Below are positions 1 to 64,000 of a DNA stretch of 64,000 bases, piece by piece. Made by a program: the position numbers and the translations under genes. Every line of letters begins with the position of its first letter. Position 1 is the first letter of the stretch. The notes under the pieces are model-generated. The model was not told the DNA's origin. It saw only the letters and a program-made list of their open reading frames with translations, and searched no databases. Origin of the DNA: Candidatus Saccharimonadota bacterium (lineage in GTDB: Bacteria > Patescibacteriota > Saccharimonadia > Saccharimonadales > Saccharimonadaceae); NCBI GenBank assembly GCA_030445245.1, contig JAUCSD010000001.1, positions 1,060,671-1,124,670 on the forward strand, given 5' to 3'.

Positions 1-308
1 AGCAGATCAAAGACGTCTACAAGACAAGCTTTCAACTCAGTCCATACGCCTTCATTGAAGTAGCGGCACGGGCGCAAAAATGGGTAGACCAGGCAATCTC
101 ACGTAATATGTACCTTGAAACTCGTAACATTGACGACATGGTAGACATTTATATGACGGCATGGGAAAAAGGTCTCAAAACTACCTACTACCTACATGTT
201 AAGCCGCGGCATCAGGCCGAACAAAGTACCGTAAAAGTAAATAAAGCTGAATCAGGTACAGGACCACGCAAAGCCGGATTCGGATTCGCTAAAAAGCAAG
301 CAGTATAA
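1..308 (+). CDS. nrdA: Ribonucleotide reductase alpha subunit, C-terminal end (partial)
   Basis: The window opens inside this gene. The frame entered at position 3 runs to TAA at 306-308 and gives about 101 residues. The segment around GLKTTYYLHVKPRH is the typical end of the class I alpha catalytic barrel, which reduces ribonucleotides to deoxyribonucleotides with a radical supplied by NrdB. Class I alpha chains normally end in a flexible tail with a redox-active Cys pair. This one ends GFGFAKKQAV and has no Cys in the visible part. The next small gene lies in the same frame after only six sense codons and ends CEGCQ, so the tail seems to have been split off. The rest of the gene lies outside the window. 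Confidence 0.9.
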   Translation, partial: QIKDVYKTSFQLSPYAFIEVAARAQKWVDQAISRNMYLETRNIDDMVDIYMTAWEKGLKTTYYLHVKPRHQAEQSTVKVNKAESGTGPRKAGFGFAKKQAV

Positions 309-326
309 AAAAGGGGGGACACCACA

Positions 327-500
327 ATGAATGCAAACAACATCATCAGCGACGAAATGACACTTGAAGAGAAATTAGCAGCAATCGACAAGGCAATGGC
401 AAACGCTCAGGAGCAGGCAAACGAAGAAGCTGCTGCTCGCGGCACGGTCGCAGCACCACTCGATCCAGCTGATCTTACAATGTGTGAAGGTTGCCAGTAG
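327..500 (+). CDS. 57-residue protein carrying an RNR-type CxxC redox tail
   Basis: This short gene lies between the RNR alpha and beta genes. A strong ribosome binding site (AGGGGGG) precedes the ATG by 8 bases. The product has an acidic, Ala/Gln-rich N-terminal part that could form a helix (residues 10-38). It ends ADLTMCEGCQ, which looks like the C-terminal shuttle cysteines (CxxC, often followed by Gln) that normally end the alpha chain itself. It is in the same frame as the alpha gene and separated from it by one TAA and six sense codons, so either re-initiation or stop readthrough could make it. The likely role, by inference, is to deliver reducing electrons to the alpha active site in trans. 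Confidence 0.75.
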   Translation: MNANNIISDEMTLEEKLAAIDKAMANAQEQANEEAAARGTVAAPLDPADLTMCEGCQ

Positions 501-559
501 GAGCTTAACCACAATGAAAAACGTTATAAAACTAATTATGAAAGGATTGGAACATCACC

Positions 560-1621
560 ATGGCAGGCATTCTCGGAACAGGTATTCAGGACGGATTACT
601 ACTTAAACCAATTCACTACCAGTGGGCAATGGATCTCTACAACCAGGCAGTTGCTAACACCTGGTTTCCAAATGAGATTCAGTTAGGTCAGGATCTCGCC
701 GACTGGAAGAAGATGAGTGAAGAGGAACGTCACGCGCTGACATTCCTTATGAGCTACTTCAACCCGAACGAGCTGCTCGTCAATAAAGCGTTAGCTTTTG
801 GCGTCTATCCATATGTGAATGCTGCCGAGTGTCACCTGTATCTTGCTAAGCAGATGTGGGAAGAGGCAAACCACTGTATGAGTTTTGAGTATGTACTTGA
901 GACATTCCCGATTGATCGCGATACTGCCTACTCGGCACACGTCGAGACGCCTAGTATGGCTCGCAAGGAAGAGTTTGAGACCAAGTTCATCAAGCGAATG
1001 ACCGAGCAGACGCTCGACATTACGACCACTGAGGGCAAGAAAGACTTTGTTCGTAACCTGGTTGCCTACAACATTATTCTTGAAGGTATCTGGTTTTATA
1101 GTGGCTTCATGGTGGCACTTTCATTTCGTCAGCGTAACTTGCTTCGCAACTTCGGCTCATTGATCGACTGGGTGGTTCGCGACGAAAGTCTTCACCTGAA
1201 GTTCGGTATTAACCTGATTCTGACCGTTCTTGAAGAGAATGAAGATCTTCAGACTGAAGAGTTCGCCGGTGAGATTAAGCAAATGATTCTCGATGGTGTT
1301 GATATGGAAGAAGCATACAACCGTGATCTTCTGCCAAATGGTATTCTTGGGCTTAATAGCGATTACATCAATCAATACGTCAAGTACTTAGCTGACCGTC
1401 GCCTAGAAGAACTTGGTTTTGAGGCGCACTACAAAGTGAGCAACCCAGCGAAGTGGATGGCAGCAGCTAATGACACATTACAGCTCGTTAACTTCTTTGA
1501 GAGCACGAACACAAGCTACGAAGTGAACGCTGGTGGGGGCCAAGCGAATACGTCAGTTGGTCAAAGTCCAAGTGCCGATCGCGACGAAAACGACCCTAAT
1601 ACCAGTATTCTAAAGAAATAA
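560..1621 (+). CDS. nrdB: Ribonucleotide reductase beta subunit, class Ic-like
   Basis: The 353-residue protein is a ferritin-like radical subunit of class I RNR. Metal-ligand positions can be read as Glu71, Glu102, His105, Glu175, Glu209 and His212 (EANHCMSF, LEGIWFYSGF, RDESLHL). The residue four after His105, which is the radical Tyr in class Ia enzymes, is Phe109, and the first ligand is Glu rather than Asp. That pair matches the Chlamydia trachomatis class Ic enzyme, which uses a Mn/Fe cofactor instead of a tyrosyl radical. The start ATG at 560 is preceded by AAGGA. The gene follows the alpha and tail genes and is followed within 30 bases by a run of overlapping genes ending in a Mn transporter. 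Confidence 0.92.
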   Translation: MAGILGTGIQDGLLLKPIHYQWAMDLYNQAVANTWFPNEIQLGQDLADWKKMSEEERHALTFLMSYFNPNELLVNKALAFGVYPYVNAAECHLYLAKQMWEEANHCMSFEYVLETFPIDRDTAYSAHVETPSMARKEEFETKFIKRMTEQTLDITTTEGKKDFVRNLVAYNIILEGIWFYSGFMVALSFRQRNLLRNFGSLIDWVVRDESLHLKFGINLILTVLEENEDLQTEEFAGEIKQMILDGVDMEEAYNRDLLPNGILGLNSDYINQYVKYLADRRLEELGFEAHYKVSNPAKWMAAANDTLQLVNFFESTNTSYEVNAGGGQANTSVGQSPSADRDENDPNTSILKK

Positions 1622-1650
1622 GCCCCAGGCTATTTCAACCCGGAGGCGAC

Positions 1651-2160
1651 ATGAAAGATATATTAGGTGACTACGAAGGTTTTATCCGCACCCTGACCGA
1701 AGGTCTAAAGGCACGAGGGATAGCCCGAGACGAGATATCTATGATGGATCATATTTGCTACCGGGTTGAGACACTCGAGCGATATCAGGCGCTGCTGCCA
1801 GTATTGTCGGCTGATGCCAGGTTGCTCGGAGAAAATGAAGTGAATGGTCGGATGATCGCAACCTTTGAACTCAACGACTATCTCCAAGTGGATAGTTGGA
1901 CGATACCGTATTTGGAGCTGCCAGCGCCTAAAGAAGGCTCGCCATTTAGCGAGGGTCTTGAGCATGCCGAGCTGGTTGTTATTGGCAGCCTCGAGCGGTT
2001 TATAGATCGTCATAGTGACCTGCCATTTTCACTAAAGGGTATGGATAAGACGATAAACCCAGAGGCTGGCCTGAAAGACGGTGTTTTTTCAGTGAAGTTT
2101 CACGAACAGCAACTCGGCGCCGTTGTGCGTATTGAGAATAAAGTTGGTATGTCGTCATGA
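1651..2160 (+). CDS. YecM-like VOC-superfamily protein
   Basis: This 169-residue protein matches the YecM family, a vicinal-oxygen-chelate fold of unknown biochemical role. Visible family blocks are DHICYRV (residues 33-39), ENEVNGRMIATFEL, LELPAPKEG and the GLEHAEL region, with KFH near the C-terminus. The starting His in DHICYRV and the Glu in ELPAP sit where metal ligands lie in VOC proteins. It starts 30 bases after nrdB with GGAGG before the ATG, and its stop overlaps the next start in ATGA, so it is translationally coupled to the CYTH gene. No substrate can be named from sequence. Confidence 0.75.
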   Translation: MKDILGDYEGFIRTLTEGLKARGIARDEISMMDHICYRVETLERYQALLPVLSADARLLGENEVNGRMIATFELNDYLQVDSWTIPYLELPAPKEGSPFSEGLEHAELVVIGSLERFIDRHSDLPFSLKGMDKTINPEAGLKDGVFSVKFHEQQLGAVVRIENKVGMSS

Positions 2161-2756
2161 AGACTGAAATCGAAGTAAAGTTTTTGGATGTTGATTTTAA
2201 CTTGTTGCGAGAAAAGTTAAAGCAACTTGGGGCAACGTGCGAGCAACCAATGCGCCTGATGCGACGAGCGATTATTGAAACACCTGAACTCGAGGCCAAA
2301 GACGGCTTTTTGCGTGTTCGTGATGAGGGTGATAAGGTGACGCTGACGTATAAGCAGTTTCACGAGGCGTCACTTACTGGAGCCAGAGAGATTGAAATAA
2401 CGGTTAGTAACTTTGAGGATACAATTGCGCTTCTTGACCAAGCAGGCCTGACGCACAAGTCATTTCAGGAGACCAAGCGTGAAACGTGGCGTCTCGATGC
2501 AGTAGAGGTAGTGCTTGATGAGTGGCCGTGGCTAAAGCCATATATTGAAATTGAAGGCTTGAGCGAACAAGAGGTGAAAGCGGCTGCCGCACGCCTTGGA
2601 TTTACATGGGATGATGCCGTCTTTGGTTCGGCGACATCTGCATACCAAGTACAGTATCCAGAAGGTGATGCCACTCAACTCGTTAACATTCCAATTGTTG
2701 CGTTTGATCAGCCGGTTCCGGTTATCATCAGCGGGTTGAAAGACACCGCCAAATGA
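2157..2756 (+). CDS. CYTH-domain phosphohydrolase/cyclase
   Basis: The protein (199 residues) starts with EIEVKFLD, the ExExK signature of the CYTH (CyaB-thiamine triphosphatase) tunnel fold. Further conserved charged positions follow: RVRDEGDKVTLTYKQ, REIEI, KRETWRL, VVLDEWPWLKPYIEIEG. The fold binds triphosphates with metal ions, and members are inorganic or organic triphosphatases or class IV adenylate cyclases. The sequence does not decide between these. It overlaps the YecM-like gene at its start and the Nramp gene at its end, each by four bases, so all three are probably one operon. Confidence 0.85.
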   Translation: MKTEIEVKFLDVDFNLLREKLKQLGATCEQPMRLMRRAIIETPELEAKDGFLRVRDEGDKVTLTYKQFHEASLTGAREIEITVSNFEDTIALLDQAGLTHKSFQETKRETWRLDAVEVVLDEWPWLKPYIEIEGLSEQEVKAAAARLGFTWDDAVFGSATSAYQVQYPEGDATQLVNIPIVAFDQPVPVIISGLKDTAK

Positions 2757-3964
2757 TCCAAAAAAGCCGACGAGTTGTTATGCTACTCGGACCAGCTTTT
2801 GTCGCCGCAGTTGCCTATGTTGATCCAGGTAACTTTGCAGCTAACTTCAGTGCCGGTGCTCAGTACGGCTATCTATTGCTGTGGGTTTTAATTGTCGCCA
2901 ATATTATGGCAAGTCTTGTACAGTATCTCTCGGCTAAAGTTGGTCTCGTGACAGGACAGTCACTTCCAGAAGTAATTGCGCATCGGTTACCGACAAAAGC
3001 AAGAATTGCCTATTGGGTACAGGCAGAACTCGTTGCCGTCGCGACTGATATCGCCGAAGTCATCGGTGGGGCAATTGCATTGCAGCTATTATTTAGACTT
3101 CCGCTTGTTGTCGGTGGGATAATTACTGGTCTTGTCTCGCTTCTGCTGCTATTCATTTACAGCAGACGAGGTCAAAAAGTTTTCGAACGGCTTATCATGG
3201 GCCTGCTACTCATTATTCCACTCGGCTTTTTTACAGGGCTTTTTATATCGCCTCCAGACGGTGGGGCGCTTGTTGCTGGACTCATTCCTCAACTTCATGG
3301 TCGGGATACAGTCCTACTTGCCGTGGCGATGCTTGGAGCGACGGTTATGCCGCACGTTGTTTATCTTCACTCGGCTTTAGCGCGTGATCGTCATGGTAAG
3401 ATTTCGGTTGACCAGTTGAAGCACTTCCTGCGGGTAACCCGAGTTGATGTGGGTATAGCCATGCTCGTCGCGGGAAGCGTCAATATAGCCATGCTCGTAC
3501 TGGCGGCATCGGCACTTCGCGGCTTGCCCGAAGTCGACACCTTGGCCGGTATCTTTACGGCACTTGGATCGAACATTGGGCCACTGGTGGCGTTCTTATT
3601 TGCGCTTGGACTACTGGTATCAGGACTTGCATCAACGGCCGTGGGGAGTCACGCCGGAGCGGTCATTATGGAGGGTATGCTTCATCGTCGCATATCCCCG
3701 TTCTTACGTCGTATCATTGTGATTATTCCAGCGATTGTTCTGCTTGCTCTCCAGGTAGAGCCGACGAAGGCGTTGATTGCCTCGCAGGTGGCCTTATCGT
3801 TTGGTATTCCGTTTGCTCTCGTGCCACTTGCTATGGTGACGGCGAGCAAGAAGATTATGGGTGAGAGTGTGAACCACCTAGCAACAACGGTTGCTATTAG
3901 TGTCATTACGGCGATTGTAATTGTTCTCAACTTTGTATTAATTGGGCTGACTTTTTTCGGATAG
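2753..3964 (+). CDS. mntH: Nramp-family Mn2+/Fe2+ transporter
   Basis: The 403-residue polytopic membrane protein has about eleven hydrophobic segments. It carries the two Nramp metal-site motifs: DPGN in the first helix (residues 25-28) and MPHVVYLHSAL in the sixth. These unwound helices bind Mn2+ or Fe2+ in a proton-coupled importer. It overlaps the CYTH gene by four bases and ends the cluster that starts with the RNR genes. Co-transcription with a class Ic-like RNR beta subunit suggests it supplies manganese for that cofactor, which is an inference. A perfect GC-rich hairpin follows the stop. Confidence 0.92.
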   Translation: MIQKSRRVVMLLGPAFVAAVAYVDPGNFAANFSAGAQYGYLLLWVLIVANIMASLVQYLSAKVGLVTGQSLPEVIAHRLPTKARIAYWVQAELVAVATDIAEVIGGAIALQLLFRLPLVVGGIITGLVSLLLLFIYSRRGQKVFERLIMGLLLIIPLGFFTGLFISPPDGGALVAGLIPQLHGRDTVLLAVAMLGATVMPHVVYLHSALARDRHGKISVDQLKHFLRVTRVDVGIAMLVAGSVNIAMLVLAASALRGLPEVDTLAGIFTALGSNIGPLVAFLFALGLLVSGLASTAVGSHAGAVIMEGMLHRRISPFLRRIIVIIPAIVLLALQVEPTKALIASQVALSFGIPFALVPLAMVTASKKIMGESVNHLATTVAISVITAIVIVLNFVLIGLTFFG

Positions 3965-4001
3965 CGATATCGGCCGTATAAATTCGGATTTTTAGGCTCC
4001 C

Positions 4002-4029
4002 CGCCCGCACCAGGAGACTGGTGCGGGCG
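4002..4029. terminator. GC-rich hairpin between convergent genes
   Basis: A perfect 12-base-pair stem (CGCCCGCACCAG, loop GAGA, CTGGTGCGGGCG) lies between mntH (+) and the small minus-strand gene at 4049-4345. Only three T follow on the + strand and none on the minus strand, so it is either a weak-tail intrinsic terminator or an Actinobacteria-like one. It could serve both genes. Confidence 0.6.
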
Positions 4030-4048
4030 TTTGGGATGCACCTTGAAG

Positions 4049-4345
4049 CTACGAGCGGGAAGCGATGAGCCATCCGCCTGTAGGGAAGTACAATTCTCCC
4101 TTGAGTTTCATAGAGGCTTCGCCGTTTGTGACTTCACCCTTGAAGAACACGTTGCTGCTTCCTCGTTTGGGGGTGAACTCCGTAAAGACGATCGAGAGCA
4201 TGTTGCCTTGGGCGAGTGGGACTGCTATCTCTATCTGTTGCAGCCTGTTGTAGGCGACGAACAGATTTCGGATGATCAACGGAAAGATCTTGGCGTCTCT
4301 CCGGATGTTATACCTAAACCCAGCGTCTAAAGGGAATGCACCCAT
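4049..4345 (-). CDS. Small hypothetical protein, 98 residues
   Basis: I do not recognise the family. The product is soluble-looking, with a middle part rich in hydrophobic beta-type residues and an ending GGWLIASRS. A good promoter (TTGACA, 17 bases, TTAAAT) lies upstream on the minus strand, and GAGG sits four bases before the ATG, which supports a real gene. It lies in a G+C-richer patch flanked by a strong hairpin, facing away from zwf. Its composition differs from its neighbours, so it may be an acquired gene. Confidence 0.55.
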   Translation of the reverse strand: MGAFPLDAGFRYNIRRDAKIFPLIIRNLFVAYNRLQQIEIAVPLAQGNMLSIVFTEFTPKRGSSNVFFKGEVTNGEASMKLKGELYFPTGGWLIASRS

Positions 4346-4388
4346 GACCTCAACCCTTCTATGAAATAATCGAAAGAGAGTGATACAT

Positions 4389-4440
4389 ATTTAACAACAG
4401 TCGAATAATATTGTCAACGGATTGTATAAAAGGGTATACT
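4389..4440. promoter_or_regulatory. Divergent promoters with overlapping -35 boxes
   Basis: For zwf (+) the promoter reads TTGTCA at 4411-4416, an 18-base spacer and TATACT at 4435-4440. For the minus gene it reads TTGACA at 4417-4412, a 17-base spacer and TTAAAT at 4394-4389. The two -35 hexamers overlap almost entirely, so the two polymerases should exclude each other. The zwf -10 box is seven bases before its GTG, which implies a leaderless message. Confidence 0.6.
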
Positions 4441-4447
4441 TAAGGGA

Positions 4448-5728
4448 GTGAAAACGAAACTCATTATCTTTGGCATTACGGGTGATCTTAGTACGCGCAA
4501 GCTGCTACCAGCACTCAGTGCTCTTATTAAAACCGGCGACTACGATGACGTCGAGATTATTGGCGTCTCTCGTCGAGAAGTTAATGTCGCTGAGCTGCTG
4601 CAGTCATCTATTGGCGAGCAGACACTCGCTGCTCGAACGCGTATTTTCTCGATGGACCTAGCCCGCGCGAGTGACTACGGTCTGCTTCGCGAATACGTCG
4701 CTCTCAAAGACGATGAGCAATTGATCGTCTATCTCTCGGTTCCACCGAGTGCTACGTCTCAGATCGTCGACTTTATGGGTGAGGCCGGTATTAACACGCT
4801 ACAAACGAAACTTCTTTTCGAAAAACCTTTCGGCGTTGATCTGGCTTCGGCTGAAGAAATGATTGCTCGAACAGCCCGTTACTATAATGAGGATCAAATA
4901 TATCGGATCGATCATTACCTTGCAAAAGAGATGTCTCAAAATATCGTTGCCTTTCGAGGCGGTAATGCACTGTTTACGCACATATGGGATAACCAGGCAA
5001 TTGAAAAAATCGAGATTATTGCCAGTGAGCAAATTGGGATAGAGGGCAGGGCAGGTTTTTACGAACAGACGGGTGCACTTCGTGACGTTCTGCAAGGGCA
5101 CTTGATGCAGCTGCTTGCACTGACCCTTATGGATATTCCTGACGAACTTGACTGGAGTAAGTTACCCGAACTGCGTCTGGAGGCTCTTCAGGCGGTACGT
5201 CCGGCTGATCCTCGTCGTGCTACCCGGGCTCAATATATCGGCTACCAAACTGAGGTAGGCAATCCGGGAAGTGTCACGGAGACATATACTGCAGTTGAGC
5301 TTATCTCCAGCGCACCACAGTGGAAAGACGTTCCGCTTCATCTTATTACCGGCAAGGCACTTGATCATAAGACGACTGAAGTTCGAATTCATTTTCGCAA
5401 GCGTCACGAAGCCCAAAGCAACTGTTTGACGTTCTCTATTCAGCCTAATGAGGGGGTATCGATCGAACTATTTACGAAAAAACCAGGCTATGATCGTGAG
5501 TTTGAATCTCGACAACTCGCCTTTACCTATCCTGAAGACACGATTCTCCCAGATGCCTACGAACAAGTGCTTGTTGATGCGATTCGATCGCACAAGAGTC
5601 TCTTTACCTCAAGCGAGGAAGTACTCGCGAGTTGGAAGATTTTACAGCCAATTTTGGATGCGTGGCAAATGGAAAGTGAACCCTTGCAGCAGTACGCTGT
5701 AGGTTCTGACGCATATACGCTTAGCTAG
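4448..5728 (+). CDS. zwf: Glucose-6-phosphate 1-dehydrogenase
   Basis: The 426-residue product opens with the dinucleotide-binding motif GITGDLSTRKLLPAL. It contains EKPFG and the substrate/catalytic block RIDHYLAKE, in which the usual Gly is Ala, then DVLQGHLMQLLAL. It oxidises glucose 6-phosphate to 6-phosphogluconolactone with NAD(P)+, feeding the pentose phosphate pathway. It is shorter than the usual 480-510 residues, with losses spread through the C-terminal domain. The GTG start is the first in-frame start after the -10 box, seven bases away. Its last eight bases overlap the end of the convergent HIT gene. Confidence 0.93.
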   Translation: MKTKLIIFGITGDLSTRKLLPALSALIKTGDYDDVEIIGVSRREVNVAELLQSSIGEQTLAARTRIFSMDLARASDYGLLREYVALKDDEQLIVYLSVPPSATSQIVDFMGEAGINTLQTKLLFEKPFGVDLASAEEMIARTARYYNEDQIYRIDHYLAKEMSQNIVAFRGGNALFTHIWDNQAIEKIEIIASEQIGIEGRAGFYEQTGALRDVLQGHLMQLLALTLMDIPDELDWSKLPELRLEALQAVRPADPRRATRAQYIGYQTEVGNPGSVTETYTAVELISSAPQWKDVPLHLITGKALDHKTTEVRIHFRKRHEAQSNCLTFSIQPNEGVSIELFTKKPGYDREFESRQLAFTYPEDTILPDAYEQVLVDAIRSHKSLFTSSEEVLASWKILQPILDAWQMESEPLQQYAVGSDAYTLS

Positions 5729-6098
5729 TTGAGGCGTCTGCTTCACTGATCAGACGAGCAAGTCCCTTGCTTGAAGAGGGTTTTCCGGCCTCGCGTGGAA
5801 TAATCCAAAAATGAATGTGTCTGACGGTCTGGCCAGCATCGGACCCTATATTAATAGACATATTATAACTTTGCCCATGAGGTACCTGAGGGAGGAGCGT
5901 GCTGACTGATTTCCACCAGTTGGGTGGAAGCGTTTCGAGAGATTCGATATGCGCAGTGGGTATAATGAGGTAATTCCCCGGATTGCTGTATGCTTTTATG
6001 AGATACGCGTCTGGCGTCTGGGCAATAATAGGTTCTATCAACAAGTTATTTTGCGGGCAGAGTGGGCATTCATGAGAGATGGCCGAGGGTGTGTTCAT
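5721..6098 (-). CDS. HIT-family nucleotide hydrolase/transferase-like protein
   Basis: Starting at the ATG at 6098 the product has about 125 residues. It has an N-terminal CPLC pair, a typical core with LIIPTAHIESLETLP, and the histidine-triad region GQTVRHIHFWIIPRE near the C-terminus. In this family the central His attacks a nucleotide phosphate. Members act on AMP-lysine-like adducts or dinucleoside polyphosphates, and the substrate here is unknown. An in-frame ATG at 6170 lies within a strong hairpin (6121-6162), so the later start was chosen. A candidate structured RNA lies directly upstream. A second, unrelated-looking HIT gene is on the same strand 290 bases upstream. Confidence 0.85.
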   Translation of the reverse strand: MNTPSAISHECPLCPQNNLLIEPIIAQTPDAYLIKAYSNPGNYLIIPTAHIESLETLPPNWWKSVSTLLPQVPHGQSYNMSINIGSDAGQTVRHIHFWIIPREAGKPSSSKGLARLISEADASTS

Positions 6099-6120
6099 AC
6101 TTATATCGTAACATGACAAA

Positions 6121-6288
6121 GCCCCACTATGGGCTTCGTCAAAGACGAACCATTGGTGGGGCATAAGCAATTCAATTATTCAATCAACTGGCAAGTGGCC
6201 ATACCGTGAGAGCACGAGTAAAGAATGGCTATGCCTTCGCACTTTGTCCTGTCGTGTGCGTTTGAGGCGCACGCCGGACCCAGTTGAT
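6121..6288 (-). ncRNA. Candidate structured RNA plus terminator-like hairpin upstream of HIT gene
   Basis: Three helices can be drawn. P1 pairs 6183-6191 with 6280-6288 (ATCAACTGG/CCAGTTGAT, 9 bp). P2 pairs 6197-6202 with 6225-6230. P3 pairs 6246-6249 with 6276-6279 and 6254-6260 with 6268-6274. P3 ends exactly where the P1 strand begins, so a three-way junction is plausible. On the minus strand this is followed by a long hairpin (6162-6121, outer stem GTGGGGC, inner GACGAA/TTCGTC) and TTTG, then the HIT start at 6098. The order aptamer-like fold, terminator, gene would fit a cis-acting riboswitch; a stand-alone small RNA is also possible. It matches no RNA family I know. Confidence 0.4.
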
Positions 6289-6391
6289 CGACGCCGAGTG
6301 GAAATCAGATGAGAAAGGGGCTTATAGCCTGATTCTATTCGATTTCACCTCAGGCGAGGTATTGCTGTAACGCTCTGTATGAAGTTGTGTG

Positions 6392-6796
6392 TTACATCGT
6401 GCCGTTGACCATGTTGATCAGCGCGTCGAGACCCCATCCGGAAGCCGGCTGGTCCTCGTCGCGACGCTGAACCTTGTAATGCAGGTGCTCGAGTCGTTGT
6501 CCAGCGACATGGCCGTAGTTACAGCTGTCGTTGTAGTTCTTCCAGCCCAAGATCTCCAGCGTGAGCCGGAGGAGCTCGAAGTACTCGACGGCGAACATCG
6601 TATCCCATGGTCCAGTCGTCTGGTGATCCTTGGGGCAGATTAGTACGAGGTCGTCAGCGATCTTGCCGACGAACCCATGCTTCGTTTCGACGAGGATCTC
6701 GCCCTTGAACATGCCGTTGTCGAGGCAAAAGGGACACCTTCCGCCAGGCCCAGTTACGGGGCGGCCCGGAACGTACTTGCTCATTGTTGCGGACAC
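6392..6796 (-). CDS. HIT-like protein in a G+C-rich patch
   Basis: The GTG at 6796 was chosen because AGGAG sits eight bases before it; the product then has 134 residues. It has CPFC near residue 20, a core with HGFVGKIADDLVLICPKDH, and the triad region GQRLEHLHYKV followed by an Arg/Asp-rich stretch. That is the HIT layout with HLH in place of the full HxHxH. The codon choice is richer in G and C than in zwf or pyrG, and it uses a Shine-Dalgarno start rather than a leaderless one. It may be acquired. The substrate is unknown. Confidence 0.7.
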   Translation of the reverse strand: MSATMSKYVPGRPVTGPGGRCPFCLDNGMFKGEILVETKHGFVGKIADDLVLICPKDHQTTGPWDTMFAVEYFELLRLTLEILGWKNYNDSCNYGHVAGQRLEHLHYKVQRRDEDQPASGWGLDALINMVNGTM

Positions 6797-7122
6797 AGTA
6801 CACACTCCTAATACGGAGGACGCCAACTCACAGGTCGGATGCGCTTATATTAACATAAATATGTACTAATGTCCATGTTTTGGTATGGACGACGATACCC
6901 TCACAACAAGGAAACAGATTGGGAACTCCAAATGAGCTGTGATGTATGACTAGTCGGTGATTCTATGGGATCTGGAAATAAAGAATACTCCGCGCTACAA
7001 CGGACACGAGGTGTTCTTCGTTGTTGTGAGGATTAGTCGCCAGATGCAAAAGATTGCTCATATTATGTTTTTATGTTATTGTAATAATTGATCTTCATTC
7101 CGCCCCGAGCAAGGAGTATGTA
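6797..7122. other. Gene-poor stretch with palindromes
   Basis: No convincing gene is seen in these 326 bases. They hold a hairpin (GTCCAT...ATGGAC, about 6871-6890), an 11-bp inverted repeat joining CCTCACAACAA at 6899-6909 to TTGTTGTGAGG at 7021-7031, and one copy of the repeat described at 6998-7023. Promoters for both the minus HIT gene and the + gene at 7123 must lie here. Confidence 0.5.
6998..7023. repeat. Inverted repeat, left copy (flanks gene at 7123)
   Basis: This 26-base element, CAACGGACACGAG followed by GTGTTCTTCGTTG, matches the reverse complement of 7580-7608 except for three extra G and one substitution there. Each copy can itself fold into an imperfect hairpin. The pair brackets a 580-base segment with a single small gene. 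Confidence 0.7.
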
Positions 7123-7527
7123 ATGAAGAGCACCGCACTCACCGCACTGAACCCCTATGCCTCCACTGAAGTGTCTTCTGACACTATTGGCGTGGTAGTA
7201 CAGACGGAGCGTGTCGAGTCGCACACCCTCGGAGGATTCTCCTACGGAGCGCCATACACTAAGTGTTACGCTGCTTTCCATGGGGAGCCACTCGAGCCAC
7301 TCAGCCAGCAGAAGCTTCCCAGTCACCTACAGCCGAAGAGAGCACTCATCGTCCTACGACCGAACCAGAGGGTCAAGGTCAAGGTCGAGCGCCCGCTCGG
7401 GTCAATTGGCAGCTACGTCTTCAAAAACACGGGAGGCCGGCTGCAAGTCCGCCCCGCCTGGCGCATCTGGAGCAGGAAGCTGGAAATGTGCCACACCGGG
7501 GAATGCGACATCACCCCAATCGTCTGA
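7123..7527 (+). CDS. Hypothetical protein, 134 residues, G+C-rich
   Basis: The ATG at 7123 has AAGGAG six bases upstream, which sets the start; an upstream in-frame start at 7054 lacks such a site. I do not recognise the family. The product is basic in its second half (KVKVERP, WRIWSRK) and contains three Cys, two near the end in MCHTGECDI. The segment is bracketed by an inverted repeat, its right copy forming the terminator. Codon choice is clearly richer in C and G at third positions than that of pyrG next door, so it is probably an acquired gene. Confidence 0.6.
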   Translation: MKSTALTALNPYASTEVSSDTIGVVVQTERVESHTLGGFSYGAPYTKCYAAFHGEPLEPLSQQKLPSHLQPKRALIVLRPNQRVKVKVERPLGSIGSYVFKNTGGRLQVRPAWRIWSRKLEMCHTGECDITPIV

Positions 7528-7563
7528 CAGCCTTCGGGTAGCTACATAGGAAGGACGAGACCA

Positions 7564-7624
7564 CCCCGCTTTACAACCGCAATGAAGAACACCCCCTCGT
7601 GTCCGTTGCGGATGTGGCGGGGTT
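7564..7624 (+). terminator. Terminator containing the right repeat copy
   Basis: A long hairpin follows the gene at 7123. The outer stem is CCCCGC (7564-7569) with GCGGGG (7616-7621), the middle stem CCGCAA with TTGCGG, and the inner stem ACAC with GTGT. TTTCTT follows. Positions 7580-7608 are the inverted copy of the element at 6998-7023. Confidence 0.6.
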
Positions 7625-7743
7625 TCTTCATGCTTGAGAGATGTTTGGGCTCTCCTAGGAATGAATCGAGATTTGAATGAGTACCGTACTATCCGCTCCT
7701 TGTTATGAGAGGATAGTTACCTTTGGCATAGGGTCTATTCTCC

Positions 7744-7834
7744 TTGACATAATACATACATATACTATAAGTAGCGTAGAATAGACAACATGCAACGCTA
7801 TATGTAGCGTTTAGGGCATAAAACGTTGTATAAT
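7744..7834 (+). promoter_or_regulatory. pyrG promoters and palindrome
   Basis: Two promoters are visible. One is TTGACA at 7744-7749 with TATAAG at 7766-7771. The other is a TATAAT at 7829-7834, eight bases before the pyrG ATG, predicting a leaderless message. Between them lies a palindrome AACGCTA-TATG-TAGCGTT at 7794-7811 that could be an operator covering the region upstream of the second promoter. Confidence 0.55.
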
Positions 7835-7842
7835 GGAATTCC

Positions 7843-9444
7843 ATGGAGATATCAAACGACATGGATCAAAAAGAAAAATACATATTTGTAACAGGGGGTG
7901 TTCTCTCGGGGGTAGGAAAAGGTATAACCGCAGCAAGTATCGGTGCCGTGTTACAAGCTGCTGGTTCGCGCGTTTCTATTCAAAAGTGTGACCCGTATCT
8001 CAATGTAGATGCGGGCCTTTTGAATCCTGCGGAACATGGCGAGTGCTTTGTTACTAAGGATGGAGCAGAGACCGATCTCGACCTTGGCCACTATGAACGC
8101 TTTTTAGATATTGAGTTAACCCAGAAGAACGCCACTTTATCAGGCAAGTTATTATCAGAACTTATTGCAAATGAACGTGCTGGTAAATTTGGTGGCAAAA
8201 CCGTTCAGTTGGTGCCACACCTGACTCAAGCAATCCAACGAGCAATCGCAAAAGCAGGCAAGGGCAGCGATGTTCACATTGTTGAAATTGGCGGTACGGT
8301 TGGAGACTACGAGGGACTTAGTTTCGTTGAGGCTATTCGTGAATTTTCACAGAAGGTGGGTCGCGAGAACTGTTTGTTTGTTCACGTCGTGTATGTGCCT
8401 TTTTTGGGTACAAGTAAAGAATTTAAAACCAAGCCAGCCCAAAATGCGCTCAATGATTTGCGTGGATTTGGTATTGTACCGGATTGTGTTGTCGTGCGAA
8501 CTGACGAAGTCGCACCGATGAGTGTTGCTAAAAAAATCAGCCTATTCGGCGGTGTGTCTGAAGAGAGTGTCCTGCTTTTGCCTAATGCTGATACCGTCTA
8601 CCGAGTGCCGCTTACTATTGCAGAAAGTGGTCTCAAGCCTTTACTGACAAAGTTCTCTGGAGTAACAAAAGAGCCTGATCTTTCTGCGTGGAAAACCATT
8701 GTTAAAGCTCAGACCAGCAAACCAAAGAAGACGGTGACGGTTGGGCTCGTCGCTAAATACATGGACAACGAAGATACCTATATCTCAATTGTTGAAGCGC
8801 TGAAATCTGCCGCGTGGGAAGCGAAAGTTGGCCTTAAGGTGAAATGGATTAATGCAGAGGAAGCGACCAATGACGACTTCGCTCATGTTGACGGCCTTGT
8901 GGTTCCTGGCGGTTTTGGAGCTCGTGGTATTGATGGGAAGATTGCTGCGGCTACCTATGCGCTTGAGCACAACACGCCATATCTTGGTATCTGTCTGGGG
9001 CTTCAAGTAGCGGTTATTGCGGCTGCTCGTCGTGGTGGCCTTAAAGATGCTAATAGTAATGAGTTTAGCGACACGAAGAATAATGTCGTCTATATCATGG
9101 AAGGGCAGAGCGGCAAAGAATCGACTGGAGGGACGTTGAGGCTCGGTGATTACCCGGCTACGCTTCTCAGGAACTCAAAGGCTGCTTCGATTTATGGTTC
9201 AACGCAGGTTGTTGAACGTCATCGTCACCGATATGAGGTGAATCAGAAGTTTATGCAACAAATTGAGAAGGGCGGCTTGATCGTCAGTGGCACATCACCA
9301 GACGGTAAGCTTGTCGAGTTTGTCGAATCACCTACGAGCACCTATTTTGTTGCGACGCAGGCTCACCCCGAATTTAAAAGTCGACCGTTTCGTTCACATC
9401 CGCTATTCGCTGGGTTGATTCAAAGCATAAGTATTGACAAATAG
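7843..9444 (+). CDS. pyrG: CTP synthase
   Basis: The 533-residue enzyme makes CTP from UTP, ATP and glutamine. The N-terminal synthetase domain starts with YIFVTGGVLSGVGKGI and includes the CDPYLNVD block. The C-terminal class I glutamine amidotransferase domain has GGFGARG, the nucleophile motif GICLGLQ and the final AHPEF with the catalytic His and Glu. The length is normal for the family. The ATG at 7843 sits eight bases after TATAAT; a second ATG six codons on (MDQKEKY) is an alternative. A small gene with its own promoter follows. Confidence 0.97.
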   Translation: MEISNDMDQKEKYIFVTGGVLSGVGKGITAASIGAVLQAAGSRVSIQKCDPYLNVDAGLLNPAEHGECFVTKDGAETDLDLGHYERFLDIELTQKNATLSGKLLSELIANERAGKFGGKTVQLVPHLTQAIQRAIAKAGKGSDVHIVEIGGTVGDYEGLSFVEAIREFSQKVGRENCLFVHVVYVPFLGTSKEFKTKPAQNALNDLRGFGIVPDCVVVRTDEVAPMSVAKKISLFGGVSEESVLLLPNADTVYRVPLTIAESGLKPLLTKFSGVTKEPDLSAWKTIVKAQTSKPKKTVTVGLVAKYMDNEDTYISIVEALKSAAWEAKVGLKVKWINAEEATNDDFAHVDGLVVPGGFGARGIDGKIAAATYALEHNTPYLGICLGLQVAVIAAARRGGLKDANSNEFSDTKNNVVYIMEGQSGKESTGGTLRLGDYPATLLRNSKAASIYGSTQVVERHRHRYEVNQKFMQQIEKGGLIVSGTSPDGKLVEFVESPTSTYFVATQAHPEFKSRPFRSHPLFAGLIQSISIDK

Positions 9445-9496
9445 TACTTAAAGTGCTAATGTTAATAGTGTACATAAACCATAAAACAAACAAATT

Positions 9497-9643
9497 ATGA
9501 GCGAAGAAAATTCTAAAGACACTACCATCACCAACGACGACCTCGATGTTTTGCGAGTCTTACTCCATAACATCAAGGGTATCAGCGCCGTTTCCACGAC
9601 CACGAATCAATACATTCCGGTTGATGATGCACGTGATGAATAG
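9497..9643 (+). CDS. Small acidic protein, 48 residues
   Basis: This is a short free-standing gene. A TTGACA at the end of pyrG (9434-9439) with TAATGT 17 bases later gives a promoter, and a strong T-tailed terminator follows eight bases after the stop. The product is acidic at both ends with a central hydrophobic helix (LDVLRVLLHNIKGI). I do not recognise it. The clean promoter-gene-terminator unit in native base composition supports it as real. Confidence 0.6.
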   Translation: MSEENSKDTTITNDDLDVLRVLLHNIKGISAVSTTTNQYIPVDDARDE

Positions 9644-9650
9644 ATAGCTC

Positions 9651-9690
9651 AACAAAAACAGCTCCTCATAAAAGGAGCTGTTTTTGTTTT
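9651..9690 (+). terminator. Intrinsic terminator
   Basis: A 16-bp stem (AACAAAAACAGCTCCT with its complement at 9673-9688) ends in a T-rich tail. It separates the 48-residue gene from argS. Confidence 0.85.
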
Positions 9691-9712
9691 ACCTCTGTTA
9701 TAATTGAATGTA

Positions 9713-11401
9713 ATGGATACAAAGATCTCCCAAGTTGTTCACGATTTATTCGACACGGATGTCGAAGTAGTTTTAACTCGTCCCGACCCTCAGTTCGGTG
9801 ACTATGCAACAAATGTCGCTATGCAGTTGGCTCGACCACTTGGCAAAAACCCACGGGAGATTGCCGAACAGATTGCCTCACGTTTACGTGAAGCAGGGGA
9901 CTTTTCCGATGTAACCGTAGCAGGACCTGGGTTTATTAACTTTCGTGTCCCTGCTCGCAGCCTCGCCGATACGCTTGATCATTCGTGGTCTGATTGCTAC
10001 GGTGAAAATGACGATGGTGCAGGTAAGACCGTTATTGTTGAATACCCAAGTCCTAATATGGCTAAGCCATATAGTATCGGACATCTTCGTCCTGCTAATC
10101 AGGGATGGGCTGCTCGTCGACTGATGGACGCCACGGGTTGGAAAGTGATTACTGATAATCACCTCGGTGATTATGGTGCACCATTTGGCATCTGGGTTGT
10201 TGGCTACCTACTGTTCAGTAGCGAAGAAGCGCTTGAAAAAGATGGCGTTTACGAACTTGGTCGTGTCTATATTGAAACGAAAAAAGCGCTCAAAGAGGAA
10301 AAAGAGCGTGGAGAATCCACACTTGCTAACCAGGTGCAGGATTGGTTGATTAAACTTGAACGTAACGAGGAAGAAGCTGTTAGCTATAGCAAGCGCTTCA
10401 ATGAGATATCACTCAAACATATCCATGACGTCATGGATCGTATGCGTATATCAACCGACCATGAGCTAGGGGAGGCGTTCTTTGCACCTCGGGGCAAGGA
10501 GGCGGTACAAGTACTGCTCAAATCAGGCATTGCTAAGCAGAATGATGACGGATCGGTCATCGTTCCCCTTGATGATCTAGGCATTAAAGTGCCGCTACTC
10601 GTACAGAAGTCGAACGGTGCAGCGCTGTATGCAACGACCGATCTTGCTACGGTACTATACCGAGATGAAACTTGGCATCCAGACCGAGTCGTTCTTGCCG
10701 TTGGTAGCGAACAACAATTTTACTTTACGCAGCTATTTGCGCTTTGCAAAAAGATAGGTATACACACTGAATATATTCACCTATGGTTCGGCATGATCGA
10801 CCAGGTCAACGAAGATGGTACGCGTGAGAAGATGAGCAGTCGCAAGGGCGTCGTGCTCATGGAGAAGCTCCTTGATACTGCCGAAGCAAAGGCGCGTGAA
10901 ATCGTAGAAGGTCGTGAGGTCACCGAGGAAGATGTTAAGAAAATCGCTCTCGGAGCAATAAAGTTCAGCGATTTCGCCGCTGATCGTCGTACGAACATTT
11001 TATTTGATTGGAAAACGATCTTTGCACTTACTGGCTTCAGTGGACCATATGTTCAATACGCTGCAGTGCGTGTGAATAAAATCATTAATGATAATCCCCT
11101 GACTTCAAGCGCGGAAATAGGAACATATGATTATGAGACTGAAAAAGCGATTCTCGCTAAGCTTCTCGACTATCCATCTGTCGTACGTCTCGCTGCTCGT
11201 GATCTTGAGCCGCATAAAGTGGCAACCTATATATATGAACTGGCTCGGGAAATGAATCGTTACTACGAACAAACTCCGGTAGCTACGGGGGGTGTTAGTG
11301 AGGTAGAAAAAGCTGCACGCATAGCTCTACTTCAGAAGGTGAGTCATGTCTTTACACATGGCCTCAGCCTTCTTGGTATTGAAGTTCCGCAGAAGATGTA
11401 G
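9713..11401 (+). CDS. argS: Arginyl-tRNA synthetase
   Basis: This class I synthetase charges tRNA-Arg. Starting at the ATG at 9713 it has 562 residues. The N-terminal additional domain is followed by the HIGH-type motif SIGHLR in the block EYPSPNMAKPYSIGHLRPAN. The KMSK-type loop KMSSRKG follows near residue 380, and an anticodon-binding domain forms the C-terminus. A TTG nine bases upstream is in frame but lies inside the -10 region; TATAAT at 9699-9704 is eight bases before the ATG, so the message is probably leaderless. Confidence 0.97.
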   Translation: MDTKISQVVHDLFDTDVEVVLTRPDPQFGDYATNVAMQLARPLGKNPREIAEQIASRLREAGDFSDVTVAGPGFINFRVPARSLADTLDHSWSDCYGENDDGAGKTVIVEYPSPNMAKPYSIGHLRPANQGWAARRLMDATGWKVITDNHLGDYGAPFGIWVVGYLLFSSEEALEKDGVYELGRVYIETKKALKEEKERGESTLANQVQDWLIKLERNEEEAVSYSKRFNEISLKHIHDVMDRMRISTDHELGEAFFAPRGKEAVQVLLKSGIAKQNDDGSVIVPLDDLGIKVPLLVQKSNGAALYATTDLATVLYRDETWHPDRVVLAVGSEQQFYFTQLFALCKKIGIHTEYIHLWFGMIDQVNEDGTREKMSSRKGVVLMEKLLDTAEAKAREIVEGREVTEEDVKKIALGAIKFSDFAADRRTNILFDWKTIFALTGFSGPYVQYAAVRVNKIINDNPLTSSAEIGTYDYETEKAILAKLLDYPSVVRLAARDLEPHKVATYIYELAREMNRYYEQTPVATGGVSEVEKAARIALLQKVSHVFTHGLSLLGIEVPQKM

Positions 11402-11494
11402 ACCCCGGGCCACTATGCTCGTCATGATATAATAGTTGCAGTACGGAAGGTAAGGATACGCTGACCTTCTGGAATTTCACAACCTGGAGGGAAG

Positions 11495-11710
11495 ATGACG
11501 CACCGTGTGCGCCAGCAGATCCTGAAGCGACTCGAAGGTGGCGATATACGCGGCACGTACACGAGTATCGTTCGCCAGCTCAAACTGAGCGGCTGTAACG
11601 CGGCACAACTTCAAAATGCCATCAATCAACTCGTGATGAGCAAGCGCATCCACTGGAAACTGAGCAAGCGGTTTCCACGGCAAATGACGCTCTCATTGCG
11701 CAGTAACTAG
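11495..11710 (+). CDS. Small basic helical protein, possibly winged-helix
   Basis: The 71-residue product is preceded by GGAGGG and by a TATAAT at about 11428, giving a leader of roughly 60 bases. Predicted helices around VRQQILKRLEGG, YTSIVRQLKLSG and LQNAINQLVMSKRIHWKL would suit a small winged-helix DNA-binding fold, but this is only a shape argument. It is G+C-richer than argS and mscL and is followed by a GC-rich hairpin, like other insertions in this window. Confidence 0.55.
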   Translation: MTHRVRQQILKRLEGGDIRGTYTSIVRQLKLSGCNAAQLQNAINQLVMSKRIHWKLSKRFPRQMTLSLRSN

Positions 11711-11721
11711 TCTTTTAGATG

Positions 11722-11754
11722 GGGCGACGCCAATTTATCGAGACGGCGTCGCCC
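11722..11754 (+). terminator. GC-rich hairpin without T-tract
   Basis: A perfect 10-bp stem (GGGCGACGCC with GGCGTCGCCC) and a 13-base loop lie just after the small gene at 11495. No run of T follows on the + strand. Confidence 0.6.
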
Positions 11755-11817
11755 GGACGGTTCTTCCCTCCGGACACTTTCAAATGCTATACTTTTTATA
11801 GAAGGAATTATATCTTT

Positions 11818-12207
11818 ATGAAGAATAAAATAATTGAAGAGAGCCGCGTGCGCGCTAAGTCTGTCGGTAGTCACAGTACGCGCCAACTGAATGGCTTTGT
11901 TAATTTTATCCGCACACAAGGCGTCGTAGGCCTCGCAGTGGGACTAGTTCTTGGTGGGGCAGTGACGGTCGTCGTTAAGTCATTAATTGATAATATCGTC
12001 ATGCCGCCTATCGGACTACTGCTCGGATCGTCGGAAGGTCTTAAGGGTCTCACACTTAGTCTAGGTAAAACGGCAACTGGCCAGGAAACAGTGCTCCATT
12101 ATGGTACGTTTCTGAATGACTTCATTAATTTCCTGGTGATTGCGCTGGTTATTTATCTTATTGTTCATGTTTTTGGCTTTGATAAAATCGATAAAAAGAA
12201 GGAGTAG
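11818..12207 (+). CDS. mscL: Large-conductance mechanosensitive channel
   Basis: The 129-residue protein has the MscL layout. A short basic N-terminal helix is followed by the first transmembrane helix (VVGLAVGLVLGGAVTVVVKS), then DNIVMPPIGLLLG, a periplasmic loop, HYGTFLNDFINFLVIALVI as the second helix and a charged end. The channel opens under membrane tension to protect against osmotic downshock. The N-terminus is about 15 residues longer than in E. coli. GAAGGA precedes the ATG; a farther upstream start in the same frame would run through a promoter-like stretch and was rejected. msrB follows five bases after the stop. Confidence 0.92.
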   Translation: MKNKIIEESRVRAKSVGSHSTRQLNGFVNFIRTQGVVGLAVGLVLGGAVTVVVKSLIDNIVMPPIGLLLGSSEGLKGLTLSLGKTATGQETVLHYGTFLNDFINFLVIALVIYLIVHVFGFDKIDKKKE

Positions 12208-12212
12208 TTTCT

Positions 12213-12620
12213 ATGCAGAAAACCGACGAAGAATACCGGGAAATATTGACACCCGAGCAGTTTGCAGTGCTCCGTGAAAAGAACACTGAGCCGCCATTTA
12301 GTGGTGAGTACGATGGGTTATATGCTGACGGGGTCTACGCCTGTGCGGCGTGTGGTCAGGTACTATTTGATAGCGCGACTAAATTTGATGCTCGTTGTGG
12401 CTGGCCGAGTTTTTATGATGCCAAGCCAGAAGCGGTTATCTTTCACACTGACGATAGCGCGGGTGTGTCTCGCACTGAAGTGACCTGCTCTAACTGTGGC
12501 AGTCATTTAGGGCATATTTTTGAAGGAGAGGGTTTCAATACGCCGACTGATCAGCGATATTGTATTAATTCATTGAGCCTTAAATTCACACCATCTGAGA
12601 CGAAGCAAGATAATAAATAA
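12213..12620 (+). CDS. msrB: Peptide methionine-R-sulfoxide reductase
   Basis: The 135-residue protein reduces the R form of methionine sulfoxide in proteins. It has CAACG and CSNCG, the two Cys pairs that bind structural zinc. The block FDARCGWPSF and the catalytic Cys in RYCINSLSLKF follow. Its length is normal for a stand-alone MsrB domain. AAGGAG before the ATG overlaps the end of mscL, so the two genes are probably co-transcribed. Confidence 0.95.
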   Translation: MQKTDEEYREILTPEQFAVLREKNTEPPFSGEYDGLYADGVYACAACGQVLFDSATKFDARCGWPSFYDAKPEAVIFHTDDSAGVSRTEVTCSNCGSHLGHIFEGEGFNTPTDQRYCINSLSLKFTPSETKQDNK

Positions 12621-12709
12621 AACTTCACTCTTTATCTTCATTTTGGTGCAGGGCAGGCTTCATCGTCTGTCTTTTCCATATTCTATGGATGTTCCGGTAT
12701 AATGAGGAT

Positions 12710-13252
12710 ATGACTAAAAAAGCAAAAGTACTCTGGGTTGATCTTGAGATGACCGGCCTTGATGCCGATAACGATCTTATTTTAGAAGTTGCAGCTATTG
12801 CAACCGACTGGGAATTTAAAGAGCTGGCCACCTACGAAGGCATTGTTAAAAATGACCATATGAACTTACATGAACGCTTAGAGCTAAACAACGTTTTTTG
12901 GGATGCTAACCCCGATTCTAAAAAAGGTCTCGTTGAGCAAAATGCTAGTGGCAAAGATCTTGTAGATATTGAGAATGAACTGCTCGCGTTTATTGATGAA
13001 AATTTCGAAGAGGGAACTCCAGTACTTCTTGCGGGAAATTCTATTCATATGGATCGTCGATTTATTACGAGCCAGTGGCAACGCCTTGATGCGCGACTGC
13101 ATTATCGTATGCTCGATGTGAGTGCTTGGAAAGTAGTGTTTGATGGTAAATACGGTAAGCGATTTGCTAAACCCGAAGAACACCGAGCACTCGGTGATAT
13201 ACGCGGTAGCATTATGGAACTCAAATACTACCTGACAAAAATGCATATGTAG
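12710..13252 (+). CDS. orn: Oligoribonuclease
   Basis: This DEDDh 3'-to-5' exonuclease degrades 2-5 nucleotide RNAs. The motifs are VDLEMTGLD near the N-terminus, the mid-protein GNSIHMDRRFI block, and the end HRALGDIRGSIMELKYY with the final acidic residue. It has 180 residues, typical for Orn. The ATG at 12710 lies six bases after TATAAT (12698-12703), so it is probably leaderless; the in-frame ATG at 12689 lies upstream of the -10 box and cannot be used from it. Confidence 0.94.
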   Translation: MTKKAKVLWVDLEMTGLDADNDLILEVAAIATDWEFKELATYEGIVKNDHMNLHERLELNNVFWDANPDSKKGLVEQNASGKDLVDIENELLAFIDENFEEGTPVLLAGNSIHMDRRFITSQWQRLDARLHYRMLDVSAWKVVFDGKYGKRFAKPEEHRALGDIRGSIMELKYYLTKMHM

Positions 13253-13361
13253 CCAAGATCGTTCCAATTTTTTATAGAAAATTCAAATTTACTTATCCCA
13301 TCTTTATGGTATTATTTAGCTAAGCACACCGCGTGCGGTCAGACAGATATGGGGTTTAAGA

Positions 13362-13628
13362 ATGGGCACAATCAGTCTTAACGACCAAGTATGGGTGCGT
13401 CTCACGGGCACTGGCCAGAAGGTACTCATGGATTATCTTCTGGCGTACGGTAAGGTTTTGCCTAAAAGTATTCCGTATTCGCCGCTCGATGAGCTTGCGA
13501 GATCCGATGCGGGCGGGGGTTGGAGGGTTTTCTTACTGTCCGATCTCATGACCATCTTTGGTCCAGCGATGGACAAGGGTGGCAGGGCACTGTTCGAACG
13601 CAACACCATCCGCCTCGCTCGTCCCTGA
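13362..13628 (+). CDS. 88-residue phage-like protein
   Basis: The product begins with a pattern (VWVRLTGTGQKVL...) and contains a Trp-Arg/Leu-rich stretch followed by LMTIFGPAMDKGG. This pattern resembles small proteins of unknown function common in phages and prophages of proteobacteria, a resemblance from memory and not searched. GGGG precedes the ATG by about ten bases. It lies in a G+C-rich patch closed by a very long hairpin. Confidence 0.5.
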   Translation: MGTISLNDQVWVRLTGTGQKVLMDYLLAYGKVLPKSIPYSPLDELARSDAGGGWRVFLLSDLMTIFGPAMDKGGRALFERNTIRLARP

Positions 13629-13668
13629 GCTGGTGTCTGACACGCAGTCTCGCTTTCGGCACGCTCGT

Positions 13669-13710
13669 AGCAAAAAGTCTCGAGCGTCCCCGGACGCGAG
13701 ACTTTTTGCT
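13669..13710. terminator. Long perfect hairpin, bidirectional terminator
   Basis: An outer 14-bp stem (AGCAAAAAGTCTCG with CGAGACTTTTTGCT) and an inner 5-bp stem (CGTCC/GGACG) form one hairpin separated by a two-base bulge. The T run lies inside the 3' arm. It closes the unit with the 88-residue gene. Confidence 0.75.
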
Positions 13711-13774
13711 GTCACGGCACTATTTACGGAGTGGTTTGTTGCTCAGAGGAGTCACTTCGGGGTAGAATAGAGAT

Positions 13775-14113
13775 ATGACCCACAAAGAACTTGAAGAATA
13801 TCTCCTTAGCTTTCCTAATACTTGGCTCGATTTTCCATTTGGAGAAGAGGTTTCTGTTTATAAAATAGGACACAAAGAAACCGGTGAAGGCAAGATGTTT
13901 GCATTGATCCAAAACGACAGCAAGCCTTTACGCCTGAGTCTTAAGTGTGATCCACAATTAGCTGAGGTACTTCGTGAAAAATATGAGACCGTTATTCCGG
14001 GTTATCATTTGAACAAAAAACACTGGAACACTATTTTGTGTACTGGCCAGGTGCCAGAAGATGAGATCCATGATTTTGCCCGTCTTAGCTACAATCTTGT
14101 TGCGGGCAACTAG
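13775..14113 (+). CDS. MmcQ/YjbR-family protein
   Basis: The 112-residue protein matches the MmcQ/YjbR family, a small double-wing fold related to DNA-binding domains. Visible features are FPNTWLDFPFG near the N-terminus, KMFALI, the LRLSLKCDPQLAEVLRE block and GYHLNKKHWNTI, where HLNKxHW is the family signature. Its true role is unknown. TAGAAT at 13763-13768 is six bases before the ATG, so the message is probably leaderless. The stop overlaps the convergent gene by four bases. Confidence 0.85.
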   Translation: MTHKELEEYLLSFPNTWLDFPFGEEVSVYKIGHKETGEGKMFALIQNDSKPLRLSLKCDPQLAEVLREKYETVIPGYHLNKKHWNTILCTGQVPEDEIHDFARLSYNLVAGN

Positions 14114-14727
14114 CTACTCTTCTGTGTGAAATCTTTGAACTGGTTCTTAATCGGTGTGAGATTATTATCTGTCGTTACGAGGAAATCCTTGAGCGATTTG
14201 CTTTTAGTGTTCGTGTAGATGTCTTTCATGAGCGCTGCAACTGTTTGGAGTTGATAGCCCATCTCACTCGCATACGTACGATCGTAGACAGCGTTAAGGC
14301 GGGCATCCTCAAGCTTATTAGTTAAGTCTGTGCCAGCCTCCTTAGCGAGGATGGTCTTGTCGATTTTTTTGATGTCGACACCGTTGTTCGCAAAAGGTGT
14401 TACGATGTCGTGATTGGCACCAGTTAAGAAGACGGAAAGACTACTATTGCTACTACGAAGATCACCACTTTTAATATTCTTTTGAGCTTTGTCTGAGATA
14501 GTTTTAAGCGTAGTAAGTCGGGCGGCGAGTGTTTGCATTTTCTGAGTTGGTCCGTTGCTATTACTCGTGAGGGCGAAAATACCAACGATGATTGCGAGGA
14601 GAAGGCCACCACCTATGATAAATAGAAAGAGTTTATTACCGAGTCCTGGTTTTTTCTCCTGCGGAGCAATTTGATTAAGATAATCAATTGAATACTTGCT
14701 CTGATTTGGGGTAAGGTTAGGATCCAT
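14110..14727 (-). CDS. Membrane-anchored hypothetical protein
   Basis: The 205-residue product has a short polar N-terminus, one transmembrane segment (about residues 33-54, LFLFIIGGGLLLAIIVGIFA) and an extracytoplasmic, largely helical domain with TLAARLTTLK and later helices. I do not recognise the domain. It is transcribed away from dnaG; TTTAAT lies nine bases before its ATG. The base composition is native. Confidence 0.7.
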   Translation of the reverse strand: MDPNLTPNQSKYSIDYLNQIAPQEKKPGLGNKLFLFIIGGGLLLAIIVGIFALTSNSNGPTQKMQTLAARLTTLKTISDKAQKNIKSGDLRSSNSSLSVFLTGANHDIVTPFANNGVDIKKIDKTILAKEAGTDLTNKLEDARLNAVYDRTYASEMGYQLQTVAALMKDIYTNTKSKSLKDFLVTTDNNLTPIKNQFKDFTQKSS

Positions 14728-14783
14728 ACTTCCTCTATTAAAGCATATGCGATAACAGAGGTAAAGAGTGATATAATAAAACT

Positions 14784-16541
14784 ATGCAAGACGCCAAGGA
14801 AGAAGTACGTGCGCGCCTCAACATTGAGGACATAGTGGGCGAATATGTCCAACTCAAGCGCGCCGGGCGTAACTTTAAGGGACTCAGCCCATTTAGTGGT
14901 GAAAAAACACCGAGTTTTTTTGTTAGTCCTGACAAGCACATTTGGCATGACTTCTCATCCAACAAAGGCGGTGATATCTTTTCCTTTGTCATGGAGGTTG
15001 AGGGTATGGATTTTCGCGCTGCCCTAGAGCACCTGGCCCGCAAGGCGGGTGTTGATTTGAGCGTCTACGAGTCAAAGGGGAGTCAGGATTTGGCTCGACG
15101 CAAGAAGCGATTGCTTGAAGCGCTGAGCCTTGCTGCTAACTACTATCAGCATAGTTTACTTAAGAATCCTCACGCGTTAGAGTACGTCTTCAAGAAGCGT
15201 GCACTTAGTAAAGCTATCGTGCAGGATTTTCGAATTGGCTATGCGCCCACGAGTGGCGATGCTTTGGTTCAGTTCTTGGCAAAAAAAGGCTTCTCAAGAA
15301 ATGAGCTGGATGATGCTGGTCTGACTAACCGCTTTGGTGGTGACATATTCCGCGGGCGTATGACTGTACCGCTGATGGACCCGAGCGGACAGGTGATTGG
15401 GTTTACCGCTCGTATTATCACGGGTGATGATCCGAACGCGCCTAAGTACCTTAATACGCCGCAGACGATGCTTTACGACAAGGGTCGTCACGTGTTCGGC
15501 TTGTCTCAAGCGAAAGAAGCGATTCGCACGAGCGACTACGCTGTAGTCGTAGAAGGTAACCTCGATGTTGTCAGTAGTCACCAGGCGGGAGTAACGCAAG
15601 TAGTTGCAACGGCGGGTACGGCCATGACCGAGTTTCACCTGCGAGCGCTACGCCGTCTCACAGGAAATGTTCGCTTAGCCTTTGATGGCGATAAGGCGGG
15701 AATAGCTGCCACAGAGCGTGCCATTCCAATAGCGAGTGACGTAGGTGTTGAATTAACAATCATTACGCTACCCGGTGACGCGAAGGATCCCGATGAACTT
15801 ATTCAGCAGGATGTCAGTCTGTGGCAGCAGGCGATTGATAGTGCAAAGCCAGCTGTGGATTGGGTTTTAGAACAATATTCTGCACGCGAGGATATTACGA
15901 CAGCGAGTGGTAAACGGGCGTTTACCACTGCGGCGCTTAGTGTCGTACGGACACTGGGAGACGCGGTTGAACGCGAACACTATGAGAAGAAAATTGCTAG
16001 TATGATCGACTCAAGTCTTGAAGCAATTAAGTCAAAACTTGCGAGTATTCCTGTGCCTGAAAAGATGCCTGTCCGTCGGCCTGTCACTGCATCTCTTGGT
16101 AAACAACCACAGGATCCGTATAGCTATCAAGACAATTTATTGTCACTCGCGCTCATAGATGCTCCAAGCCAAGAACTCTTTGTACATACGGATAGCGCCA
16201 TATTTGCAGGCGAGGAGCGGCAGATGGTTGCGGCGTATCTTAGTAAACATGCCAATACTGCAATTGAGACAACCCCGAAAGACTTGCAAAATTACGATAC
16301 GTATGTGAAAATATTACTATTGAAGGCCGACACGCGATATGTCGATTGGAGCGATCAAGATCGCTACTTTGAAACGGCACGCTTGCTCCGCCAAGTAGCA
16401 AATGAACACAAGAAACAAACTCAAGAAAACTTAACCCAACAATTACGTGAAGCAGAAGGCAGTGGCGACGACGCCCGTGCATCGGCACTTCGCGGACAAC
16501 TTAACACACTCATAAAGGAGATAACTCGTGGCCAAAGATAA
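14784..16541 (+). CDS. dnaG: DNA primase with degenerate zinc site
   Basis: The 585-residue enzyme primes replication. The N-terminal domain keeps the CHC2 frame ([15 protein letters not shown]). However, the four zinc ligands seen in other primases are Ser35, Ser38, Asp56 and Ser59 here, so it cannot bind zinc in the usual way. The TOPRIM core follows with [18 protein letters not shown] and LAFDGDKAG. The C-terminal helicase-binding part is present but divergent. TATAAT (14772-14777) is six bases before the ATG. Its last 14 bases overlap the rpoD start, an operon arrangement seen widely as part of the macromolecular synthesis operon. Confidence 0.95.
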
Positions 16542-17523
16542 AACCCTCCCAGTAGCAGACGATGATCAGGTAGTAGACGCTAGCGGTGGACCGCTTAGTG
16601 ATATTGACGGACCAGCACTCGACGAACTGATCGATGAAGAAGAAGATGATGTCGATACGCTCAATAGCGGTCAATATTTTGACGATGTTAGCGATGACAG
16701 TGTTCGTTTGTACCTTCGTGAAATTGGTAAAATTCCACTGCTCAATGCAGCAGATGAACTAGCGCTTGCTCAAAAAGTAGTTGCCGGCGACAAAAAAGCC
16801 AAAGATAAAATGGCTGAAGCGAATATGCGTTTGGTAGTATCAATCGCTAAGCGTTATAGCGGTCGCGGTCTTGATTTCCTTGATCTTATTCAAGAGGGAA
16901 ACACAGGACTACTTCGTGCCGTTGAAAAATTCGACCCAGATAAAGGATTTAAATTCAGTACGTACGCTACCTGGTGGATTCGTCAGGCGATTACTCGTGC
17001 GATTGCAGACCAAGCTCGTACGATTCGTATTCCTGTTCACATGGTAGAAACAATCAACAAGTTGCTTCGTACGCAGCGTCGCATGACTCAAGAGCTCAAC
17101 CGTGAGCCAACCATTGAAGAGCTTGCTAAAGAACTTGAAATGGAGCCTGAGAAGGTTGAGTACGTTATCAAGATCAAGCAAGACATTACCAGCCTTGACG
17201 CCGGTGTCGGACGTGACGGTGAAGACGAAGACTCAGTTCTTGGTGACTTCATTGAAGACGAAGATGGCGCGACACCAGAAGAATCAGCAACGAATCAATT
17301 GCTCAAAGAGCAGGTTCAAGCTATTCTTTCGACACTATCTGAACGTGAACAAAAAATCGTTAAGATGCGTTTCGGTCTCGAAAACGGTAAAAGCCACACA
17401 CTCGAAGAAGTTGGCCAAGAATTTGCCGTGACGCGTGAGCGTATTCGCCAGATCGAAGCTAAGGCACTCGCTAAACTTCGTAAGCATAAAGATGCTAAGA
17501 AGCTACACGAATACCTAGGCTAA
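16528..17523 (+). CDS. rpoD: Primary sigma factor (sigma-70)
   Basis: The 331-residue factor has region 1.2 ([13 protein letters not shown]) and region 2 with [18 protein letters not shown] and the -10-recognition stretch [14 protein letters not shown]. Region 3 follows, and region 4 ends with [18 protein letters not shown]. The usual region 1.1 is replaced by about 60 acidic residues. The GTG start has AAAGGAG upstream and lies inside the dnaG end. The conserved region 2.4 fits the many TATAAT-type boxes in this window. A strong T-tailed terminator follows. Confidence 0.96.
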
Positions 17524-17542
17524 GATTAGTCGAATAAAAAAA

Positions 17543-17566
17543 CGCTCGGTAACCCGAGCGTTTTTT
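17543..17566 (+). terminator. Intrinsic terminator after rpoD
   Basis: Stem CGCTCGG/CCGAGCG with loop TAAC is flanked by A7 upstream and T6 downstream, so it can act in both directions between rpoD and the convergent kinase gene. Confidence 0.9.
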
Positions 17567-17579
17567 ATGTGTAGAACTT

Positions 17580-18158
17580 CTATTTATAGAATCCGATATC
17601 TTCGAGTATAGCGTCGAGTTGTTTTTGCAACTGCGCTTCGTCGCCGTCGTTGGTAATGAAGTGATCGGCAATGGCTATAGGCCCACCTTTTTCAATAGTC
17701 TCGATTTCATTCCAGTCTCGCTGGTCTACTTCAGCTGAAGTTAGCGGACGGTCAGGGCGGGCAGCAAGGCGATGCTGACGTATACGTCGAGGAGTAACGA
17801 TGGCGATGAGTGTTAATTCGCCAGGAAACTCATGCTTCATGACTTTATACTCAGTCCAGCTGTAGAGACCGTCTGCAATTATACGATGTTGCCCAGCTGA
17901 AATGAGGTCTCTAATTTGCTTATTCGCACGCTTAACAACGAAGTCGTTTCCTTCTTTTTCACGGATAGCTGCGCGAAACGGAGTTTCGACAGCCCAGTCA
18001 CCGGGCGTTAGGCCGGCTTCTTTCATAGCTTCATAGAAAATGCCTCCAAAGTAAACTTTTGGATATCCTTTTTCAGTTAAATAATCAACGGCGGTACTTT
18101 TGCCACTTCCAGTTAGGCCGACAAGGGCGACGATTTTGACGTTTTCAAGATGGTTCAT
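17580..18158 (-). CDS. P-loop kinase, dephospho-CoA kinase-like (UPF0200-type)
   Basis: Starting at the ATG at 18158 the product has 192 residues. It begins with the Walker A motif VGLTGSGKST. A lid-like segment with Arg residues (RRIRQHRLAARPDRPL) and an ending RDWNEIETIEKGG...ADHFITNDG follow. This pattern fits the CoaE/archaeal UPF0200 group of nucleotide or dephospho-CoA kinases; the exact substrate is uncertain. AGTATA at 18166-18171 is TATACT on the minus strand, seven bases before the start, so the message is probably leaderless. It faces polA head to head. Confidence 0.7.
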   Translation of the reverse strand: MNHLENVKIVALVGLTGSGKSTAVDYLTEKGYPKVYFGGIFYEAMKEAGLTPGDWAVETPFRAAIREKEGNDFVVKRANKQIRDLISAGQHRIIADGLYSWTEYKVMKHEFPGELTLIAIVTPRRIRQHRLAARPDRPLTSAEVDQRDWNEIETIEKGGPIAIADHFITNDGDEAQLQKQLDAILEDIGFYK

Positions 18159-18247
18159 GCTCACTAGTATAGCAAATGTCCTCATCGGCGTGGGAGAAAC
18201 CATTTTTAACGGGCAAGAAGGGGTCCCAGCTCTGTTATACTAAGAAC

Positions 18248-20794
18248 ATGAAACGATTGGTAGTGATTGATGGAAAAAGTGTCTTTTACCGCGGCTACTA
18301 TGCGATGCCCGGCCTAAGTACACGTGATGGCACGCCAACCGGTGGCGTCTATGGTTTTGCAAGTCTAGCACTTGAAATTATGAAAAAGCTTGAGCCAGAT
18401 TACGTGGCTGTAGCCTGGGATAAAAAAGGGACGAGTATTCGCAAACGTCTGGAGATTTTACCGACGTATAAAGCTGGTCGAAAAAAGCCACCCGAGGACT
18501 TCTTTGCGCAGCTGCCAATGCTCTATGAACTTCTTGAGGCCTGTGGCTGGCCGCTCTATGAACTTGATGATTATGAGGCTGATGATATTATGGGTGGCTT
18601 TGCGGAGAAGGCTAGTGCTGAAAATATTGAAACCTGTCTCATTACCAGTGACCTTGATATGCTGCAGCTGGTTGGGCCATTAACGCATGTTTACGCACTC
18701 AAAAAAGGCTTTACTGATATTGAACAATTCTCCCCTGAATACTTTGAGCAGAAATATGGTATTCAAGTGAAACAATTTTTGGATCTTAAAGCACTTAAAG
18801 GTGATAGCAGCGATAATATTCCTGGCGTACCAGGTATTGGCGAAAAGACAGCTATCCAATTGCTTCAGGACTACGGAACACTCGACGCCATTTATGAGCA
18901 CTTGGATGATATAAAGCCTACCGTGGCGAAGAAACTCGAAGCCGGTAAGGAATCAGCCTACATGAGTCGGGAAGTGGGCAAGATTTGGTGTGATGCTCCA
19001 ATCGAGCTCGACCTAAAAGCGATGAATGCGCGCGATCTCGATGTTGCGAAGCTTGCGACGCTCCTCAAGAAACTGGAGTTTACATCACTACTCCGTCGTC
19101 TGCCTAAGCACATGCAAGAAACGGCGCAAGGTAGTCTATTTGATATTGCAAAAGAATCCTCGATTACGCCACTTAAAGAGGTTACCTGGCCAAAGACACT
19201 GTCACTTGATGCGGATGCCGAAGTTATGATGCATGTCCAAGATGACACGGTATGGCTATCGACCGATAAAAAAACCGTTGCCGTTGCGCCACTCGCAGAC
19301 ATTGATAGCAGCATTTGGCGAGCACTTGAAATGACAAATGTTGTTGCCTATGACGTGAAGAAAATGTATCACACGGCCCACGATCAGGGTGTAGAAGTTC
19401 GTTTTGACCAAGTGCATGATATTGCTCAGGCGGCGTTTTTACTCGATCCCCTGATGCGCGAGCGTTCGATTAGTGCCTTGGCTCGCGAGGAACTCGACAT
19501 GACGAATGCTGGACAGGTGATGGCGGCTTTATGGCAGATACATACTGAACAACTCAATGGTTTTGTTAAGGAACCTAAGATTGCTTTTGTCGCCCGTGAA
19601 CTCGATTTCCCGCTGACATACATGCTGTACCGCATGGAGAGCCGGGGGATTAAGATCGATAAGAAACTCTTTGCTTCAATGAGCAAAGAGTTGGGTGATG
19701 AACACAAAACACTTGAACAAGAAATGTTTACGATGGTTGGATATGAATTTAATATCGGCAGTCCGGCACAATTATCCGAGGTATTGTTTACAAAGTTGCA
19801 GTTACCAACCGCGGGTATTAAAAAGGGCAAAACAGGATATAGCACCGGCCAAAAAGAACTTGATAAGCTGCGTGGCCAGCATCCTATTATTGAGTTGATC
19901 GAGCGTACCCGGGAACTGGCAAAGCTCAAGAACACCTATGTCGATACGTTACCTGAGATGGCCGATGAGCACGATCGCATCCACACTGACTTTAGACAGG
20001 ACGTGGCGGCAACTGGTCGACTTTCCAGTAACAATCCTAACTTGCAGAACATTCCGGTACGTACCGATCTTGGTCGTAAAATTCGTGAAGCTTTTATTCC
20101 TGAGGGTGATAAAGTATTCGTCAGTGCCGACTACTCACAGTTTGAGTTGCGTCTAGCTGCGGTACTCGCAAATGATACGAAACTCATTAACGACTTTAAC
20201 GGTGACGCCGATATCCACACCAAAACAGCCGCTCAGGCCTACGGCATTCCGGTAGATCAGGTTACGAAAATGCAGCGTCGAGCTGCCAAGGTGATTAACT
20301 TCGGCGTGCTTTATGGCATGAGTCCTCATGGGTTGTCTGCGGCAACCGGTATGAGTTTTACAGAGGCGAAGATATTTATTGATCAGTACTTTGAACTGCG
20401 GGCTCCAATCCGGGCGTTTATCGATGCCACGCTTGCGAAGGCTGAGAATGAGGGTTACGTCGAAACGTATTTCGGACGACGACGTCCAACACCAGATGTG
20501 AGAAGCACTAACTTTATGGTGCGAGAGGGCGCCAAGCGTGCCGCGGCCAATATGCCAATCCAGGGAACTGAAGCTGATCTAATGAAAATGGCCATGCTTA
20601 AAGTTGATGAAAAAATCGGCGACTTAGGTGAACAAATTTTACAGGTACACGATAGCATCTTAGTGGAGTGTCCACCTGAAAATGCTGAAAAGGTAGCGGA
20701 GCTTCTTAAGACAACCATGGAGCAAATTTATCCCGCACTTGAGGTCCGTCTAAAAGTTGACGTTGGCATCGGTAAGAACTGGGGAGAATTGTAG
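18248..20794 (+). CDS. polA: DNA polymerase I
   Basis: The 848-residue protein has an N-terminal 5' nuclease domain (VIDGKSVFYRGYYA; DDYEADDI; GVPGIGEKTA). A central 3'-5' exonuclease-like domain lacks the DxE motif and looks inactive. The family A polymerase domain has motif A DYSQFELRLA (Asp628), motif B RRAAKVINFGVLYG and motif C QVHDS (Asp802). Motif C is usually HDE, so the Glu is Ser here. It fills gaps and removes RNA primers. TATACT (18236-18241) lies six bases before the ATG at 18248. A long G+C-rich hairpin follows the stop. Confidence 0.96.
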   Translation: MKRLVVIDGKSVFYRGYYAMPGLSTRDGTPTGGVYGFASLALEIMKKLEPDYVAVAWDKKGTSIRKRLEILPTYKAGRKKPPEDFFAQLPMLYELLEACGWPLYELDDYEADDIMGGFAEKASAENIETCLITSDLDMLQLVGPLTHVYALKKGFTDIEQFSPEYFEQKYGIQVKQFLDLKALKGDSSDNIPGVPGIGEKTAIQLLQDYGTLDAIYEHLDDIKPTVAKKLEAGKESAYMSREVGKIWCDAPIELDLKAMNARDLDVAKLATLLKKLEFTSLLRRLPKHMQETAQGSLFDIAKESSITPLKEVTWPKTLSLDADAEVMMHVQDDTVWLSTDKKTVAVAPLADIDSSIWRALEMTNVVAYDVKKMYHTAHDQGVEVRFDQVHDIAQAAFLLDPLMRERSISALAREELDMTNAGQVMAALWQIHTEQLNGFVKEPKIAFVARELDFPLTYMLYRMESRGIKIDKKLFASMSKELGDEHKTLEQEMFTMVGYEFNIGSPAQLSEVLFTKLQLPTAGIKKGKTGYSTGQKELDKLRGQHPIIELIERTRELAKLKNTYVDTLPEMADEHDRIHTDFRQDVAATGRLSSNNPNLQNIPVRTDLGRKIREAFIPEGDKVFVSADYSQFELRLAAVLANDTKLINDFNGDADIHTKTAAQAYGIPVDQVTKMQRRAAKVINFGVLYGMSPHGLSAATGMSFTEAKIFIDQYFELRAPIRAFIDATLAKAENEGYVETYFGRRRPTPDVRSTNFMVREGAKRAAANMPIQGTEADLMKMAMLKVDEKIGDLGEQILQVHDSILVECPPENAEKVAELLKTTMEQIYPALEVRLKVDVGIGKNWGEL

Positions 20795-20804
20795 TAAAGG
20801 GTTT

Positions 20805-20843
20805 CAGGTGGAGGAAATGGCGAGACGCCATTTCCTCCACCTG
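20805..20843. terminator. Perfect 18-bp hairpin
   Basis: CAGGTGGAGGAAATGGCG, loop AGA, and its exact complement lie between polA (+) and the DUF397 gene (-). No T-tract follows on the + side (TTAGG) or the minus side. It may end both transcripts. Confidence 0.7.
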
Positions 20844-20866
20844 TTAGGCGTCAGGGCGTCGGCGAC

Positions 20867-21076
20867 CTATAGGTCAAACTCACCGTCTTTGGCGCCTCCG
20901 ACGAATGCATCCCACACCGCTAAGGTGACGATCATGGGCGGAGTATCGGGGTTTTCGTTGTCACGTAGAGCAACGATTCCGGGGAGGTTGAGGGCGACCT
21001 CGATACAGTTATTGCCTGATGCGGTACTGCGGGAACTCTTTTCCCAGACCGCGGTCGAGAGATCGTATGTTCTCAT
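20867..21076 (-). CDS. DUF397-domain protein
   Basis: The 69-residue product matches the DUF397 family along its whole length. It has a WxKSSRS-type start (AVWEKSSRSTASGNNCIEVA), then LPGIVALRDNENPD, and ends VWDAFVGGAKDGEFDL. The family is known almost only from Streptomyces and related Actinobacteria, usually beside a helix-turn-helix regulator of the XRE/BldB-associated type. No such regulator is present here. GGAGG lies 11 bases before the ATG. The gene is G+C-rich with a strong flanking hairpin. Its presence points to transfer from an actinobacterium; its function is unknown. Confidence 0.88.
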   Translation of the reverse strand: MRTYDLSTAVWEKSSRSTASGNNCIEVALNLPGIVALRDNENPDTPPMIVTLAVWDAFVGGAKDGEFDL

Positions 21077-21196
21077 CTCTTACTGATCCTCCGTACTAGC
21101 GGGTTTAGGGGATACCCGTCTATTTCATAGTAGACCCGCGCGAAGAAGAAGGAAATATCACCCCAGTGTATGTATATGAATTATTTTGGGTTGTGC

Positions 21197-21260
21197 CCGT
21201 GGCCCGGGCCTTCGCATGGAGAATCACGGGCGGAGGCTCTTAGAAAGGAGCCTCCCATTT
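21197..21260. other. Two adjacent hairpins in G+C-rich stretch
   Basis: GCCCGTG/CACGGGC and then GGAGGCT/AGCCTCC form two neighbouring stems. They lie downstream of the DUF397 promoter side and ahead of the doubtful frame at 21270. Remnants of terminators are one reading. Confidence 0.35.
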
Positions 21261-21269
21261 GAACAGATC

Positions 21270-21575
21270 ATGGAGTGTCTGCGTCTGAATGAATTGCCTG
21301 CCCAGAAGTGTGTTCTGGTGTGGACCGAGAGGAACGAGCTTTCCGCCCTGCACCTTCATGAGCTTGAAGGGAAGGGCTTTGCTTGTATCCAGCCGCCGAC
21401 AGCGGATCTGGCCACGCAGAAGATGCCGGCAACCTGGGTAGGTGTGTACTGTTTAAGCAGGGCATTCATATGTTGTAGTATAATAAATACATTGACTTTT
21501 AACCATAAAAGTGATACTATAAACGTATGTATAGAGGTAATTCATCTCGGGTTGTTCCGATTTTACTGGTGTTGA
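21270..21575 (+). CDS. Doubtful G+C-rich frame, possible broken gene
   Basis: An open frame of about 100 codons starts at ATG 21270. Its first 60 residues (with VLVWTERNELSALHLHELEG) look coding and G+C-rich. The last 35 run through A+T-rich promoter sequence into the next gene and do not. AAGGAG is 19 bases before the ATG, too far to help. It may be the remains of an acquired gene that lost its end. I do not recognise it. Confidence 0.25.
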   Translation: MECLRLNELPAQKCVLVWTERNELSALHLHELEGKGFACIQPPTADLATQKMPATWVGVYCLSRAFICCSIINTLTFNHKSDTINVCIEVIHLGLFRFYWC

Positions 21576-22126
21576 TTGTTATTGCAATCGCAGTTGCCGC
21601 TCTTGTGTCTGCTGGACGGGCTATTTTCGGTGGTGACCAAACAGGCAAAACACAAGTTGATATTGGTCGTGACGCGCTACTTAACACGACACTTGATCAT
21701 AGCGTTCGCATGACCGTCCGTGGTTCAATCGTAGCTGATGAGAACTTCCGCTCGTACCAGGTTGTCGTTAATCCGACTAACCGCTCACTTACGACCTATT
21801 CAGGTTACCTTGATCAACCGCTTGGTGCCAAGCAGTATGGTAATAATGCCAAGGCGTACGAAGAATTTGTGTATGCGCTTGATAAAGCCAATATGATGAA
21901 AGGCGACGCATTCTCAGGTGATAAAGACGATACTCGTGGTCTGTGTGCTACGGGAGAAGTGTTTGAGTTTGAAGTGCTCAATGGCGGTAATGTTGTTAAA
22001 CGACTGTGGACCACGACGTGTAAAGGTTCAGCTGGCTCACTCAAAGCAAGTACTACTCAGTTAGAGACATTGTTTCACAATCAGATCCCTGATAGTCGAA
22101 CCATTCTTCGTACCATCGATTTATAA
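21527..22126 (+). CDS. Membrane-anchored hypothetical protein
   Basis: The 199-residue product has one N-terminal transmembrane segment (about residues 10-30) and an exported domain. A Cys in GLCATGE and one in TTCKGS could form a disulfide. I do not recognise the domain. The promoter is TTGACT (21492-21497), a 17-base spacer and TACTAT (21515-21520), six bases before the ATG, so the message is probably leaderless. The HAD gene follows 24 bases later under its own -10 box. Confidence 0.75.
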   Translation: MYRGNSSRVVPILLVLIVIAIAVAALVSAGRAIFGGDQTGKTQVDIGRDALLNTTLDHSVRMTVRGSIVADENFRSYQVVVNPTNRSLTTYSGYLDQPLGAKQYGNNAKAYEEFVYALDKANMMKGDAFSGDKDDTRGLCATGEVFEFEVLNGGNVVKRLWTTTCKGSAGSLKASTTQLETLFHNQIPDSRTILRTIDL

Positions 22127-22150
22127 CCCCTAAACGGGTATACTAGTAAC

Positions 22151-22738
22151 GTGATACACGCTATTATTTTTGACTGCTTCGGCGTACTCGTACACGGAAG
22201 CCTTGACCATCTGCGCGCTCTTGCGCCACCGGAACATCTCGCTCAACTTAATGATCTTAGTCGTAGTTCAGACTATGGCTTCGTTACAAAGGCTGAGTAT
22301 CTTCAGGGTGTTGGAGATCTCCTCGGTCGCTCGGCGGCCGAGATAGGTGACATTATCCATGCTCAGTACGTACGTAATGAAGTGGTTATTGAATTGGCAC
22401 GCTCGCTTCGTGGTGAACATAAAGTCGGTCTACTTAGTAACGTTGGACGCGGTGTTATTGATGAGCTATTCAGTTCATCAGAGCTAGACGCTGTATTCGA
22501 CGTTGTTATCTTATCTAGCGAAGTCGGTATGGTAAAACCGAATGCTGATATCTATGAGCTGACTGCTCGTCGACTTGGCCTGACGCCCGAGGAATGTCTT
22601 ATGATTGATGATTTGCCAGCTAATGTTGCTGGTGCCAAAGCAGCTGGTATGCAGGGGATTATCTGTGGTAGCTCTGTTCAGTGTGTGGCGGACGTGCGCA
22701 GCTTATTAACTGAGAAGAATTATGCCCGAACTGCCTGA
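22151..22738 (+). CDS. HAD-superfamily hydrolase
   Basis: The 195-residue protein has the HAD nucleophile region FDCFGVL near residue 8. Motif II is LLSNVG, motif III a Lys (GMVKPNADIYE) and motif IV MIDDLPANVAGAKAAGM. In motif I the second Asp of the usual DxD is Cys-Phe-Gly (DCFGV), as in several sugar-phosphatase-like and haloacid-type members. The substrate is unknown. The GTG start is six bases after TATACT (22139-22144). Its end overlaps mutM by 17 bases. Confidence 0.88.
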   Translation: MIHAIIFDCFGVLVHGSLDHLRALAPPEHLAQLNDLSRSSDYGFVTKAEYLQGVGDLLGRSAAEIGDIIHAQYVRNEVVIELARSLRGEHKVGLLSNVGRGVIDELFSSSELDAVFDVVILSSEVGMVKPNADIYELTARRLGLTPEECLMIDDLPANVAGAKAAGMQGIICGSSVQCVADVRSLLTEKNYARTA

Positions 22739-23588
22739 GGTAGAGACCGTTCGCCGAGGACTTCTTGGTCTTATCGTTGGCCGCACCGTGAGTGCAGTAG
22801 CACATGATACTCCGAAGGGTTTTCCCAACGCTTCAGCTGATGTCGAAGCGTTTTTAATTGATGCGACTATCGTCGATGTGCGGCGCCGAGCTAAGGTACT
22901 ACTCATTGATCTCGCGACTGACTACACGTTAGTAATTCATCTTAAAATGACCGGACAACTGGTGTTTCGTGGTGAGGTTGTTTTCGGGGCAGGCCACCCC
23001 AATGCGAGCCTTATCGGTAAATTGCCTGACCGTTCAACGCGCGTGACTATCACGTTTAGTGACGGCTCGCATCTCTATTTCAATGATCAACGTAAGTTTG
23101 GCTGGATGAAATTGATGCCGCGGCTGGAAGTGCCGAATATAGATTTTATGAAAAAAGTGGGTCCGGAGCCGCTTGAGGCAGGCTTTACACCGGAGGAGTT
23201 CGCAGGATGCTTTAAGCGCCGAGCTAAGACCAGCATTAAAGCTGCGCTGCTTGACCAGACGGTTGTAGCGGGGGTAGGTAATATCTATGCTGATGAGAGC
23301 TTGTGGGGCGCAAAAATCCACCCGAAGCGTCTTGTCGGTAGTATTACGTCCGATGAATTCCCAAGGCTTTATACTGAGCTTCGAGCAGTGATGAACAAAG
23401 CAATCGAAAAGGGTGGCAGCACCGATAAGAACTACGTTAATGCCGAAGGGAAGCGGGGTAGCTATCTTGACTTTGCCCGTGTGTTTCGTCGTGAAGGACA
23501 GGCATGTCCACGGTGTGGTACGACGATCATTAAGTTTAAAGCTGCTGGTCGCGGCACGCACATCTGTCCGCACTGTCAGACTCTCTAG
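22722..23588 (+). CDS. mutM: Formamidopyrimidine-DNA glycosylase
   Basis: The 288-residue enzyme removes 8-oxoguanine and ring-opened purines from DNA. It begins PELPEVETVRRGL, so Pro1 and Glu2 of the mature protein are the catalytic pair. A Lys in the KVLLIDL region, the helix-two-turn-helix (DQTVVAGVGNIYADE) and a C-terminal zinc finger CPRCG...CPHC follow. All zinc ligands are present, unlike several other enzymes in this window. The start lies inside the HAD gene. Confidence 0.96.
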   Translation: MPELPEVETVRRGLLGLIVGRTVSAVAHDTPKGFPNASADVEAFLIDATIVDVRRRAKVLLIDLATDYTLVIHLKMTGQLVFRGEVVFGAGHPNASLIGKLPDRSTRVTITFSDGSHLYFNDQRKFGWMKLMPRLEVPNIDFMKKVGPEPLEAGFTPEEFAGCFKRRAKTSIKAALLDQTVVAGVGNIYADESLWGAKIHPKRLVGSITSDEFPRLYTELRAVMNKAIEKGGSTDKNYVNAEGKRGSYLDFARVFRREGQACPRCGTTIIKFKAAGRGTHICPHCQTL

Positions 23589-23647
23589 AGCGCTCCATAC
23601 TGGATACGAGTAATTTGATGACAAGGGTAGGGTATACTACATAGGTA

Positions 23648-24556
23648 ATGATTACTCTTTTGACTGGTGAAAATAGTTTTGAAAATGAGCGAGCCCTCCA
23701 GCGTCTTGTTGCAGAGACGACTATTCTAGTTGAGCGTGTCGATGGCGCCAGTCTCACTATTAAACAACTGCCTGATCTTTTAATGGGAGCCACGTTATTT
23801 GCCGAGAAGCGATTCGTTGTCTTGCGGAATTTATCTGAGAATAAGTCACTTTGGAGTGATTTTGGCACGTGGCTACCGCGAATAAGTGACGACATTCATG
23901 TGGTCCTTGTTGAAGCGAAACCTGATAAGCGCACGAAGACGTACAAAGATTTGCAAAAGGTCGCCTCAATTCAAGAGTCAAAATCCTGGACTGATCGCGA
24001 CGGGCTAAAGGCTGAACAATGGGTTGTGACCGAAGCTAAGCGGCTTGGTTTTGAACTTGATAAAAAATGTGCGCACTTTTTAGTGGCACGTGTCGGGATT
24101 GACCAATGGCAGCTATCGCAAGCGCTTGAAAAGCTGGCTGTCGTTGGAACTGTTTCACTTGAGGTGATTGAAACGTTGATCGAGGCGAATCCGACGGAGA
24201 ATGTGTTTAATCTGCTCGAGACAGCACTTCGTGGTGACACACCTCGGATTCGGGAAATGGTGCAGACACTTGAAGTAAACGAAGACCCTTATCGACTATT
24301 CGGTCTCTTGAGTAGCCAAGGGTTTCAGCTGGCGGCTTTGAGTGTTACTGATAAGGCATCGAGTGAAGTCGCCAAAGAGCTCGGTGCCCATCCTTTCGTG
24401 CTTTCCAAGTTGGCACCACACGCTCGAAAGCTCGGCTCTTCTGGTGCGCGGAAGCTTATCATGGCTTTGGCTGAGGCAGATAGTGGCATGAAGACCTCAA
24501 GTGGAGAGCCGTGGCTTCTCATCGAGCGGGCATTGATCAAAATTACGCGCATATAA
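23648..24556 (+). CDS. holA: DNA polymerase III delta subunit
   Basis: The 302-residue protein opens the sliding clamp during loading. The N-terminal part (ITLLTGENSFENERAL, then a LPDLLMGATLFAEKRFVVLRN region) matches HolA's degenerate AAA fold. The later helical domain has the EANPTENVFNLLETAL pattern and the C-terminal collar helices. TATACT at 23633-23638 is nine bases before the ATG. A bidirectional terminator follows. Confidence 0.9.
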   Translation: MITLLTGENSFENERALQRLVAETTILVERVDGASLTIKQLPDLLMGATLFAEKRFVVLRNLSENKSLWSDFGTWLPRISDDIHVVLVEAKPDKRTKTYKDLQKVASIQESKSWTDRDGLKAEQWVVTEAKRLGFELDKKCAHFLVARVGIDQWQLSQALEKLAVVGTVSLEVIETLIEANPTENVFNLLETALRGDTPRIREMVQTLEVNEDPYRLFGLLSSQGFQLAALSVTDKASSEVAKELGAHPFVLSKLAPHARKLGSSGARKLIMALAEADSGMKTSSGEPWLLIERALIKITRI

Positions 24557-24583
24557 AAAACACCGAACCAGTCGGTGTTTTTT
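24555..24583. terminator. Bidirectional intrinsic terminator, holA/rpsT
   Basis: ACACCGA/TCGGTGT stem with A-rich 5' and T-rich 3' flanks lies between the convergent holA and rpsT genes. Confidence 0.88.
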
Positions 24584-24601
24584 ATATAAGAAATTGGGAA
24601 A

Positions 24602-25009
24602 CTATTTAGCAGCTTTTTTAGCAGCAGGCTTTTTAACTGCAGGTGCTTTTTTAGCGGCAGCAGCTTTTGGAGCAGCCTTAGCGGCAGCTGGCTTCTTGGC
24701 AGCTACGGGTTTTTTCGCAGCAGCTGGAGTTGCTTTTGGAGCAGCTTTTTTGGTAGCAACGAGTTTAACGCCAGCTTCTTTTGCAACCTTAGACAGTTGA
24801 GATTTGCGACGTGCAACAGTATTCTTTTTCATCAGTTTCTTCTTTACAGCTGTATCAAGTTCGCTGTGAGCAGCACTAAGGCCTTCGCTGGTTGGCTTGC
24901 TAAGAAAAGTCTTAACGGCGCTTTTGATGTCGCGCTTGATACCGACATTGCGTTCTTGGCGCTTAGCCGTCTGTTTCATTCGTTTAATGGCTGATTTGAT
25001 AATTGGCAT
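24602..25009 (-). CDS. rpsT: Ribosomal protein S20 with histone H1-like tail
   Basis: The first 85 residues are ordinary S20 (PIIKSAIKRMKQTAKRQERN..., ARRKSQLSKVAKEAG), a helical protein that binds 16S rRNA in the 30S subunit. Residues 86-135 are a low-complexity Lys/Ala/Pro tail built from PAAKK, AAPK and KKPAA units, like the C-terminus of histone H1 or bacterial AlgP/Hc1 proteins. S20 is normally about 88 residues. GAAGGA precedes the ATG, and a full promoter (TTTACA, 17 bases, TATAAT) gives a leader of about 50 bases. Confidence 0.93.
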   Translation of the reverse strand: MPIIKSAIKRMKQTAKRQERNVGIKRDIKSAVKTFLSKPTSEGLSAAHSELDTAVKKKLMKKNTVARRKSQLSKVAKEAGVKLVATKKAAPKATPAAAKKPVAAKKPAAAKAAPKAAAAKKAPAVKKPAAKKAAK

Positions 25010-25062
25010 ACTGTTCCTTCATTTCTTAAATACTTAAAAGTTTGTGAATACAATCAAATTGG

Positions 25063-25091
25063 ATTATAGAGTAAAACAGCTCGATTGTAAA
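25063..25091 (-). promoter_or_regulatory. rpsT promoter
   Basis: On the minus strand TTTACA (25091-25086), a 17-base spacer and TATAAT (25068-25063) form one of the best promoters of the window. The leader to the rpsT ATG is about 50 bases. Confidence 0.75.
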
Positions 25092-25232
25092 GTGATTCCG
25101 CATCTGATCTACCTCTGTTTATAAAAAGAGACCCATACTGCGCGTCCGCGGAATCGACATTACCGACTCCGGGACGCCCAGCAGGGTCGAACCGTCAGCC
25201 CTCGTGTCGCGCCAGCCAGCGGTTGTTTCTTG

Positions 25233-25283
25233 CTAACCCGCGCCAGACGTGGAGGAGCTGCTCCAACGTCATGCGCGGGTTAG
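25233..25283 (-). terminator. GC-rich hairpin overlapping stop codon
   Basis: CTAACCCGCGC pairs perfectly with GCGCGGGTTAG, and an inner near-perfect arm (GACGTGGAGGAGC with GCTCCAACGTC) extends it. The TAA of the 46-residue gene lies inside the first arm. No T-tract follows at once. A second imperfect hairpin (about 25141-25177) lies farther along the same strand. Confidence 0.6.
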
Positions 25284-25420
25284 CCCCCCTTCAGCCTGAA
25301 GCCGATGCCCTCGGTCTCCTCCAGTACAACTGTAGGAGGGAGCTTCTCGCGCATCACCTTGATCGGAGGTGTCTGCGCCTGGTTCACGAACGTGAAACCG
25401 ACGATGGCAGGACTCGCCAC
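25280..25420 (-). CDS. 46-residue G+C-rich small protein
   Basis: A GTG at 25420 opens a frame ending at TAA (25280-25282). The product reads through TFVNQAQTPPIKVMREKLPP and TEGIGFRLKGG. Third positions are strongly G or C, unlike the flanking A+T-rich promoter of the next gene. TATAAC lies nine bases before the GTG. The stop lies inside a strong terminator-like hairpin, a unit-like arrangement that supports a real gene. I do not recognise it. Confidence 0.4.
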   Translation of the reverse strand: MASPAIVGFTFVNQAQTPPIKVMREKLPPTVVLEETEGIGFRLKGG

Positions 25421-25498
25421 CGTGCCTAGGTTATACGTATTATAAATTCTATATAAAAAAATGGCAACATAATGTAAGAATTATGGAGACCATAAAAA

Positions 25499-25528
25499 TT
25501 GACTACTCGAAACCATTTATGGTATAGT
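25499..25528 (+). promoter_or_regulatory. Promoter for DHH-like gene
   Basis: TTGACT (25499-25504), an 18-base spacer and TATAGT (25523-25528) give a leader of about 40 bases before the ATG at 25574. Confidence 0.6.
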
Positions 25529-25573
25529 GAACACAAAATCTCAGGTAGAAAATAAAAATAGGACAAACTTTGC

Positions 25574-27490
25574 ATGAACGACTCAGGCGCCAAGCAACAA
25601 ATCGTCGATAAGATCAAAAGCAATAGTAATATTCTCGTTACTGTTAGTACTAATCCATCTGTTGACGAACTCAGTGCCGCACTTGGACTGACGCTACTAC
25701 TCAATAAGATGAATAAACACGCGACGGCAGTGTTTAGTGGTGCTATCCCACCGGCTATAACGTTTTTGGATCCGCAAAAGACTTTTGAAAATACCGTCGA
25801 TAGTCTTCGTGATTTTATTATTGCTCTGGATAAAGAAAAAGCTGACCACCTCCGCTACAAGGTAGACGGGGATGTTGTGAAGATTTTCATCACACCATAT
25901 CGTACGACCATCACTAATGACGATCTTGATTTCAGTCAAGGTGACTACAATGTCGAGCTAGTACTCGCACTCGGTGTTAAGAATCGTGATTACCTTGACG
26001 GCGCACTCGCAGCTCACGGTCGTATTTTGCACGACGCAGTCGTTGTTACGATGAGTGCCGGACAAGAGAAGAGTGAACTCGGCAGTGTGGATTGGCGTGA
26101 AGAGAACGCTAGTAGCCTGAGCGAGATGCTCGTTAGCCTGGCTGATGCGCTTAAGAGTGATAAGGCTTTGCTCGACGAACAGATTGCAACCGCCTTTTTG
26201 ACCGGTATTGTTGCCGCTACGGATCGTTTTAGTAACGATCACACTTCATCACGTGTCATGACGATGGCAGCGCAACTAATGTCAGCTGGTGCTAATCAGC
26301 AGCTCATCGCCTCAAAACTTGAAGAAGCGCACGAAATTGGCCCCGATGCACCTGTCGCGCCTTCTGAAAATCAGAACTCTGATGGAACGGTTGACCTATC
26401 TGAAGGTGAATCTACTAAGGTGAACAAGAAGCAACAGGCAAAGCAGAACAAAACACCAGCTGAACCTGTGGCACCAAAAGCAGACGACGGATCGTTGACG
26501 ATCTCGCACGAAAAACAGGGCAGTATCGAAGAAGTCGCAGAAGAAACGACCCGAGAAGCTCAAGAAGAAGCCGCTAAGCGAGCTCAGGATGAGTTAGATA
26601 AGCGAGCTCAAGAAGTAACAGCCGAACAGCAGCAGGATGCAGCAACAGAGGCTGAACAAAATCTTGCAAGGCAGCTGGCAGTAGCTCCGGGAGCGGCAAA
26701 CACACCTTCTGTAGCTGATCTACAAAAAGATCTTGCAGCGGCTAATGCTGAAGCTGACCAAGCTGCTGAGAAGGCGGCCGAAGCAGCGCCACGAAGTGGG
26801 GCGGTTAGCGGTTCCCAATGGACGAATAGTGGTGAACCAAGCATGGGCGGAACACTCAATGCTACAACTGAACAAGCAGCCGACGATAAACGCCGCGCTG
26901 AAGAAGATGATCGAAATCATACAATTTTGAGCCACAATAGCAATAATAACTATGTTGGTGATAGTACGCCGACGTTCCAGTCTCCTTTAAACGCCGCCTC
27001 ACAGCCTGAAGAGGATCAACCAATGGTCGATCCATTCAAGGAAACGGTTTTGCCACCAGTTGCATATGAATCAGCGCCTGTCTATATCGAACCGCCAACA
27101 CAGCCAACAACCACGCTTGCCGACATCGATAAGCAAAATCGTGCTCCACATGAAGATGCGCGTGCTGCGGTTGATGCAGCATTTGGTGCTATACCATTTA
27201 CGCCATCAAACAGTCCAGTCCCAAATAGTGGTGCACAGCCTCTTGGAAACGAAGTACCTCAGTCGATACCAGCACCAGTGGCTAGTTTGCCACCGATGCC
27301 ACCACTCCCTGATTTCTCGACATTGCCACCGCTCCCTCCAGCTTCAAATACGGCTCCAGCTCCTGTGTCAGGCGGATTACCACCTGAAAAATTGGAAGAT
27401 ATTTTTGCAGCCGCTACTCCAAGTGCCCAGCCAGCACCTGCGCCACAATCAAACGACCCAGCACAGTTCAAGATTCCTGGTCAGAATTAG
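25574..27490 (+). CDS. DHH-like (NrnA-type) protein with lost active site and long disordered tail
   Basis: Residues 1-260 follow the order of DHH/DHHA1 phosphoesterases. ILVTVSTNPSVDE stands in the place of the usual NPDGDxxGS. A segment at the place of DHH reads VVVTMSAGQE, and AATDRFSNDHTSSRV resembles the TDTGxFxxxxT block. The metal-binding Asp and His residues are mostly gone, so it is probably not an active nuclease. Residues 265-420 are charged and Gln/Ala/Glu-rich (possible coiled coil), and 420-638 are Pro/Ala-rich and likely disordered. No membrane segment is seen. Role unknown; a scaffold or RNA/nucleotide sensor is conceivable. Confidence 0.7.
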   Translation: MNDSGAKQQIVDKIKSNSNILVTVSTNPSVDELSAALGLTLLLNKMNKHATAVFSGAIPPAITFLDPQKTFENTVDSLRDFIIALDKEKADHLRYKVDGDVVKIFITPYRTTITNDDLDFSQGDYNVELVLALGVKNRDYLDGALAAHGRILHDAVVVTMSAGQEKSELGSVDWREENASSLSEMLVSLADALKSDKALLDEQIATAFLTGIVAATDRFSNDHTSSRVMTMAAQLMSAGANQQLIASKLEEAHEIGPDAPVAPSENQNSDGTVDLSEGESTKVNKKQQAKQNKTPAEPVAPKADDGSLTISHEKQGSIEEVAEETTREAQEEAAKRAQDELDKRAQEVTAEQQQDAATEAEQNLARQLAVAPGAANTPSVADLQKDLAAANAEADQAAEKAAEAAPRSGAVSGSQWTNSGEPSMGGTLNATTEQAADDKRRAEEDDRNHTILSHNSNNNYVGDSTPTFQSPLNAASQPEEDQPMVDPFKETVLPPVAYESAPVYIEPPTQPTTTLADIDKQNRAPHEDARAAVDAAFGAIPFTPSNSPVPNSGAQPLGNEVPQSIPAPVASLPPMPPLPDFSTLPPLPPASNTAPAPVSGGLPPEKLEDIFAAATPSAQPAPAPQSNDPAQFKIPGQN

Positions 27491-28173
27491 CTCTTGACGA
27501 TAAAGTAATTTAAACCAAGGTTTGCGCCTTGGTTTTTAATTGCCGTTTCGTAGTCAGCGCGTTGTGAGGCGTGTGCTTGCATGATTGTTCGAATATCGCC
27601 TGCAAGAGTACGAGCATCAACTGTTTCATTGATTTCTTGAGATGTACGACCCGGCTCCATGTAGATCCAGTCGATATTGGTAGTTGGAACAATCTCGCGT
27701 GGCATGCAGGCGAGACGGATTCGGCTAAAGCGCGAATCATTCTTCTTGAAGGTGTAAAACGCATGGCAGGCGGCTCGCGTCGCGACGATATGATCAATGT
27801 GACCAGTATAGCCATTAAGGTCGAGACCCATGAATTCGATCTCTATATCTTGAGGCAAGGAGGCAAGCGTATGGGTGACCAGTGTCGCAATACGCCCCGT
27901 TGCTTCGATCATAGCTAAATTATTTAATTGACCATCTTTATATCCAAGAAAATGCATACTTTTAGCGCCGAGTAGGTTGCCCGCGGCATGCCATTCTTCG
28001 AGGCGCACGCCACCTAGGTCGAGGTGATTATCAGGATTTGCGCCATTTTCACCTGCGGTGAGGGTAATAAGGTGTACGTCTGTGCCGTTTCGTATTTCTT
28101 GTAGGAGCGTGCCACAGGGTCCAAAGGCCTCGTCGTCGGGATGGGCAAAAATGCCAAAGATGATTTTCTTCAT
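27487..28173 (-). CDS. PIG-L/LmbE-family deacetylase
   Basis: Starting at ATG 28173 the product has 228 residues. It carries AHPDDEAFGPCGTL at the N-terminus, whose His-x-x-Asp-Asp binds the catalytic zinc. The second zinc His lies in YTGHIDHI. The family removes acetyl groups from GlcNAc-containing molecules (MshB, GlcNAc-PI deacetylase); the substrate here is unknown. TATACT (28185-28180 on the minus strand) is six bases before the start, so it is probably leaderless. Its stop overlaps the end of the DHH-like gene by four bases. Confidence 0.9.
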   Translation of the reverse strand: MKKIIFGIFAHPDDEAFGPCGTLLQEIRNGTDVHLITLTAGENGANPDNHLDLGGVRLEEWHAAGNLLGAKSMHFLGYKDGQLNNLAMIEATGRIATLVTHTLASLPQDIEIEFMGLDLNGYTGHIDHIVATRAACHAFYTFKKNDSRFSRIRLACMPREIVPTTNIDWIYMEPGRTSQEINETVDARTLAGDIRTIMQAHASQRADYETAIKNQGANLGLNYFIVKS

Positions 28174-28386
28174 AAGTCTAGTATAGGTGATGAGCCCCAG
28201 AAATAAAAAAGAAGACCGCAATCATTAGTTGATAGAGTCGGTTGATTCGGTGTCGTATAAGTGATAAGTCTGGAAGGGGACCCGGTAGAGCTTACTAAGC
28301 TTGTTCAACCTTCGATTGCTTTTGCCGAATAAAACCCGGAGATCTGTAGCTGTTATTCCCATTGTTGCGCGGGATATCATTGGATT

Positions 28387-29766
28387 CTATTTCATGCTGT
28401 CATCAAAGAGTGGCAGCTTGAATACAGCAAGTCGCGCTAATTCGGCTTTGACCTGTTGGTCGGCTCTATGTTGCCAGTCTGTCGGGCGTCCATAGTCCCA
28501 TAAATCACTAGGAGCAGTATCATATTGGCGCATTAGCGTGTCGAGGTCGTCAACTTTATGCTGTGCAACGTCAATAATTGATACTTTGCCCGCTGCGTTA
28601 GTGTAACGGGTCCATACGTGCCCATCCCACTTATCATCGTGGTCATTACTCAACATATTACGGTCGACACTTACCTGGCCGTCTAGGTATCCTAACGCTA
28701 CGAACCGTTCGAGAATAGCACTCGTGAATAGCGCCTGGTGACGACATACGCCAGTTTTTTCTGCAATATAGACATTTAGAGAAATCTTTGCGCCATCTTT
28801 GCTGCCAGTCCTGTCAAATATGGCGTCGATCTTCTTAAAACCGTCGTCGTATGGCATAGTCTCGAGTACTTCTTTGTAGGCTGCCATTTGCAGCTGTCGC
28901 TCGCTTAACTTTCCCCCTGACTTCTCGCTTAGTGAAGCGAGAATGTTGTTAACTGCAGCATCGATATAGGTGGGATCTGTTTCGTAATCAACAGTAATCG
29001 CTTCACCGCCGAAGCTACCCTGGTATACACCATTCAATATCGGAGAGTCACGCTTGATCTCGTGGCGCGGAATGCGCCCCATATTCCACTCAACTTCCTG
29101 TCGATTACGAACAACATCCACCGCGCCCTCTGTATATCCCCAATCTGCTTTTTCATTTTCCTCTGCATGTTCTTCAGTTCCTTTAACCTCAGGGTCGTCA
29201 TAGTATATCTTCGTGCCATTTTGTGACAGATCTTTTGCACGCAGCTCGCCATCAATAACCGAGAATGATACTTGGTTTCGTGACGCAACATCACCTAGCG
29301 CAAACCCCCAGAGGCTTTCACCTGAAGCGTCGGAGTGTATCTCACTGCGCTCAAGCGTAATGGGGCTTCCCTCAGAAGGTATGGGGATAAACTCTCTCTT
29401 ATCGTACTCAGATGTTGATGGCGGATCGATACCTGCGACATCACCGTCTTGCGTCTGCGTAAGTCCTCGTAAGCCGAACGTCGTTTCTCTGGTTTCGTGA
29501 TTAGTTACCCTAACAACTGCTAAATATCTCCAGTTAATACCATCTTTCCTTACTTGACTTGCAGAATCAGGCACTGCCATTTCTGCAACCACTGATACGC
29601 GCCGGTTGGCGGTGCTTGGCATGCCAATATAACTGCCATCGTACATGCTAATGTCACCAATAGTGATCGATTCATCTCTCGGCATATCGGCATAGGCGTC
29701 TACTCGCTCCCGGTAAGGTAGTTGGCGTTCATCTTGAGGTGTTAAGGATAGTAGTTCTGCTGGCAT
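28387..29766 (-). CDS. FHA-like plus transglutaminase-like protein
   Basis: The 459-residue product has two recognisable parts. Residues about 135-190 look like a forkhead-associated domain: VASRNQ, then VIDGELRAKDLSQNGTKI, where SR and NGT fit FHA positions but the His of SRxH is Gln. Residues about 270-410 are a transglutaminase-like fold with a plausible triad: Cys341 (TGVCRHQ), His383 (DGHVWTRY) and Asp399 (IIDVAQ). FHA domains read phosphothreonine; transglutaminase-like domains act as proteases or cross-linkers. No signal peptide is seen. The 200 bases after its stop (28188-28386) hold no gene I can support. Confidence 0.65.
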   Translation of the reverse strand: MPAELLSLTPQDERQLPYRERVDAYADMPRDESITIGDISMYDGSYIGMPSTANRRVSVVAEMAVPDSASQVRKDGINWRYLAVVRVTNHETRETTFGLRGLTQTQDGDVAGIDPPSTSEYDKREFIPIPSEGSPITLERSEIHSDASGESLWGFALGDVASRNQVSFSVIDGELRAKDLSQNGTKIYYDDPEVKGTEEHAEENEKADWGYTEGAVDVVRNRQEVEWNMGRIPRHEIKRDSPILNGVYQGSFGGEAITVDYETDPTYIDAAVNNILASLSEKSGGKLSERQLQMAAYKEVLETMPYDDGFKKIDAIFDRTGSKDGAKISLNVYIAEKTGVCRHQALFTSAILERFVALGYLDGQVSVDRNMLSNDHDDKWDGHVWTRYTNAAGKVSIIDVAQHKVDDLDTLMRQYDTAPSDLWDYGRPTDWQHRADQQVKAELARLAVFKLPLFDDSMK

Positions 29767-29785
29767 AATGGTTATGTTAATACAA

Positions 29786-29801
29786 TAGCATTAATATGCT
29801 A
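29786..29801. promoter_or_regulatory. Palindrome upstream of FHA/transglutaminase-like gene
   Basis: TAGCAT-TAAT-ATGCTA lies about 20 bases upstream of the minus-strand start, in its promoter region. Its size and symmetry suit a dimeric repressor site. Confidence 0.35.
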
Positions 29802-29890
29802 AAATAGCAACAATGTTTCTAGATAACTCGACTACTCTCATGAAGCCATGTGTATAATATATTGTCAATCTACTGATATACTATGAACTT

Positions 29891-30550
29891 ATGGATGACG
29901 GAATTCTTTTAATCGACAAGCCAAGCGACATGACCAGCTTTGGTGTGGTGGCGCGTATTCGCCGGGTCCTGACCCAGCGAGCGAACAAGAAGGTGAAGGT
30001 GGGGCACACGGGTACACTTGATCCGTTTGCTACAGGACTCATGATTCTCGTTATTGGCAAGGAATGTAAGAATGCCGGACACTATACTAAGCTCGATAAA
30101 GTATATGAAGCGACGTTCCGACTTGGCCAGATGAGTACGACAGGTGACCCTGAAGGCGAGGTGACTGACATTAGCGATAAACAGCCAAGTCTTGAAGAAG
30201 TAAAACGAACCCTGGTACAATTTACCGGCGAGATTAGTCAGCGCCCACCTATCTTTAGTGCGATTAAGATTAACGGTCAACGTGCGTATAAGTTAGCGCG
30301 AAATGGTGAGGAAGTAGAGATTCCCTTACGCATAGTAACGGTTTATAGTTTGGAATTGATCGACTATACCTACCCAAATCTTACAGTACGGGCTCACGTA
30401 AGTAGCGGTACCTATATTCGAAGCCTTGCAGTTGATATTGGTAGTACTCTCGAGACGGGTGCCTACTGTACGAGTCTTCGAAGAGTATCGATTAGTGAGT
30501 GGAATGTGAGTGATGCTAAGCACCTGAGTGACTTCGGTATTACAAGTTAG
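29891..30550 (+). CDS. truB: tRNA pseudouridine-55 synthase
   Basis: The 219-residue enzyme makes pseudouridine 55 in the tRNA T-loop. The N-terminus reads DGILLIDKPSDMTSF, followed by the catalytic motif GHTGTLDPFATGLM with the active-site Asp. KVYEATFRLG, RPPIFSAIKINGQRAYKLAR and SSGTYIRSLA follow. It ends without the usual PUA domain, so it is on the short side. TATACT (29877-29882) is eight bases before the ATG. Confidence 0.95.
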   Translation: MDDGILLIDKPSDMTSFGVVARIRRVLTQRANKKVKVGHTGTLDPFATGLMILVIGKECKNAGHYTKLDKVYEATFRLGQMSTTGDPEGEVTDISDKQPSLEEVKRTLVQFTGEISQRPPIFSAIKINGQRAYKLARNGEEVEIPLRIVTVYSLELIDYTYPNLTVRAHVSSGTYIRSLAVDIGSTLETGAYCTSLRRVSISEWNVSDAKHLSDFGITS

Positions 30551-30621
30551 TTAATGCAAATATGCAAACAGGCCCTTCTACCTGTTGAAAACTTCACTCG
30601 ACTCTGTTACAATATCTCGTG

Positions 30622-30888
30622 ATGATTACAGCAGATAACAAAGCCAAGGCACTTGCCCTGACACAGACCCACAAAAATGATGTTGGAAGCCCTCAGGCTC
30701 AGGCGTCAGTTTTAACGGTTCGTATCAAGGAGATCACTGAGCACTTGAAGACTAACAAGCACGACCACATGGCTCGTCGCGGGTTGATTCAAATGGTCGG
30801 TCGTCGTAAGCGTTTGCTTAAATACCTCGAGTCGAAAGACTTCGAAGCATACAAGGCAACCGTCGCCGCCCTCGGACTCCGCAAATAA
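30622..30888 (+). CDS. rpsO: Ribosomal protein S15
   Basis: The 88-residue protein is standard S15 (THKNDVGSPQAQASVL, HLKTNKHDHMARRGL, VGRRKRLLKYL), which binds the central domain of 16S rRNA. An in-frame GTG lies one codon upstream, but the ATG at 30622 is eight bases after TACAAT (30608-30613) and is preferred. As a leaderless message it would lack the 5' leader site used for S15 feedback in other bacteria. Its stop codon sits in the loop of a terminator hairpin. Confidence 0.96.
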   Translation: MITADNKAKALALTQTHKNDVGSPQAQASVLTVRIKEITEHLKTNKHDHMARRGLIQMVGRRKRLLKYLESKDFEAYKATVAALGLRK

Positions 30889-30900
30889 TTGCGGAGTTTT
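30876..30900 (+). terminator. Terminator overlapping the rpsO stop
   Basis: ACTCCGCAA/TTGCGGAGT with a four-base loop is followed by TTTT. The last rpsO codons form the left arm and the TAA is in the loop. The ASCH gene starts eight bases after it. Confidence 0.75.
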
Positions 30901-30907
30901 CATTTGC

Positions 30908-31288
30908 ATGACTACTGCTACTCTATGGGAATCTGGTCGCGAGTCGCATCTTCTGGATGAGATTATTGCTGGCCGTAAGACGATCGAAGGTCGTCTTAAT
31001 AGAGGTAAATTTGCGTTATATAAACCCGGTGACCAGATCTGGTTACGGCGTGATCACCGTGACGAAAACGGCGAGTTGCAAAACGGCGAACCACGCCAGG
31101 TGCTTGTTGAGATAGTAGCAATCCGAAAATATAGTTCATTCCTCGAGATGGTAAAGACAGAGGGATACGAGCGGGTTATACCGCAAGCGATGAGCGCTGA
31201 AGCAGCCGCTGGGGAGTATGATACATACTACCCAGCAGAAGATCAGGCGACGTACGGCATTCTAGCAATCGAAATTCGGAAACTATAA
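30908..31288 (+). CDS. ASCH-domain protein
   Basis: The 126-residue protein fits the ASCH branch of the PUA-like fold. IIAGRKTIEGRLNRGKF near the N-terminus has the GxKxxExR-type signature, then PGDQIWLRR and a C-terminal YGILAIEIRKL strand. ASCH domains are thought to bind RNA or modified nucleosides, and some members are acetylcytidine amidohydrolases. The start is the first ATG after the rpsO terminator; no clear Shine-Dalgarno is present. It overlaps the convergent Nudix gene by six bases. Confidence 0.8.
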   Translation: MTTATLWESGRESHLLDEIIAGRKTIEGRLNRGKFALYKPGDQIWLRRDHRDENGELQNGEPRQVLVEIVAIRKYSSFLEMVKTEGYERVIPQAMSAEAAAGEYDTYYPAEDQATYGILAIEIRKL

Positions 31289-31738
31289 GTAGCTATAGAC
31301 GAGAGTCGGTTCAGAGCCGTCGATACTTGCCTGAATGTCTATTGTCTGCAGGAACTTTGGTAGAACCGTGTGTTCTCGCGGGACGATAAACTCGACATGT
31401 TCGATTTCGAGTTCTCCGTGTGATGTAGCGGACAGATCAATTACTTCGTAATCTTCAGGATTTTCGATATGGAAGAAGAAATCCATCTCTTCCTTTGTGC
31501 CATCTTCACTAAATTGTTGGATAAAGAGCAGTTTACCGATCTTTGGTGCAATGCCAGTCTCTTCGATCATTTCGCGGTACAGACCGTCCCTGAGTGGTTC
31601 ACCAATATCGAGTCCACCACCCGGTGTACACCAATAATCGCGTACTTTGCCGTTTCTGCCATTCTTTAGTCGCTGGCAAAGTAGTTTGCCGTCTTTAAAG
31701 ATGATACCTCGTGTCGAGACGCGTCGTGTTTTTTCCAT
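31283..31738 (-). CDS. Nudix hydrolase
   Basis: The 151-residue protein has a complete Nudix box, GGGLDIGEPLRDG then LYREMIEETGI, which fits GX5EX7REUXEEXGU. The strand before it (RDYWCTPGG) also fits. Nudix enzymes cleave nucleoside diphosphates linked to another group; the substrate cannot be read. TATACG lies ten bases before the ATG on the minus strand. The 149 bases upstream to the ITPase-like gene hold only promoters. Confidence 0.9.
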   Translation of the reverse strand: MEKTRRVSTRGIIFKDGKLLCQRLKNGRNGKVRDYWCTPGGGLDIGEPLRDGLYREMIEETGIAPKIGKLLFIQQFSEDGTKEEMDFFFHIENPEDYEVIDLSATSHGELEIEHVEFIVPREHTVLPKFLQTIDIQASIDGSEPTLVYSYL

Positions 31739-31887
31739 TTTTGGACTCCGTATAGGTTAGTAGTTGAGTACAGCGGTTCAATAATTGAACATGAAGTACG
31801 AGCGGATCCATGACGGATCATAGTAGGGGTAGTATAGCATAGACATCAGTCGTGGTATGCTGATGACATTACAAACGGAGTAACGTC

Positions 31888-32484
31888 ATGAATATGCCAA
31901 AAGAAATTATCTTCGCCACGACCAACAGCGCTAAAGTTGGTACGCTACGACGTCACGCCGAGCAGGCGGGACTCGATGTCATCATCACGCAAATGTCACT
32001 CGATTTGCCGGAGATTCAGGCTAATACGGCAACTGAAGTGGCAAAGTCGAAGGCCCTGCAAGCCCATATTCAATTAAAACGAGCTGTTCTTGTTGATGAT
32101 AGTGCATTTCATATTGATGCACTCGGTGGATTTCCTGGACCGTATATTAAGTACATGCTTGAGACTGTCGGCATCGACGGAATTATGTCATTTATGGAAG
32201 GCAAGTCTAACCGTGATGGGTATTTTTTAAGCTCGCTGGTGTTTATTGATAGCCAGGGTGAGATGCGGGTATTTGAGGATGCCCCATATTACGGCACGAT
32301 TACTGATAAGATCGACGATTTTCATTCAGATATTGCTTGGAGCGCATTGTCTAAGATATTTATTCCAAAAGGCAGCGACAAAGTGCTTGCTCGTATGACA
32401 TCCGAAGATCATGCGCATGTTGATGAAAACCACGCGAACTCGTATGTCCATTTTGTACACTGGTTAAAGTCCGACGCCAGTTAG
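31888..32484 (+). CDS. Non-canonical purine NTP pyrophosphatase (HAM1/RdgB-like)
   Basis: The 198-residue protein matches the ITPase fold. IIFATTNSAKVGTLRRH at the N-terminus is followed by LDLPEIQANTATEVAKSKA, VLVDDSAFHIDALGGFPGPYIKYML (the DxG/Asp loop and GxxP block) and a Trp-rich C-terminus. It hydrolyses dITP, ITP and XTP to keep them out of nucleic acids. The usual SH[RK]xxA end is altered to HANSYVHFVHWL, so substrate choice could differ. GGAG precedes the ATG. Confidence 0.85.
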   Translation: MNMPKEIIFATTNSAKVGTLRRHAEQAGLDVIITQMSLDLPEIQANTATEVAKSKALQAHIQLKRAVLVDDSAFHIDALGGFPGPYIKYMLETVGIDGIMSFMEGKSNRDGYFLSSLVFIDSQGEMRVFEDAPYYGTITDKIDDFHSDIAWSALSKIFIPKGSDKVLARMTSEDHAHVDENHANSYVHFVHWLKSDAS

Positions 32485-32530
32485 TCGTTCAATTACCGTC
32501 TGCAAGCTAGTGAGAGTGAGGCCTATGAGG

Positions 32531-32661
32531 TATAATGTAATCATCACTCGTCACGAGCGTTGTAAGTGGTGGATACAGGAATTCTCTTCGTAAAAGAGAA
32601 ACTCTGCACCCGTTACTTATCGTTTTTATATCAAGACGAGTGAACAAAAAGGAGACACAAC
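32531..32661 (+). promoter_or_regulatory. Structured 5' leader of pnp
   Basis: TATAAT at 32531-32536 starts a leader of about 120 bases. It can form one closed domain: P1 CACTCGTC (32545-32552) with GACGAGTG (32635-32642); P2 GTAA..GGTG (32562-32571) with CACC..TTAC (32607-32616) around a 2x2 loop; P3 TTCTCTT (32582-32588) with AAGAGAA (32594-32600). AAGGAG then lies just outside P1. In enteric bacteria pnp is autoregulated through a leader hairpin cut by RNase III; a parallel is inferred. Confidence 0.7.
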
Positions 32662-34779
32662 ATGTCAACAATTAACCCAATGGGTAAAGAGATCATCTCT
32701 GTTACTACTGAGCTTTGTGGTAAGCCGCTAAAACTCGAAGTTAACCGCGTCGGTTTTCGTACGAGTGCCAGTGTTCTTGTAACCTACGGTGAAACAGTCG
32801 TACTCGGTACAGCTATGGTTGGTAAAAAGCCGATGAGCGGTATGGATTACTTTCCACTCTCAATCGACTATGAAGAGAAATTTTATGCAGCAGGTAAGAT
32901 CAGTGGCTCACGTTTCATTAAACGTGAAGGTCGCCCAAGTGACGAGGCAATCCTTATCGGCCGTTTGATCGATCGTCCGATTCGTCCATTGTTTCCAAAA
33001 GGCTATCGCCAAGAGGTTCAGACCGTTGCGAGCGTGCTTTCAATGGATCCAAGCTTCCGTCCAGATGCAATTGCAATGATCGCAGTATCAACCGCCCTTA
33101 TGCTGGCTGGTGCGCCATTTGATGGTCCGGTAGCAGGTCTTCGTGTCGCGAAGGTTGACGGTGAGTTTAAGGCTTTCGCAACAAGCGAAGAGCGTGCTGA
33201 GAGTGACCTTGATCTAGTTGTCGCTGGTATCAAAAGCGGTATTACGATGGTTGAAGCTGGCGCCAACGAAGTGGATGAAGGCGTTATTGCTGACGCGCTT
33301 GCTTGGGCGCACGAAGCATTGCAGCCGGCAATTGCACTTCAGACTGAGCTTGTCGAGAAAGTTGGCGTGACGCCACTTGCCTACGAACTTGTCTTGCCAA
33401 ACGAAGAGATCCAAAAGATTGTTGATGAGTGGATGGAAGATAAAATCGGTGAAGATCTTCGCCGACCATACCCAGAACGCAACGAGCTTGTTTCAAGTCT
33501 TCGCGATCAACTTCACGACGCAATGGTTGAGAAATTTGGCGCTGAGGATTATGCAATTCTTCGGAGTGAATACGACGAAGCCTTCACGATGGCTCTTCAT
33601 AAAGATGTTCGTCGCGGTATTGTTGAAAGCGGAACACGTCCCGATGGTCGTAAGCTTGATGAAATTCGTCAGTTAAGTAGTGAAGTGGGTATTTTGCCTC
33701 GAGCTCATGGTTCATCACTCTTTACTCGTGGCTTGACCCAAGGAATGAATATTGTAACGCTTGCACCACTGAGCTATGCGCAGATGGTTGATACGATGGA
33801 AATCGATGGCGGCGAACGTCGCTATATGCATCACTACAATGCTCCAGGCTACACTGTAGGCGAAGTGAAACGTCTTGGCTCACCAGGCCGTCGTGAAATT
33901 GGTCACGGCTACCTTGCTGAACGTGCGGTCATGCCAGTACTTCCAAGTGAAGAAGAATTTCCATATGCTATCCGTAGCGTTACAGAGATCATGAGCCAGA
34001 ATGGCTCAACCTCAATGGCTGCAACTTGTAGTAGCGTACTTGCGTTGATGGACGCAGGCGTGCCACTCAAGGCTCCTGTCTCTGGTATTGCTATGGGTCT
34101 CATGATGGACGGCGACACCGCGTATGTCATGAGCGATATTGCCGATGCCGAGGATTTTGCGGGCGACATGGACTTTAAGGTGACTGGTACTGAAAAAGGC
34201 ATCACGGCAATCCAGATGGACATGAAAGTGCATGGTTTGCCCGTAGACGTACTTCGAGAAGCACTGACTAAGTCTAAGCCAGGCCGAGCACACATCTTGG
34301 CTCACATGTTGACTGTCATCGCTGCACCTCGGGTCTCACTAAGCCCACACGCTCCACGTATTGAAAAGATCAAGATTAATCCTGATAAGATTGGTGCGGT
34401 GATTGGTAAGGGTGGGGAAGTGATCAACAAGATTACCGCTGAGACCGGTGCTCAGATTGATATTAAAGAGGATGGTTTGATTACTATCGCGGCTGCTGAT
34501 ACTGATAAGATCGAACGTGCAATGAACTGGATCAAGAGTCTTACTGAAGAACCTGAAGTTGGTCGTGTCTATGAAGGTAAAGTTGTCAGTATTAAAGACT
34601 TCGGTGCGTTTATTAACATCATGCCTGGTATCGATGGTATGGTTCACATCTCACAACTATCAAACGAACGTGTTGAAAAGGTAGAAGATGTATTGCATGA
34701 AGGTCAGATTGTTAAAGTCAAGCTAACTGGTATCGATGAACGTGGTCGTTTGAGCCTTAGTCTTAAAGAAATCGAATAA
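32662..34779 (+). CDS. pnp: Polynucleotide phosphorylase
   Basis: The 705-residue enzyme degrades RNA 3' to 5' by phosphorolysis. Two RNase PH-like domains are visible (first with YEEKFYAAGKISGSRFIKREG; second with GTRPDGRKLDEIRQLSSE and MEIDGGERRYMHHYN). A KH domain (IGKGGEVINKITAETGAQ) and an S1 domain (VVSIKDFGAFINIMPGIDGMVHIS) follow at the end. The length is normal. It has a structured leader and a T-tailed terminator, and is followed by an RNase J-like gene, giving a compact RNA-decay neighbourhood. Confidence 0.97.
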   Translation: MSTINPMGKEIISVTTELCGKPLKLEVNRVGFRTSASVLVTYGETVVLGTAMVGKKPMSGMDYFPLSIDYEEKFYAAGKISGSRFIKREGRPSDEAILIGRLIDRPIRPLFPKGYRQEVQTVASVLSMDPSFRPDAIAMIAVSTALMLAGAPFDGPVAGLRVAKVDGEFKAFATSEERAESDLDLVVAGIKSGITMVEAGANEVDEGVIADALAWAHEALQPAIALQTELVEKVGVTPLAYELVLPNEEIQKIVDEWMEDKIGEDLRRPYPERNELVSSLRDQLHDAMVEKFGAEDYAILRSEYDEAFTMALHKDVRRGIVESGTRPDGRKLDEIRQLSSEVGILPRAHGSSLFTRGLTQGMNIVTLAPLSYAQMVDTMEIDGGERRYMHHYNAPGYTVGEVKRLGSPGRREIGHGYLAERAVMPVLPSEEEFPYAIRSVTEIMSQNGSTSMAATCSSVLALMDAGVPLKAPVSGIAMGLMMDGDTAYVMSDIADAEDFAGDMDFKVTGTEKGITAIQMDMKVHGLPVDVLREALTKSKPGRAHILAHMLTVIAAPRVSLSPHAPRIEKIKINPDKIGAVIGKGGEVINKITAETGAQIDIKEDGLITIAAADTDKIERAMNWIKSLTEEPEVGRVYEGKVVSIKDFGAFINIMPGIDGMVHISQLSNERVEKVEDVLHEGQIVKVKLTGIDERGRLSLSLKEIE

Positions 34780-34808
34780 CCTTAGAGGTTATCGTAAGGT
34801 AATAGAAG

Positions 34809-34842
34809 CGAGGCTGTCGGAATCCCGGTAGCCTCGTTTTTT
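34809..34842 (+). terminator. Intrinsic terminator after pnp
   Basis: CGAGGCT (34809-34815) pairs with AGCCTCG (34830-34836), and T6 follows. Confidence 0.85.
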
Positions 34843-34875
34843 GTCGTCCGTGGCAAGCATATATACTGCCTTTGG

Positions 34876-35079
34876 TTGATATTTCAATTAAACTATGCTA
34901 CTATAGAGTTACTTCGCTCTAGGGCCACCTCTTTTTCTTGAACAAATCATCATAGATTCTCGTAAGTTATAATCTATATACATTTGGTCAAGAAATATCT
35001 TGCGCTGATCTAATATTATTTATAATTCAAAACTCTTTTTGAATTACTTCTTGTTTAAAACGAGGAGAGAAAGAACCAT
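34876..35079 (+). promoter_or_regulatory. Promoter and structured leader of first RNase J-like gene
   Basis: TTGATA (34876-34881), a 17-base spacer and TACTAT (34899-34904) give a leader of about 170 bases. Two hairpins are clear. One has an outer 11-bp stem with one mismatch (34937-34947 with 34982-34992), a 4x4 internal loop and an inner 7-bp stem ATAGATT/AATCTAT. The other is AATTCAAAA/TTTTGAATT (35024-35032 with 35037-35045). GAGGAGAG precedes the ATG. Confidence 0.7.
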
Positions 35080-36927
35080 ATGAAAACAATACAAAAAAAT
35101 GACGCGATGCGTACAGTTCGACGTAAGTCTGATAGAGCCGAACGAGTTCTTCGCTCTCATCGAACAATTAAATCAACCGTGCCGGCCGCTTCTAAAAAGT
35201 TGCTTCGCATTGTCCCATTAGGTGGCCAACATGGTGTCGGAGCCCGGAATATGATCGTTCTAGAATACGGTGATGATGCCCTGATACTTGATTGCGGATT
35301 TGAACTCGGCATTAATTTGCCCGGTATTAACTACGCAATCTCGGCAACCGATTATCTCGAGACGATTGCTCATAAACTTCGCGGCTACATCATTAGCCAT
35401 GGACACTTGGATCATATCGGAGGCTTAACACATATAGTGCCAAAGTTCCCGACACCGATCTTTGGTAGTCGGTTCACAATCGGTATGGTGCAGACGCAGT
35501 TTGAGAAAATGGTCGAATATAGCGATCAATTTGTTCCTGACGTTCGCGTGCTCGACATGGATACGCATGAACGTGTGAAGCTTGGTGAGGTCAGTGTCGA
35601 GCTGCTTCGTATGACTCACGCAATACCCGAGGCATCGGCCATCATTATTGATACGCCTGCCGGTCGGGTTATTAACACTGGTGACTTTCGACTCGATCCT
35701 GAGCCGCTCGACTCAAAGCCGAGTGACATCAAGCGACTTAAGCAGCTTGGCGACGAAGGAGTACTTCTACTTATGAGTGAGAGTACGAATACGACGCGGC
35801 CTGGTCGTACGCCGACCGAACATACACTTCAAGATAGTTTCTATGAACTTATTGAACGCACGACGGGTCGCTTATTTGTCGGTGTCTTTTCGACTAATAT
35901 GAATCGTGTTCAAATGACAATTAACGCAGCCGCTCGAAACGGGCGCAAGGTAGCGCTTGATGGTCGGAGCATGATAGCGGCCGCGGAATTAGCGGTGCGA
36001 CTGGGTAGTCTCAAGATTCCGAAAGGGACACTCGTCACAATGCGTGAAGCTGCCTCAATACGCGATGATCAACTTGTCGTTATCTGTACCGGTGGTCAAG
36101 GTGAGCCCGGAGCAGCTTTGAGCCGCATGGCGATCGGAGAACATCAATACCTAACTCTCAAAAAAGGTGACAGTGTAATCGTGAGTAGTACGCCGATTCC
36201 CGGGAACGAGCAGGCATATCAACAAATTGGTGATGATCTAACAAGCCTAGGCGTAACCCTATATCGCCATCCGACCCATCAGTTGGATGGCTGTGGTCCG
36301 TTGCATGTCTCGGGTCACGCTGCGCGTGACGAATATGCTGAAATGATTCAGTTAACACGTCCAACGTACCTTATGCCGATTTATGGTGGTGTGCTTAATC
36401 GCACCTACCATAAACAGATAGGGTTAGAGCAAGGCATGAATGAGAGCAATATTATCATGGTAGACAATGGTAACGTGTTTGAGCTAGATCAGACCACGAC
36501 ACCATTAAAACGGGGCAATGTGACGACTGGTGCACTTCTGGTTGATCAGACCGGATCTGTCGTGCCTGAAATTGTCACGAAGGATAGACTACTTCTGAAA
36601 GAAGACGGCTTTGTTATCGTGGCTATTACGCTCGATCAGGCTACTGGTCGCTTGTTAACGACACCGGATATTATCATGCGCGGCCATTTGGCAGTTCGGG
36701 ATAATCCGAAGCTAATAAATGGTCTGCGTCGGGAGTTACAAAAAGCGTCACCCCGTGGTCGACTCTCGCGCGCTGTAGTCGATACACTTAAGCGTGTGCT
36801 AAAAGACCAGACGATAGACTACTTATTTGTGCGTACAGGACAAACGCCAATCGTTATTCCGATAATCAACGTGGTAGGCGGTGGCAAGACAACAATTCTT
36901 TCTAAACCAATTGCTGATATCTGCTAG
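35080..36927 (+). CDS. RNase J-like protein, divergent paralogue
   Basis: The 615-residue protein is a beta-CASP metallo-beta-lactamase. The core has HGHLDHIGG (residues 107-115), THAIPEASA and TGDFRLD. The beta-CASP part has GQGEPGAALSRMA and SGHAARDE. Where RNase J has PIHGE, with a metal-binding His, this one has PIYGG (Tyr435), so one ligand is missing. The substrate path and C-terminal domain (GRLLTTPDIIMRG, VIPIINVVGGG) are kept. It may be a poorly active partner of the second RNase J, much as B. subtilis J2 is of J1. The N-terminus has a basic tail of about 45 residues. Confidence 0.9.
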   Translation: MKTIQKNDAMRTVRRKSDRAERVLRSHRTIKSTVPAASKKLLRIVPLGGQHGVGARNMIVLEYGDDALILDCGFELGINLPGINYAISATDYLETIAHKLRGYIISHGHLDHIGGLTHIVPKFPTPIFGSRFTIGMVQTQFEKMVEYSDQFVPDVRVLDMDTHERVKLGEVSVELLRMTHAIPEASAIIIDTPAGRVINTGDFRLDPEPLDSKPSDIKRLKQLGDEGVLLLMSESTNTTRPGRTPTEHTLQDSFYELIERTTGRLFVGVFSTNMNRVQMTINAAARNGRKVALDGRSMIAAAELAVRLGSLKIPKGTLVTMREAASIRDDQLVVICTGGQGEPGAALSRMAIGEHQYLTLKKGDSVIVSSTPIPGNEQAYQQIGDDLTSLGVTLYRHPTHQLDGCGPLHVSGHAARDEYAEMIQLTRPTYLMPIYGGVLNRTYHKQIGLEQGMNESNIIMVDNGNVFELDQTTTPLKRGNVTTGALLVDQTGSVVPEIVTKDRLLLKEDGFVIVAITLDQATGRLLTTPDIIMRGHLAVRDNPKLINGLRRELQKASPRGRLSRAVVDTLKRVLKDQTIDYLFVRTGQTPIVIPIINVVGGGKTTILSKPIADIC

Positions 36928-36979
36928 CATTTTTGCAGCACGTAAGAGGCGATGGGCTATAATAGATAGCACAACAACT

Positions 36980-37561
36980 ATGGAAGATACAAAACAAGCC
37001 CAAATCGATCACGTACGTGCAGATATTATTGAAAAGAACATCTGTCCGGAGCTGGCGGCGCAGGCCACCAACTTAGTAATAGGCGACGGCAATCTTAATG
37101 CCGAGATTGTTTTTATCGGTGAGGCTCCAGGTAAAAATGAGGACGAGCAGGGGTTGCCGTTTGTTGGCGCAGCCGGTAAGTTTTTAAATGAAATGCTGGC
37201 GGCAGCCGGGCTCGAGCGGAGTGACGTATACATCACGAATATCGTTAAATATCGTCCACCGAACAACCGCGATCCACTGCCTGAGGAGAAAAAGGCGTTT
37301 TGGCCGTATCTGCTCAAGCAGTTGCAAATCATTCAGCCTAAAGTTGTCATTACATTGGGCCGTCACAGCATGGAATATTTTTTACCTGATATGAAAATTG
37401 GACAGATCCATGGTCAGGCCAAACGCATTCAGTTCGGTGATCATAAAATTGTTGTTGTGCCGCTATACCATCCGGCTGCTGCACTTTATAACGGAGGTCT
37501 GCGTCAGACGTTGATCGATGACTTTATGGATGTGCCGAAAATTATTGAAAAGCTTTCGTAA
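36980..37561 (+). CDS. Uracil-DNA glycosylase, family 4-like, Fe-S ligands lost
   Basis: The 193-residue protein has family 4 motifs: GEAPGKNEDEQGLPFVGAAG (residues 48-67), YITNIVKYRPPNNRDP, ITLGRHS and PLYHPAAALY. It removes uracil from DNA. Family 4 enzymes bind a 4Fe-4S cluster with four Cys. Here only Cys22 remains; the first N-terminal Cys is absent, the Cys of KCRPP is Tyr91 and the Cys before PYL is Phe107. The ATG at 36980 lies 16 bases after TATAAT (36958-36963); a farther upstream frame overlaps the RNase J-like gene. Confidence 0.88.
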   Translation: MEDTKQAQIDHVRADIIEKNICPELAAQATNLVIGDGNLNAEIVFIGEAPGKNEDEQGLPFVGAAGKFLNEMLAAAGLERSDVYITNIVKYRPPNNRDPLPEEKKAFWPYLLKQLQIIQPKVVITLGRHSMEYFLPDMKIGQIHGQAKRIQFGDHKIVVVPLYHPAAALYNGGLRQTLIDDFMDVPKIIEKLS

Positions 37562-37573
37562 AGACATGAAAAA

Positions 37574-37591
37574 ACCGCTTCAATAAGCGGT
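37574..37591 (+). terminator. Truncated terminator of the UDG gene
   Basis: AAAA then ACCGCTT/AAGCGGT with a four-base loop has the look of a native bidirectional terminator. The expected T-tract is replaced by GTATCGACACCCG, the beginning of the G+C-rich insertion. Confidence 0.55.
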
Positions 37592-37597
37592 GTATCG

Positions 37598-37640
37598 ACA
37601 CCCGAACGCTCATGCTGTGAAGCTGCGAGCGTTCGGGTGT
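37598..37640. terminator. Perfect 14-bp GC-rich hairpin
   Basis: ACACCCGAACGCTC pairs exactly with GAGCGTTCGGGTGT across a 15-base loop. It lies at the 3' end of the minus-strand hydrolase gene and carries no T-tract. Confidence 0.65.
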
Positions 37641-37660
37641 TCGGGTGTGTGCCTTCGTCT

Positions 37661-38650
37661 TCAGCCCTGGCTTGCCGCCAGAAGCTCGTTAATCACTGGA
37701 GTTGGACGTTCGGGTGTGGGGCAGTGGAGGTCCGGCCCCCATTCGGGGATCGGGTCGTCGACGAACCGAGCGTGAGTGAATGCCTTCGACAGGTCGTTGG
37801 ACGAGGCTGCCGTCTTGACGGTCGAGTCGGAAGTGCCCGGTGCGTGTAGATAGTACACCGTGTCGGCTCGTCCGACAAACTCATCTGGTCGTGGCGATGA
37901 GAAGTTTGCGATAAATCGCAACTCATCGAACGCCGTCCGACCGGTCACCTGGCGCATGGCCCCGTAGGCCTGTTGCCGGGCGACTTCATCAACACCTTTC
38001 TCTGGTGACGGTGCGTTGCCCAGGTCTTTGGCGAGGTTCGCTCGCAAAATTTCCGTTGAGATCAGACCACCGTGCAGCAAGACCGGGGTGTCGAGCACCT
38101 TGAGAGCGCTGCCACCGAGCTTTACGTTGCCGACCGTACTGGGCGTGGCGTTGAACACGACGCTTCGCACGTGCAGGTCCGGATTGCGACGAAGCAGCTC
38201 CATGACCTCCATGCCGCCCAGTGATTCGCCATAAAGCACGATTTCGCTGGGACGGTTGGTCTTGATAGCCTGTTCGGCCGCGGCCAGCACCTTGTCGCTG
38301 TCGTAGCCCTTCGTACCGGGCTCGAACGCGACGACGGTGCCATGGGTGGCAAGCTTGGCTCCAAGGATGGTTGCCAGGCTTTGCCCGTTTCCGTTGTAGC
38401 CATGGAAGAGCAGGATCAGCTGATTGGGCGCATTTTTTGCCGCCGTTACAGTGATCGTACGAGGCGAGGTGTCGCCCCGACCGGCGTAGCCCGTGCCCGC
38501 GTCAACGCACAACACGCTCAGGATGATCAGCGGCAGGCTGACCAGCTTGAGTAGGCGTTTGTAGCGTCGTATCGCGTAGACAGCGAGAAGTAGCGCCAGT
38601 AGACCGATGACAACCATGCCGATCCCTAGAATCCGGGAAAGCAGGTCCAC
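37661..38650 (-). CDS. Membrane-anchored alpha/beta hydrolase, G+C-rich
   Basis: From a GTG at 38650, with GGAG eight bases upstream, the product has 329 residues. Two hydrophobic segments at the N-terminus (ILGIGMVVIGLLALLLAVYA; LVSLPLIILSVLCVDAG) anchor or export it. The hydrolase core has LILLFHGYNGNGQS (oxyanion region) and the nucleophile elbow YGESLGG; the acid and His lie in the C-terminal third (VDDPIPEWG, DLHCP). The substrate is unknown. Codon use is clearly G+C-richer than in its neighbours. The gene sits between a truncated UDG terminator and the second RNase J gene, which suggests insertion. Upstream in-frame starts (38695, 38758) lie at or before the -10 box. Confidence 0.8.
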   Translation of the reverse strand: MDLLSRILGIGMVVIGLLALLLAVYAIRRYKRLLKLVSLPLIILSVLCVDAGTGYAGRGDTSPRTITVTAAKNAPNQLILLFHGYNGNGQSLATILGAKLATHGTVVAFEPGTKGYDSDKVLAAAEQAIKTNRPSEIVLYGESLGGMEVMELLRRNPDLHVRSVVFNATPSTVGNVKLGGSALKVLDTPVLLHGGLISTEILRANLAKDLGNAPSPEKGVDEVARQQAYGAMRQVTGRTAFDELRFIANFSSPRPDEFVGRADTVYYLHAPGTSDSTVKTAASSNDLSKAFTHARFVDDPIPEWGPDLHCPTPERPTPVINELLAASQG

Positions 38651-38790
38651 TATGATCACTCCAATGAGAGACGGAAGGTGCGCTCGTATGAGCATTGGTA
38701 TTATACAATAATTACTTACATTGTTCAACTTGTCGTCTAAGCTATACGACCCATTCACGGTCTCTTGATGGTATATATACCTCTGTCAAC

Positions 38791-38933
38791 TTGCAAAAAT
38801 GAAGACAATTTGATATACTCTAATCACTGAATAAAAACAAATCTGTAGGCCGCACTATACGCTACGATTTGCCACTTATGAAATTTCGCAACTAACAACC
38901 AGATACACTTCAAAGAAAGGTACATAAAAAATT
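38791..38933 (+). promoter_or_regulatory. Promoter and leader of second RNase J gene
   Basis: TTGCAA (38791-38796), a 17-base spacer and TATACT (38814-38819) give a leader of about 107 bases. Near its 5' end is a 10-bp hairpin with one bulge (38838-38848 with 38862-38871). GAAAGG lies about 15 bases before the ATG. Confidence 0.65.
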
Positions 38934-41096
38934 ATGGGATCACGAAGACTAAGTAATGTCCAAGGGGACGATCAAAATAAACGGCCACAAGGCCCACCAC
39001 GACCAAAATCAACTAATACGGTACTAAACAATACCACCACTCGTAAGGGTGAGGTGTTCCGTGCTCAACGTCGTACGAGCGAAAACGTTAATATGCGTGC
39101 TTCACAGCACATGATTAACGTACCAGTTAACAAATCTATTTATAACGGCTACGGCGGTCGTCAGTTCAGCCTTGCTGAACAGCCAAAGCGTTCACGTACG
39201 CCACGTCCAACACTTAAGATCATGCCTGTAGGCGGTCTTGGTGAAATGGGTATTGGCAAGAACATGATGGCAATCGAATATGATAATGACATCATCGTTA
39301 TTGACTGTGGCTTCCTATTCCCAGGTTCTGACTATCCAGGTATTAATTACATTACCCCTGATATCTCGTATCTTGAGGAAAACAAGCACAAGATACGTGG
39401 ACACGTTTTCACACACGGCCACCTCGACCACATCGGTGCATATCGCCACGTGGCACATAAAATTCCAGCACCTGTCTATGCCAGCAAGTTTACCCTTGGC
39501 ATGATTCAGCGCACCATGGAAGAGGCAACGAGTGGTTTCGAGCCACAATACAATGAACTTAATCCTGAACTTCACGAACGAGTGCAGCTTGGCGACAGTT
39601 TCTCGATCGAACTCGTTCGCGTAAATCACTCAATTCCTGATGCAACAGCAGTTGTTGTCCGAACACCACTCGGCGTGTTGATTGACACTGGTGACTGGCG
39701 TTTTGAAGAAAATCCTGTCGACGGTAAGAAGTTTGACCTCGAGCGTCTAACTGAGATTGCTACCAAAGAAGGCATCCTGATGCTCATGAACGAATCTACT
39801 AACTGTGAATCAGAAGGTACGCATGAACATGGTGAATTCGATGTTCAGCACTCAATGGGCCAGGTGATGGAAAAATATCCGAACTCTCGTCTTATTCTGA
39901 GCTGTTTCAGTAGCCAGATTCACCGTATGCAGGTGATTCTCGAAGAAGCTAAGATGCACGATCGTAAGGTCGCTTTTGCTGGATACAGTATGATTCAGAA
40001 CCTTGAGGTTGCGCTTCGTGCTGGTGTTATTAAGATTCCAAAAGACGTTGTCGTGAAGATGGAAGACGTCGTGAAATTGCCCGACGGCAAAGTGACGATT
40101 GTTTGTACCGGTTCCCAGGGTGAATTCAACGCTGTTCTTAACCGTATGGCTAGTGGTTCGCACAAGTTTATCAAGATCAAAAATTCTGATGTGATTGTCT
40201 TCTCATCAAACCCAATTCCAGGTAACGAGAAATACGTTGTTCGCACGGTTGATGGTTTGATGCGAGAGGGTAGTGATGTTATCCAGAACGGTAAGACTCA
40301 TCTCACCGGCATTGGTCCACTTCACATGAGTGGTCACGGATATTATGACGACCACGTTAAACTGATTAACGCGCTTAATCCAAAGTACTACCTGCCAATT
40401 CACGGTGAGTTTCACATGCTTCACCACAACGCTGAACTTGCTGAAAAAGAGTGTGGTATTCCACGCGCTAACATTTTTGTCTGTGACAGCGGTGATATTG
40501 TTGAAATCGATGCTGATGGCGCTAAAAAGGCTGGCCGATTCCCAGTTGGCGGTATTATGTATGACGATAGTGGCGCAGTTGTATCGGAAGTTGTACTTAA
40601 GGACCGTATCCACATGAGCAATGAAGGTATGTTCGTCGTCGTTCTGACGGTTGCTCGTGGTAGCGGTCGTCTGATGACAAGTCCAGACATCATCTCTCGT
40701 GGATTCATCTACCTTCGTGATAGTGAAGAGCTTATGGGTACGATTCGTCAGTATTTGAAGCAAAAGGTCGCCCGTAGCTTCGGTGGTAAACGAGTTGATC
40801 TTGATGTTATCAAGAAGGAGCTTAAAGATGAGATTACTCACATTCTCTACGACCAGACTCGTCGTACGCCAATCGTTATTCCTGTGATCAATGAAATTGG
40901 TGGCGGTGGTAATGGTGGTGGCAACGGTGCACAAAATCGCCAACAAGGTGGTCGTGAACCACGACACGACGGTCAAGATGTAGATGCTGATCAGCAGCCT
41001 GTCGTGCCGCCTCGTACGTACGTACTTCCACCAGCCCAGGTACCAGATACCGAAGTGGTTGATCCAGTGGTTCGTACTGATACGCGCGCATACTAG
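38934..41096 (+). CDS. rnj: Ribonuclease J
   Basis: The 720-residue enzyme is a 5'-to-3' exo- and endoribonuclease. The N-terminal 95 residues are basic and low in complexity. The catalytic core has HGHLDHIGA (from His161), NHSIPDATA, TGDWRFEENP, GSQGE, SGHGYYDD and PIHGEFHML (His490), so all metal ligands are present, unlike in the paralogue upstream. The C-terminus ends in a Gly/Asn-rich linker (GGGGNGGGNG) and a Gln/Pro-rich tail that could recruit partners. A T-tailed terminator follows. Confidence 0.95.
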   Translation: MGSRRLSNVQGDDQNKRPQGPPRPKSTNTVLNNTTTRKGEVFRAQRRTSENVNMRASQHMINVPVNKSIYNGYGGRQFSLAEQPKRSRTPRPTLKIMPVGGLGEMGIGKNMMAIEYDNDIIVIDCGFLFPGSDYPGINYITPDISYLEENKHKIRGHVFTHGHLDHIGAYRHVAHKIPAPVYASKFTLGMIQRTMEEATSGFEPQYNELNPELHERVQLGDSFSIELVRVNHSIPDATAVVVRTPLGVLIDTGDWRFEENPVDGKKFDLERLTEIATKEGILMLMNESTNCESEGTHEHGEFDVQHSMGQVMEKYPNSRLILSCFSSQIHRMQVILEEAKMHDRKVAFAGYSMIQNLEVALRAGVIKIPKDVVVKMEDVVKLPDGKVTIVCTGSQGEFNAVLNRMASGSHKFIKIKNSDVIVFSSNPIPGNEKYVVRTVDGLMREGSDVIQNGKTHLTGIGPLHMSGHGYYDDHVKLINALNPKYYLPIHGEFHMLHHNAELAEKECGIPRANIFVCDSGDIVEIDADGAKKAGRFPVGGIMYDDSGAVVSEVVLKDRIHMSNEGMFVVVLTVARGSGRLMTSPDIISRGFIYLRDSEELMGTIRQYLKQKVARSFGGKRVDLDVIKKELKDEITHILYDQTRRTPIVIPVINEIGGGGNGGGNGAQNRQQGGREPRHDGQDVDADQQPVVPPRTYVLPPAQVPDTEVVDPVVRTDTRAY

Positions 41097-41109
41097 GTTT
41101 ACTAGAAAT

Positions 41110-41145
41110 AAAAAACGTCCGCTTTTAATCAAGTGGACGTTTTTT
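41110..41145 (+). terminator. Intrinsic terminator after RNase J gene
   Basis: AAAAAACGTCC pairs with GGACGTTTTTT across a 14-base loop; the T-rich tail overlaps the promoter of the next unit. Confidence 0.88.
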
Positions 41146-41194
41146 ATTATATAATCTTTTGTTGGAACCATTTTACTACTTGTTGGGGTGGGCC

Positions 41195-41626
41195 ATGGCG
41201 TTTTTGAGGTTTGAGTTGAGAGTGATCGATCACATCGCTCGCGACTTTCGCAGTCTGTTCGGCGATGATGCTCACTACAACTGCTCGGATACAACTGTTC
41301 GATTTCGTGTCAGTTCAGGCGCGAAGAATATGATGCGTGTCATACAAACGGATCGAGCATTGCGAATTGAGTTCTGTTCGGAGCTTGAGGCACGTATTAA
41401 CAAGGGTCGCGCTGGTAATCAGCGACTCATGGTTTCCGACGGGTCTCCGCTTCTTCGGGAGCTCTCAAGACGTCAAATCGGAAGTGGGGTTGAATTGATC
41501 GGGGTGCATCCGGCACTCGAACCGAGGCCAGGTGACGGAGAGGCGATGCGCCGCTACAAATCGATGCATCGGATATTTCGGATTGATCCCGCAAAGGGGC
41601 TGGTCTTTATTCCTTTTACGGTCTAG
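41195..41626 (+). CDS. Hypothetical protein, 143 residues, G+C-rich
   Basis: The ATG at 41195 has GGGGTGG five bases upstream and a TATAAT near 41150. The product starts AFLRFELRVIDHIARDF and is rich in Arg and charged residues with a Val/Phe/Ile end. I do not recognise it. It lies between the RNase J terminator and a long GC-rich hairpin, in a patch richer in G and C than both neighbours. Confidence 0.55.
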   Translation: MAFLRFELRVIDHIARDFRSLFGDDAHYNCSDTTVRFRVSSGAKNMMRVIQTDRALRIEFCSELEARINKGRAGNQRLMVSDGSPLLRELSRRQIGSGVELIGVHPALEPRPGDGEAMRRYKSMHRIFRIDPAKGLVFIPFTV

Positions 41627-41657
41627 GCCTACTGAGATTGGGCGTGATGGTTCCAGG

Positions 41658-41696
41658 CGAGGCCACGGCATGCGCTAAAAGCGCGCCGTGGCCTCG
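41658..41696. terminator. GC-rich hairpin without T-tract
   Basis: CGAGGCCACGGC pairs exactly with GCCGTGGCCTCG, and GCGC/GCGC pairs inside the loop. The bases after it are TGGCGTAAC. Confidence 0.65.
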
Positions 41697-41794
41697 TGGC
41701 GTAACAAGCGTAAGCGCATTTGCAAAATATTGTAATTTTTGCTATAGTATGAGATATCAATCTAAAGCAAAAGCGCTTATAATAAAAACTACAT

Positions 41795-44029
41795 ATGGCC
41801 AAAAAAAGAAAATCATCACGATCAAAGGGTAAATCAAAGTCGAACGCACCTCGACATAGCTTACCGAGCGGCTTCTGGAGACAGGTAGGGGCTGTTTTCC
41901 TTATAGCCGTCTCTCTTTTGTTTGTCCTCGCTTGGTTTGGTGCTGGCGGCCCAGTCCTTGAATGGATGCACGACGTCACGCTTAACATCATTGGCTATGC
42001 GATTTATGTTATTCCATTATTATTTATCTACATTGCCGTCGAAACGTTCCGTGCAGAGGATAACAAGCTTCCATTTGTTGTTAAGTTTGCGACCGCCATG
42101 CTTATCGTATGGTTTGCTGGCTTGTTTGGACTTATGAAGAGTGACAATGGAATTGCCATGGGTGGCCTTATCGGTAAGACGGTTAATGATCTTATGTTGT
42201 CGCTGGTTAACGCCGGTGTTGCTGCGTTCATTTATCTATTACTTATTGTAGTGACAACCTTATTCGTATTACAGGTTACACCCATCACGGTTATTAAGAA
42301 GATTATGGATCTCTTCCGTAATGAGTCGAATGAAGAAGATGAGAACGTGAAGATTATGAAGAAGGCCGCCGCTGCTGATGTGCCGAAACACCAAAGTATT
42401 GGTGAATTGAAATTAAACGCTGGTGTACCGACATTGAATCAAGACGAATCATTCAATAAGGAGAAAAAGACGTCACACTTATCAAGTCTTCGCGGAAGCG
42501 TGAAGCAGGATAAGGGCGCGGAAGACCAGGCTGCGATGCTTGCCGTGAGTGATCCGAACTGGGAAGCTCCAAACGTGGAACTACTCGAGAAAAAACAGTC
42601 GCCAGCAGATGCCGGTGACGTGCAGCAGAATGCTCAGACTATTCGAGATACATTAGCCGAGTTTAATATTGATGTTGAGATGGAAGGAGCGAATATTGGT
42701 CCGAAGGTGACTCAATATACGCTTAAACCACCAAGTGGCGTTAAGCTAACGCGTATTACGGCACTTGAGACGAACATCGCACTGAACTTGGCTGCACAAA
42801 GTCTTCGTATTGAGGCGCCGATTCCAGGGCAACGTGCTGTTGGTATTGAAGTACCAAACCGTAAGGCGGCTGATGTGCGCTTATACGGCGTACTTACCTC
42901 GAAGCAGTGGAAGACAAACCAGGAACCACTTGCGTTTGCGATTGGTAAAGATATCGCTGGTGATGCCGTGGTCGGGGAACTCAATAAGATGCCCCATCTC
43001 TTAATCGCTGGACAAACGGGTAGCGGTAAATCGGTTATGATCAACACGCTCCTTACGAGCTTGTTATACCGTAATAGCCCAAGTGAGATGAAGCTAATCC
43101 TCGTTGACCCAAAACAAGTGGAAATGGCACCGTACGAGGATATCCCACACCTTCTTACGCCGGTTATTACTGAACCAGATAAGACCATTAGTGCGCTTAA
43201 ATGGGCGGTCAATGAGATGGAGCGTCGCTATAAACTGCTTGCTGAAGAGAAGTTTCGTGATATTAAGAGCTACAACCAGAAGATTAAATCAGGCAGTAAA
43301 ACGATTACTGTCCCCGATGAAGACGGCAATGAACAACGCGTTGACGATGGGGCGATGCCCTATATCGTTATTGTAATCGACGAGCTTGCCGATCTTATGA
43401 TGGTGGCCGCACGAGATGTAGAAGCATTGATTGTTCGCTTGGCTCAAAAAGCACGTGCTGTTGGTATTCACCTCGTTCTTGCTACGCAGCGACCAAGTGT
43501 TGATGTTATTACCGGCTTAATCAAGGCTAACGTTCCGGCTCGTATTGCCTTTACAGTAGCTAGCCAAGTGGATAGCCGTACAATTCTTGACCAGGTTGGC
43601 GCTGAAAAACTACTCGGACAGGGTGATATGTTGATTCTGACTCCAAGTATGAGCAAGCCAAAACGTATTCAGGGTGCTTGGGTAATGGACGAGGAAGTTC
43701 TTAAGATCACCGATCACCTACGTCTGCAGTCCGCCCCACAATACAACGATGAGATCACATCGCTCCCTGTACAACTTAATGGCAAGGGTGGGGTAGTGAT
43801 GGACTTTGACGGTGGTGGAGATGATGATATGTACAAAGACGCTCTAAGGGTAGTCGTTGATAGTGGTAAGGCGAGCACAAGTCTCTTGCAACGACGCCTC
43901 CGCGTTGGCTACGCCCGCGCAGCGCGTATCATTGAGCAGATGGAAGAACAGGGCGTTATTGGACCCGCAGACGGCTCACGGCCTCGTGAGGTTCTTATCA
44001 ACAGCCTCGACGATCTTGCGTCGGTATAA
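41795..44029 (+). CDS. ftsK: FtsK/SpoIIIE-type DNA translocase
   Basis: The 744-residue protein pumps DNA at the division septum. Four transmembrane segments lie within residues 30-165. A short linker follows, then the alpha/beta motor with Walker A AGQTGSGKSVM and Walker B VIVIDELADLMM, the ATQRPSVDVITGLIKANVP block, and a C-terminal gamma winged helix (TSLLQRRLRVGYARAARIIEQME) that reads polar DNA signals. It is about 55-60% of the length of E. coli FtsK because the linker is short. TATAAT lies 11 bases before the ATG. Confidence 0.96.
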   Translation: MAKKRKSSRSKGKSKSNAPRHSLPSGFWRQVGAVFLIAVSLLFVLAWFGAGGPVLEWMHDVTLNIIGYAIYVIPLLFIYIAVETFRAEDNKLPFVVKFATAMLIVWFAGLFGLMKSDNGIAMGGLIGKTVNDLMLSLVNAGVAAFIYLLLIVVTTLFVLQVTPITVIKKIMDLFRNESNEEDENVKIMKKAAAADVPKHQSIGELKLNAGVPTLNQDESFNKEKKTSHLSSLRGSVKQDKGAEDQAAMLAVSDPNWEAPNVELLEKKQSPADAGDVQQNAQTIRDTLAEFNIDVEMEGANIGPKVTQYTLKPPSGVKLTRITALETNIALNLAAQSLRIEAPIPGQRAVGIEVPNRKAADVRLYGVLTSKQWKTNQEPLAFAIGKDIAGDAVVGELNKMPHLLIAGQTGSGKSVMINTLLTSLLYRNSPSEMKLILVDPKQVEMAPYEDIPHLLTPVITEPDKTISALKWAVNEMERRYKLLAEEKFRDIKSYNQKIKSGSKTITVPDEDGNEQRVDDGAMPYIVIVIDELADLMMVAARDVEALIVRLAQKARAVGIHLVLATQRPSVDVITGLIKANVPARIAFTVASQVDSRTILDQVGAEKLLGQGDMLILTPSMSKPKRIQGAWVMDEEVLKITDHLRLQSAPQYNDEITSLPVQLNGKGGVVMDFDGGGDDDMYKDALRVVVDSGKASTSLLQRRLRVGYARAARIIEQMEEQGVIGPADGSRPREVLINSLDDLASV

Positions 44030-44042
44030 GCTAGCTCATACA

Positions 44043-44220
44043 ATGAGCACCGAGCTGCCATCATACGAACAAATCGTAGCCCTGCATAAGAAATATGCTC
44101 CTTCAGTGGTAGCATATGATCTCATTTTTACGCACACTGCGGAATAGTCTGGGAAATTGCTCAGCAGTCGAAGAACGTCTGGTTATGTATGCTGATAAAT
44201 TTCACACCAAAACGACGCCT
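44043..44220 (+). pseudogene. Remnant of an HD-domain phosphohydrolase gene
   Basis: ATG 44043 opens a 34-codon frame (LPSYEQIVALHKKYAP, then YDLIFTHT) that resembles the start of HD-domain hydrolases and then hits a stop. In the next frame the text continues with THCGIVWEIAQQ, and in the third frame with LVMYADKFHTKTTPP, both typical of later parts of the same family. Three frames are needed within 180 bases, so the gene is broken by several small indels. A G+C-rich piece (about 44215-44370) of unknown origin follows. Confidence 0.55.
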
Positions 44221-44370
44221 CCGGCAACGCGGCGAGCACCCAGGAGGCGCTCCGCGCGCTACATGTCAACATCGCGCCAACTCGACGGCTTCGATGCTGA
44301 TCCACGACGCCGCTGCGGCGACCCTCGCGTTTCTTATCGCCGACCTGGGCGTATTCTCTGAGCAGACTCT
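44215..44370. other. G+C-rich fragment without intact gene
   Basis: About 155 bases after the HD remnant are sharply richer in G and C than the surroundings. Fragments such as NAASTQEALRALHVN and HDAAAATLAFLIADLG appear in different frames. It looks like decayed acquired coding sequence. Confidence 0.4.
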
Positions 44371-44456
44371 ACTCTGTCGCTCAATTTAGGTTTTGAAATC
44401 ATTCAAAGGTTAAGTCGAGTAAGTCATCATTTCCCCTAATGGAGTAACCCTAGTAT

Positions 44457-44517
44457 TTATCCACAGTTTTTGGTATACTTAAGGGGTTAACAACTCGGCT
44501 TATGCAAAGACATAAGC
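44457..44517 (+). promoter_or_regulatory. rpsF promoter with DnaA box and leader hairpin
   Basis: TTATCCACA at 44457-44465 is a perfect consensus DnaA box, nine bases upstream of the -10 TATACT (44474-44479), so bound DnaA would cover the promoter spacer. The leader then has a 7-bp hairpin GCTTATG/CATAAGC (44498-44504 with 44511-44517). Confidence 0.6.
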
Positions 44518-44546
44518 ATCCAAAAGGATTCCAGAGGAGGAAATCT

Positions 44547-44915
44547 ATGAAAGAATATGAACTAACCGTTCTGATTCACCCTGACCTCGAGTCAGATATC
44601 GAGACACCGCTTACGAAAGTTCGCGATATCATCAAAAACGCCGGTGGCGAAGTTATCCGTGAAGATAACTGGGGCAAGAAAAAAATGGCTTACAAAATCA
44701 ACCGTGAAGATTTTGCCGTGTACGTCTACATGGACGTTAAGCTTCCAGCTGATGCACCACTAAAGATCAGCAACACATTGAACATTACGGATGAAGTTCT
44801 CCGTTACCTATTGGTAACTGTTGACGAAAAGGGACGCAAAGCCCTTGAAGACGCAAAGACACGCGCAGCATCATCTGCAGCCCGTGGTGACGACGACACT
44901 AAAGAAGAGGAGTAG
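44547..44915 (+). CDS. rpsF: Ribosomal protein S6
   Basis: From ATG 44547, with GAGGAGG before it, the product has 122 residues. The S6 pattern is seen in YELTVLIHPDLES, then GGEVIREDNWGKKKMAYKI and the FAVYVYMDVKLPADA strand. S6 pairs with S18 on the 30S platform. The C-terminal tail is acidic. It heads an rpsF-ssb-rpsR operon, the usual bacterial order. Confidence 0.94.
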   Translation: MKEYELTVLIHPDLESDIETPLTKVRDIIKNAGGEVIREDNWGKKKMAYKINREDFAVYVYMDVKLPADAPLKISNTLNITDEVLRYLLVTVDEKGRKALEDAKTRAASSAARGDDDTKEEE

Positions 44916-44921
44916 GGAATT

Positions 44922-45377
44922 ATGGCCAAAAGCATCAACCAAGTGATTTTGATGGGACGTTTAACACGTGACCCAGAAACACGTACGACAACAACAGGTA
45001 AGACAATTACGAGTTTTAGCATCGCTGTTGATCGCGGCGGCCAAGATGACCAAGCAGACTTCTTTGATGTAACTGCCTGGGAGAAGCTCGGCGAACTCGT
45101 TAGCCAGTATCTATCAAAGGGACGCCGATGCCTCGTGCAAGGACGTCTTCGCCAAGATAGCTGGGACGACAAAGAGAGCGGCAAAAAGCGCAGCAAGGTA
45201 GAAGTAGTCGCTACTGACGTAACGTTCCTTGATGGACCTAGCGGTGACGATAACCAAGGTGGCCAATCAAACTACCGAAGTAATTCTAGCAACAACAACT
45301 CGAACAAAAAATCTGATGATGTCGTTATTGAAGACATCGATGATAAACCTATTGATTTAAGCGAGATTCCTTTCTAG
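44922..45377 (+). CDS. ssb: Single-stranded DNA-binding protein
   Basis: The 151-residue protein has an OB fold (INQVILMGRLTRDPETR, ITSFSIAVDR, DFFDVTAWEKLGELVSQYLSKG). A Ser/Asn-rich linker follows, then an acidic tail ending IDLSEIPF, the peptide that docks SSB partner proteins. It binds single-stranded DNA during replication and repair. It lies seven bases after rpsF. Confidence 0.96.
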   Translation: MAKSINQVILMGRLTRDPETRTTTTGKTITSFSIAVDRGGQDDQADFFDVTAWEKLGELVSQYLSKGRRCLVQGRLRQDSWDDKESGKKRSKVEVVATDVTFLDGPSGDDNQGGQSNYRSNSSNNNSNKKSDDVVIEDIDDKPIDLSEIPF

Positions 45378-45406
45378 GAATTTAGATTGTAAGGAGACAA
45401 CCTATT

Positions 45407-45613
45407 ATGCTCATGAACAAACGATTCAAAAAAGATACACCTGCATACTTTGACTACAAAGATGTCAAAACATTGCAACGATTCATTAACATGTACGGTC
45501 AAATTGAGCCAATCTCAAAGACTGGCCTAAGTGCAAAGCAACAGCGTCAGCTGGCTACTGCCATCAAGCGCGCTCGACACCTAGCACTACTACCATTTGT
45601 TACTGCTAACTAA
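45407..45613 (+). CDS. rpsR: Ribosomal protein S18
   Basis: The 68-residue protein carries the S18 core: [43 protein letters not shown]. No Cys is present, so it is the zinc-free type. AAGGAG precedes the ATG. Tandem hairpins follow before efp. Confidence 0.95.
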
Positions 45614-45668
45614 ACACTAATTGTTTAGAAAACTCTGCAGCGCACGCGCATGAATGTTCGCGCGCTGC
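45610..45668 (+). terminator. Tandem hairpins between rpsR and efp
   Basis: CTAAAC/GTTTAG overlaps the rpsR stop. It is followed by GCAGCGC/GCGCTGC (45637-45643 with 45662-45668) with an inner GCG/CGC. Neither has a long T-tract, so they may only lower expression of efp or shape RNA decay. Confidence 0.5.
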
Positions 45669-45702
45669 CTAGTATTTCTAATTTGCAACGCGAGGAGAAA
45701 TT

Positions 45703-46263
45703 ATGTACCAACCAACTGATCTAAAAAAAGGGGTTGTTTGCCAAATTGACGGCAAGCCTTTTCGTGTACTTGAATACTCGCAAAAGGTTATGGGTCGTGG
45801 CGGCAGTATCGTAAACGTTAAGCTCAAGAACCTGATCGACGGTAGTGTTATTCCGAAAACCTTTAAAGGCCAGGATAAGATTGAACGTGCCGAAGTGAAC
45901 ACTAAGAATGTTCAGTATCTGTACGCTGATGGTGAAACATTCTACTTCATGGATCCTGAGAACTTCGAGCAGTTCGAACTTCGTGCCGATATTGTTGATA
46001 CAGCGGCAAGTTACCTTAAAGAAGGCGACACGTTGAGTTTGCAATTCTTTGGTGAACGAGTGATTAATGTCGAACTCGCTAAGAATGTCTACCTGGAAGT
46101 TACCTATGCTGAAGATGTCGTCAAAGGTGACACGACAAGCAGCGTTCTCAAGGACGCAACACTTGAAACGGGGCTCACGGTAAAAGTGCCATCATTCATT
46201 AAGACAGGCGACGTGATCTCGGTTGACACCACTACTGGTGAATACCGCGAACGCAAAAAATGA
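45703..46263 (+). CDS. efp: Elongation factor P
   Basis: The 186-residue protein relieves ribosome stalling at proline runs. The KOW-like N-terminal domain has the loop KVMGRGGSIVNVK with Arg32 at the tip, where E. coli has Lys34. Two OB domains follow (DGETFYFMDPENFEQFEL; the GLTVKVPSFIKTGDVISVDTTTGEY signature). Arg at the tip is the type rhamnosylated by EarP in Pseudomonas; no modifying enzyme gene is in the window. Its stop overlaps the next start. Confidence 0.96.
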   Translation: MYQPTDLKKGVVCQIDGKPFRVLEYSQKVMGRGGSIVNVKLKNLIDGSVIPKTFKGQDKIERAEVNTKNVQYLYADGETFYFMDPENFEQFELRADIVDTAASYLKEGDTLSLQFFGERVINVELAKNVYLEVTYAEDVVKGDTTSSVLKDATLETGLTVKVPSFIKTGDVISVDTTTGEYRERKK

Positions 46264-46883
46264 TCCGATCTATAAGCAATGAACAGCGAATGGAGCTTTT
46301 AAAGGAATATATTTCATATATTCCTTTAAAAGTATCAGAGACAAAGCAGCCAATTATTATTGCCATGGTGGGTCTCGTCGGAGCAGGTAAATCCACGATA
46401 GCCAAGGCAATAGCTGAACGTACGGGACTGTATGTCGCAAGTAATGACGCAATTCGGCGATTTTTAAATGAAAAGGGCTTTCAGGGAGCCAGTCCAGTAC
46501 AGGATATGTTGGAGTATATAGCTGAAGCAGGCACTGCTTATTTGCTTGAACATCGAGTAAGCCACATCATCGACAATGATCTTCTTAAGTTTCATGAACA
46601 GGCACGGCTAGCCATTGAAGCGCAGGGGTTTAGATTTTATTTGCTAGGAGTACAATGCTCTGAGCGCACTATCTTGGAACGCTTAAAAAAACGAAGTAAA
46701 GATATAGCAAACGGAGCTGTTGACACGCTTTCCAGGGCAAGTAAAGAACAATACGAGGTTCGCAAGAAAGTTCATTCACAAACCCCACAGCCTGTATTCG
46801 ATTTCATCTTCAATACAGAGAATCCGCTTGAGCCTCAGGTTGATACGTTTATGGCGCATCTAAGAGACGAAAAGGTTGTTTAA
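46260..46883 (+). CDS. P-loop kinase/AAA-type ATPase
   Basis: The 207-residue protein has the Walker A motif VGLVGAGKSTIAKAI, then ASNDAIRRFL with an acidic residue and Arg, and a lid region LLGVQCSERTILERLKKRS. It fits small-molecule or polyphosphate kinases of the Zeta-toxin/AAA_33 type; the substrate is unknown. It overlaps efp in ATGA, so it is translationally coupled to it. Codons 13-25 form a perfect 16-bp hairpin. Confidence 0.75.
   Translation: MIRSISNEQRMELLKEYISYIPLKVSETKQPIIIAMVGLVGAGKSTIAKAIAERTGLYVASNDAIRRFLNEKGFQGASPVQDMLEYIAEAGTAYLLEHRVSHIIDNDLLKFHEQARLAIEAQGFRFYLLGVQCSERTILERLKKRSKDIANGAVDTLSRASKEQYEVRKKVHSQTPQPVFDFIFNTENPLEPQVDTFMAHLRDEKVV
46296..46332 (+). repeat. Perfect 16-bp inverted repeat inside the kinase gene
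   Basis: CTTTTAAAGGAATATA, loop TTTCA and the exact complement TATATTCCTTTAAAAG lie 36 bases into the coding sequence. The RNA hairpin or the DNA palindrome could act as an attenuator, RNase site or operator. Confidence 0.85.
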
Positions 46884-46968
46884 TTATACCGATTTATATT
46901 AAATGAGCAGAGGCAAGGATAGTAGACCGGAGAGCGGTGCATTAACATGAAGGTGCTACAATAGGCTT

Positions 46969-48753
46969 ATGTCTATAGCTAAAAAAGCTAAAAAACAAAC
47001 AGCTGATAATATAGAAAAAACCGAGCGGCCAGCTCGACTATCCCTTAAGTCGCGCTATACAACGCACATGCCGAAACGTCGTAGTCATCGCGTCTTGATA
47101 TGGGTCATAGTTCTGGCTGCTTTTGTTATTGTCTGCGCTCAGCTACTCTATCCACCTGACCGTGGACTACCACTAGCAAGTGTGCCGAATCAGTCGCTCG
47201 CTATGGCGACTCACGAGACTATGGCTAAAGCCATAGTTGATCAATTCGATGCTTCAAAATTGAAATTAACCCTGGGGAATGATAAATCGATCGAGTATCC
47301 GCTCAAGGTGACAGGTGCGGAGCCTAATACTGAAGAGATGATAACGCTACTAAGCAATTATCCGTTGTGGCAGCGGTTTATTCCGGGGTCAATCTTGTGG
47401 CAACCTGCTCGGCTCAATGAGGTTGATATGTACTACTCTGACCAGACATTCAAGCAATTCGTTGATGCGAGGGCTAAAGAATTTAGTTTCCCGGCGAGTA
47501 ATGCTCGGCTTGCTATAGATAAAGGTAAGCTCAAGGCCACAGAGGCAATAGCGGGCAGTCTAGTGACAAGTGACAACTTGCTCTCTACTATCAGTCGAAC
47601 ATCAATAGGACTTGGCCGAACGACATCAATCGAGGTGCCTTCAAAGCGTATTGCTCCAGCCCGTACTTCAAAAGATCTTGCAAAGGTGCAAGCTCAGGCT
47701 AAGGCTGCCTTAGCCCATACCATAATTATTACGGCAGATAAGCAGACGTTTTCTCCGAGTGAGCAGGAGCGCGCTTCGTGGATCGTACTGAGTACTGGCG
47801 ACAAAGGTGAAGTAAGTCTGGCTGTTGATGAGGATAAGATAAAAGCGTATTTGAGTGACGTGAACACTAAAGTAGGTACTCCGGCAGGTGTTACGAATAT
47901 TACTATTGTTGATGGCCGGGAAGTGGGTCGTGATGTTGGCGCTGATGGCCGTGCGATAGACGTGGATGCGATAAGTACGCAGCTGAGTGTGGCCTTGCTC
48001 GTCTCTCCTCCGGAGGTTAAGGTTGAAGCAAAATTCGTCCCTACGCAGCCAGGTATTATATATAACAATAAATACACCGCGACCCAGGCGGGTCTTCAGG
48101 CCTATGTTGATGACATGGCCGCGTCAAAGAATATGCATTTTTCAATTCAGCAACTTGATGGTGGTCACTGGTCTGCGAGTAGTCGGGCTGAAGAGAGTAT
48201 TCCGAGCGCCAGTACGTATAAATTATTTGTTGCTCTCGTATTGTTTGATCGAATCGATAAAGGAGAGATTCATTGGGACGATCCGATGCTCGACACGACT
48301 GTCGCTGGTTGTTTTGATCGTATGACCGTTGCCTCAACCAATCCCTGTGCTGAAAAGTGGATAGCAATGTTTGGTCGTGAATACATTAATAATTTTATTT
48401 ACGAACGCGGCTTTAGCCACGGTACCTCGTTTACGACCGGTTTGGCTAACCAGACGACGGCTGCTGACCTCACGAAGTACATGACAGGGCTCAATGATGG
48501 TACACTAGTGAAAGGTGCTAATCGTGATCTTCTGCTCAATAATCTTGGCCGACACCCATACCGTTATGGTATTCCAACTGGCAGTAGTGGTATCGTCCAC
48601 GACAAGGTAGGTTTTTTGTGGGACTATGTCCATGATGCAGCGATTGTCCAACATCCACGTGGCACTTATATTATGACCGTTATGACTAAAGGTCAGAGCT
48701 ACGCAGCAATTGCGAGCGTGACCCGCGAAATAGAAAGAATTATGTATCCATGA
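46969..48753 (+). CDS. Membrane-anchored class A beta-lactamase-like protein
   Basis: The 594-residue protein has a basic N-terminus and one transmembrane segment (about 43-62). A 300-residue exported region may include peptidoglycan-binding domains of the VanW/L,D-transpeptidase-associated type. The C-terminal 240 residues are serine-hydrolase-like: SASTYKLF contains SxxK, STN (in VASTNPC) fits the SDN place, and HDKVGF the KTG place. It could bind or trim peptidoglycan peptides rather than destroy drugs. TACAAT (46957-46962) is six bases before the ATG. It overlaps tlyA by four bases. Confidence 0.8.
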   Translation: MSIAKKAKKQTADNIEKTERPARLSLKSRYTTHMPKRRSHRVLIWVIVLAAFVIVCAQLLYPPDRGLPLASVPNQSLAMATHETMAKAIVDQFDASKLKLTLGNDKSIEYPLKVTGAEPNTEEMITLLSNYPLWQRFIPGSILWQPARLNEVDMYYSDQTFKQFVDARAKEFSFPASNARLAIDKGKLKATEAIAGSLVTSDNLLSTISRTSIGLGRTTSIEVPSKRIAPARTSKDLAKVQAQAKAALAHTIIITADKQTFSPSEQERASWIVLSTGDKGEVSLAVDEDKIKAYLSDVNTKVGTPAGVTNITIVDGREVGRDVGADGRAIDVDAISTQLSVALLVSPPEVKVEAKFVPTQPGIIYNNKYTATQAGLQAYVDDMAASKNMHFSIQQLDGGHWSASSRAEESIPSASTYKLFVALVLFDRIDKGEIHWDDPMLDTTVAGCFDRMTVASTNPCAEKWIAMFGREYINNFIYERGFSHGTSFTTGLANQTTAADLTKYMTGLNDGTLVKGANRDLLLNNLGRHPYRYGIPTGSSGIVHDKVGFLWDYVHDAAIVQHPRGTYIMTVMTKGQSYAAIASVTREIERIMYP

Positions 48754-49475
48754 CTAAACAACGACTTGATATCGAACTCGCTCAGCGTGGCATTAGTGCG
48801 AGCCGCTCGCAGTCTGAAAGCTGGATACGTCTCGGTAAAGTGACGGTTGACGGCAAAGTAATCACGAAGCCGGGCCATTTTGTACGTGACGATGCCGACA
48901 TTAGACTGACTGCCAAAGAGCAGTATGTCAGCCGGGCTGGGTTGAAGCTTGAGAGCGTGGCTGAGTTACTTCATCTTAATTTTAAAGACAAGACAGTACT
49001 CGATGTTGGTAGCAGCACGGGCGGTTTCACTGATTACGCTTTGCGCCAGGGTGCGAAGAAAGTCTACGCTGTAGATGTTGGGACCGACCAGCTTCATCCA
49101 AGCCTACATGGTCATCCAAAGATTGAGCTGCATGAAAAAACTGATATTCGGGACTTCTATGTAACTGGCGATAAGCCGGACGTTATTGTTATCGATGTGT
49201 CATTTATTAGCTTGCGTGAAATACTGCCACATCTGGCCAATTTTCTCTCGACGAAAGATACGCAGATTGCTGCCATGCTTAAGCCGCAGTTTGAAGCTGG
49301 TAAGGATCAGACCAATAAAGGTGTTATTAAAAATGACGCCGTACGCCGACAGATTCTTAAGGAGTTTGAGACGTGGGCTAAACAATATTTTATTGTTGTC
49401 GATAAACGTGATAGCGACGTCCATGGTGCCAAGGGTAATCAAGAGCGCTTTTATTTACTTCAACTCTCGAGGTAG
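48750..49475 (+). CDS. tlyA: TlyA-family rRNA methyltransferase
   Basis: The 241-residue protein has an N-terminal S4 RNA-binding domain (RLDIELAQRGISASRSQSE, ITKPGHFV) and an FtsJ-type methyltransferase domain. The SAM motif is LDVGSSTGGFTDYALRQGA, followed by DVIVIDVSFISL. The catalytic Lys/Asp pattern of 2'-O-methyltransferases is visible (LKPQFEAG). In mycobacteria TlyA methylates 16S and 23S rRNA. It overlaps the previous gene in ATGA. Confidence 0.92.
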   Translation: MTKQRLDIELAQRGISASRSQSESWIRLGKVTVDGKVITKPGHFVRDDADIRLTAKEQYVSRAGLKLESVAELLHLNFKDKTVLDVGSSTGGFTDYALRQGAKKVYAVDVGTDQLHPSLHGHPKIELHEKTDIRDFYVTGDKPDVIVIDVSFISLREILPHLANFLSTKDTQIAAMLKPQFEAGKDQTNKGVIKNDAVRRQILKEFETWAKQYFIVVDKRDSDVHGAKGNQERFYLLQLSR

Positions 49476-49541
49476 ACATTGACATTTATTAATGATTATG
49501 CTAATATATTATTCAATAGCATAGCCAGGAAAAACAAAAAA

Positions 49542-50114
49542 ATGACTGAAGCACTCGAGATAGAAAAAAATTCTGAATTAGCGGTGCGCTTATCGAAACT
49601 TGCAGGCGCAATTGATGAACGTATTGTCGACTCCGGAGACATCGAGCCTGAAGGCGTCTTACGCAAAGACGGCTCATTTGCAGGTATTGGCTACAGTGCC
49701 CTAGTTGGTAAACCAGGTCACTTCGGTGACCACGTATGGCATCAGGTTAATGTCTTTATACCTGACAGCGAGGAACTACCACGACGCTATTTAATAAACG
49801 TAGGTATGCCAATGGACGGTCCTCTCGAGTGGATTGCAGGCGATAGCACCGCTCGATACCAAGAACGACCTACGATGGGTAAGCCTCACATGAGAGAGGT
49901 AGAAACTGATCAACTACAAGATGTTACGGCGGTAGTTGAATCAGGCCGTCTTCTTGATCCGGGGAAAGAGAAGATTGTTCAGGCGCGTATTGATAATGGT
50001 GGGATGATTACATTGCAGGAAAAGATTGTTCCTATCAAAGCACCAGAAGGTGGCCGTTTAAAACGATTACTCGGTAGAAAAGCTTCAGGTGATCAGCCCG
50101 AGGCTATACGTTAA
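49542..50114 (+). CDS. Hypothetical protein, 190 residues
   Basis: The promoter TTGACA (49488-49493), a 17-base spacer and TAATAT place the start of transcription near 49525, so ATG 49542 was chosen over the in-frame one at 49479. The product has a helical N-terminus, a central region with WHQVNVFIPDSEELPRRY and MPMDGPLEWIAGD, and a basic end. I do not recognise it. It overlaps the convergent ychF gene by 11 bases. Confidence 0.65.
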   Translation: MTEALEIEKNSELAVRLSKLAGAIDERIVDSGDIEPEGVLRKDGSFAGIGYSALVGKPGHFGDHVWHQVNVFIPDSEELPRRYLINVGMPMDGPLEWIAGDSTARYQERPTMGKPHMREVETDQLQDVTAVVESGRLLDPGKEKIVQARIDNGGMITLQEKIVPIKAPEGGRLKRLLGRKASGDQPEAIR

Positions 50115-51180
50115 AGCGAAACTCAACGATGTCACCTGGTTGCATGACGTACTCTTTACCTTCCGTGCGCATTTTGCCCGCGGCTTTAGCGGCTACTTCT
50201 GAGCCAGCGGCAATGAGGTCAGTATAGTTAACGATTTGAGCGGCAATGAAGCCTCGTTCGAAGTCACCGTGGATTACTCCGGCAGCTTGAGGGGCGGTAA
50301 AGCCTTTTTTAATTGTCCAAGCACGGACTTCTTTTGGTCCAGCGGTCAGATAACTCTGTAGCCCTAAGATATCGTAGGCGGCGTGGATAAGTTGTGTTAA
50401 ACCTGTTTCTCTTACGCCATAACTAAGCAGAAGTTCTTCAGCATCGCTTGGGGCTAGACCCTTAAGCTCATCCTCGAGCTTGGCACAGACAAAAATAGCG
50501 GTATTCGGTGTAACGAGGCGACGCAATTCAGTTTTCTTCGTTTCATTTGTTAGCGTTTCTTCGTCAACGTTGAAGGCGTAGATAACTGGCTTAGCAGTAA
50601 GCAGGGGTAGATCACCTAGGTATTCGCGATTGAGGGAATCGAGGCTTGATAGAGGCGTATCGGTCTCAAGTGTTGCACGGAGTGTTTCGAGGTATTCGAT
50701 AACCGGCTTAACCGCTGGTTTTGTTTTTGCTTCCTTGACTAGTTTTGGTAGGTGAGTGTCGAGCGTCTGAAGATCAGCCATAATAAGCTCTGTGTTGATG
50801 ACACTGATATCACTTGGTGGGTGAACATGATCTGATACGTGTACGATGTCACTGTTTTCAAAGGCTCGCACAATGTGTACGATCGCATCACACTGACGGA
50901 TATTAGCGAGGAATTTGTTGCCGAGACCTTCACCTTTGCTTGCACCAGCGACGAGACCGGCGATATCGACGAAGGTTACAGTGGCGGGTAGGATTTTTTG
51001 GCTGCCATAGATATCGGCAAGCTTCTGCAAACGTTCATCCGGTACGGGTACGATACCTGTATTTGGTTCGATAGTCGCGAACGGATAATTGGCGGCCAAA
51101 ATATTATTGTTAGTGAGGGCGTTAAATAGGGTGGACTTACCGACATTTGGTAAACCGACAATAGCAATAGAAAGACTCAT
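50104..51180 (-). CDS. ychF: YchF/OLA1-family ATPase
   Basis: The 358-residue P-loop protein starts [20 protein letters not shown]. It has the G3 motif [22 protein letters not shown], and where GTPases have NKxD it has NVDEE, the change that makes YchF prefer ATP. A TGS domain with [18 protein letters not shown] and [13 protein letters not shown] ends the protein. It is linked to ribosomes and stress responses. TATGAT (51192-51187 on the minus strand) is six bases before the ATG. Confidence 0.96.
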
Positions 51181-51228
51181 AAACCAATCATAGCATGACA
51201 GGGGTAGGTGTGCTAGGATTGTGCCTGT

Positions 51229-51969
51229 CTATGATTTTCGGCGGATACCGAGCTTGCCGAGTGTACGGGCAAGGAGTGTGTCGTCGTCTGGTGTATCCCG
51301 GAATGCTTCGCGCGTAGCGTTACCCTCTGACTGGGCGGCTTCGAGCGGGATTGGTTCCCCGGTCAGCTTAATAGGGGTCACAAATGGGCTTATTAGAGCC
51401 TCTGGTACACCGGGGGGAATGACGCCGCTTTTTGTGCGCATGACTACTTCGATGTTACGATTGCTAGGGAGCATGTAATTGAGTGTTTCTTCAACTTTCC
51501 TCGGCTTACCATCAACTTCATCATTCCAGCTGGATATAACGAGGAAGCCTGTCGTGTTTTGCTCGGCAAAAAAAGCCTCATGACTGTCTGGCGAGAGTCC
51601 GGATTTTTCTCGCATGGCGGTGATTCGGGCGCGATATTCGTCGTTGAACATGCTACGCCATGCCCGCACAGTAAAGCGGGCGACACCTGCGGGGAGTCGG
51701 GTTTCGACACCGTAAAAATGAGTCACGTCGTATACCTTGTCATCGTCCGAAAGTGACTCGATAATTTGGGTACCTGGGATAACGCTTTCACCGCGCTCAA
51801 GCAGCAACTGCACAATACTTTCTATTTCTCGATTGTCCTTTTCTTCTAGCACTTCGGGGGTGAGGGTCGGGGCATGCTCTAGTTCGTGTGAAGGTGCTGG
51901 GGCAGTTGTCTGACCAGTATCTGAGTTGTCAGTTGGTTGTTTGCTGATAGGTGAAAGATCGTGTTGCAT
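51229..51969 (-). CDS. Hypothetical protein, 246 residues
   Basis: The first 45 residues are polar and probably disordered. A helical region (EIESIVQLLLERGE) and a mixed domain with VYDVTHFYGVETRLPAG and a Trp-rich middle follow, then a basic end (LGKLGIRRKS). I do not recognise the domain. AAGGAAA lies before the ATG, and TATAAG about 25 bases upstream is a plausible -10. Confidence 0.65.
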   Translation of the reverse strand: MQHDLSPISKQPTDNSDTGQTTAPAPSHELEHAPTLTPEVLEEKDNREIESIVQLLLERGESVIPGTQIIESLSDDDKVYDVTHFYGVETRLPAGVARFTVRAWRSMFNDEYRARITAMREKSGLSPDSHEAFFAEQNTTGFLVISSWNDEVDGKPRKVEETLNYMLPSNRNIEVVMRTKSGVIPPGVPEALISPFVTPIKLTGEPIPLEAAQSEGNATREAFRDTPDDDTLLARTLGKLGIRRKS

Positions 51970-52339
51970 AGGTGTTTGTTTCCTTGTTTTTACTTATACT
52001 AATTTAGCATAACCTTGATGATAAGTCAATACTATTATAGTGTAACAATGACAGAGAATGTTGCATGATAGCTACTATGAATGATTAGTCGGTGGCATAG
52101 CTATGTTTAGATCAAAAGGCAGTTGTGTTACAAACTCACTATGCCTATCGTTAACATCTAAACCAACCTTTCCGTTGTTTTCAAGGTTACTTGACAATTG
52201 GTTTGTGAATCGTGATAGAAAGACTCATATAGCTATTTACCGTTCATCAGAGAGCAGGTAAACTCTTTCGTTGCGTGAGTGTTAATCCTTATGCTAATAT
52301 AACGGCAGTAATCAATAACAAAAGGCTATAAGCGCTCGT
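51970..52339. other. 370-base intergenic region upstream of the pilus locus
   Basis: No gene is seen. TTGACA at 52191-52196 and TAATAT near 52295 are promoter elements facing the pilus genes. Two interlocked inverted repeats, GGCATAG (52094-52100) with CTATGCC (52139-52145) and GTTTAGAT (52105-52112) with ATCTAAAC (52156-52163), could form a pseudoknot. Repeats of this size may arise by chance. Confidence 0.4.
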
Positions 52340-52873
52340 ATGAAAAAGCCACAAAAAAAACAGATTCTTTTTATCGTCATTATTATTGTTGTGCTAGGAA
52401 TGAGCGCACTGGCCGCTGTCTTATTTAGTCAATATCAGGCCTCAATCCAACCAGTTGTAACGAAAGCGCCAGTGTTGAGTCCGAAAAAAGCGATTGTTCA
52501 ACAAAAGGCTGACGAAGCGACGAAACAGGCATATGAGGGTGATGTTGCAGGTGGGGCAGCAAAACTTGATGAAGCTATAAAGAACACAAATGATTCGAGC
52601 GAGAAGGGCTCCTATTATTCGAGTAAAGCAACTCTTCTCTATAATAGCCAGGATCTTGCAGGAGCTCTCGTTGCTGCACTTAAGGCGTACGAACTTCTAA
52701 AAACATCAGACAGTGCGGCACTGGTTGGACAGTTCTCTAAGGAGTCAGGCAATACGGCACAGGCTATTGAGTACTATAAGAAGGCGGTTCAGAACATCAA
52801 TAAGACTGACCCATATTCAAATGAAGACGTCGTCTATTACAACTCGGTCATAAAAGAGCTTGGGGGGAAATAG
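52340..52873 (+). CDS. Membrane-anchored TPR-like protein, start of pilus locus
   Basis: The 177-residue protein has one N-terminal transmembrane segment (about 8-30). An exported helical domain follows with TPR-like repeats (AYEGDVAGGAAKLDEAIK, ALVAALKAYELLK, NTAQAIEYYKKAVQ). It lies five bases ahead of a large membrane-anchored gene and the pilMNO genes, so it may act as a pilus assembly scaffold; this is inferred from place and fold only. Confidence 0.65.
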   Translation: MKKPQKKQILFIVIIIVVLGMSALAAVLFSQYQASIQPVVTKAPVLSPKKAIVQQKADEATKQAYEGDVAGGAAKLDEAIKNTNDSSEKGSYYSSKATLLYNSQDLAGALVAALKAYELLKTSDSAALVGQFSKESGNTAQAIEYYKKAVQNINKTDPYSNEDVVYYNSVIKELGGK

Positions 52874-52878
52874 GCTGT

Positions 52879-54849
52879 ATGAATACTATCCGTACATACC
52901 TGCGTTCATTAGGTCTTATGCATTATGCAATTCTTGCGGCTGTTGCGATAAGCGCTTTTACTGTCTCGTATTACCAGATTTCTTCGGCCGATTGTTATAG
53001 CGGGACTGTTCACGGACGAACGTGTTACAGAGGCTACTTTACGAATGTATATGACAACGGTGGTACGTTTGTTCTCCCAACGATTAGTAATAATCAAGCA
53101 ATCCCGACCTATATCAATTCGGTAGATGAATTATATAAGTTGATCCATGACTATTATTTGAATGGTACTGCTCAGGAAAAGACCGGATCAGAATTCATTT
53201 ATAACACGATGCACGGTGGTAATGCTCCTGGTACAGGTCGATCAATAAGTGCTGCAGAATGGAACGATTTATATCTTCGTATGAAGGGCCTCGAAGCTGC
53301 GGGAAAGATTAACTGGACCGGAAACGTGAGTGCATCAGTCAACACCTACTATCAGGGAACAGATTCAGGGTTCGGTTCAACGGACGGTACAAATAACGAC
53401 GATGCATTCTATGAAGAGCCAAAAAATGAGTCAGGTATTGTCTTCCGTGACTACAACAACAACATCACGTATCAGATCTTGAGGCGCTGTGCTAACCCAA
53501 TGGGTGAGAATGCTGGACTTCCAGTGGCTCGTGACTACAAGTTAACTCCACAGATCAACAGTGTTTCTCCGACTAAGATTGAAGCAGGGAGCAAAGTTTC
53601 GGTAAATGGTAGTGTCGATAATGAGGGCAATACGGTTAGTGATACGACGCAGTGGGAAATCACCCAGATAACGGTCAAACCTGGCAAGAAAGCGCCACAT
53701 GAAGACGAGAACGGGACAACCTCTCCTACAGCACCGTGTCAGTCTAATGGTGGAGCCGCCTCAGGGAACTACTTTGTGAGTGGTGACGCAGATTGTAAGA
53801 ATGTTGCAAAGGGCTCAGGGAAGTTTAACCTGGGTACTCCTGCGCAGAATATTAAACCATCAGTTTCCGGTCTTGATGTCGGAGATCTGCCAGTGGGTAC
53901 TCGAGTCTGCTTCGCTCTATCGGTGCAACCTCGTTCAAGCGCGAGTGATGACTGGGCTCATTCAAAGCCAATCTGTACAGTGGTGGGTAAGAAACCAAAG
54001 GTTCAAATATGGGGTGGCGATATATCTGTGAGAGGTAAAATTGAAACTAGTACCAGTCGTAAGGATGTTAATGGAGACAAGACATTCGGCAGCTGGGTAG
54101 AATATGGCGCTTTCTCTGTAGGAACAAATAGTAAATTTGCATCAGCGTCAGGCTTAAACAAGGGTAACGACTCAAATACGCAGGATGATTGGAGTAAGCT
54201 GACATTTGCAAATGCCAATTCGACGTTTGGCCAGTATTCAACATTAACCGCATTCCCAGCGGCGCCAGGTATTGCAGCCTACTTCGGATCGGTTCAGAAT
54301 ACGCAACCAGTAGGGTCGGGAAGTGTTGACGTCGGTAATCTCACGTTCGATACGGGGGGCGCAATCGAAGTTCGCACTGCAGGTGATCTGACGATTACTG
54401 GTGGTAATATTCCAGCGGGCAAGTCGGTCGTTATTATTGCGACGGGTACCGTTACAATTGACGGCAATATCACTTACACCGATGATACCTTGACGAGCGT
54501 GCGTAATATTCCACAGGTTGTTATCATTGCCGCTAACATCAATATAAAAGACAGTGTCTCCCGTATTGATTCTTGGCTTATCACAAATGGTACGATTAAT
54601 ACGTGTTATAACTTCTCGGGCAATCTTACCTCGGATAAGTGTAGCTCAGTGCTTGAAGTGAACGGACCGGTTGTTACAGGCAAGCTAGTCCTTAACCGTA
54701 CTGCAGGCTCCGATACTGACCAACAGTCAGGTGACCCAGCTGAGCGATTTAACTTACGACCAGACGCCTTTTTATGGGCACAACTTCAGGCATCGGGCAG
54801 CAATAAAGCCCAAACTGTATACTCTTCAGAACTGCCACCACGATTCTAA
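52879..54849 (+). CDS. Large exported protein of the pilus locus
   Basis: The 656-residue protein has an N-terminal transmembrane segment (about 14-32) and an exported body. It holds paired Cys (CYSGTVHGRTC), an Asn/Gly-rich middle, an Ig-like stretch (QINSVSPTKIEAGSKVSVNGSV) and a C-terminal beta-rich part. There, short repeats such as GAIEVRTAGDLTITGGN and GTVTIDGNITY resemble right-handed beta-helix proteins. I do not recognise the family. Its place before pilM suggests a pilus-linked surface protein or adhesin. The gap to pilM carries a promoter. Confidence 0.6.
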   Translation: MNTIRTYLRSLGLMHYAILAAVAISAFTVSYYQISSADCYSGTVHGRTCYRGYFTNVYDNGGTFVLPTISNNQAIPTYINSVDELYKLIHDYYLNGTAQEKTGSEFIYNTMHGGNAPGTGRSISAAEWNDLYLRMKGLEAAGKINWTGNVSASVNTYYQGTDSGFGSTDGTNNDDAFYEEPKNESGIVFRDYNNNITYQILRRCANPMGENAGLPVARDYKLTPQINSVSPTKIEAGSKVSVNGSVDNEGNTVSDTTQWEITQITVKPGKKAPHEDENGTTSPTAPCQSNGGAASGNYFVSGDADCKNVAKGSGKFNLGTPAQNIKPSVSGLDVGDLPVGTRVCFALSVQPRSSASDDWAHSKPICTVVGKKPKVQIWGGDISVRGKIETSTSRKDVNGDKTFGSWVEYGAFSVGTNSKFASASGLNKGNDSNTQDDWSKLTFANANSTFGQYSTLTAFPAAPGIAAYFGSVQNTQPVGSGSVDVGNLTFDTGGAIEVRTAGDLTITGGNIPAGKSVVIIATGTVTIDGNITYTDDTLTSVRNIPQVVIIAANINIKDSVSRIDSWLITNGTINTCYNFSGNLTSDKCSSVLEVNGPVVTGKLVLNRTAGSDTDQQSGDPAERFNLRPDAFLWAQLQASGSNKAQTVYSSELPPRF

Positions 54850-54912
54850 CGATGTGATTTAGTGTAAAGGCCTTGCCTTTGTCTATCATGCTTATGTATA
54901 ATGAAGGATAAT

Positions 54913-55962
54913 ATGGCATTACTAAAAGGCGTGGGCGACTTTTTTGCACTAGACATCGGTACCAACGCGGTGCGCGTAGTGCAACTAGCAAATAACGGTC
55001 AAGATAATTGGACCTTGGTTCACTATGGTTACGCACCGGTTGATCTCAAGACGACCAGTGCTAACTCTAAGGAATCAGAACGTCGACTTGGCGAGATCAT
55101 CATGACCGCAGTAGGGCAGAGCGGTATCAAGACTAAGAACGTCGCAATTGGCCTACCTTCACAGAAGACATTCACGACCGTGATTGATGTACCGACAATG
55201 TCTGAAGCGGAACTTCGTAGCACGATCAAGTATCAAATCGACCAGTATATCCCAATGGCTATTGATGAAGCGAAGGTTGATTGGGTTCTACTTGGACAAT
55301 CAGCACATAATCCTCAGCAGCAAGAGGTGCTATTAGCGAGCACCGCTAACAGCTACGCTGAAGAGCGACTTGAATTCGTTGAAGGGCTTGGTCTAAACGT
55401 AATTGCGGCTGAACCAGACCCAATTGCGATGATCCGTGCTTTGCTACCTGCAGGCATCCAGGACGCTCGCTTGATCATTGATGTTGGCGAACTCTCAACC
55501 AACCTTGTTATCACGTACGGTGACTCTCCACGACTTGTGCGTACTATTCCGACCGGACTTTACTCGCTTGTTAAAGCTGCTGTACAGAATTTGAATGTAC
55601 AAGAAGACCAAGCTCGTCAGTTCATCATTAAATTTGGCCTTGCGCCAGATCGACTTGAAGGTCAGGTATATCACGCGGTTGAAAACGTACTCGAAGGTTT
55701 TGCTGCGGAACTGACTAAATCGATCAAGTTCTTTCAGACTCGTTACCCAAATACACCGGTTGGTGGCATCCTACTATCAGGATATGGTAGTGTTATTCCG
55801 AAATTCGGTGAGTATGTTACTGCTAAAACAGGGGTGGCGTCAGCGCAGGCGAATCCGTGGCAGAAAGTTCGCGTGCAGCAATCTGACCAGCAACAGCTGG
55901 CCGCCATTGCGACTGAGTTTGCGACTGCTGTTGGCTTGGCACAAAGGAGCAACAAGAAATGA
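54913..55962 (+). CDS. pilM: Type IV pilus inner-membrane platform protein PilM
   Basis: The 349-residue protein is an actin/FtsA-like ATPase with FFALDIGTNAVRVVQL at the N-terminus, IDQYIPMAIDEAKVDW, LIIDVGELSTNLVI and GGILLSGYGSVIP. PilM sits on the cytoplasmic side and binds the PilN tail. ATG 54913 is ten bases after TATAAT (54897-54902); the ATG at 54901 lies within that box and was rejected. Its stop overlaps pilN. Confidence 0.93.
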   Translation: MALLKGVGDFFALDIGTNAVRVVQLANNGQDNWTLVHYGYAPVDLKTTSANSKESERRLGEIIMTAVGQSGIKTKNVAIGLPSQKTFTTVIDVPTMSEAELRSTIKYQIDQYIPMAIDEAKVDWVLLGQSAHNPQQQEVLLASTANSYAEERLEFVEGLGLNVIAAEPDPIAMIRALLPAGIQDARLIIDVGELSTNLVITYGDSPRLVRTIPTGLYSLVKAAVQNLNVQEDQARQFIIKFGLAPDRLEGQVYHAVENVLEGFAAELTKSIKFFQTRYPNTPVGGILLSGYGSVIPKFGEYVTAKTGVASAQANPWQKVRVQQSDQQQLAAIATEFATAVGLAQRSNKK

Positions 55963-56684
55963 TTGAAATCAACCTTGTCCCTGATGTAAAACAAGAATTA
56001 ATTAAAGCTCAGCGTGTTCGTGCCAGTGTTATTTCTATTGCTATTGTCGTTGGTATTGCTGCGGTTGGTGTGGTTGTCATGCTCGCCGTATGGGTATTCG
56101 CCGTTCAGGCAGCTCGTGGCTTGATTAGTGATAACACGATCAAAAACGAGAGCCAAAAACTCTCAAACGTTCAGGATATTTCGAATACACTTACGATTCA
56201 GAATCAGTTAAGTTTACTATCGGCCATGCATGATAATAAGAATATCGACTCTCGATTGTTCGATATTCTAACGACAATCAATCCGTCTGCACCAAATAAT
56301 ATTGCAATTACGAATGTTTCACTTGATTCATCCACGACTACTATTAAGCTTGAAGCTCAGGCGGTCAATGGATACCCTGCGCTTGATGTCTTCAAGAAAA
56401 CAATTAACGCAACAACTTTCGAATATTCGGACGGTAGCTCGAAGAAGTCAGTAAAGCTTGCAACTGGTATGAGTGACAGTGATCGCAGCTACGGGGAAGA
56501 TGCCTCCGGTGCAAAGGTACTTAGATTTACGCTTACTTTTACGTATCCTGCCGAACTATTCTCTAAGTCATCACAGAACGCAACGATTGTAGCACCAGAA
56601 CGTACGAATGTAACTGATTCATTCCTTGGTGTACCACAGAGTCTGTTTACGCAAAAGGCGAGTGATACTCAGGGGGGAAATTAA
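55959..56684 (+). CDS. pilN: Type IV pilus assembly protein PilN
   Basis: The 241-residue protein begins IEINLVPDVKQEL, the conserved cytoplasmic peptide that binds PilM. A transmembrane segment (about 24-48) and an exported domain with a helix then ferredoxin-like strands (ITNVSLDSSTTTIKLEAQAVNG) follow. It overlaps pilM by four bases and ends just before pilO. Confidence 0.9.
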   Translation: MIEINLVPDVKQELIKAQRVRASVISIAIVVGIAAVGVVVMLAVWVFAVQAARGLISDNTIKNESQKLSNVQDISNTLTIQNQLSLLSAMHDNKNIDSRLFDILTTINPSAPNNIAITNVSLDSSTTTIKLEAQAVNGYPALDVFKKTINATTFEYSDGSSKKSVKLATGMSDSDRSYGEDASGAKVLRFTLTFTYPAELFSKSSQNATIVAPERTNVTDSFLGVPQSLFTQKASDTQGGN

Positions 56685-56685
56685 T

Positions 56686-57387
56686 ATGGCTACGCAAGAT
56701 ACCGCAATTCGAAAACGCCAACAGATTGCAAACGCAAATCGTATGATGCTTATCTGGGTGGCTGCAATATCGGCTCTCGTCGGGATTGCGCTTGTTGCTT
56801 CCTTATTCCTCTTGCAAAAGGCCTGGTTTAACGAGAAGGTCTTAGGCGAAAAGGGCAAGACAGCTCAGACGCTTATTGACAACAACAAGGTTGTAGACAA
56901 ATTAAAAGATGAGATTCGTGTCCTTAACACTAATGAGGCTCTTAAGTCTTCAATGGCTCAGGGTGAAGATCAGCCAGTTCAGGTGGTCCTCGACGCGTTA
57001 CCGTCTGATGCTAACTCTTCAGCATTCGGTTCGTCACTTCAGGAAAAGTTCCTAAGCGATCCAGCACTTACCATTGAATCACTGAACGTCGATCCTGTGG
57101 CCGGTATTGAGTCAACATCTAATCAAAATGTTCAGGATGCTGCTAAGAGTGCCACTGGCAATGGCGAAAACCAAATCACCTTCCGTTTCTCAGTTAGTAG
57201 CAATGTTAATAATGCCGGAGCTCTCAAGAATCTATTGCTGAAATTGGAACGTTCAATTCGCGCCATCGACATCACAACGATGTCTGTCGAAACTCAAGGT
57301 AATCGACTTGTCCTTAGTGTTGATGGCCATGCATTCTACGAGCCAGCCAAAACTGTTGAACTAAAAGATAAGACGGTAAAGTCATGA
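56686..57387 (+). CDS. pilO: Type IV pilus assembly protein PilO
   Basis: The product from ATG 56686, preceded by AGGGGGG, has 233 residues: a short polar N-terminus, one transmembrane segment (about 23-45), a coiled-coil stretch and a ferredoxin-like end (LRFSV-type strand FRFSVSSNVNNAGALKNLLL). The layout and place after pilN fit PilO, its usual partner. The level of similarity is low, as is usual for PilO. Confidence 0.8.
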   Translation: MATQDTAIRKRQQIANANRMMLIWVAAISALVGIALVASLFLLQKAWFNEKVLGEKGKTAQTLIDNNKVVDKLKDEIRVLNTNEALKSSMAQGEDQPVQVVLDALPSDANSSAFGSSLQEKFLSDPALTIESLNVDPVAGIESTSNQNVQDAAKSATGNGENQITFRFSVSSNVNNAGALKNLLLKLERSIRAIDITTMSVETQGNRLVLSVDGHAFYEPAKTVELKDKTVKS

Positions 57388-57620
57388 AAAAATCAGATAT
57401 AGCAATGATTATTTTGATCGCATCGATCAGTGTTCTAGTGGCTTACTTTGTCGCTAAGGCAGTGGTTGGTGATGTTCGAAATGAGTCAGTTAAAGTAAAG
57501 ACAACCGATGCGATTTCGACTGATGTTGTTCAGCCAGATACAACCGTCTTCAATTCTAATGCGATTAATCCAACCGTCGAGGTAATTATTGGCGGCGATA
57601 AGTCCCAGGCTAAACAGTAG
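57384..57620 (+). CDS. Small single-pass membrane protein of the pilus locus
   Basis: The 78-residue protein has one transmembrane segment (about 7-27) and a short exported polar domain. It overlaps pilO by four bases and precedes pilB by 12. Its place matches that of pilP in proteobacteria, but no lipobox is seen and it is much shorter, so no name is given. Confidence 0.7.
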   Translation: MKKSDIAMIILIASISVLVAYFVAKAVVGDVRNESVKVKTTDAISTDVVQPDTTVFNSNAINPTVEVIIGGDKSQAKQ

Positions 57621-57632
57621 GAGTGCTGAACA

Positions 57633-59396
57633 ATGGCGCTTCTGACTAGTGATATTCAAGAAAAATTAATCACCCTTCTTACGGAAGAAGGTTTGGTTTC
57701 AGGTGATGTACTCAGAGGTGCCGAGGATGATGCGGCCAAGCTTAACAAGCCACTTATGGCCGTGCTTACCGAGCAAGGCGTTGTCGATGATGAGCTTCTG
57801 ACGCATGCTATCGCCCAAGTCTCTGGCGTGCCATATGTGAACCTCAGTAATAGCTTGATTGATCAGGACGTCCTCGCACTGTTACCGGAAGACATTGCTG
57901 AACGATTCATGGCCGTACCTCTCGCTGAAGTTCAGAACCGTCTTGCGGTAGCAATGATTGATGCGAATAACGTTCAAGCGGTTGACTACCTAGCTAACCG
58001 TATCCAACGACCAATTAAGGTTCTTATGGCGTCAGAGGCCGGAGTACGCCATGTACTCGACCAATATCGTACCGATCTCTCAAGTGTAGATGAAGCGGCT
58101 GAGGTATCTCAAGAAGAAGCGCAGCGAGCTAGTGATAGTGATATTAAAACGATTGTTCAAGATTCACCGATTAGTCGGGCCCTCAGCACGATTCTCGAAT
58201 ATGCCGTAAAGTCTCGAGCCAGCGACGTGCACATTGAACCACTTGAGAAAACGCTCAAGATTCGCTGTCGCGTTGATGGTGTTCTGCGTGAGATCATGCA
58301 GTTACCAAAGTCGATAGAGCCGGCACTCGTGAGTCGTATTAAAATTCTGTCTAATCTCAAAATCGACGAACACCGTATTCCGCAAGATGGTCAGTTCACC
58401 GTTAAAGTTGCTGCTAAAGAAGTCGATCTTCGTATTGCTATTAGTCCAGTCGTATGGGGCGAGCAGGTTGTCATTCGTTTGCTTGATAAATCAGGTAATA
58501 GCTTTGATATTGAACAAATGGGGTATGCGGGTCGCGCTTTGCGTACGATTCGAAAAGGTATTCGTCATCCGAACGGTATGATTCTTACATCTGGTCCAAC
58601 CGGTTCAGGTAAGTCAACAAGCCTCTATGCGCTTATCAAAGAAATCAAGAACGACACGGTTAATATCGTAACGCTTGAAGATCCAGTCGAGTATAAAATG
58701 GATGGCGTTAACCAAATTCAGGTAAACGCCGAAGTAGGACTGACATTCGCCAATGGTCTTCGTTCAATTCTGCGTCAGGACCCTGATGTGGTGATGGTAG
58801 GTGAGATCCGTGATGGCGAAACAGCTAGTCTTGCTGTGCAGGCTGCGTTGACGGGACATCTAGTGTTCAGCACACTGCACACTAACTCAGCTGCTGGAGT
58901 GCCGCCACGTTTACTTGATATGAAGATCGAACCATTCTTGATTGCCAGTACCGTTAACACGATCATTGGTCAGCGACTCGTCCGTCGGGTATCACCAAAG
59001 CGAGATAGCTACCAGTCGACACCGATTGAAACACAGAATATTATGGCTACCGTCGGCCACTTGTTGCCGAAGACGCCAGCCGATGTCGCGAGGGTATCTG
59101 AAGATTTAGGCTACAAAGACTTGCCCCTAGCAGGCCAAAGCGCTTATACTTTAGTCAAGGGTAGGGATACTCCGCAGACACCGCATGGTTACTCTGGTCG
59201 TGCCGGACTTTATGAAGTGATGGAAGTGACTGAGGAGATTCAAAATTTGATTGTCTCCCATGCTACCAGTAATGAGATCCAACGCAAGGCAATCGAACAG
59301 GGAATGATCACGATGCGGCAGGACGGGTACCTGAAAGCCTTACAAGGGCTAACAACAATAGAAGAAGTCAATCGCGTAGCGGCAGATATAGCATAA
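57633..59396 (+). CDS. pilB: Pilus extension ATPase PilB/GspE, zinc site lost
   Basis: The 587-residue hexameric ATPase drives pilus assembly. N-terminal N1/GspE-N domain: VNLSNSLIDQDVLALLPEDIAERF. The motor has IKILSNLKIDEHRIPQDG, Walker A GPTGSGKST, the Asp box LEDPVEYKM, Walker B DPDVVMVGEIRD and the His box GHLVFSTLHTNSA. The four zinc Cys of most PilB proteins are Ser454, Arg457, Asp512 and Gln515 here, while the GYSGRAGLYEVM that follows is kept. It precedes pilT and pilC in the same operon. Confidence 0.94.
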   Translation: MALLTSDIQEKLITLLTEEGLVSGDVLRGAEDDAAKLNKPLMAVLTEQGVVDDELLTHAIAQVSGVPYVNLSNSLIDQDVLALLPEDIAERFMAVPLAEVQNRLAVAMIDANNVQAVDYLANRIQRPIKVLMASEAGVRHVLDQYRTDLSSVDEAAEVSQEEAQRASDSDIKTIVQDSPISRALSTILEYAVKSRASDVHIEPLEKTLKIRCRVDGVLREIMQLPKSIEPALVSRIKILSNLKIDEHRIPQDGQFTVKVAAKEVDLRIAISPVVWGEQVVIRLLDKSGNSFDIEQMGYAGRALRTIRKGIRHPNGMILTSGPTGSGKSTSLYALIKEIKNDTVNIVTLEDPVEYKMDGVNQIQVNAEVGLTFANGLRSILRQDPDVVMVGEIRDGETASLAVQAALTGHLVFSTLHTNSAAGVPPRLLDMKIEPFLIASTVNTIIGQRLVRRVSPKRDSYQSTPIETQNIMATVGHLLPKTPADVARVSEDLGYKDLPLAGQSAYTLVKGRDTPQTPHGYSGRAGLYEVMEVTEEIQNLIVSHATSNEIQRKAIEQGMITMRQDGYLKALQGLTTIEEVNRVAADIA

Positions 59397-59411
59397 GAAG
59401 GGTAAAACACT

Positions 59412-60482
59412 ATGAATAATCAAGAACTACGAATCGAAGTACTACTCGAGGAAGTCGTTAAGAAACGAGCTTCTGACCTTCACCTTCAGGTGGGATTACC
59501 TCCAATGCTCCGTGTCGATGGTAGTCTTAACCCAATCCCAGGATATGACTCATTGGACGAACCAGCTGTCGAAACCCTTGTATTTGCCATTCTCGACCAA
59601 GATCAGCAACAAATCTTGATGAAAGACAAAGAGTTTGACTTTAGCTTTGCCTTCGGAACACTCGGACGTTTTCGCGTAAACGCATTCCACGAAAGAGGTA
59701 ATTTAGCTGCGGCGCTTCGTCTGATTCCAAATGAAATTAAATCGGTAACTGAACTTGGTATGCCAGCTGTGGTGATGGGCTTTGCTGATTATCCACGTGG
59801 TCTCGTACTCGTGACTGGTCCGACTGGTTCAGGTAAGTCGACAACGCTCGCTGCGCTTGTTGATAAGATCAATACTGAACGAGCTGATCACATTATTACG
59901 ATCGAAGACCCAATCGAGTTTACTCACAAATCAAAAAAATCAGTTGTAGTACAACGTGAAGTTCACTATGATACTTACAGCTTTTCAGCAGCGCTTCGTT
60001 CAAGCCTCCGTCAGGATCCAGATGTTGTGCTCATCGGTGAGATGCGTGACCTCGAAACAATTTCTGCGGCTATTACGATTGCTGAAACGGGGCACCTTGT
60101 GTTCGCGACGCTGCACACCAACTCGGCGGCACAGTCAATCGACCGTATGATTGACGTGTTCCCACCTCACCAGCAACCACAGATTCGTGCTCAGCTTTCA
60201 AATATTTTGATGGCTATTTGTTCACAACGTCTCGTGCCAGCCATCGGTGGTGGGCGAGTGGTGGCTGCGGAAGTACTTATTGCCAACCCGGCAGTGCGTA
60301 ACATTATCCGCGAGGGTAAAGCTCACCAACTTGACGCCGTTATTCAAACAGGTGCCGATCAGGGTATGCAAACGATGGACCGTACGCTCGTTAGCCTTAT
60401 TCAAAGCGGTACGGTGACCTACGACGAAGCTCGCAACTATGCTGTTGACCTCGGTGAATTCGAAAGGTTAATGAGAGGATAA
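59412..60482 (+). CDS. pilT: Pilus retraction ATPase PilT
   Basis: The 356-residue ATPase powers pilus retraction. It has ASDLHLQVGLPPMLRVDG, Walker A GPTGSGKSTT, IEDPIEFTH, the DPDVVLIGEMRDLET Walker B block and GHLVFATLHTNSAAQSIDRMIDVFPPHQQ. The usual AIRNLIRE-type C-terminal motif appears as AVRNIIREGK. It follows pilB by 15 bases and precedes pilC by one base. Confidence 0.95.
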   Translation: MNNQELRIEVLLEEVVKKRASDLHLQVGLPPMLRVDGSLNPIPGYDSLDEPAVETLVFAILDQDQQQILMKDKEFDFSFAFGTLGRFRVNAFHERGNLAAALRLIPNEIKSVTELGMPAVVMGFADYPRGLVLVTGPTGSGKSTTLAALVDKINTERADHIITIEDPIEFTHKSKKSVVVQREVHYDTYSFSAALRSSLRQDPDVVLIGEMRDLETISAAITIAETGHLVFATLHTNSAAQSIDRMIDVFPPHQQPQIRAQLSNILMAICSQRLVPAIGGGRVVAAEVLIANPAVRNIIREGKAHQLDAVIQTGADQGMQTMDRTLVSLIQSGTVTYDEARNYAVDLGEFERLMRG

Positions 60483-60483
60483 A

Positions 60484-61695
60484 ATGAAAAAATATAGTTA
60501 TCAGGCGAAGGACGGTTCGACTAATAAAATCGTCAAGGCTACTGTTCAGGCCGACTCCGAGAATGCTGCGGCAAAGCTGCTTATTGCTCAGGGCTTCACG
60601 CCGCTTGATATTCAAGAGCAAGATGAGAATGGTAGTTTTCTCGGTCGTCTTACTAACCGTATTACGACTAAGGACCGAATCGTTTTCACGCGTCAACTAG
60701 CAACACTTATTGGCGCGGGATTGCCATTGTCTCAAAGTCTTCGCACGGTTTTGGAGCAAACTGAGAACAAGCGATTACAAGGTGTCGTTGAGGATATTGT
60801 AGCTTCAGTTGAAGGTGGTAAGTCGCTTTCGGAATCATTTTCAAAGCATCCTGAAGTATTTGATAAAGTATTCCTTGCGCTCATCGCGGCCGGTGAAGTC
60901 TCTGGTACGCTCGATGAGTCTCTGATTCGCGTAGCTGCCCAACAAGAGAAGGATGCTGCAATGATGAGTAAGATTAAAGGTGCACTTACGTACCCAATTA
61001 TTGTTCTTGTCGTTATCTTTGGCGTTATGGCATTCATGCTTCTAACAGTCGTACCGCAGGTAGAGAAACTCTATCACGATCTCAAGAAAGAGTTGCCATT
61101 TCTTACACAGATTATGGTGTCTGCAGCTGACTTTTTCAGTAAGTTCTGGTGGCTTGTCATTATTGTCCTTGGGATGGGTATATATTTCTTTCTCCAGTAT
61201 CTCAAGACAGACAGCGGTATTAAGTTTAAAGACACATTCAAACTGAATGTTCCTCTGTTTGGTAGGATGTTCCGTAAACTTTATATGGCTCGTTTGGCTC
61301 GAACCGGACAAACACTCCTCGCTACCGGCGTTGCTATGCTCGACATGATGCGTATTACCAGTGAAGCAGTAAACAACTCAGTTATTGCCGCGAGTATCGA
61401 TCGAGCGGCTGAGAAGGTAAAGGGCGGTAAGGCGCTTTCAACTTCGCTCCAGCCTGAAGAGTATATCCTCCCGTTAGTGCCTCAGATGATTAAGATTGGT
61501 GAACAGTCGGGTAAGATCGACGAAATGTTAGGTAAGACTGCTCAGGTGTATGAGGATGAGCTTGATGAAGAGATTAAGACGATCTCTACTGCTATTGAGC
61601 CAATTCTGATGGTGATTCTTGCGGTTGTTGCCGGTGGTATGGTGGGAGCAATCTTGCTTCCAATCTATAGCCTGGTCAACGGCGTTAATATCTAG
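60484..61695 (+). CDS. pilC: Type IV pilus platform protein PilC
   Basis: The 403-residue polytopic protein forms the membrane platform turned by the ATPases. It has two GspF domains with RIVFTRQLATLIGAGLPLSQSL, EGGKSLSESFSKHP, AGEVSGTLDESL, then MIKIGEQSGKIDEML. Hydrophobic segments lie near residues 170-195, 220-240 and 375-400. It closes the pilB-pilT-pilC run. Confidence 0.95.
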   Translation: MKKYSYQAKDGSTNKIVKATVQADSENAAAKLLIAQGFTPLDIQEQDENGSFLGRLTNRITTKDRIVFTRQLATLIGAGLPLSQSLRTVLEQTENKRLQGVVEDIVASVEGGKSLSESFSKHPEVFDKVFLALIAAGEVSGTLDESLIRVAAQQEKDAAMMSKIKGALTYPIIVLVVIFGVMAFMLLTVVPQVEKLYHDLKKELPFLTQIMVSAADFFSKFWWLVIIVLGMGIYFFLQYLKTDSGIKFKDTFKLNVPLFGRMFRKLYMARLARTGQTLLATGVAMLDMMRITSEAVNNSVIAASIDRAAEKVKGGKALSTSLQPEEYILPLVPQMIKIGEQSGKIDEMLGKTAQVYEDELDEEIKTISTAIEPILMVILAVVAGGMVGAILLPIYSLVNGVNI

Positions 61696-61777
61696 ACAAG
61701 ACGAACAGGCTAGGGTACTATTAACGTAAGCGTTTTAACGCAAATTAACTTGTTCATAGAAAGGTGGAACAGATTTT

Positions 61778-62248
61778 ATGAACGTACAACAAAAAAATAA
61801 AGACAAAGGATTTACAATCATTGAGGTTGTATTGGTCTTAGCAATCGCTGGACTAATCTTCCTGATGGTGTTTATCGCATTGCCAGCATTGCAACGCGGT
61901 CAACGTGATACACAGCGTAAGAATGACATGAGTCGTGCAATGACTGCTGTTAATAACTACCAGTCCAACAACCGAGGGGTCGCACCTTCAAACTGGACAG
62001 ACTTTGCCACGAAGTATCTTGAAGTTAATGGTGATACATTTGCTGACCCTTCAGGTACTAAGTATATCTTTGTTCCTGGTACTACGAAACCTGTTATCAG
62101 TGATACGTTTGATGGAGCTGCTCCTAACATCTATGCCACAAAGGGTGCAACCTGTAATGGTGAAGATATAGACCTTGGTAAAGGTAATAATAAGATCGCC
62201 CTCCAGATGAAACTTGAAGGCGGTGGTATCTCTTGTCAAAGTAACTAG
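61778..62248 (+). CDS. Type IV pilin
   Basis: The 156-residue prepilin has a charged leader ending at the peptidase site KG^FTIIEVV (cleavage after Gly11, with Glu5 of the mature protein). A hydrophobic helix follows, then a globular head with two Cys (ATCNGED and GISCQSN) able to form the usual C-terminal disulfide loop. It is probably the major pilin because it has its own 80-base leader, AAAGG site and a strong terminator directly after it. Confidence 0.92.
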   Translation: MNVQQKNKDKGFTIIEVVLVLAIAGLIFLMVFIALPALQRGQRDTQRKNDMSRAMTAVNNYQSNNRGVAPSNWTDFATKYLEVNGDTFADPSGTKYIFVPGTTKPVISDTFDGAAPNIYATKGATCNGEDIDLGKGNNKIALQMKLEGGGISCQSN

Positions 62249-62263
62249 CTTAGATACCTAGTG

Positions 62264-62301
62264 ATAATAAGTGAGTCTGCACAGACTCACTTATTATTTT
62301 T
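62264..62301 (+). terminator. Intrinsic terminator after pilin gene
   Basis: A perfect 15-bp stem (ATAATAAGTGAGTCT with AGACTCACTTATTAT, loop GCAC) is followed by T5. Strong termination fits a highly expressed pilin. Confidence 0.92.
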
Positions 62302-62398
62302 ATATCCAAGTCTTTATCGATAAAGCTGTTCTTCATGTAATTTGATGATATGTAGTGACATTTTTCTTTTCATGCCGGTTTACTGTATGATAGTGCTT

Positions 62399-63277
62399 AT
62401 GGAACAATTACTTATTTGTGTGACGCTCGCGGTATTAGGTTTATGTATGGGGAGCTTTGCTGGGGCTACTGTGTGGCGACTCAGAGCACGTCAGCTTGTT
62501 GAGGATAAAGCAGCAGGCGAGAAGGTAGACAGTAAAGAGCTCAAGAAACTACTGCCTCTCACAAAGACAACACTTACGTCAGACCGGTCTCGTTGTTTGC
62601 ATTGTGAGCATACATTAGCGTGGTATGACCTACTGCCACTGGCTAGTTGGTTAAGCACGGGCGGGAAGTGTCGCTACTGCCACAAGAAGATCGGCTGGTT
62701 TGAACCAGCTATGGAACTAGGGGTTGCCGCGCTATTTGTGAGCCTGTATCTTCTATGGCCGCTTGGCATGAGTTCGATTTATGAAATAACCCAGTTTGTC
62801 TTGTGGCTTATAGCCGGCGTATTACTCGCAATTCTATTTGCCTACGACCTTAAGTGGTATCTGTTACCTAATTACATCGTTTTTCCATTAATTGGAATCG
62901 GTACACTTTTTGCCGTGCTGGCCGTTATCGGTACGTCTGACATGACTACGACACTATTGAATATCCTATTCTCTGGGATTATTCTTAGCGGTATTTACTT
63001 CATTTTGTGGCTTATCTCGAAAGGGCAATGGATCGGTTTTGGCGATGTAAAGCTAGGGCTTGGTTTAGCATTGCTACTTGCAGACTGGAAATTGGCGTTT
63101 ATCGCGCTTTTTGCTGCCAACCTTATTGGTTGTCTGATTGTTATTCCGGGTATGGTGGCTAAGAAAATCGATCGTAAAACTCGTGTACCGTTCGGTCCAC
63201 TCCTTATAGCCGGAACGGTACTCGCTATGTTGGTCGGTAGATACATCATCGACTGGTACTTCATCTCGTTTATTTAG
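62399..63277 (+). CDS. pilD: Prepilin peptidase
   Basis: The product from ATG 62399 has 292 residues and many transmembrane segments. After the first, a cytoplasmic loop holds the four zinc Cys (RCLHCEH, KCRYCHKK). The A24 aspartyl protease residues lie in AYDLKWYLLPN and GFGDVKLGLGLA (GxGD motif). The N-terminal part also carries the methyltransferase region GSFAGATVWR. It cleaves prepilin leaders, including the pilins on either side. TATGAT (62386-62391) is seven bases before this ATG; farther upstream starts lie before that box. Confidence 0.94.
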   Translation: MEQLLICVTLAVLGLCMGSFAGATVWRLRARQLVEDKAAGEKVDSKELKKLLPLTKTTLTSDRSRCLHCEHTLAWYDLLPLASWLSTGGKCRYCHKKIGWFEPAMELGVAALFVSLYLLWPLGMSSIYEITQFVLWLIAGVLLAILFAYDLKWYLLPNYIVFPLIGIGTLFAVLAVIGTSDMTTTLLNILFSGIILSGIYFILWLISKGQWIGFGDVKLGLGLALLLADWKLAFIALFAANLIGCLIVIPGMVAKKIDRKTRVPFGPLLIAGTVLAMLVGRYIIDWYFISFI

Positions 63278-63328
63278 GTTATTGGCAGGGTTATCGCCTC
63301 AACGCACTTATGCTATAATAAAGCGCAA

Positions 63329-64000
63329 ATGGGCATCAAAACGCAAACCGGTTTTACTATTATCGAAACAATGCTTTTTCTTGCCGTCACGGGTATGCTA
63401 GCGACGGCAATATTGGTAGGATCAGGGGTGGCAATTGGCCAACAACGTTACCGTGACAGCGTTAACTCAATAAAGTCATATGTTCAGCAACAGTATAGTG
63501 ATGTGACGAATGTCGTTAACTCTCGTGATAAGGCGTGGACATGTGATGCAAACGGTAATGTAATTCAAGCTGATGCTACTGGTGGAGAAGCTCGCGGTAC
63601 AACTGACTGTGTATTACTCGGTAGGCTCATGACGGTTGATAACACTGGTACCAAGCTAACCACCTCAAATGTTATTGGATACAAGGCACCAGATGCTGGA
63701 ACTGCGGTGAGTGACATTCTCGAGCTCACAACTAACTACAAACTCACAGCATCGCCTATTGATCAGGATAACACTGATATTAGTTGGGGTGCGCAGGTAG
63801 TAAAACAGAAAACGACAAGCCCGATGCCATTCTCGATGCTTATTATTCGTTCGCCTTTGAGCGGTGCTGTAATGACGTTTACTGCCGAAGGTTCTCAGAT
63901 TGATCTCTCGGCCCTTATAACAAGTGCAAATATGACACAAAAGAGAGACCTATGCGTCAATGCTGATGCCGGTTCGTTCGTAGGTCGGCGACTTGAGGTA
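63329..64000 (+). CDS. Type IV pilin-like protein (cut by window end)
   Basis: The frame is open from ATG 63329 to the window edge (224 codons). It starts with a short leader and the prepilin peptidase motif TG^FTIIETMLFLAVTGML, then a long exported domain with Cys pairs (WTCDANG, TDCVLLG) and Pro/Ser-rich later parts. It is larger than the major pilin, so it is probably a minor pilin or tip component. TATAAT (63314-63319) is nine bases before the ATG. Confidence 0.85.
   Translation, partial: MGIKTQTGFTIIETMLFLAVTGMLATAILVGSGVAIGQQRYRDSVNSIKSYVQQQYSDVTNVVNSRDKAWTCDANGNVIQADATGGEARGTTDCVLLGRLMTVDNTGTKLTTSNVIGYKAPDAGTAVSDILELTTNYKLTASPIDQDNTDISWGAQVVKQKTTSPMPFSMLIIRSPLSGAVMTFTAEGSQIDLSALITSANMTQKRDLCVNADAGSFVGRRLEV

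Follow-up and report, generated by a model that had tools for sequence, protein, structure and literature searches.

A solo DUF397 gene, almost certainly acquired from Actinobacteria and probably carried as a passenger, in a Saccharibacteria genome

We found that a Saccharibacterium carries, downstream of polA, an intact DUF397 gene whose acquisition from Actinobacteria is supported by its best matches, its DNA identity, its base composition, its absence from this site in relatives, and a phylogenetic tree. The gene lies in a stretch of 64,000 nucleotides (the window) from a 1.16-Mb single-contig genome (G000) and belongs to a known family, of which it is a new representative found in an unusual host. 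Transfer from an actinobacterium had been proposed in the first-pass annotation of this DNA, and our results support it. Taken as a whole, we moderately favor the reading that this is a captured passenger gene that came with its own terminator.

The product matches the DUF397 profile from end to end, as the first-pass annotation had stated: the Pfam search gave an E of 6.6e-17 and 61.9 bits over profile positions 1-55 of 55, where the curated cut-off is 24 bits. Among the family motifs, CIEVA is present, and RDN stands in place of RDS. DUF397 has been described as four conserved strands followed by a C-terminal helix (PMC7159879), and the predicted model of the window protein (pLDDT 81.4) shows three strands of at least three residues, one two-residue strand, and a C-terminal helix. 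No solved relative was found by sequence or by fold, and a fold search of PDB and BFVD returned nothing with an E of 0.001 or lower. Since the reading frame is intact and a plausible ribosome-binding site precedes it (GGAGG, 11 nt upstream of the ATG), its product can probably be made in the cell.

The DUF397 gene lies tail-to-tail with polA, between two native flanking genes (Table 1). The gap between polA and g199, a conserved Saccharibacteria gene, is ~730 bp in the window compared to ~57 bp (L112), 50 bp (L116), and 85 bp (L122) in relatives, while in other relatives with g199 the gap behind polA is filled by unrelated genes, none of which is DUF397. Because the gap in relatives is either short or free of DUF397, the ~730 bp in the window represent an addition. 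The composition of the insert is also atypical, with a GC of 55% and a GC3 of 63% in the DUF397 coding sequence compared to 47% for both measures in polA. The site downstream of polA looks variable across Saccharibacteria. As read from their translations, the genes in this gap differ among L109, L111, L113, L120, and L121 and include HAD-type, dUTPase-like, and NUDIX-like products. The accessory stretch of the window holds a further GC-rich ORF, which may not be a gene: it gave only weak matches, with no family and no credible relative, and the one weak match that was read, in G165, sits in an apparent transposase gene, so that chance is likely.

The gap between the ends of polA and the DUF397 gene contains a long-stem hairpin, which likely acts as a bidirectional terminator; bidirectional long-stem terminators have been measured at XRE-DUF397 units in S. 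clavuligerus (PMC8269248). We considered a repeat or mobile element and rejected it, as the genome has a single copy of the hairpin (a second match was the hairpin against itself) and a search around the insert gave no direct repeats. A search of Rfam returned nothing credible, and blastn of the upstream stretches of those islets that were tested revealed no remnant of a donor XRE gene.

Table 1. Features of the window and of other DUF397 loci. Plain coordinates refer to the window; others carry the handle of their genome or locus.
Feature	Position	Strand	Basis or remark
polA (DNA polymerase I), native flank	18176..20794	+	ORF list, relatives
Accessory stretch, polA to next gene	20800..21480	.	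comparison with relatives
Perfect 18-bp inverted repeat with 3-nt loop	20805..20843	.	tail-to-tail gap polA/DUF397
DUF397 (PF04149) gene, 69 aa, intact, stop codon included	20867..21076	-	ORF list, Pfam
GGAGG, likely ribosome-binding site	21088..21092	-	sequence inspection
GC-rich ORF, may not be a gene	21186..21575	+	
199-aa conserved Saccharibacteria protein (g199), N-terminal hydrophobic stretch, native flank	21527..22126	+	
Second solo DUF397 gene	G000:C1:208949-209107 (L001:1450-1686, L006)		GC-rich islet of ~330 bp with own hairpin
DUF397 clade, hydrolase downstream	L090:1462-2229		
DUF397 clade, hydrolase downstream	L091:797-1713		
DUF397 clade, hydrolase downstream	L092:1381-2431		
DUF397 clade, hydrolase downstream	L093:1393-2514		
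DUF397 clade, hydrolase downstream	L094:980-1719		
DUF397 clade, hydrolase downstream	L100:585-1285		
DUF397 clade, hydrolase downstream	L103:1459-2113		
DUF397 clade, hydrolase downstream	L105:765-1463		
DUF397 clade, hydrolase downstream	L107:744-1620		

When genome contigs were scanned with the window protein, all 80 of the 80 loci kept were actinobacterial by title, with Asanoa, Actinoplanes, Phytohabitans, and other Micromonosporaceae as the top matches at 57-62% identity. At the DNA level, the gene shares 75.5% identity with Actinoplanes subtropicus across 139 bp. Micromonosporaceae are our best guess for the donor family; judging by the 57-62% protein identity, none of the donor genes sampled gave rise to the window copy very recently. 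Nine actinobacterial genomes hold 5-30 DUF397 copies each, and at donor-type loci (L008, L012, L015, L017, and L022), the start of DUF397 is overlapped or abutted by the end of an HTH/XRE gene. Neither a phage nor a plasmid vector was accepted: only three phage records matched, at <42% identity, together with one viral contig (L088) at 55%, while actinobacterial plasmids matched at no more than 55%, none of them a close donor.

In a tree of 125 DUF397 domains over 71 columns, six Saccharibacteria rows took six separate placements among actinobacterial rows, apart from other Patescibacteria. L004 falls inside Actinoplanes (99/91) and L003 groups with L154 and L149 (100/91). The window copy nests among actinobacterial sequences, with no supported position of its own, and its near relatives by path shift with row sampling; the phylogeny that the first-pass annotation had suggested for naming an actinobacterial genus therefore does not name one. 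Since L004 shares 88% identity with Actinoplanes italicus but no more than 64% with any other Saccharibacteria copy, several captures have taken place, and more than one acquisition in Saccharibacteria is well supported, mainly through this copy. A tree without long rows had lower resolution, and for two pairs tested, including L003 with L004, pairing was not rejected.

A deep Saccharibacteria clade, which the first-pass annotation had named as evidence against transfer, was not seen among the six rows. Vertical descent of DUF397 within Saccharibacteria from an old lineage, with loss from most genomes, would gain from the shortness of the domain and from the AU test, which formally does not reject a single clade of the six rows on these 71 columns (p 0.085). 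However, forcing that clade costs 47 log-likelihood units, L004 is nested in Actinoplanes at 88% identity, those copies that were read occupy different loci, and only 2/198 genomes in the same family have a copy. We regard vertical descent as very unlikely.

Beyond what the first-pass annotation had covered, we found that G000 has a second copy and that DUF397 also occurs in other Saccharibacteria and in further classes of Patescibacteria. A six-frame search of G000 gave exactly two DUF397 copies. They are 58% identical across 62 residues, too far apart for the second to be a recent duplicate of the one in the window; the DNA identity of the second copy to Actinoplanes-type genes reaches at most 79% over 140 bp. 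Carriers are rare, with 4/393 genomes in the order (~1%) and 8/380 in the phylum sample. The six Saccharibacteria copies are those of the window and L001 (both G000), L003 (G004), L004 (G222), L005 (G245), and L089 (G507, same class), and the copies in the four other genomes are also solo. As read from translations, their neighbors differ: a pyrB-like gene at L001, the ribosomal protein genes L3/L4 at L003, a thioredoxin-reductase-like gene at L004, and a glycogen-synthase-like gene at L089. A hairpin lies within 130 nt behind all six copies, with stems of 13-18 compared to shuffled means of 9-11; it is long in five of the six, and at L004 the best of 40 shuffles beat the observed stem by the same measure. 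Stems of at least 14 were present at 45 of 79 actinobacterial DUF397 loci.

The first-pass annotation had also remarked that the gene stands alone, and this holds for the entire genome: no XRE/HTH or DUF5753 gene adjoins it, and DUF5753 has no match anywhere in the single contig. The window gene is thus not part of an XRE-DUF397 pair, for which an XRE-DUF5753 gene would be adjacent or in the same genome. Within the order sample, DUF5753 was found in 5/393 genomes compared to 4/393 for DUF397. Its five loci in Saccharibacteria are L155 (G223), L156 (G336), L157 (G296), L158 (G303), and L096 (G004); four are in genomes without a DUF397 match, and G004 has both genes on different contigs. At L096, the same ORF that carries DUF5753 has an N-terminal HTH-like stretch. 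That the two domains are found split and about equally often fits the uptake of short fragments and argues against special selection for DUF397.

Saccharibacteria are ultra-small parasites known to live on actinobacteria. Cultured members are naturally competent through ComEC (PMC10633639). We propose that an actinobacterial DUF397 (BldB-like) gene was captured together with a terminator-like hairpin of its own on the 3' side, and that the XRE-DUF5753 regulator gene found ahead of it in likely donors was left behind. The probable route would be a short actinobacterial DNA fragment taken up by natural transformation, followed by illegitimate integration, and islets of one gene plus a terminator-like hairpin fit such a route. 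The gene sits tail-to-tail downstream of polA and disrupts nothing there. With no DUF5753 partner in the cell, the gene would most likely be a near-neutral passenger, which is the simplest reading since the regulator is absent here. The two copies in G000 and the repeated captures could nevertheless reflect selection instead of chance. Our findings document repeated single-gene transfer from actinobacteria into parasites of that phylum.

A 2020 description restricted DUF397 to actinobacteria (PMC7159879), and the first-pass annotation likewise took the family to be almost confined to that phylum. This does not hold, because Patescibacteria other than Saccharibacteria own a DUF397 clade. We found sixteen DUF397 genes in these Patescibacteria; in the class of G634, 13 of 335 genomes carry the family. 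A single clade (97/88), apart from actinobacterial and Saccharibacteria rows, unites fourteen of the sixteen, and in a reduced tree all eleven retained rows again formed one clade (SH-aLRT 99). An alpha/beta-hydrolase-like gene lies directly downstream of DUF397 at 9 of the 15 testable loci (Table 1), L095 being set aside as its gene is cut by a contig end; at L101, such a gene lies upstream instead. Pfam backs the hydrolase assignment for 8/10 of these genes, mostly weakly, while L100 and L103 have no Pfam match and are similar to L090; a serine-elbow-like motif is present in 10/10. The chance of 9/15 is ~1e-16 given 0-4 Abhydrolase_6 matches per genome and independent loci, or 2e-12 at a 2% background, and relatedness of the loci raises the true figure. 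In several cases, DUF397 and the hydrolase gene are separated by a terminator-like hairpin with a T run, so separate transcription may follow. Judged by title, none of 25 papers naming DUF397 concerns Patescibacteria, and the hydrolase-linked clade is apparently undescribed so far. It suggests a DUF397 role independent of the usual regulator and is the most interesting by-product of our analysis.

This clade bears on the idea that the window DUF397 is active inside the parasite without DUF5753, through another partner, as may be the case in those Patescibacteria with a hydrolase neighbor. The recurrent hydrolase neighbor, in genomes with only 0-4 Abhydrolase_6 matches, is consistent with it, as is the finding that VMAP conflict systems contain DUF397 with no HTH gene (PMC7159879). 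However, neither G000 copy adjoins an alpha/beta hydrolase, and in the tree the window copy falls with the actinobacterial sequences, outside the hydrolase-linked clade, which makes such a partner unlikely here.

What is known of the family in actinobacteria bears on two further readings. BldB-family proteins are not DNA-binding; they hetero-oligomerize and alter the output of WhiJ-type regulators (PMC10294661). Fourteen XRE-DUF397 pairs of S. coelicolor showed no toxin-antitoxin behavior, while antibiotic production and development were altered (PMC10364602). The gene could be retained for an effect on the host, with its product delivered into the actinobacterial cell as a decoy subunit on WhiJ/Scr1-type XRE-DUF5753 regulators, shifting development or antibiotic production in the parasite's favor. 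In line with this, the partner regulators are present in actinobacteria and absent from G000, hetero-oligomerization changes WhiJ output (PMC10294661), DUF397 genes overexpressed alone alter antibiotic production (PMC10364602), and captures are recurrent. On the other hand, the sequence of the protein shows neither an obvious signal peptide nor another mark of export, only ~1% of the sampled order genomes have a copy, and the partner regulator was captured equally often, which a decoy would not predict; we therefore consider retention for such an effect quite unlikely. The broader proposal that Saccharibacteria repeatedly capture single DUF397 genes and keep them as host-directed regulatory mimics, replacing the BldB-like subunit of WhiJ/Scr1-type regulators, is a long shot; if true, the mimic would shift host development or antibiotic production. 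A leftover toxin of a type II toxin-antitoxin pair, as XRE-DUF397 was once predicted to be (PMC2701414), is extremely improbable, since 0/14 DUF397 proteins were toxic when overexpressed in S. coelicolor (PMC10364602) and the window gene persists without an antitoxin partner, none being adjacent. A role in anti-phage defense was likewise dropped, with no PADLOC match. The near-neutral passenger is the reading we prefer.

Among known systems, the window gene is closest in kind to the XRE-DUF5753/DUF397 pairs of Streptomyces and Micromonosporaceae (WhiJ-BldB paralogues, Scr1-Scr2). Both have the same domain from end to end, the WxKS, CxEVA, RD, and WDAFxxGxKDGEFD features, and a comparable long-stem hairpin behind the gene. 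Unlike these pairs, the window gene has no XRE-DUF5753 gene, either adjacent or genome-wide, its host is a Saccharibacterium, and its protein has RDN for RDS and VWDAF for the usual EWDAF. The unpaired BldB of Streptomyces (SCO5723, vnz26620) is also a DUF397-family protein without an adjacent whiJ paralogue. However, BldB is a poor DUF397 match with an N-terminal extension (PMC10294661), while the window protein is a standard DUF397, and BldB has WhiJ-type partners elsewhere in its own genome, whereas the genome of the window gene has no DUF5753. The hydrolase-linked DUF397 genes of other Patescibacteria share with the window gene the Pfam family, a small genome, and, in several cases, a hairpin behind the gene, but they form a separate clade with a hydrolase neighbor and bear no sign of recent actinobacterial origin.
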